DNA of 11,035 nt from Thermoplasmata archaeon. GTDB taxonomy: Archaea; Thermoplasmatota; Thermoplasmata; RBG-16-68-12. The notes below the pieces were generated by a model. The model saw nothing but the letters and a program-made list of their open reading frames with translations. It was not told where the DNA came from and did not search any database. The translations under genes were made by a program, and so were the position numbers. Positions 1 to 11,035 of this stretch are shown here, piece after piece. Numbering within the stretch: position 1 is the first letter of the stretch; the number at the start of each line of letters is the position of its first letter. The DNA lies in the NCBI GenBank assembly GCA_013329855.1, contig DUJI01000118.1:1048-12082 (forward strand), given 5' to 3'.

Positions 1-1060
1 TCAGCCGCGAGCCGTATCTTCGGAGATAACCCTGCAGCGTCCGACGGGTCCCGTCGTCCCACCGCCGCGCGGCCCCGGACGGATCCCGGGTCGCGAGCTC
101 GATGAGGTCCACCGCGGTGCCCAAGTCCTTCACCGAGACGATCTCCGCTTCCAGGCGATTCCGCGGCCCTTGGTTGTGGTAGTTGCCCAGGGGAATCGCT
201 ACACCGGTCGCCCGCCATCCGTACAGGCCCCATGGCGTGGCCTCGCATGTCCCCCCGGACATGAGCCAGCGCTGGACCGGCTTGGACTTCGGTAGTCTCG
301 AGCGCGCGGCGAGGAGCAGGCTTTCGGCCTGCGGGTCGAACGTCTTCCGGCGGTCGCCGACGCGGATGACCGGCCCTCCGCCGATCTCCACGCCCGGGAT
401 CGCCTTGCTGGCCTCCACGTTGATGATGATTGCGTTCCCCGGGATGGCCTCATCCTCGATGGCTCCGAGAGTGCCCACGAAGCCCTCCTCCTCGGCCCGC
501 GTTAGGAGGGCGTGGAGGTTCATCCGGCGATCAGCGCAGGCGCGGCTCATGGCGGCCAGGGACACGGAGGATCCCGCGAGGTCGTCGAGCTGGCGTGCGT
601 GGACGCGACCGTTCCGGACCGCGAAGTCCTCCAGCTCGAACGTCCCCATGTCATGGCGCCGCAGGCGGTCTACCTCGGGGGAGGATGCGAGACGGAACCG
701 GTAGGTCTTGGGGGAGTACCCGAGGACGCGGGCGGCGACGGGAAGCCCGTCGCGGTAGAAGCGCAGGCGGGTCCCCCTGCGAAAGTACGCAGGGGCAAGC
801 CCGCCGAGGAGGACGGCCTCCCGCTTCCCGACCATCTCGACGCCCGGGTGGTCCATGTGGGCCACGAGCCAGATCCCCGGCCCCTTCCGGCGCTGCGGCG
901 GGGAGATGCGCAGGTTTCCCCACCGGTCCCTCTGGACGCGGGCGCCGAACCCCTTCGCGATCTTCGTGGCCTCTGTGGCGACGCGGTCCTCGTGGAACGA
1001 GGTCGTGGGCTGCGTCGCAAGCCGTTCGAGGATCCGGACCACGCGGGGGATGCGGGCCAT
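1..1060 (-). CDS. M42/M20-like zinc metallopeptidase, C-terminus cut by window edge
   Basis: An uninterrupted reverse-strand frame runs from a Met codon at 1114 (or the preferred one at 1060) off the left edge, about 353-371 codons without a stop. Numbered from 1114, it shows the metal-ligand series of the MH clan: AHMDHPG (His86, Asp88), QLDDLAGSS (bridging Asp177 or 178), AEEEGFVG (general-base and ligand Glu208-210), INVEASK (Glu234) and GNYHN (His313). The order fits co-catalytic two-zinc aminopeptidases and glutamyl-aminopeptidase/endoglucanase-type M42 proteins; the flanking residues are divergent, so substrate is unknown and an M20 or M28 relative is possible. It has no signal peptide and is presumably cytoplasmic. 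I prefer Met19 (1060): a TTTA element lies 25-28 nt before it, family homology begins there, and it leaves room for the divergent neighbour. The 18-residue extension to 1114 looks non-conserved. Confidence 0.78.
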   Translation of the reverse strand, partial: MARIPRVVRILERLATQPTTSFHEDRVATEATKIAKGFGARVQRDRWGNLRISPPQRRKGPGIWLVAHMDHPGVEMVGKREAVLLGGLAPAYFRRGTRLRFYRDGLPVAARVLGYSPKTYRFRLASSPEVDRLRRHDMGTFELEDFAVRNGRVHARQLDDLAGSSVSLAAMSRACADRRMNLHALLTRAEEEGFVGTLGAIEDEAIPGNAIIINVEASKAIPGVEIGGGPVIRVGDRRKTFDPQAESLLLAARSRLPKSKPVQRWLMSGGTCEATPWGLYGWRATGVAIPLGNYHNQGPRNRLEAEIVSVKDLGTAVDLIELATRDPSGAARRWDDGTRRTLQGYLRRYGSRL

Positions 1061-1082
1061 GGACCCGGGGATGGTCCTTCGC

Positions 1083-1090
1083 GCTAAACG
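1083..1090 (-). promoter_or_regulatory. TATA-like element for the metallopeptidase
   Basis: On the reverse strand this reads CGTTTAGC, an AT island in GC-rich DNA, with TTTA at -28 to -25 from the Met codon at 1060. That spacing fits a leaderless archaeal transcript. It would lie inside the coding sequence if the 1114 start were used, so it also argues for the shorter protein. Confidence 0.4.
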
Positions 1091-1151
1091 GTTTGTCCTG
1101 CGCTCCTCGGCCATCGCTATGGTCAAGTAACCACAACCGGATCGGGATGGC

Positions 1152-1391
1152 ATGCAGATTGGATGCGGCGTCTACGTCCACGCGGTCCGCGGGCACCCCT
1201 ACCTCTACGTGTGGCATTACGAGACCACGGGCGGTCGGCGCCGGCAGGTGAAGGAGTACATGGGCGCCGCGGGACGCCAGGACATCCGGGAGGAGGCCAT
1301 CCGCCGCGTGGACGCGTACTTCCGGAGGGCGGCCCGGGACCTGGAGCGCCTGCGGAAGGAGACCCTGGCGTCCATCGCCCGCGGGCGGTAG
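1152..1391 (+). CDS. Small basic hypothetical protein, 79 aa
   Basis: I do not recognise a named family. The protein starts at the first ATG after an in-frame stop (1128-1130) and ends with TAG. Residues 13-40 hold an aromatic, probably beta-rich segment (PYLYVWHYETT, then RQVKEYMGAAG); residues 44-75 look like one long charged helix with many Arg, Glu and Leu. The aromatic-rich strand followed by a Lys/Gly turn and a helix recalls the short N-terminal DNA-binding modules of some archaeal integrases and transposases, but that is only a pattern resemblance. It is divergent from the metallopeptidase and convergent with dph2. An AAGTAA stretch at 1125-1130 is a weak promoter candidate and GGATGG before the ATG a weak ribosome site. 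The composition of the translated protein, unlike the Arg/Pro-rich shadow frames, is the main reason for calling it a gene. Confidence 0.5.
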   Translation: MQIGCGVYVHAVRGHPYLYVWHYETTGGRRRQVKEYMGAAGRQDIREEAIRRVDAYFRRAARDLERLRKETLASIARGR

Positions 1392-1424
1392 GCCGCGCGG
1401 TCGGGTGGGGCGTCTGGGGAAATC

Positions 1425-1440
1425 AACCTTAAATAAGGTT
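1425..1440. repeat. Perfect 16-bp AT-rich palindrome between convergent genes
   Basis: AACCTTAAATAAGGTT is a perfect inverted repeat (7-bp arms around AA) in otherwise very GC-rich DNA. It lies 33 nt after the stop of the 79-aa gene and 40 nt after the dph2 stop. It resembles a symmetrical TATA box or a dimeric-regulator site, but no gene starts nearby in either direction, so its role is unknown. Confidence 0.6.
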
Positions 1441-1452
1441 AACAAGTCCCTC

Positions 1453-1478
1453 GGGGCCGTGGGCCTTCCCACGGTCTC
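1453..1478 (+). terminator. GC-rich hairpin between convergent genes
   Basis: CCGTGGG, a CCTT loop and CCCACGG form a perfect 7-bp stem (1457-1474). On the plus-strand RNA it can extend to 11 bp using two G-U wobbles; on the minus-strand RNA those positions become A-C mismatches. The asymmetry suggests it serves the transcript of the 79-aa gene. No long T-run follows, so it may be a 3'-end stabiliser rather than a classical terminator. Confidence 0.4.
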
Positions 1479-1480
1479 CC

Positions 1481-2455
1481 TTAGTACGCGCGGATCTCAT
1501 CGAAGGCGTACGCCTCGGGTTTCCGCTCCCCGAGGACGATCTCGAACTCCTGCGGCGTGAGCATGGGCTGTTTATACTGGAGCACGTCCTCGATCGCGAT
1601 GCGCGGGCAGGCCGTGTTCACCCAGGCGTCCACGCGGTACCCTTCCAAGAACTCCGGGGACACGAGGTCCAGGAGGAAGAGGTTCGCCTGCCGCCCGTGT
1701 CTCTCCGCGAGCGCCTTCAAGTCCTTGGCCATGTCCATCCGGACCTGCCCATTCTTCTTGGACACGATGATCCCGAAGACCTTCGCGTCGTGCGCGCGAG
1801 CGATCGCGGCCCACCGTTGCCGCAGGACGCGATCCTTGAGGTCCGCCAGGTTCCGCGCGCTCCCCCGCTCGGGGTCCGCGATGACGATGGGCTTGTCTGT
1901 GAGGAAGGCCACGCCCAGGGGATGGAACTCCCCCGTGCCGATGTAGAGGTACCCGTCCACGTCGTTCACGACGGCCTCCGCGGTGTGGTAGTCGCATCCG
2001 AGGAGCTGGCCCGCGTACGCCACCCGCTTGTCCGGCTCGCCGATCCGAACCTCGTGGCCCGCCTTCTCCAGATGCTCCTGGATCCGGGGCAGCCAGCCGC
2101 GGAACTGGGTCGTCGTCAGGAGGCCGACACGCTTCGGGAGCATGGGCTCCGCGGCGTCCACGAAGGCCAACGAGGCGAGGGGCGGACCCGGGAGGTCGTA
2201 GAAGAACACCCGGTTGTACCGCAGGTGGGGCATGGGGGCGTGGCCCAGGTGGACGATGAGGTCCACGGGCATCTCCGCGATGTCGCAGGCGCCGAACGAT
2301 GGATCGGCGGACACGAGGCACGTGACGCCCGCCTTGGACTCGATCTCCTGGGCCAGCTCGACGGCCTTCGTGCGCAGGCCGACGGGGAACTGGAGGCCGA
2401 CCGTCTTCGCGTTGCGGCCCCGGATGACCTCAAGGAGCCGGTCCGTCTCGCTCAT
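1481..2455 (-). CDS. dph2: Diphthamide biosynthesis enzyme Dph2
   Basis: This 324-residue protein is the archaeal radical enzyme that transfers the 3-amino-3-carboxypropyl group of S-adenosylmethionine to a histidine of elongation factor 2, the first step of diphthamide synthesis. It is an unusual 4Fe-4S enzyme whose cluster is held by one Cys from each of three similar domains. All three are visible: Cys57 (FGACD), Cys154 (LLGCDYH) and Cys283 (NTACPRI). Other family-typical stretches are LQFPVGL near residue 21, YIGTGEFHPLG at 171-181 and a D-P-x-R turn near 194. Length matches archaeal Dph2, which acts as a homodimer. The frame stays open far upstream through rpl10e, but homology begins at the ATG at 2455 (MSETDRLL). 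No Shine-Dalgarno precedes it; a T-run lies about 30 nt upstream. It follows rpl10e on the same strand with a 53-nt gap, so they may be co-transcribed. Confidence 0.96.
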   Translation of the reverse strand: MSETDRLLEVIRGRNAKTVGLQFPVGLRTKAVELAQEIESKAGVTCLVSADPSFGACDIAEMPVDLIVHLGHAPMPHLRYNRVFFYDLPGPPLASLAFVDAAEPMLPKRVGLLTTTQFRGWLPRIQEHLEKAGHEVRIGEPDKRVAYAGQLLGCDYHTAEAVVNDVDGYLYIGTGEFHPLGVAFLTDKPIVIADPERGSARNLADLKDRVLRQRWAAIARAHDAKVFGIIVSKKNGQVRMDMAKDLKALAERHGRQANLFLLDLVSPEFLEGYRVDAWVNTACPRIAIEDVLQYKQPMLTPQEFEIVLGERKPEAYAFDEIRAY

Positions 2456-2483
2456 GGAGGGGAAGCAACGCTCGACGTGAGAG

Positions 2484-2488
2484 AAAAA
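2484..2488 (-). promoter_or_regulatory. T-run upstream of dph2, possible TATA variant
   Basis: The reverse strand carries AGTTTTTCTC with the five T at -33 to -29 from the dph2 ATG, in the rpl10e-dph2 gap. It may be a secondary promoter, or a U-rich termination signal for the rpl10e transcript, since archaeal termination is favoured by T-runs. Sequence alone does not decide. Confidence 0.35.
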
Positions 2489-2508
2489 CTTGTGCGTGGG
2501 CTTCCGGC

Positions 2509-3021
2509 TCACTTCTTCGGCTTCTCGCGTTCGACGACGATGCGCCAGGGCGTCGGCAGCTTGACGCCACCCTTGCGGAGGGCGATCTTGGCGTCCGCGA
2601 CGTGATCCTCGGTCGTCTCCAGGGTGAAGATCTTCGTCCCCGGGTGGACGCGCGCCGCGGTTCCGACGGGCTGGCCGAAGGCGGCTCGCATCCCTTCCGA
2701 GATACGGTCGGCTCCCGCGCCCGTGGCGATCTTGTTCTCCCGGAGCACGTTGTGCGGGTAGAGACGGAGCTTGAGGTGGTACGCGTTCCCCGCCTTCTTC
2801 GCGATGTACCGGTTCAGGGAGATGCGCGCGGCCTCGAGGGCGATGTGCCGGATCTGGCACTGCTCCTCCGCCACGAGGTGGAGCTTCACGGGGAAGTGGG
2901 CGCGCAGGTCGCCGATGTCGAACTGGCTGATCCGGATGGCGGGGACGCCGCCCATGTACTTCCGCTGGCTGTACGCCTGCCCACGGATCTCGCGGTACAT
3001 GCTTCCCGGCTTGCGCGTCAT
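2509..3021 (-). CDS. rpl10e: 50S ribosomal protein L10e (uL16)
   Basis: A 170-residue basic protein of the large ribosomal subunit, the archaeal/eukaryotic L10e counterpart of bacterial L16, which lies near the A-site tRNA and the central protuberance. Family signatures are the N-terminal RKPGSMYREI, YMGGVPAIRISQFDIGD at about 22-38, EAARISLNRYI at about 63-73, the central NVLRENKIATGAGADR at 91-106 and the conserved C-terminal segment with KIALRKGGVKLPTPWRI at about 145-161. Length is normal. The start at 3021 is the first Met in family alignment and is preceded by a good TATA box at the right spacing, with no Shine-Dalgarno, as expected for a leaderless or near-leaderless message. dph2 lies downstream on the same strand, which joins two functions centred on the ribosome and EF2. 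Confidence 0.98.
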   Translation of the reverse strand: MTRKPGSMYREIRGQAYSQRKYMGGVPAIRISQFDIGDLRAHFPVKLHLVAEEQCQIRHIALEAARISLNRYIAKKAGNAYHLKLRLYPHNVLRENKIATGAGADRISEGMRAAFGQPVGTAARVHPGTKIFTLETTEDHVADAKIALRKGGVKLPTPWRIVVEREKPKK

Positions 3022-3049
3022 GGTAGGGGCCGCTCCAAACGTGGGGCGC

Positions 3050-3057
3050 TATATAAT
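3050..3057 (-). promoter_or_regulatory. TATA box of rpl10e, possibly bidirectional
   Basis: The reverse strand reads ATTATATA, preceded by the purine-rich GAAGG (BRE-like), 28 nt before the rpl10e ATG. It is the clearest TATA box in the window. Read forward it is TATATAAT, 31 nt before the ATG at 3089 of the divergent membrane-protein gene, so one near-symmetrical element may drive both genes. Confidence 0.75.
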
Positions 3058-3088
3058 CCTTCGGGGCGAGGAGTCCGTCCGCCCCCAG

Positions 3089-3472
3089 ATGGGAGGCCTG
3101 TACGCAGGTTTCATCCTGCTCCAAGCCCATCGCGGGCGCGGTGGCCGGATGCAAACGGAAACCTCCCAGATGCTCGTCGTCTCCCTGCCTATGGTCCTGA
3201 TCCTGGGCTGGGCCGTCGCAGTCTTCCTCGCCGCGTACGGCGCCTGGAAGCGGAACCCCAGTCTCATGGGGCTGGGGCTCGGTGCCGTCGGCGGGATGAC
3301 CCTCGTGACGCCCCTGGCCTGGGATCTCTACGCCACCACGAGGCCCGACCTGTTCACAATCGGGTCGGGAGACCTTCTGATCCTGGCCTTCCTTGCGTTC
3401 CTGGGCGGAGGCGTACTCGCCACAGGCGTGGCCCTGCCCTCGTTGCGGCATTCCCCGGCGGCAAAACGTTAA
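3089..3472 (+). CDS. Small membrane protein with three predicted TM helices
   Basis: I do not recognise the family. From the ATG at 3089 the protein has 127 residues; from a second in-frame ATG at 3149 it has 107. Hydrophobic segments lie at about 28-51 (starting MLVVSLPMVLILGWAV), 59-81 and 95-118, separated by short loops (WKRNPS; TTRPD), with a basic C-terminus (SLRHSPAAKR). The positive loop after helix 1 suggests it faces the cytoplasm. The 3089 start is favoured because the shared TATA element at 3050-3057 sits about 31 nt upstream; the 3149 start is favoured by the lack of obvious conservation in the first 20 residues. The gene ends 29 nt before ipk on the same strand, so it could be the first gene of the isoprenoid operon, though a functional link is not shown. 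A TTAAGA overlapping its stop may give ipk its own promoter. Confidence 0.6.
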   Translation: MGGLYAGFILLQAHRGRGGRMQTETSQMLVVSLPMVLILGWAVAVFLAAYGAWKRNPSLMGLGLGAVGGMTLVTPLAWDLYATTRPDLFTIGSGDLLILAFLAFLGGGVLATGVALPSLRHSPAAKR

Positions 3473-3475
3473 GAG
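3469..3475 (+). promoter_or_regulatory. Weak TATA-like element before ipk
   Basis: TTAAGAG overlaps the TAA stop of the upstream membrane-protein gene and lies 26 nt before the ipk ATG, the spacing of a leaderless promoter. The match to the consensus is poor, and co-transcription from upstream is equally likely. Confidence 0.3.
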
Positions 3476-3501
3476 CGGGGCCATAGCTCGCCACGGCCGC
3501 C

Positions 3502-4278
3502 ATGCTCCTCGTGAAGCTCGGCGGCAGCATCCTCACGGACAAGGCGCGGCTCCGCACGCCGCGGAAGACGGCCATCGCACGGCTCACGAAGGAGCTCGCG
3601 GGACTCGGTGACGACCTCCTCGTGGTCCATGGCGCGGGGTCGTTCGGCCACGTGCTCGCGCGCAGGTACGCGCTGAACGGCCCGGCGAAGTCGACCAAGG
3701 CGAAGGGTGCCGCCGTGGTCCAGCGCGACGTTCGCACCTTGGACGCGTTCGTGATCGACGGGCTGCTCAAAGCGGGCCTGGCGCCCGTGGTCCTCCCGCC
3801 TTCGGCGGTCCTGGGTCTCGACGACGGCCGCGTGGTCTCCTTCGACGTGGCCGCGTTCCGTGACTACATCTATCAAGGCTTCACCCCCGTGACCTTCGGC
3901 GATGTCGTGCGCGACCGGACGCGGGGCGTGGCCGTGTGCTCCGGAGACATCCTCATGCTCGAACTCGCGAAGGCCTTCCACCCGCGGTCCGTCGTCTTCG
4001 CCGCGGATGTGGACGGTCTCTTCACCGCGGACCCCAAGCGGACGAGGGACGCGCAGCTTCTCCTTTCCGTCGGGCCGGCGGACCTCGCCCAGCTCGACCT
4101 CGGTCCCGCGAAGGGTGCCGACGTGACCGGCGGCATCGAGACCAAGGTCCGCCGGATGCTCGAGATCGCCTCCTTCGCGGACGAGACAATCATCGTCAAC
4201 GGTAACGTCAAGAACCGCGTCCGGGATGCCCTGCGGGGTCGCATCGTCATCGGCACCCGGGTCGTCGGAGGGCACTGA
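3502..4278 (+). CDS. ipk: Isopentenyl phosphate kinase
   Basis: A 258-residue amino-acid-kinase-fold enzyme that phosphorylates isopentenyl phosphate with ATP to give isopentenyl diphosphate, the last step of archaeal alternative mevalonate routes. Visible motifs are KLGGSILTDK at 5-14 (Lys5 and Lys14, phosphate contacts), HGAGSFGH at 43-50, where His50 is the substrate-binding catalytic histidine that separates this enzyme from glutamate-5-kinase and UMP kinase, SGDILMLELA at 147-156, AADVDGLFTADPK at 167-179 for nucleotide binding, and AKGADVTGGIETKV at 203-216 with Lys204. Length matches the family, and the start gives the normal MLLVKLGG N-terminus. It is followed after one nucleotide by the isomerase gene, which uses its product directly. 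The order ipk-fni-prenyl synthase is familiar in euryarchaea, so the assignment is firm. Confidence 0.96.
   Translation: MLLVKLGGSILTDKARLRTPRKTAIARLTKELAGLGDDLLVVHGAGSFGHVLARRYALNGPAKSTKAKGAAVVQRDVRTLDAFVIDGLLKAGLAPVVLPPSAVLGLDDGRVVSFDVAAFRDYIYQGFTPVTFGDVVRDRTRGVAVCSGDILMLELAKAFHPRSVVFAADVDGLFTADPKRTRDAQLLLSVGPADLAQLDLGPAKGADVTGGIETKVRRMLEIASFADETIIVNGNVKNRVRDALRGRIVIGTRVVGGH
4267..4272 (+). promoter_or_regulatory. Shine-Dalgarno site for fni
   Basis: GGAGGG inside the end of ipk lies 7 nt before the ATG at 4280. It fixes the fni start against an in-frame upstream ATG at 4226, and it shows that fni is translated by the leadered route from a transcript shared with ipk, unlike the leaderless first genes. 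Confidence 0.75.
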
Positions 4279-4279
4279 C

Positions 4280-5353
4280 ATGGCCGAACCGTCCAAGACG
4301 GAGCAGCGGAAGGCGGAGCACGTCAACATCATCCTGAACGAGGACGTGTCCGCGGGCTACGACTACTGGGGCGACGTCCACCTGCTCCACAGTGCGCTCC
4401 CCGAGCTCGACCTGGACGACATCGACCTCGCCGTCAAGCTCTTCGGCAAGCGCCTCGAGGCGCCGCTCGTCATCTCCTCCATGACCGGCGGCTTCGGCAT
4501 GGGCGGGGAGATCAACGCGAACTTGGCCCGCGCCGCCGCCGAGGTGGGCGTCGCCATGGGGGTCGGCTCCCAGCGCGCGGCCATCGAGAAGCCCGAGCTC
4601 GAGCCCACCTACGCGGTCGTCAAGGACCACGACGTGCCCCTCCTGTTCGCCAACCTGGGCGCGCCCCAGCTCATCCCGCAGGCCACGAAGCGTGCGTACG
4701 GCGTCGCGGACGCGAAGCGGGCCATGGACATGATCGGCGCGGATGCGCTCATCGTCCATCTCAACTTCCTCCAGGAGGTCGTCCAGCCCGAAGGGGACCG
4801 ACGCGCCAAGGGCTGCCTCGCCGCGATCAAGAACCTCGCGGCCCGCTTCCCCGTCATGGCCAAGGAGACGGGTGCGGGCATCTCTCGCGATGTGGCCGCG
4901 GCCCTCAAGAAGACCGGCGTCAAGGCGATCGACGTGGGCGGCCTGGGCGGCACCTCCTTCTCCGCCGTGGAGCACTACCGTGCACGGAAGGAGGCCTCGT
5001 CCCTCAAGGAGCGACTGGGCGCCACGTTCTGGGACTGGGGCATCCCGACACCCGCGTCGATCGTCCTCGCGAACGTCGGTCTGCCGATTGTCGCCACGGG
5101 CGGGGTGCGGAGCGGCCTGGACGCGGCCAAGGGCATTGCCCTGGGGGCCACCGCAGCCGGCATGGCGAAGCCCATGCTCGAGGCGGCCAAGGTCTCCTCG
5201 GACGCCGTGGTCGCCGAGCTGAAGGCGGTCATCGAAGAGCTGAAGGCCGCTATGTTCCTCACGGGCGCCTCCTCCGTCGCGGAGTTGCAGGAGCGGCACG
5301 CGATCATCAACGCGCCCACCGCGACGTGGATCGAACTCGCCGGGGAATCGTGA
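4280..5353 (+). CDS. fni: Type II isopentenyl-diphosphate delta-isomerase (FMN-dependent)
   Basis: A 357-residue TIM-barrel flavoenzyme that interconverts isopentenyl and dimethylallyl diphosphate with reduced FMN, supplying the allylic primer for the next gene's product. Motifs run in family order: RKAEHV (10-15, diphosphate-binding Arg), SSMTGG (66-71, FMN), GVGSQRAA (94-101), HLNFLQEVVQPEGD (160-173, with catalytic-site Asn162, Gln165 and Mg-binding Glu172), KETGAGIS (195-202), DVGGLGGTSFSAVE (218-231) and ATGGVRSGLDAAKGIALGA (272-290, FMN phosphate). The usual Pro of HLNPLQE is Phe here, which I take as lineage variation. The start at 4280 is chosen because of the Shine-Dalgarno 7 nt upstream and a one-nucleotide gap to the ipk stop. 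The neighbours make the pathway role secure. Confidence 0.97.
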   Translation: MAEPSKTEQRKAEHVNIILNEDVSAGYDYWGDVHLLHSALPELDLDDIDLAVKLFGKRLEAPLVISSMTGGFGMGGEINANLARAAAEVGVAMGVGSQRAAIEKPELEPTYAVVKDHDVPLLFANLGAPQLIPQATKRAYGVADAKRAMDMIGADALIVHLNFLQEVVQPEGDRRAKGCLAAIKNLAARFPVMAKETGAGISRDVAAALKKTGVKAIDVGGLGGTSFSAVEHYRARKEASSLKERLGATFWDWGIPTPASIVLANVGLPIVATGGVRSGLDAAKGIALGATAAGMAKPMLEAAKVSSDAVVAELKAVIEELKAAMFLTGASSVAELQERHAIINAPTATWIELAGES

Positions 5354-5357
5354 GCCG

Positions 5358-6476
5358 ATGACCGACTCCCCCGCGTCCGAGGTCGAGCGCCTCGAGCGAC
5401 TCCTGCGGCCTTACCGCGACGCGTGCAACGCGAACCTGCAGACCATGTGGGAGGAATTCCTCACCGCCCATCCCGTCGGGCGGTACCCGTCGACGAAGAC
5501 CATGTCGCGGAATGCGCGGCTCTTCCTCGCGGGGAAGCGGTATCGGTACGCGATTGCGCTGGCGGGATACCGTCTTCTCACGGGGGAGCCGCCCTCGGCC
5601 GCCTTGGAGCGCGCCGCCTGCTGGCTCGAGTGGTATCACCTGTACACCCTGTTCCTGGATGACATCATGGACGAGGACGAGCGGCGGCGCACGCTGCCCA
5701 GCGCGTGGTCGTCCAACGCGGCCCTGTACCGCCGCGAGGATGCGGACCGCCCCGCGGTCGTGTTCCGCACCCGGCGACACCGGTACGGCGCGTCCCAGGC
5801 CATCCTCGACGCCCTCCGCATCCGTTCCCTGGCCGAGCGTGCGATCGAGAGCCCCCGGGAGTTGGAGCCCTCCGTCCGCGTGGGGCTCCTGACCGAGCTA
5901 ACCGAGGTCGACTTGGTCCTGAGCGACGGCCAAGCCCTGGACGTCGATTTCGAGGGGCAGCGGCGCATCCCCGAGGAGGACTACGTCCGGATGAGCGAGG
6001 CGAAGACGGGTCGTCTCTACCTCGGAGCGGCAGGCACCGCGGCCATCGCCGCGGGGGCGCCCGTGGAGGTCCGCGAGGCCCTCCAGGAGTATGCCCTCCT
6101 GTTCGCCGTGGCCTTCCAGGATCGGGACGACCTCCTCGGCGCCGGCGTGGTCCCTTCGGAGATTGGCGGTTCGTCCGAAGGCGACATCCGCCAGGGCAAG
6201 CGCACCCGGATCTACGTCTTGGCGACCCAGGCGCTCAAGGGCCCAGACCGGACCGCCTTCCTGCGATCCTACGGCCGCGGCTCCCGGACCACGAAGCGCG
6301 ACCTCGAGACCGTGCGGTCCCTCCTCGCGCGCCACGTGCTTCCCCTCATGGAGATGCGGATCGAGAAGAACCTGGATCTCGCGCGCAAGGCCCTGGACCG
6401 TCTCCCGGCGAAGGATCCCGAGGCCCGCGCCCTCCTCGAGGTCCTGCTGGACGCCCAGCGGTCCCGGGTGCGCTAG
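5358..6476 (+). CDS. idsA: Short-chain prenyl diphosphate synthase (probably geranylgeranyl diphosphate synthase)
   Basis: A 372-residue all-helical trans-prenyltransferase that condenses IPP onto DMAPP and longer allylic diphosphates to make the precursor of archaeal lipid chains. Motifs: GKRYRY (59-64, the GKR IPP site), first Asp-rich motif DDIMD (101-105) followed by EDERRR, GQALDVD (191-197), KTGRLY (216-221), second Asp-rich region QDRDDLLG (254-261) and GDIRQGKRT (275-283). In the second motif the last Asp of DDxxD is Gly261, an uncommon change. Tyr96, five residues before the first motif, is an aromatic chain-length gate, which favours a C15-C20 product. It is somewhat longer than typical archaeal enzymes, with an extended N-terminus. 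It starts 4 nt after fni, so it is the third gene of the cassette. C20 specificity is inference; the family is certain. Confidence 0.93.
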   Translation: MTDSPASEVERLERLLRPYRDACNANLQTMWEEFLTAHPVGRYPSTKTMSRNARLFLAGKRYRYAIALAGYRLLTGEPPSAALERAACWLEWYHLYTLFLDDIMDEDERRRTLPSAWSSNAALYRREDADRPAVVFRTRRHRYGASQAILDALRIRSLAERAIESPRELEPSVRVGLLTELTEVDLVLSDGQALDVDFEGQRRIPEEDYVRMSEAKTGRLYLGAAGTAAIAAGAPVEVREALQEYALLFAVAFQDRDDLLGAGVVPSEIGGSSEGDIRQGKRTRIYVLATQALKGPDRTAFLRSYGRGSRTTKRDLETVRSLLARHVLPLMEMRIEKNLDLARKALDRLPAKDPEARALLEVLLDAQRSRVR

Positions 6477-7141
6477 TCCTCCAGGCCTCGGCCCGTGATC
6501 CGGAACGTCGCCCGGCTGCCCTCCTCCCGGTGGCGGTGCTTCTCCAGGACCGCGGCGCGCTGGCTCGGGCCCACCTTCTCGAACCGGATGATCGTCTTCG
6601 CGTTGTGGCTGAGCATGTGCCCGCCCAGGGGCATGTAGCGCCCCGTGTCGATGTCCGTGTACACCTGGGACGTCACGACCACGGGGATGCCGCGGGTGCG
6701 GGACACCTTGAGCAGGCGCGCGATCTGCCGCGTCAGGGAGTACCGCTCGTCCCGGCGCGTCTCGTCCCGCATGGTGAGGCGGTAGTGCATCGTGATGCTG
6801 TCGATGATGATCAGCCCGACCTCCGCGTTGCTCTCCGCAATCTTCACGGCCTTCTCGATGAGCGACTCCTGCTCCTCGAAGCTGTACGGTTCCGAGAAGA
6901 GGATGTTCTTCGCGACCACGTCGAAGTCGTCGCCGCAGATCTGGCGGAGGCGCTCCATGGACACGCCCTCCGTGTCGACGTAGATCACCTTGCGGCCCGC
7001 CCGCACCACGTTGCGGGCGAGCTGGAGGCAGAGGTTCGTCTTGCCGCTCCCCGCCTCCCCGTGGAGGAGGGTGATGCACCCGTCCTCGATCCCCCCACCC
7101 AGGAGCTCGTCCAGGGCGCGGCAGCCCAGGGCCACCTTCAT
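6473..7141 (-). CDS. radB: DNA repair and recombination protein RadB
   Basis: A 222-residue RecA-fold ATPase, the euryarchaeal RadA paralogue thought to assist recombination and replication-linked repair rather than to perform strand exchange by itself. It lacks the N-terminal helix-hairpin-helix domain of RadA and starts directly with the ATPase core, as RadB does. Walker A is GEAGSGKT (28-35); Walker B is LIIIDS (110-115). VVVTSQVYTD (155-164) and GGHMLSHNAKTIIRFEK (173-189) match the L2-like and C-terminal core segments of RadB and RadA. Length fits the family. The start gives the typical N-terminus with LGCRALDELLGGGIE at residues 5-19, and a TTAAA element lies 25-29 nt upstream inside the nmd3 stop region. 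Its stop shares a CTAG with the convergent prenyl-synthase gene. nmd3 lies 25 nt upstream on the same strand. Confidence 0.95.
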   Translation of the reverse strand: MKVALGCRALDELLGGGIEDGCITLLHGEAGSGKTNLCLQLARNVVRAGRKVIYVDTEGVSMERLRQICGDDFDVVAKNILFSEPYSFEEQESLIEKAVKIAESNAEVGLIIIDSITMHYRLTMRDETRRDERYSLTRQIARLLKVSRTRGIPVVVTSQVYTDIDTGRYMPLGGHMLSHNAKTIIRFEKVGPSQRAAVLEKHRHREEGSRATFRITGRGLED

Positions 7142-7162
7142 CGCTCGGGCAAGGGCGGGGCC

Positions 7163-7172
7163 GCCTTTAAGG
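7163..7172 (-). promoter_or_regulatory. TATA-like element of radB overlapping the nmd3 stop
   Basis: The reverse strand reads GCCTTAAAGG, with TTAAA at -29 to -25 from the radB ATG and containing the nmd3 TAA stop. The spacing fits leaderless transcription, so radB may be transcribed separately from nmd3. Confidence 0.5.
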
Positions 7173-8192
7173 CTTCGAGGGGATCGCCGGAAGGGCGGAC
7201 ACGTAGGCCTCGTCCGCGGTCCAGACGACGACCGCGCGGCCCGGTCTCACGCCCCGGCTCAGGACGGGCCGTTCCGCGCCCGAGTCCGGATGGGGCGCGA
7301 CGAGTCCGCCGCTCACGCCGGGGCGAATCTCCGTCTCGAACCGCTCCGCGTCGACCCGACGCAGGCCGCGCAGATCCTTCGCCTTGTACCGGCGCCGCTC
7401 GCCCGTGGCCAGGTTCCGCAGCTCGACGAAGGGGCGGAGGGAGAGGACCTCGGTCACCTCGGACTTGTGGCGGACCACATCGCCCACCTGGAACGCGGGA
7501 AGCCGCACGAGGGTCGTGACGCGGTAGATCTCCTTGCCCTGTCGCTGGCCGAACAGCTTGGGCGAGGCGGTGACCGAGCCGCCGAACGCCTCCGCGACTT
7601 CCTTCGCGAGCCGCGTCCCGAGGGCGTTCGTGCTCACGTAGAAGTCCAGGCCGCCGTGGATCTCCTCCGTCCGGGAGATGAAGTCGCCCGCCTCGTCGCG
7701 TCCGCGCTCCACGCGGGACAGCACGAGGGTCCGCACGCCGCGCATCTCCGCGGGCGTCAGGTCGCGGTCCTCCGCGCGCACCTGGAGGATGCCCTCGTAG
7801 TACCGGCCCGCCTGCTTCGCGCACGTGTCGCAGACGGACGGCTTGATCCGCAGCCGGACATGGAAATCCTGGACCTGGCGGAGATCCTCGAACCGCCCCG
7901 ACGCCTTCACCGTGAGGAAGAAGTTGTTCGCGTCCTCCTCGCGGGCCACGTGGGTGAACGTGACGTGCTCGAAGGGCGGCAGTGCGCGCACCTTCTCCCG
8001 GAGGAGCTGCGGAATCGCCAGGTCGAGTTCCACTCGGGACCACCCGGACCGGAAATGGAAGGCGCCGCATTGCGCGCATCGCGGCACGTCCAGGTTCGCG
8101 GGCGGCTCCACGACAGGGTGCTTCTTCGCGAAGCACGACCCGCACACGCCCTGATAGACGGGTCCCTCGGCCCCGCACTCGACGCAGAACAT
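7167..8192 (-). CDS. nmd3: NMD3 homologue, large-subunit ribosome biogenesis protein
   Basis: A 341-residue archaeal relative of the eukaryotic 60S export adaptor NMD3. Archaea have no nuclear export, so the role is presumably late maturation or quality control of the large ribosomal subunit. The N-terminus carries paired zinc-binding Cys motifs: CVEC (Cys3, Cys6), CGSC (Cys17, Cys20), CAQC (Cys39, Cys42) and CDTC (Cys121, Cys124), followed by the family segment YYEGILQVR at 131-139. Residues 176-240 (FISRTEEIHGGLDFYVST onward) match the central NMD3 domain, and the rest resembles its beta-rich C-terminal half. Archaeal forms lack the eukaryotic C-terminal localisation signals, and so does this one. 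The start at 8192 puts the first Cys at residue 3 and has a TATA-like element 28-35 nt upstream. It is divergent from a membrane-protein gene. Confidence 0.94.
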   Translation of the reverse strand: MFCVECGAEGPVYQGVCGSCFAKKHPVVEPPANLDVPRCAQCGAFHFRSGWSRVELDLAIPQLLREKVRALPPFEHVTFTHVAREEDANNFFLTVKASGRFEDLRQVQDFHVRLRIKPSVCDTCAKQAGRYYEGILQVRAEDRDLTPAEMRGVRTLVLSRVERGRDEAGDFISRTEEIHGGLDFYVSTNALGTRLAKEVAEAFGGSVTASPKLFGQRQGKEIYRVTTLVRLPAFQVGDVVRHKSEVTEVLSLRPFVELRNLATGERRRYKAKDLRGLRRVDAERFETEIRPGVSGGLVAPHPDSGAERPVLSRGVRPGRAVVVWTADEAYVSALPAIPSKP

Positions 8193-8219
8193 GACGGTGG
8201 GTTCGCAGCGGCCCGCGGC

Positions 8220-8227
8220 TACTTAAG
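8220..8227 (-). promoter_or_regulatory. TATA-like element of nmd3
   Basis: The reverse strand reads CTTAAGTA, ending 27 nt before the nmd3 ATG, in a GC-rich background. It shares the core TAAGTA with the divergent promoter at 8273-8280. Confidence 0.55.
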
Positions 8228-8272
8228 GGATGGCTATGCGGACCCGGACCGCCGATAGCGGCGTAGAAGTCC

Positions 8273-8280
8273 ATAAGTAT
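8273..8280 (+). promoter_or_regulatory. TATA-like element of the 183-aa membrane protein
   Basis: ATAAGTAT lies 26 nt before the ATG at 8307, the standard leaderless spacing. With 8220-8227 it forms a two-promoter divergent region of 114 nt. Confidence 0.6.
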
Positions 8281-8306
8281 CCGCTGCGACGTCGGCCCCC
8301 ATCTCC

Positions 8307-8858
8307 ATGCCGCGAGTGAAGTCCTGGTGGAGACTCAAGAAGACTCGCCACCGTGACGCCGTCGTCCTGTCCGTTATCTCGTCGGCCCTGCTGCTCGCAG
8401 GTCAGCTGCCCCTCCAGCAGGACCTCTACCAGGAGTACCTCCTCCCGGTCGTCCACGAACCGCTGGTGTTCGTCTTCGACGTGGTTCTCCTCATCCTCGC
8501 GTACACGAGCTACTTCGGCGGTATCCTCGTGCTCCTCGGAGGCGTCAACTTCCTGTGGGGGCAGGCGAGCCGTGGGCGGTTCCTGCTCTCCCTCGGGCTG
8601 GGCATCGGCTCCATCGGGCTCCTCAAGGAGCTCGCCCTGGCCGTGCTCTCGAGCTCGTCTCCCGTCTCGGTCATCGTCTACTTCGCGACGAGCCTCACGG
8701 GCCTCGGGCTGATCGTCGGGTGCGCGAGCTACGTTCTCATGCACGAGTACGCCCTCATGCTGAAGAAGCATGCCAAGAGCATGTGGCGGCAGTGGCGCCG
8801 CGTCCGGCGTCCGCGGTCCGTGCGGCGCCGGTTCCGCGGATCCGCGAACGCCCGATGA
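8307..8858 (+). CDS. Multi-pass membrane protein with Arg-rich cytoplasmic tail, 183 aa
   Basis: No named family is recognised. The basic N-terminus (MPRVKSWWRLKKTRHR) precedes a hydrophobic helix at about 18-36, a long hydrophobic stretch at 52-84 that could be two helices joined by YFGG, a helix at 92-114 and another at 119-145. The tail at 153-183 has about a dozen Arg and Lys residues and could bind nucleic acid, ribosomes or acidic lipid head groups. The positive-inside rule puts both ends in the cytoplasm if there are four helices. The ATG at 8307 has a TATA-like element 26 nt upstream and no Shine-Dalgarno, so the start is well supported. It is divergent from nmd3 and convergent with the small membrane protein at 8887. 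A link to ribosome biogenesis or membrane-bound translation is speculation from the neighbours and the tail. Confidence 0.75.
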   Translation: MPRVKSWWRLKKTRHRDAVVLSVISSALLLAGQLPLQQDLYQEYLLPVVHEPLVFVFDVVLLILAYTSYFGGILVLLGGVNFLWGQASRGRFLLSLGLGIGSIGLLKELALAVLSSSSPVSVIVYFATSLTGLGLIVGCASYVLMHEYALMLKKHAKSMWRQWRRVRRPRSVRRRFRGSANAR

Positions 8859-8886
8859 GGGACGCGGTCCGCCGCCATGGCCGGGC

Positions 8887-9054
8887 TTAGAGCCTCGCGA
8901 TGGTCCATCCGATCCAGGCGACCAGGGCGAGGGCGGCGAGGACGAAGGCGATCCCGATGGCCCACTCGCCCGCCGCGGGCGGCGTGGGAGCAGATGGCGG
9001 AGCCGCGGCGTGCACAGGCTCCTCGACGTGGTCCGCTGCAGCGGCGTCACGCAT
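8887..9054 (-). CDS. Small single-pass membrane protein, C-terminal anchor type
   Basis: A 55-residue protein from the ATG at 9054: an acidic, Ala/Pro-rich soluble segment (MRDAAAADHVEEP, then a Pro-rich linker) and one C-terminal transmembrane helix from about residue 32, including IGIAFVLAALALVAW, ending TIARL. That is tail-anchored topology, recalling small translocon or complex-assembly subunits, but it lacks the Sec61-beta signature and I assign no function. Two starts compete. A T-run at -30 to -26 from 9054 fits a leaderless promoter. A GTG at 9105 would overlap the DUF424 stop as GTGA, the classic coupling arrangement, adding 17 strongly basic residues. An AGGAGG directly abutting the 9054 ATG is too close to act as a normal Shine-Dalgarno. 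The frame is short, but its clean hydrophobic helix supports a real gene. Confidence 0.5.
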   Translation of the reverse strand: MRDAAAADHVEEPVHAAAPPSAPTPPAAGEWAIGIAFVLAALALVAWIGWTIARL

Positions 9055-9101
9055 CCTCCTCGCGAAGGACGTGGGCCGGAAAAACCTTCGCAGGAACGGG
9101 C

Positions 9102-9401
9102 TCACTCCATCATCATGACGTACTGGGCGTGGGGGACGCCCCCGATCCAGAGGATCGCCTCGTCGCTCACGAAGCCGCCCCTCTTGGCCGCCTCGACCGT
9201 CTCACGGCCGACGAAGTTCCCGATGCTCGCCAGCTTCAGGTGGTCCACGAGGCCCTCCTCGGTGACCCGATCGCCCTCGTAGAACTTGCCCACCTCGATC
9301 TTGAATTTCCCCTCGCGGAAGGTCTTGCCCAGGAGGTCCTCGTCCGCCGCGGCGACCAGGGTCTCCTTCCCCTGGCTGTAGACCTTCATCCGGATGGCCA
9401 T
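9102..9401 (-). CDS. DUF424 family protein, archaeal
   Basis: A 99-residue protein of the archaea-specific DUF424 family, whose biochemical role is not established. Characteristic features are the start MKVYSQG (residues 5-11), DEDLLGKTFREGKFKIEV at 20-37, the EEGLVDHLKLASIGNFVG stretch at 48-65 and the conserved near-C-terminal ILWIGGVPHAQ at 83-93. Family members are small and are often found near translation or replication genes; here the gene follows mcm by 43 nt on the same strand. The start at 9401 is chosen over Met5 (9389) because a CCTTTAGG element lies about 30 nt upstream. The stop TGA overlaps a possible GTG start of the next gene. Confidence 0.93.
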   Translation of the reverse strand: MAIRMKVYSQGKETLVAAADEDLLGKTFREGKFKIEVGKFYEGDRVTEEGLVDHLKLASIGNFVGRETVEAAKRGGFVSDEAILWIGGVPHAQYVMMME

Positions 9402-9430
9402 CGAGGTACGGGGATGGATTCGCCGCGCAG

Positions 9431-9438
9431 CCTAAAGG
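9431..9438 (-). promoter_or_regulatory. TATA-like element of the DUF424 gene
   Basis: The reverse strand reads CCTTTAGG in the 43-nt gap after the mcm stop, 29 nt before the ATG at 9401. It is a moderate consensus match at an acceptable distance; read-through from mcm is also possible. Confidence 0.4.
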
Positions 9439-9444
9439 ACTTTC

Positions 9445-11035
9445 CTACAGCCGCTCCACGAGCTTGTACTTGTTCTTCGCGGGGCTGTAGATCTCCCCTT
9501 CCTGGGACCACCGCTTGAGCCAGGAGTCCACCTTGGCGGGCGGGATCCCGCGTTCCTGGGCGATGCGGACGATGTCCTCGTAGTCCGCGACGCCGTCGGG
9601 ACCCGCGAGCTCGCTGATGATGTCCCGAAGGGAGATGATCTGCTCGCGCTGGGACTGGCTGATGCCCGTCTGGACGATGTCGATGTCGAACTTCCCTTCT
9701 TCGCCCGCAACCTTGCCCATCCAGTACTCCACGATGCGCACCGCGCGCTCCGCGTCGTCGATGCTGACCTCGTTGCTCAGCCGGAGGCGGGCGCTCGCCT
9801 CGGAGAGTCGGATGATCGCCTCGAGCTGCCGCGGCGTGATCGGGACGCTCGACCCTGCGCCTTCTCCGGTCTTGCGAATCTCCAGGTACTTCTTCTCGAT
9901 CGCCGCCATGGCCTCGTCCGTCATCACAGGGTAGATGCGCTTCGCGTACGCGACGTACTTGCGCAGGAAGTCGGGGTTGAAGTGCGGCGTATAGGGCTCC
10001 TCGAGTGTACCCGTCTCCGCAGTCGCGAGGCCCGCCTCGCGTCGCTTCATGAGCTCGCCCACCTGGTGTCCCTTGAGGACGTGCTCTGCAAGCTCGCGGT
10101 CCCTCTCGGCTTGGGGCCGATCGATCATCGAGAAGATGATGTCGAATCGACTCAACAGCGCTGGCGGCAAATCCAGTTGTTCAGAAATGTATTTGCGTTC
10201 ATCGAAGCGGCCGAACTTCGGATTGGCCGCAGCGAGCACTGCGCACCGCGACTGGAGGACCGCGGTGATTCCCGCCTTCGCGACGCTGATTCTCTGTTGC
10301 TCCATGGCCTCGTGGATCGCGGAGCGGTCCTGCGGATTCATCTTCTCGATTTCGTCGATGCAGTTGTGCACAACCACGCCATCGCACACAAAGTTGCTAT
10401 CACCAGGCACCCGGAGGTCGTACACATACCCGTCGTGCTCTTCGACCCGAACCTGGACGATTCGGTCCAAGGCGTAGTCGTACCCCGTCAACGACTCGAG
10501 ACGCCGGCGGTCATCTGGGCTCAGCCAAGGGTCCACCGCCTTTGCGAGCTTGGAGAGCGTCGGTTTGAAGGGTCTCCGGTTCGCGTGGGCCAGGTCGTGG
10601 AGCTGGCTCCAGAAGGTCTTGTTCAGGAGCCTCCAGGGCTTTGGCCTAACCCCCGCCAGGATGGCGGAGACCGGTGCCACCGGCACCTCCTCGTGTTCCG
10701 CGGGCTGGAGAGCATGGGCCTGCGGTATCGTCTTCGACTTGACAGAATAGGGAGCCATCGCCTCCAGGAGTCGCTGAGCGTCGTCCCGAGCACTCACTTG
10801 GACGATGAGCACGTTGCGCCCTTCCCTGATGCGGGCGAAGACATCGAACCGGCGAAGTGCATACAGCAGGCGCTGATTGGCCTTCCGACGCGGTGAGAAC
10901 ACGAACTGGAGCTCGACGGCCTCGTAGGTCCTGCCGCGGGATTCCGACCGCTTGATTGAGATGCAGCCGTCCGCATCCATGAGCCCGGCCAGGAAGCCGC
11001 GCAGGGCTGCATCGTCGAGCTTGGTCAGGTTCTCG
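9445..11035 (-). CDS. mcm: Replicative helicase MCM, C-terminal part, interrupted by an intein
   Basis: The gene enters from the right edge already inside an intein (10363-11035) and continues as a 305-residue C-extein (9445-10362). MCM is the hexameric 3'-5' helicase that unwinds DNA at archaeal replication forks. Counting the extein Cys as residue 1: Walker B IDE (2-4) in CIDEIEKM, the pre-sensor hairpin with Lys29 (AKAGI), sensor 1 AAANP (44-48, Asn47), arginine finger LSRFD (Arg72), sensor 2 TPRQLEAIIRLSEA (177-190), and a C-terminal winged helix at about 240-305 ending KYKLVERL. The N-terminal DNA-binding domain and Walker A are outside the window. The extein is colinear with archaeal MCM, so a spliced protein should be active. 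The codon choice at 10147-10200 is unusual (AAA, ATT, TCT, CAA, TTG, AGT). Confidence 0.97.
   Translation of the reverse strand, partial: ENLTKLDDAALRGFLAGLMDADGCISIKRSESRGRTYEAVELQFVFSPRRKANQRLLYALRRFDVFARIREGRNVLIVQVSARDDAQRLLEAMAPYSVKSKTIPQAHALQPAEHEEVPVAPVSAILAGVRPKPWRLLNKTFWSQLHDLAHANRRPFKPTLSKLAKAVDPWLSPDDRRRLESLTGYDYALDRIVQVRVEEHDGYVYDLRVPGDSNFVCDGVVVHNCIDEIEKMNPQDRSAIHEAMEQQRISVAKAGITAVLQSRCAVLAAANPKFGRFDERKYISEQLDLPPALLSRFDIIFSMIDRPQAERDRELAEHVLKGHQVGELMKRREAGLATAETGTLEEPYTPHFNPDFLRKYVAYAKRIYPVMTDEAMAAIEKKYLEIRKTGEGAGSSVPITPRQLEAIIRLSEASARLRLSNEVSIDDAERAVRIVEYWMGKVAGEEGKFDIDIVQTGISQSQREQIISLRDIISELAGPDGVADYEDIVRIAQERGIPPAKVDSWLKRWSQEGEIYSPAKNKYKLVERL
10363..11035 (-). mobile_element. 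Intein with LAGLIDADG homing endonuclease in MCM Walker B, N-terminus beyond the edge
   Basis: A protein-splicing element is inserted in frame before the Cys of CIDEIEKM. Its C-terminal splicing blocks are intact: block F with VYDLRVP at 10425-10405 and NFVCDG, block G VVVHN, penultimate His, terminal Asn (10363-10365) and Cys as +1 nucleophile. Cys+1 and His-Asn are the residues needed for branching and Asn cyclisation. A LAGLIDADG-type motif reading LAGLMDADG is visible at 10966-10992, about 200 residues before the C-terminus; it supplies a metal-binding acidic residue of the homing endonuclease. Whether it is the first or second copy of the motif, and whether the other copy and the N-terminal splicing blocks (A, B) survive, cannot be seen. 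Inteins in archaeal MCM are known; I cannot say from memory which allele matches this site. Confidence 0.95.
10966..10992 (-). other. LAGLIDADG endonuclease motif of the intein
   Basis: Translated on the reverse strand this is LAGLMDADG, preceded by LRGF and followed by CISIK. Only the usual Ile is changed (to Met) and the catalytic-type Asp residues are kept, so endonuclease function is possible. A start-codon-based frame would begin inside the motif at 10980; the frame is actually open to the window edge. Confidence 0.9.

Follow-up and report, generated by a model that had tools for sequence, protein, structure and literature searches.

An intein lies in the Walker B segment of an archaeal MCM helicase gene, and it raises three questions: is the element complete, does it still move between genes, and does it act as a switch of replication, as a preliminary description of the locus proposed? 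The DNA analysed (the window, 11,035 nucleotides) holds one half of the gene. Its minus-strand open frame (11034..9445, 529 amino acids, uninterrupted by a stop) reads as the C-terminal half of the intein followed by MCM, and the last base of the window, 11035, coincides with the end of contig C52 (contig position 12082). The source genome consists of 315 contigs (1.71 Mb, 65% complete).

The interrupted gene and its intein

The other half of the gene was found on contig C70 of the same genome, from the MCM N-terminal domains through Walker A. Downstream of Walker A, C70 encodes a 652-residue intein placed after AAGL, 29 extein residues, and then residues 1-311 of the Walker B intein, which starts at C70:3520. 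The two contigs share a 251-bp overlap containing 1 mismatch (CTT/CTG), synonymous by our reading. Counted from the first ATG, the joined frame has 1930 amino acids; residues 410-1061 and 1091-1625 are inteins, and removal of both in our script left an MCM of 743 amino acids. A database protein (P0007, 1910 amino acids, from a 13.4-kb contig) is an uninterrupted two-intein precursor that differs from the joined frame at 4 of 1910 residues, and a genome of the same genus (G030) carries both inteins on a single contig. A chimera assembled from two mcm genes might have been suspected, since the gene is spread over two contigs, the overlap contains a mismatch, the two contigs had to be joined over a gap in an incomplete bin, and more than one mcm fragment is present in other bins of the genus. 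P0007 and G030 contradict it, and we regard it as extremely improbable; an assembly artefact was rejected on the overlap, the joined frame and P0007. The bins in question, G015 (L012, L013) and G028 (L016-L018), each contain different mcm fragments, occupied and empty, and are probably mixed strains or contamination.

The intein is 535 amino acids long and is inserted between Ala and Cys at LGLA/CIDE (the slash marks the junction, here and below), within the hydrophobic strand of Walker B, the Asp-Glu pair lying two residues downstream. The window encodes its C-terminal 224 residues (312-535) at 10363..11034 on the minus strand, as supported by the open frame, the junctions, the join, P0007 and Pfam. 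The C-extein follows at 9445..10362 (minus), from CIDE through the remainder of the AAA+ domain, the lid and the C-terminal domain to the stop codon (10362 down to 9447-9445); the Pfam MCM match (PF00493, positions 126-224, E = 2e-43) starts directly past the junction, and MCM domains were also recognised in P0007. Block A opens with Cys1 (CLHPDAEV, on C70), a residue shared by 95 of the 96 inteins extracted at this site. Block B has the TxxH motif as TPDH, with T86 and H89 invariant in a 12-row alignment. The first LAGLIDADG motif, LLGFICGDG, lies at intein residue 223 and is located on C70, and the second, LAGLMDADG, at 10966..10992 (minus). Blocks F and G, VYDLRVPGDSNFVCDGVVVHN, occupy 10363..10425 (minus) and were aligned with 11 orthologues; the block F Cys codon is at 10384..10386 (minus). 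The HN/C junction spans 10368-10360, with the terminal His-Asn at 10368-10363 (Asn codon 10365-10363, minus), and the same His-Asn ends 96 of 96 inteins at the site. Next to it, at 10360..10362 (minus), is the TGC codon of the +1 Cys, the splicing nucleophile, needed by every such intein, which becomes a Walker B residue of the helicase once splicing has occurred.

The placement within Walker B, the intact C-terminal splicing residues and the in-frame LAGLIDADG motif all agreed with the preliminary description. Beyond base 11035, where it had suggested looking for the missing half, we found the N-terminal splicing blocks and the upstream MCM exon in frame, without frameshifts. The C70 join and P0007 show an intact precursor and none of the defects that would have pointed to a dead remnant. 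The insertion is in frame in a conserved host protein that is complete without inteins, and intein-free relatives exist, as expected of class 1. PF14890 and PF14528 matches were obtained in P0007 and in the G030 orthologue. The HINT fold was recognised, as was a LAGLIDADG endonuclease by its two motifs and fold, and a structure model of a 72%-identical relative matched intein-endonuclease structures. The intein-endonucleases PI-PkoII and TliVMA show 17-19% identity and belong to other host proteins; by its title, TliVMA is a VMA intein. On these sequence and fold comparisons, the element in mcm at LGLA/CIDE is very probably a canonical intein of class 1, complete in length and equipped with a homing endonuclease of the LAGLIDADG type.

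After translation, such an intein would proceed by attack of Cys1, transfer to the +1 Cys and cyclisation of Asn, so that it is excised and the MCM halves are joined. Because its position interrupts Walker B, the unspliced precursor should lack helicase activity, which would have to await splicing. A further, independent intein occupies site b, 29 residues upstream. This 652-residue intein (L004, C70 1477-3432) is itself full-length, sits at the published MCM-b site, has two LAGLIDADG-like motifs and ends HN/T.

Occupancy of the Walker B site

In the order to which the window belongs, the site was occupied in 11 of 37 genomes (10 by both junctions, G028 by C-terminal fragments); no MCM-level match was obtained for G006 and G008 in this survey. 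Within the genus the count was 7 of 19. When 389 genomes of the phylum were searched and the 41 with the best E-values re-examined, at least 4 further genomes (G046, G250, G332, G340) were occupied, which is a lower bound. A protein search with the G030 intein returned 88 proteins, 87 of which had a long insert at the Walker B extein position. Among 41 loci in named genomes, 25 showed C[ILV]DE directly past His-Asn, and the N-side junction was also read in 21 of them (that of L105 is outside those read). By the titles of their records, these 25 loci come from groups such as Euryarchaeota/Thermoplasmatota, Bathyarchaeota, Baldrarchaeota, Wukongarchaeum, Hermodarchaeota, Woesearchaeota, Micrarchaeota, Diapherotrites and Thermococcus. 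Of 23 viral loci found, 15 had flanks that were examined, and none of these 15 was at the Walker B MCM site.

The preliminary description also took the element to be live or recently live, and intein-free mcm genes, which it had suggested looking for in relatives, were found, some with near-identical exteins. On a tree of 33 exteins of the order, occupancy changed at least 9 times (the long rows of G029 and G011 are unreliable); of 120 close MCM proteins 18 were occupied, with at least 16 changes on a 112-extein tree, each representative of a 90%-identity cluster standing for several sequences. Three alleles with exteins 98.9-99.3% identical carried a 535-residue intein (P0027), a 161-residue intein (P0169) and none (P0166). 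The dN/dS ratio in five pairs was 0.13, 0.11, 0.11, 0.16 and 0.20 for the endonuclease region, and 0.12, 0.13, saturated, 0.19 and 0.17 for the splicing part, values that are rough because intein dS was about 1-2.5 or saturated. A copy that has lost its mobility, whether dead or domesticated, would fit the endonuclease-less mini-inteins at the same site (10 of 96 extracted were shorter than 300 residues, 9 without one alignment artefact), but it is hard to reconcile with both LAGLIDADG motifs, the intact frame and the constrained endonuclease region of the window copy, or with the frequent occupancy changes among near-identical exteins, and we consider it quite improbable. To judge from the sequences compared, the occupancy pattern is that of a homing cycle. 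Distribution and conservation lead us to infer that the endonuclease would cut intein-free mcm at the site and that the element would be copied in by recombination; invasion would then be followed by decay to a mini-intein lacking the endonuclease, or by loss.

The MCM (CDC21) inteins already described, at haloarchaeal sites a-d and Pyrococcus sites a and b, have in common with this one the host gene and its AAA+ domain, the LAGLIDADG endonuclease of many members, the presence of more than one intein in a gene, the occurrence of both mini and full forms, and a patchy distribution (PMC10643990, PMC3972481, PMC5296750, PMC6801210, PMC4071816), as far as the parts of these papers available to us indicate. 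The haloarchaeal inteins are reported after Hvo residues 335, 362, 401 and 415 (PMC3972481), and those of Pyrococcus in Walker A and 27 residues downstream (PMC5296750, PMC6801210), again in the portions at hand. With a haloarchaeal MCM as a stand-in for Hvo, the Walker B site mapped between residues 392 and 393 and matched none of these four published coordinates; haloarchaeal MCM has Ala at the +1 equivalent, whereas the window intein has Cys. The available parts of open-licence papers contained no description of an MCM intein site in Walker B. CDC21 sites a-c are listed in an older InBase count, in the part available with no coordinates attached (PMC2814812), and the site may have received a label earlier. 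In mycobacteriophage terminases, the TerL1-e intein likewise lies in a Walker B motif (PMC5050341, seen in part); its host protein is another one, and the likeness noted here is one of position. We take the element to be an ordinary intein at a little-described site; its point of interest is the probable import of codons examined below. Thermococcus sequences bearing the Walker B intein have long been public.

The +1 residue and the codons that touch the intein

Among 107 Thermococcales exteins, all 39 occupied alleles had +1 Cys, while the 68 empty ones had Leu (58), Met (7) or Cys (3; P0264, P0275 and P0251, the last breaking off at the +1 position). On the Thermococcales tree, occupancy changed at least 27 times and the Cys/not-Cys state 28 times. 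Sixteen independent pairs comprised 15 concordant, 0 opposite and 1 without difference (median p 6e-5). Thermococcus aciditolerans (empty, Leu) and T. celericrescens (157-residue intein, Cys) differ at 1 of 678 extein residues, which is the +1 residue. Of eight listed pairs with near-identical exteins (99.1-99.9%), L439C went with the intein in seven; in the eighth, P0275/P0054, Cys was present in both and the only differences (2 of 681) lay 4 and 2 residues before the insertion.

The same association was seen in the DNA. Sixty-one Thermococcaceae genomes were searched, 58 gave a match and 48 were read, ten empty genomes lying outside the set read. All 18 occupied alleles had TGC or TGT, and the 30 empty ones had Leu codons (28), TGC (1) or ATG (1). 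Within the main clade, which has 14 occupied and 29 empty alleles, +1 TGC was linked to occupancy with p 5e-9 (Fisher), and the codon preceding the insertion was GCC in 13 of 14 occupied versus 7 of 29 empty alleles (p 3e-5), a synonymous difference. None of the other eleven codons between -6 and +7 gave a p below 0.039, the value at +6 (uncorrected), and the remaining ten were at 0.16 or above. These tests ignore relatedness, the neighbouring codons serving as control. Third-position diversity near the site was not clearly lower in the occupied Thermococcaceae alleles.

The simplest reading is apparently that, in homing, the codons touching the intein are copied together with it. In Thermococcales the copied unit would be the intein plus at least two touching codons, and its arrival would turn Leu into the splicing Cys. 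We find it probable that the Walker B intein supplies its own nucleophile, that the mobile unit comprises intein and flanking codons, and that in Thermococcales this is the rule rather than the exception. A low-rate co-conversion of the +1 residue, Pro to Ser, has been proposed for MCM-d of Haloferacales (PMC10643990, seen in part). As there, occupied alleles at the Walker B site have a +1 nucleophile and empty ones mostly a non-splicing residue; what is described for MCM-d in that part is a rare event in a variable loop, whereas at the Thermococcales Walker B site the change, Leu to Cys, would accompany 39 of 39 occupied alleles.

The alternative is that the intein settles only in alleles that already have +1 Cys, with no import of codons. 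In its favour, Cys is found in 54 of the 92 empty alleles that could be read on the order tree and in every row sampled from the control families f8 and f37, and at Thermococcales sites a, b and d nearly all alleles, occupied or empty, share the kind of +1 residue (Ser, Thr and Thr/Ser respectively; the exceptions among empty alleles at site d are one Lys and one gap). Against it, 65 of 68 empty Thermococcales alleles have Leu or Met, the Cys accompanies the intein in nearly all of the near-identical pairs, and even the synonymous codon before the insertion is tied to occupancy. We therefore hold settlement in ready-made Cys alleles to be unlikely, and co-conversion remains our preferred reading.

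In the window's order the evidence was less clear. All 18 occupied alleles of the close set had Cys, and the empty ones had Cys (56), Ala (38), Met (2), Ser (1) or Leu (1), with 4 unread. Eleven pairs gave 3.9 concordant, 0 opposite and 7.1 without difference (median p 0.125, not significant), since Cys is also common in alleles that lack the intein; from the 56 such alleles, Cys is often a host residue in this order. When the tree was built from the full exteins of the close set, the +1 column changed 17 times, more than any other of columns 401-467 (15 and 11 for the next two); on the AAA domain alone it had 14 changes and ranked 23 of 228 columns. In the control families, +1 changes numbered 0 for f8 (25 rows, tree length 3.75), 2 for f10 (25 rows, 3.17) and 0 for f37 (22 rows, 2.15), against 14 for the order (7.82). 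This high turnover may, weakly, reflect the same process or an escape from invasion. We do not claim escape through a Cys to Ala change, because the control rows, which are the best-scoring uninterrupted matches among those listed, favour conserved sequences. The mark left in the Walker B of a working helicase would be a single residue, Leu to Cys in Thermococcales and, in the window's order, perhaps Ala to Cys.

If co-conversion holds, a pre-existing Cys, Ser or Thr at the target is unnecessary; the next codon is rewritten and the host range widened, and the rewriting falls inside the catalytic motif of a replicative helicase. The +1 residue of empty alleles would then be a marker of past invasion or loss, and a permanent change of host proteins by inteins would become directly testable in culturable Thermococcus. 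Intein-free Thermococcales MCMs with +1 Cys in Walker B were observed in P0264 (T. aggregans), P0275 and locus L238, and are possible scars of intein loss.

Block F cysteine, conditional splicing and other inteins

The preliminary description had raised redox control as a possibility, with a part for the +1 Cys and for the Cys of block F. In its wider form, the proposal is that the intein is a post-translational switch, with oxidation (block F Cys paired with Cys1 or the +1 Cys) or DNA binding controlling replication. The PolII intein of P. abyssi is reported to be under disulphide control (PMC5874633, seen in part), and all 35 nearest relatives (P0001-P0035) retain the Cys of block F, as do orthologues of 43-72% identity. 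Yet across the 96 inteins at the same site the position holds Cys in 48, Ala in 40, Ser in 4, Thr in 2 and Val in 2. Of the 26 inteins that start in the Thermococcus manner, 25 have Ala, and Ala replaces Cys even in same-family orthologues (G012, G015b). Phage inteins whose +1 residue is Ser or Thr share the NFVC motif as well (6 of the 15 viral loci examined), and the +1 Cys is required as nucleophile in any case. Moreover, a switch is unnecessary for viability, because many relatives with 94-99% identical exteins have no intein. As a leading reading, for which a conserved Cys pair was sought, the switch was rejected on the variation of block F, and we judge it very improbable. The comparisons leave conditional splicing of the Walker B intein unsupported rather than refuted; they give no support to a pair of Cys residues that serves control, and the Cys of block F may have a lineage-specific role. 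Of the preliminary interpretation as a whole, the complete, endonuclease-bearing and recently mobile intein stands, and the redox control by a Cys pair is left unsupported.

The remainder of the window (1-9401) encodes ordinary euryarchaeal genes by Pfam, including an M42 peptidase, diphthamide synthesis, ribosomal L10e, NMD3, DUF424, a polyprenyl synthetase, an amino acid kinase family member (likely isopentenyl phosphate kinase), an FMN-dependent enzyme (likely type 2 IPP isomerase) and a Rad51 family member (likely RadB); no Pfam family matched 8307-8855 (+).

Several other inteins were met in the surveys. The window's genome (G000) has three more, on contigs C59, C30 and C282 (L210, L213, L215), whose hosts, by reading of the flanks, are probably A-type ATPase subunit A (in Walker A), GyrB and RadA. 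At MCM extein 379/380 (L021, L022, P0043-P0047), Walker A is split as GDPG/TAKS with +1 Thr, three residues upstream of the usual K/S site. Inteins at the MCM-d place, after extein residue 461, in L045 (G340) and L046 (G278) end in CGN/T and are devoid of the penultimate His; at the same place in L112, from an uncultured member of the Halobacteria, the insert seems to start with Ser (LEQQ/SYHPDEEILLADG). Four inteins in a single mcm gene (Walker A, b, Walker B and d) were observed in G340 (L045) and in Thermococcus (P0050, P0052-P0054, P0057).
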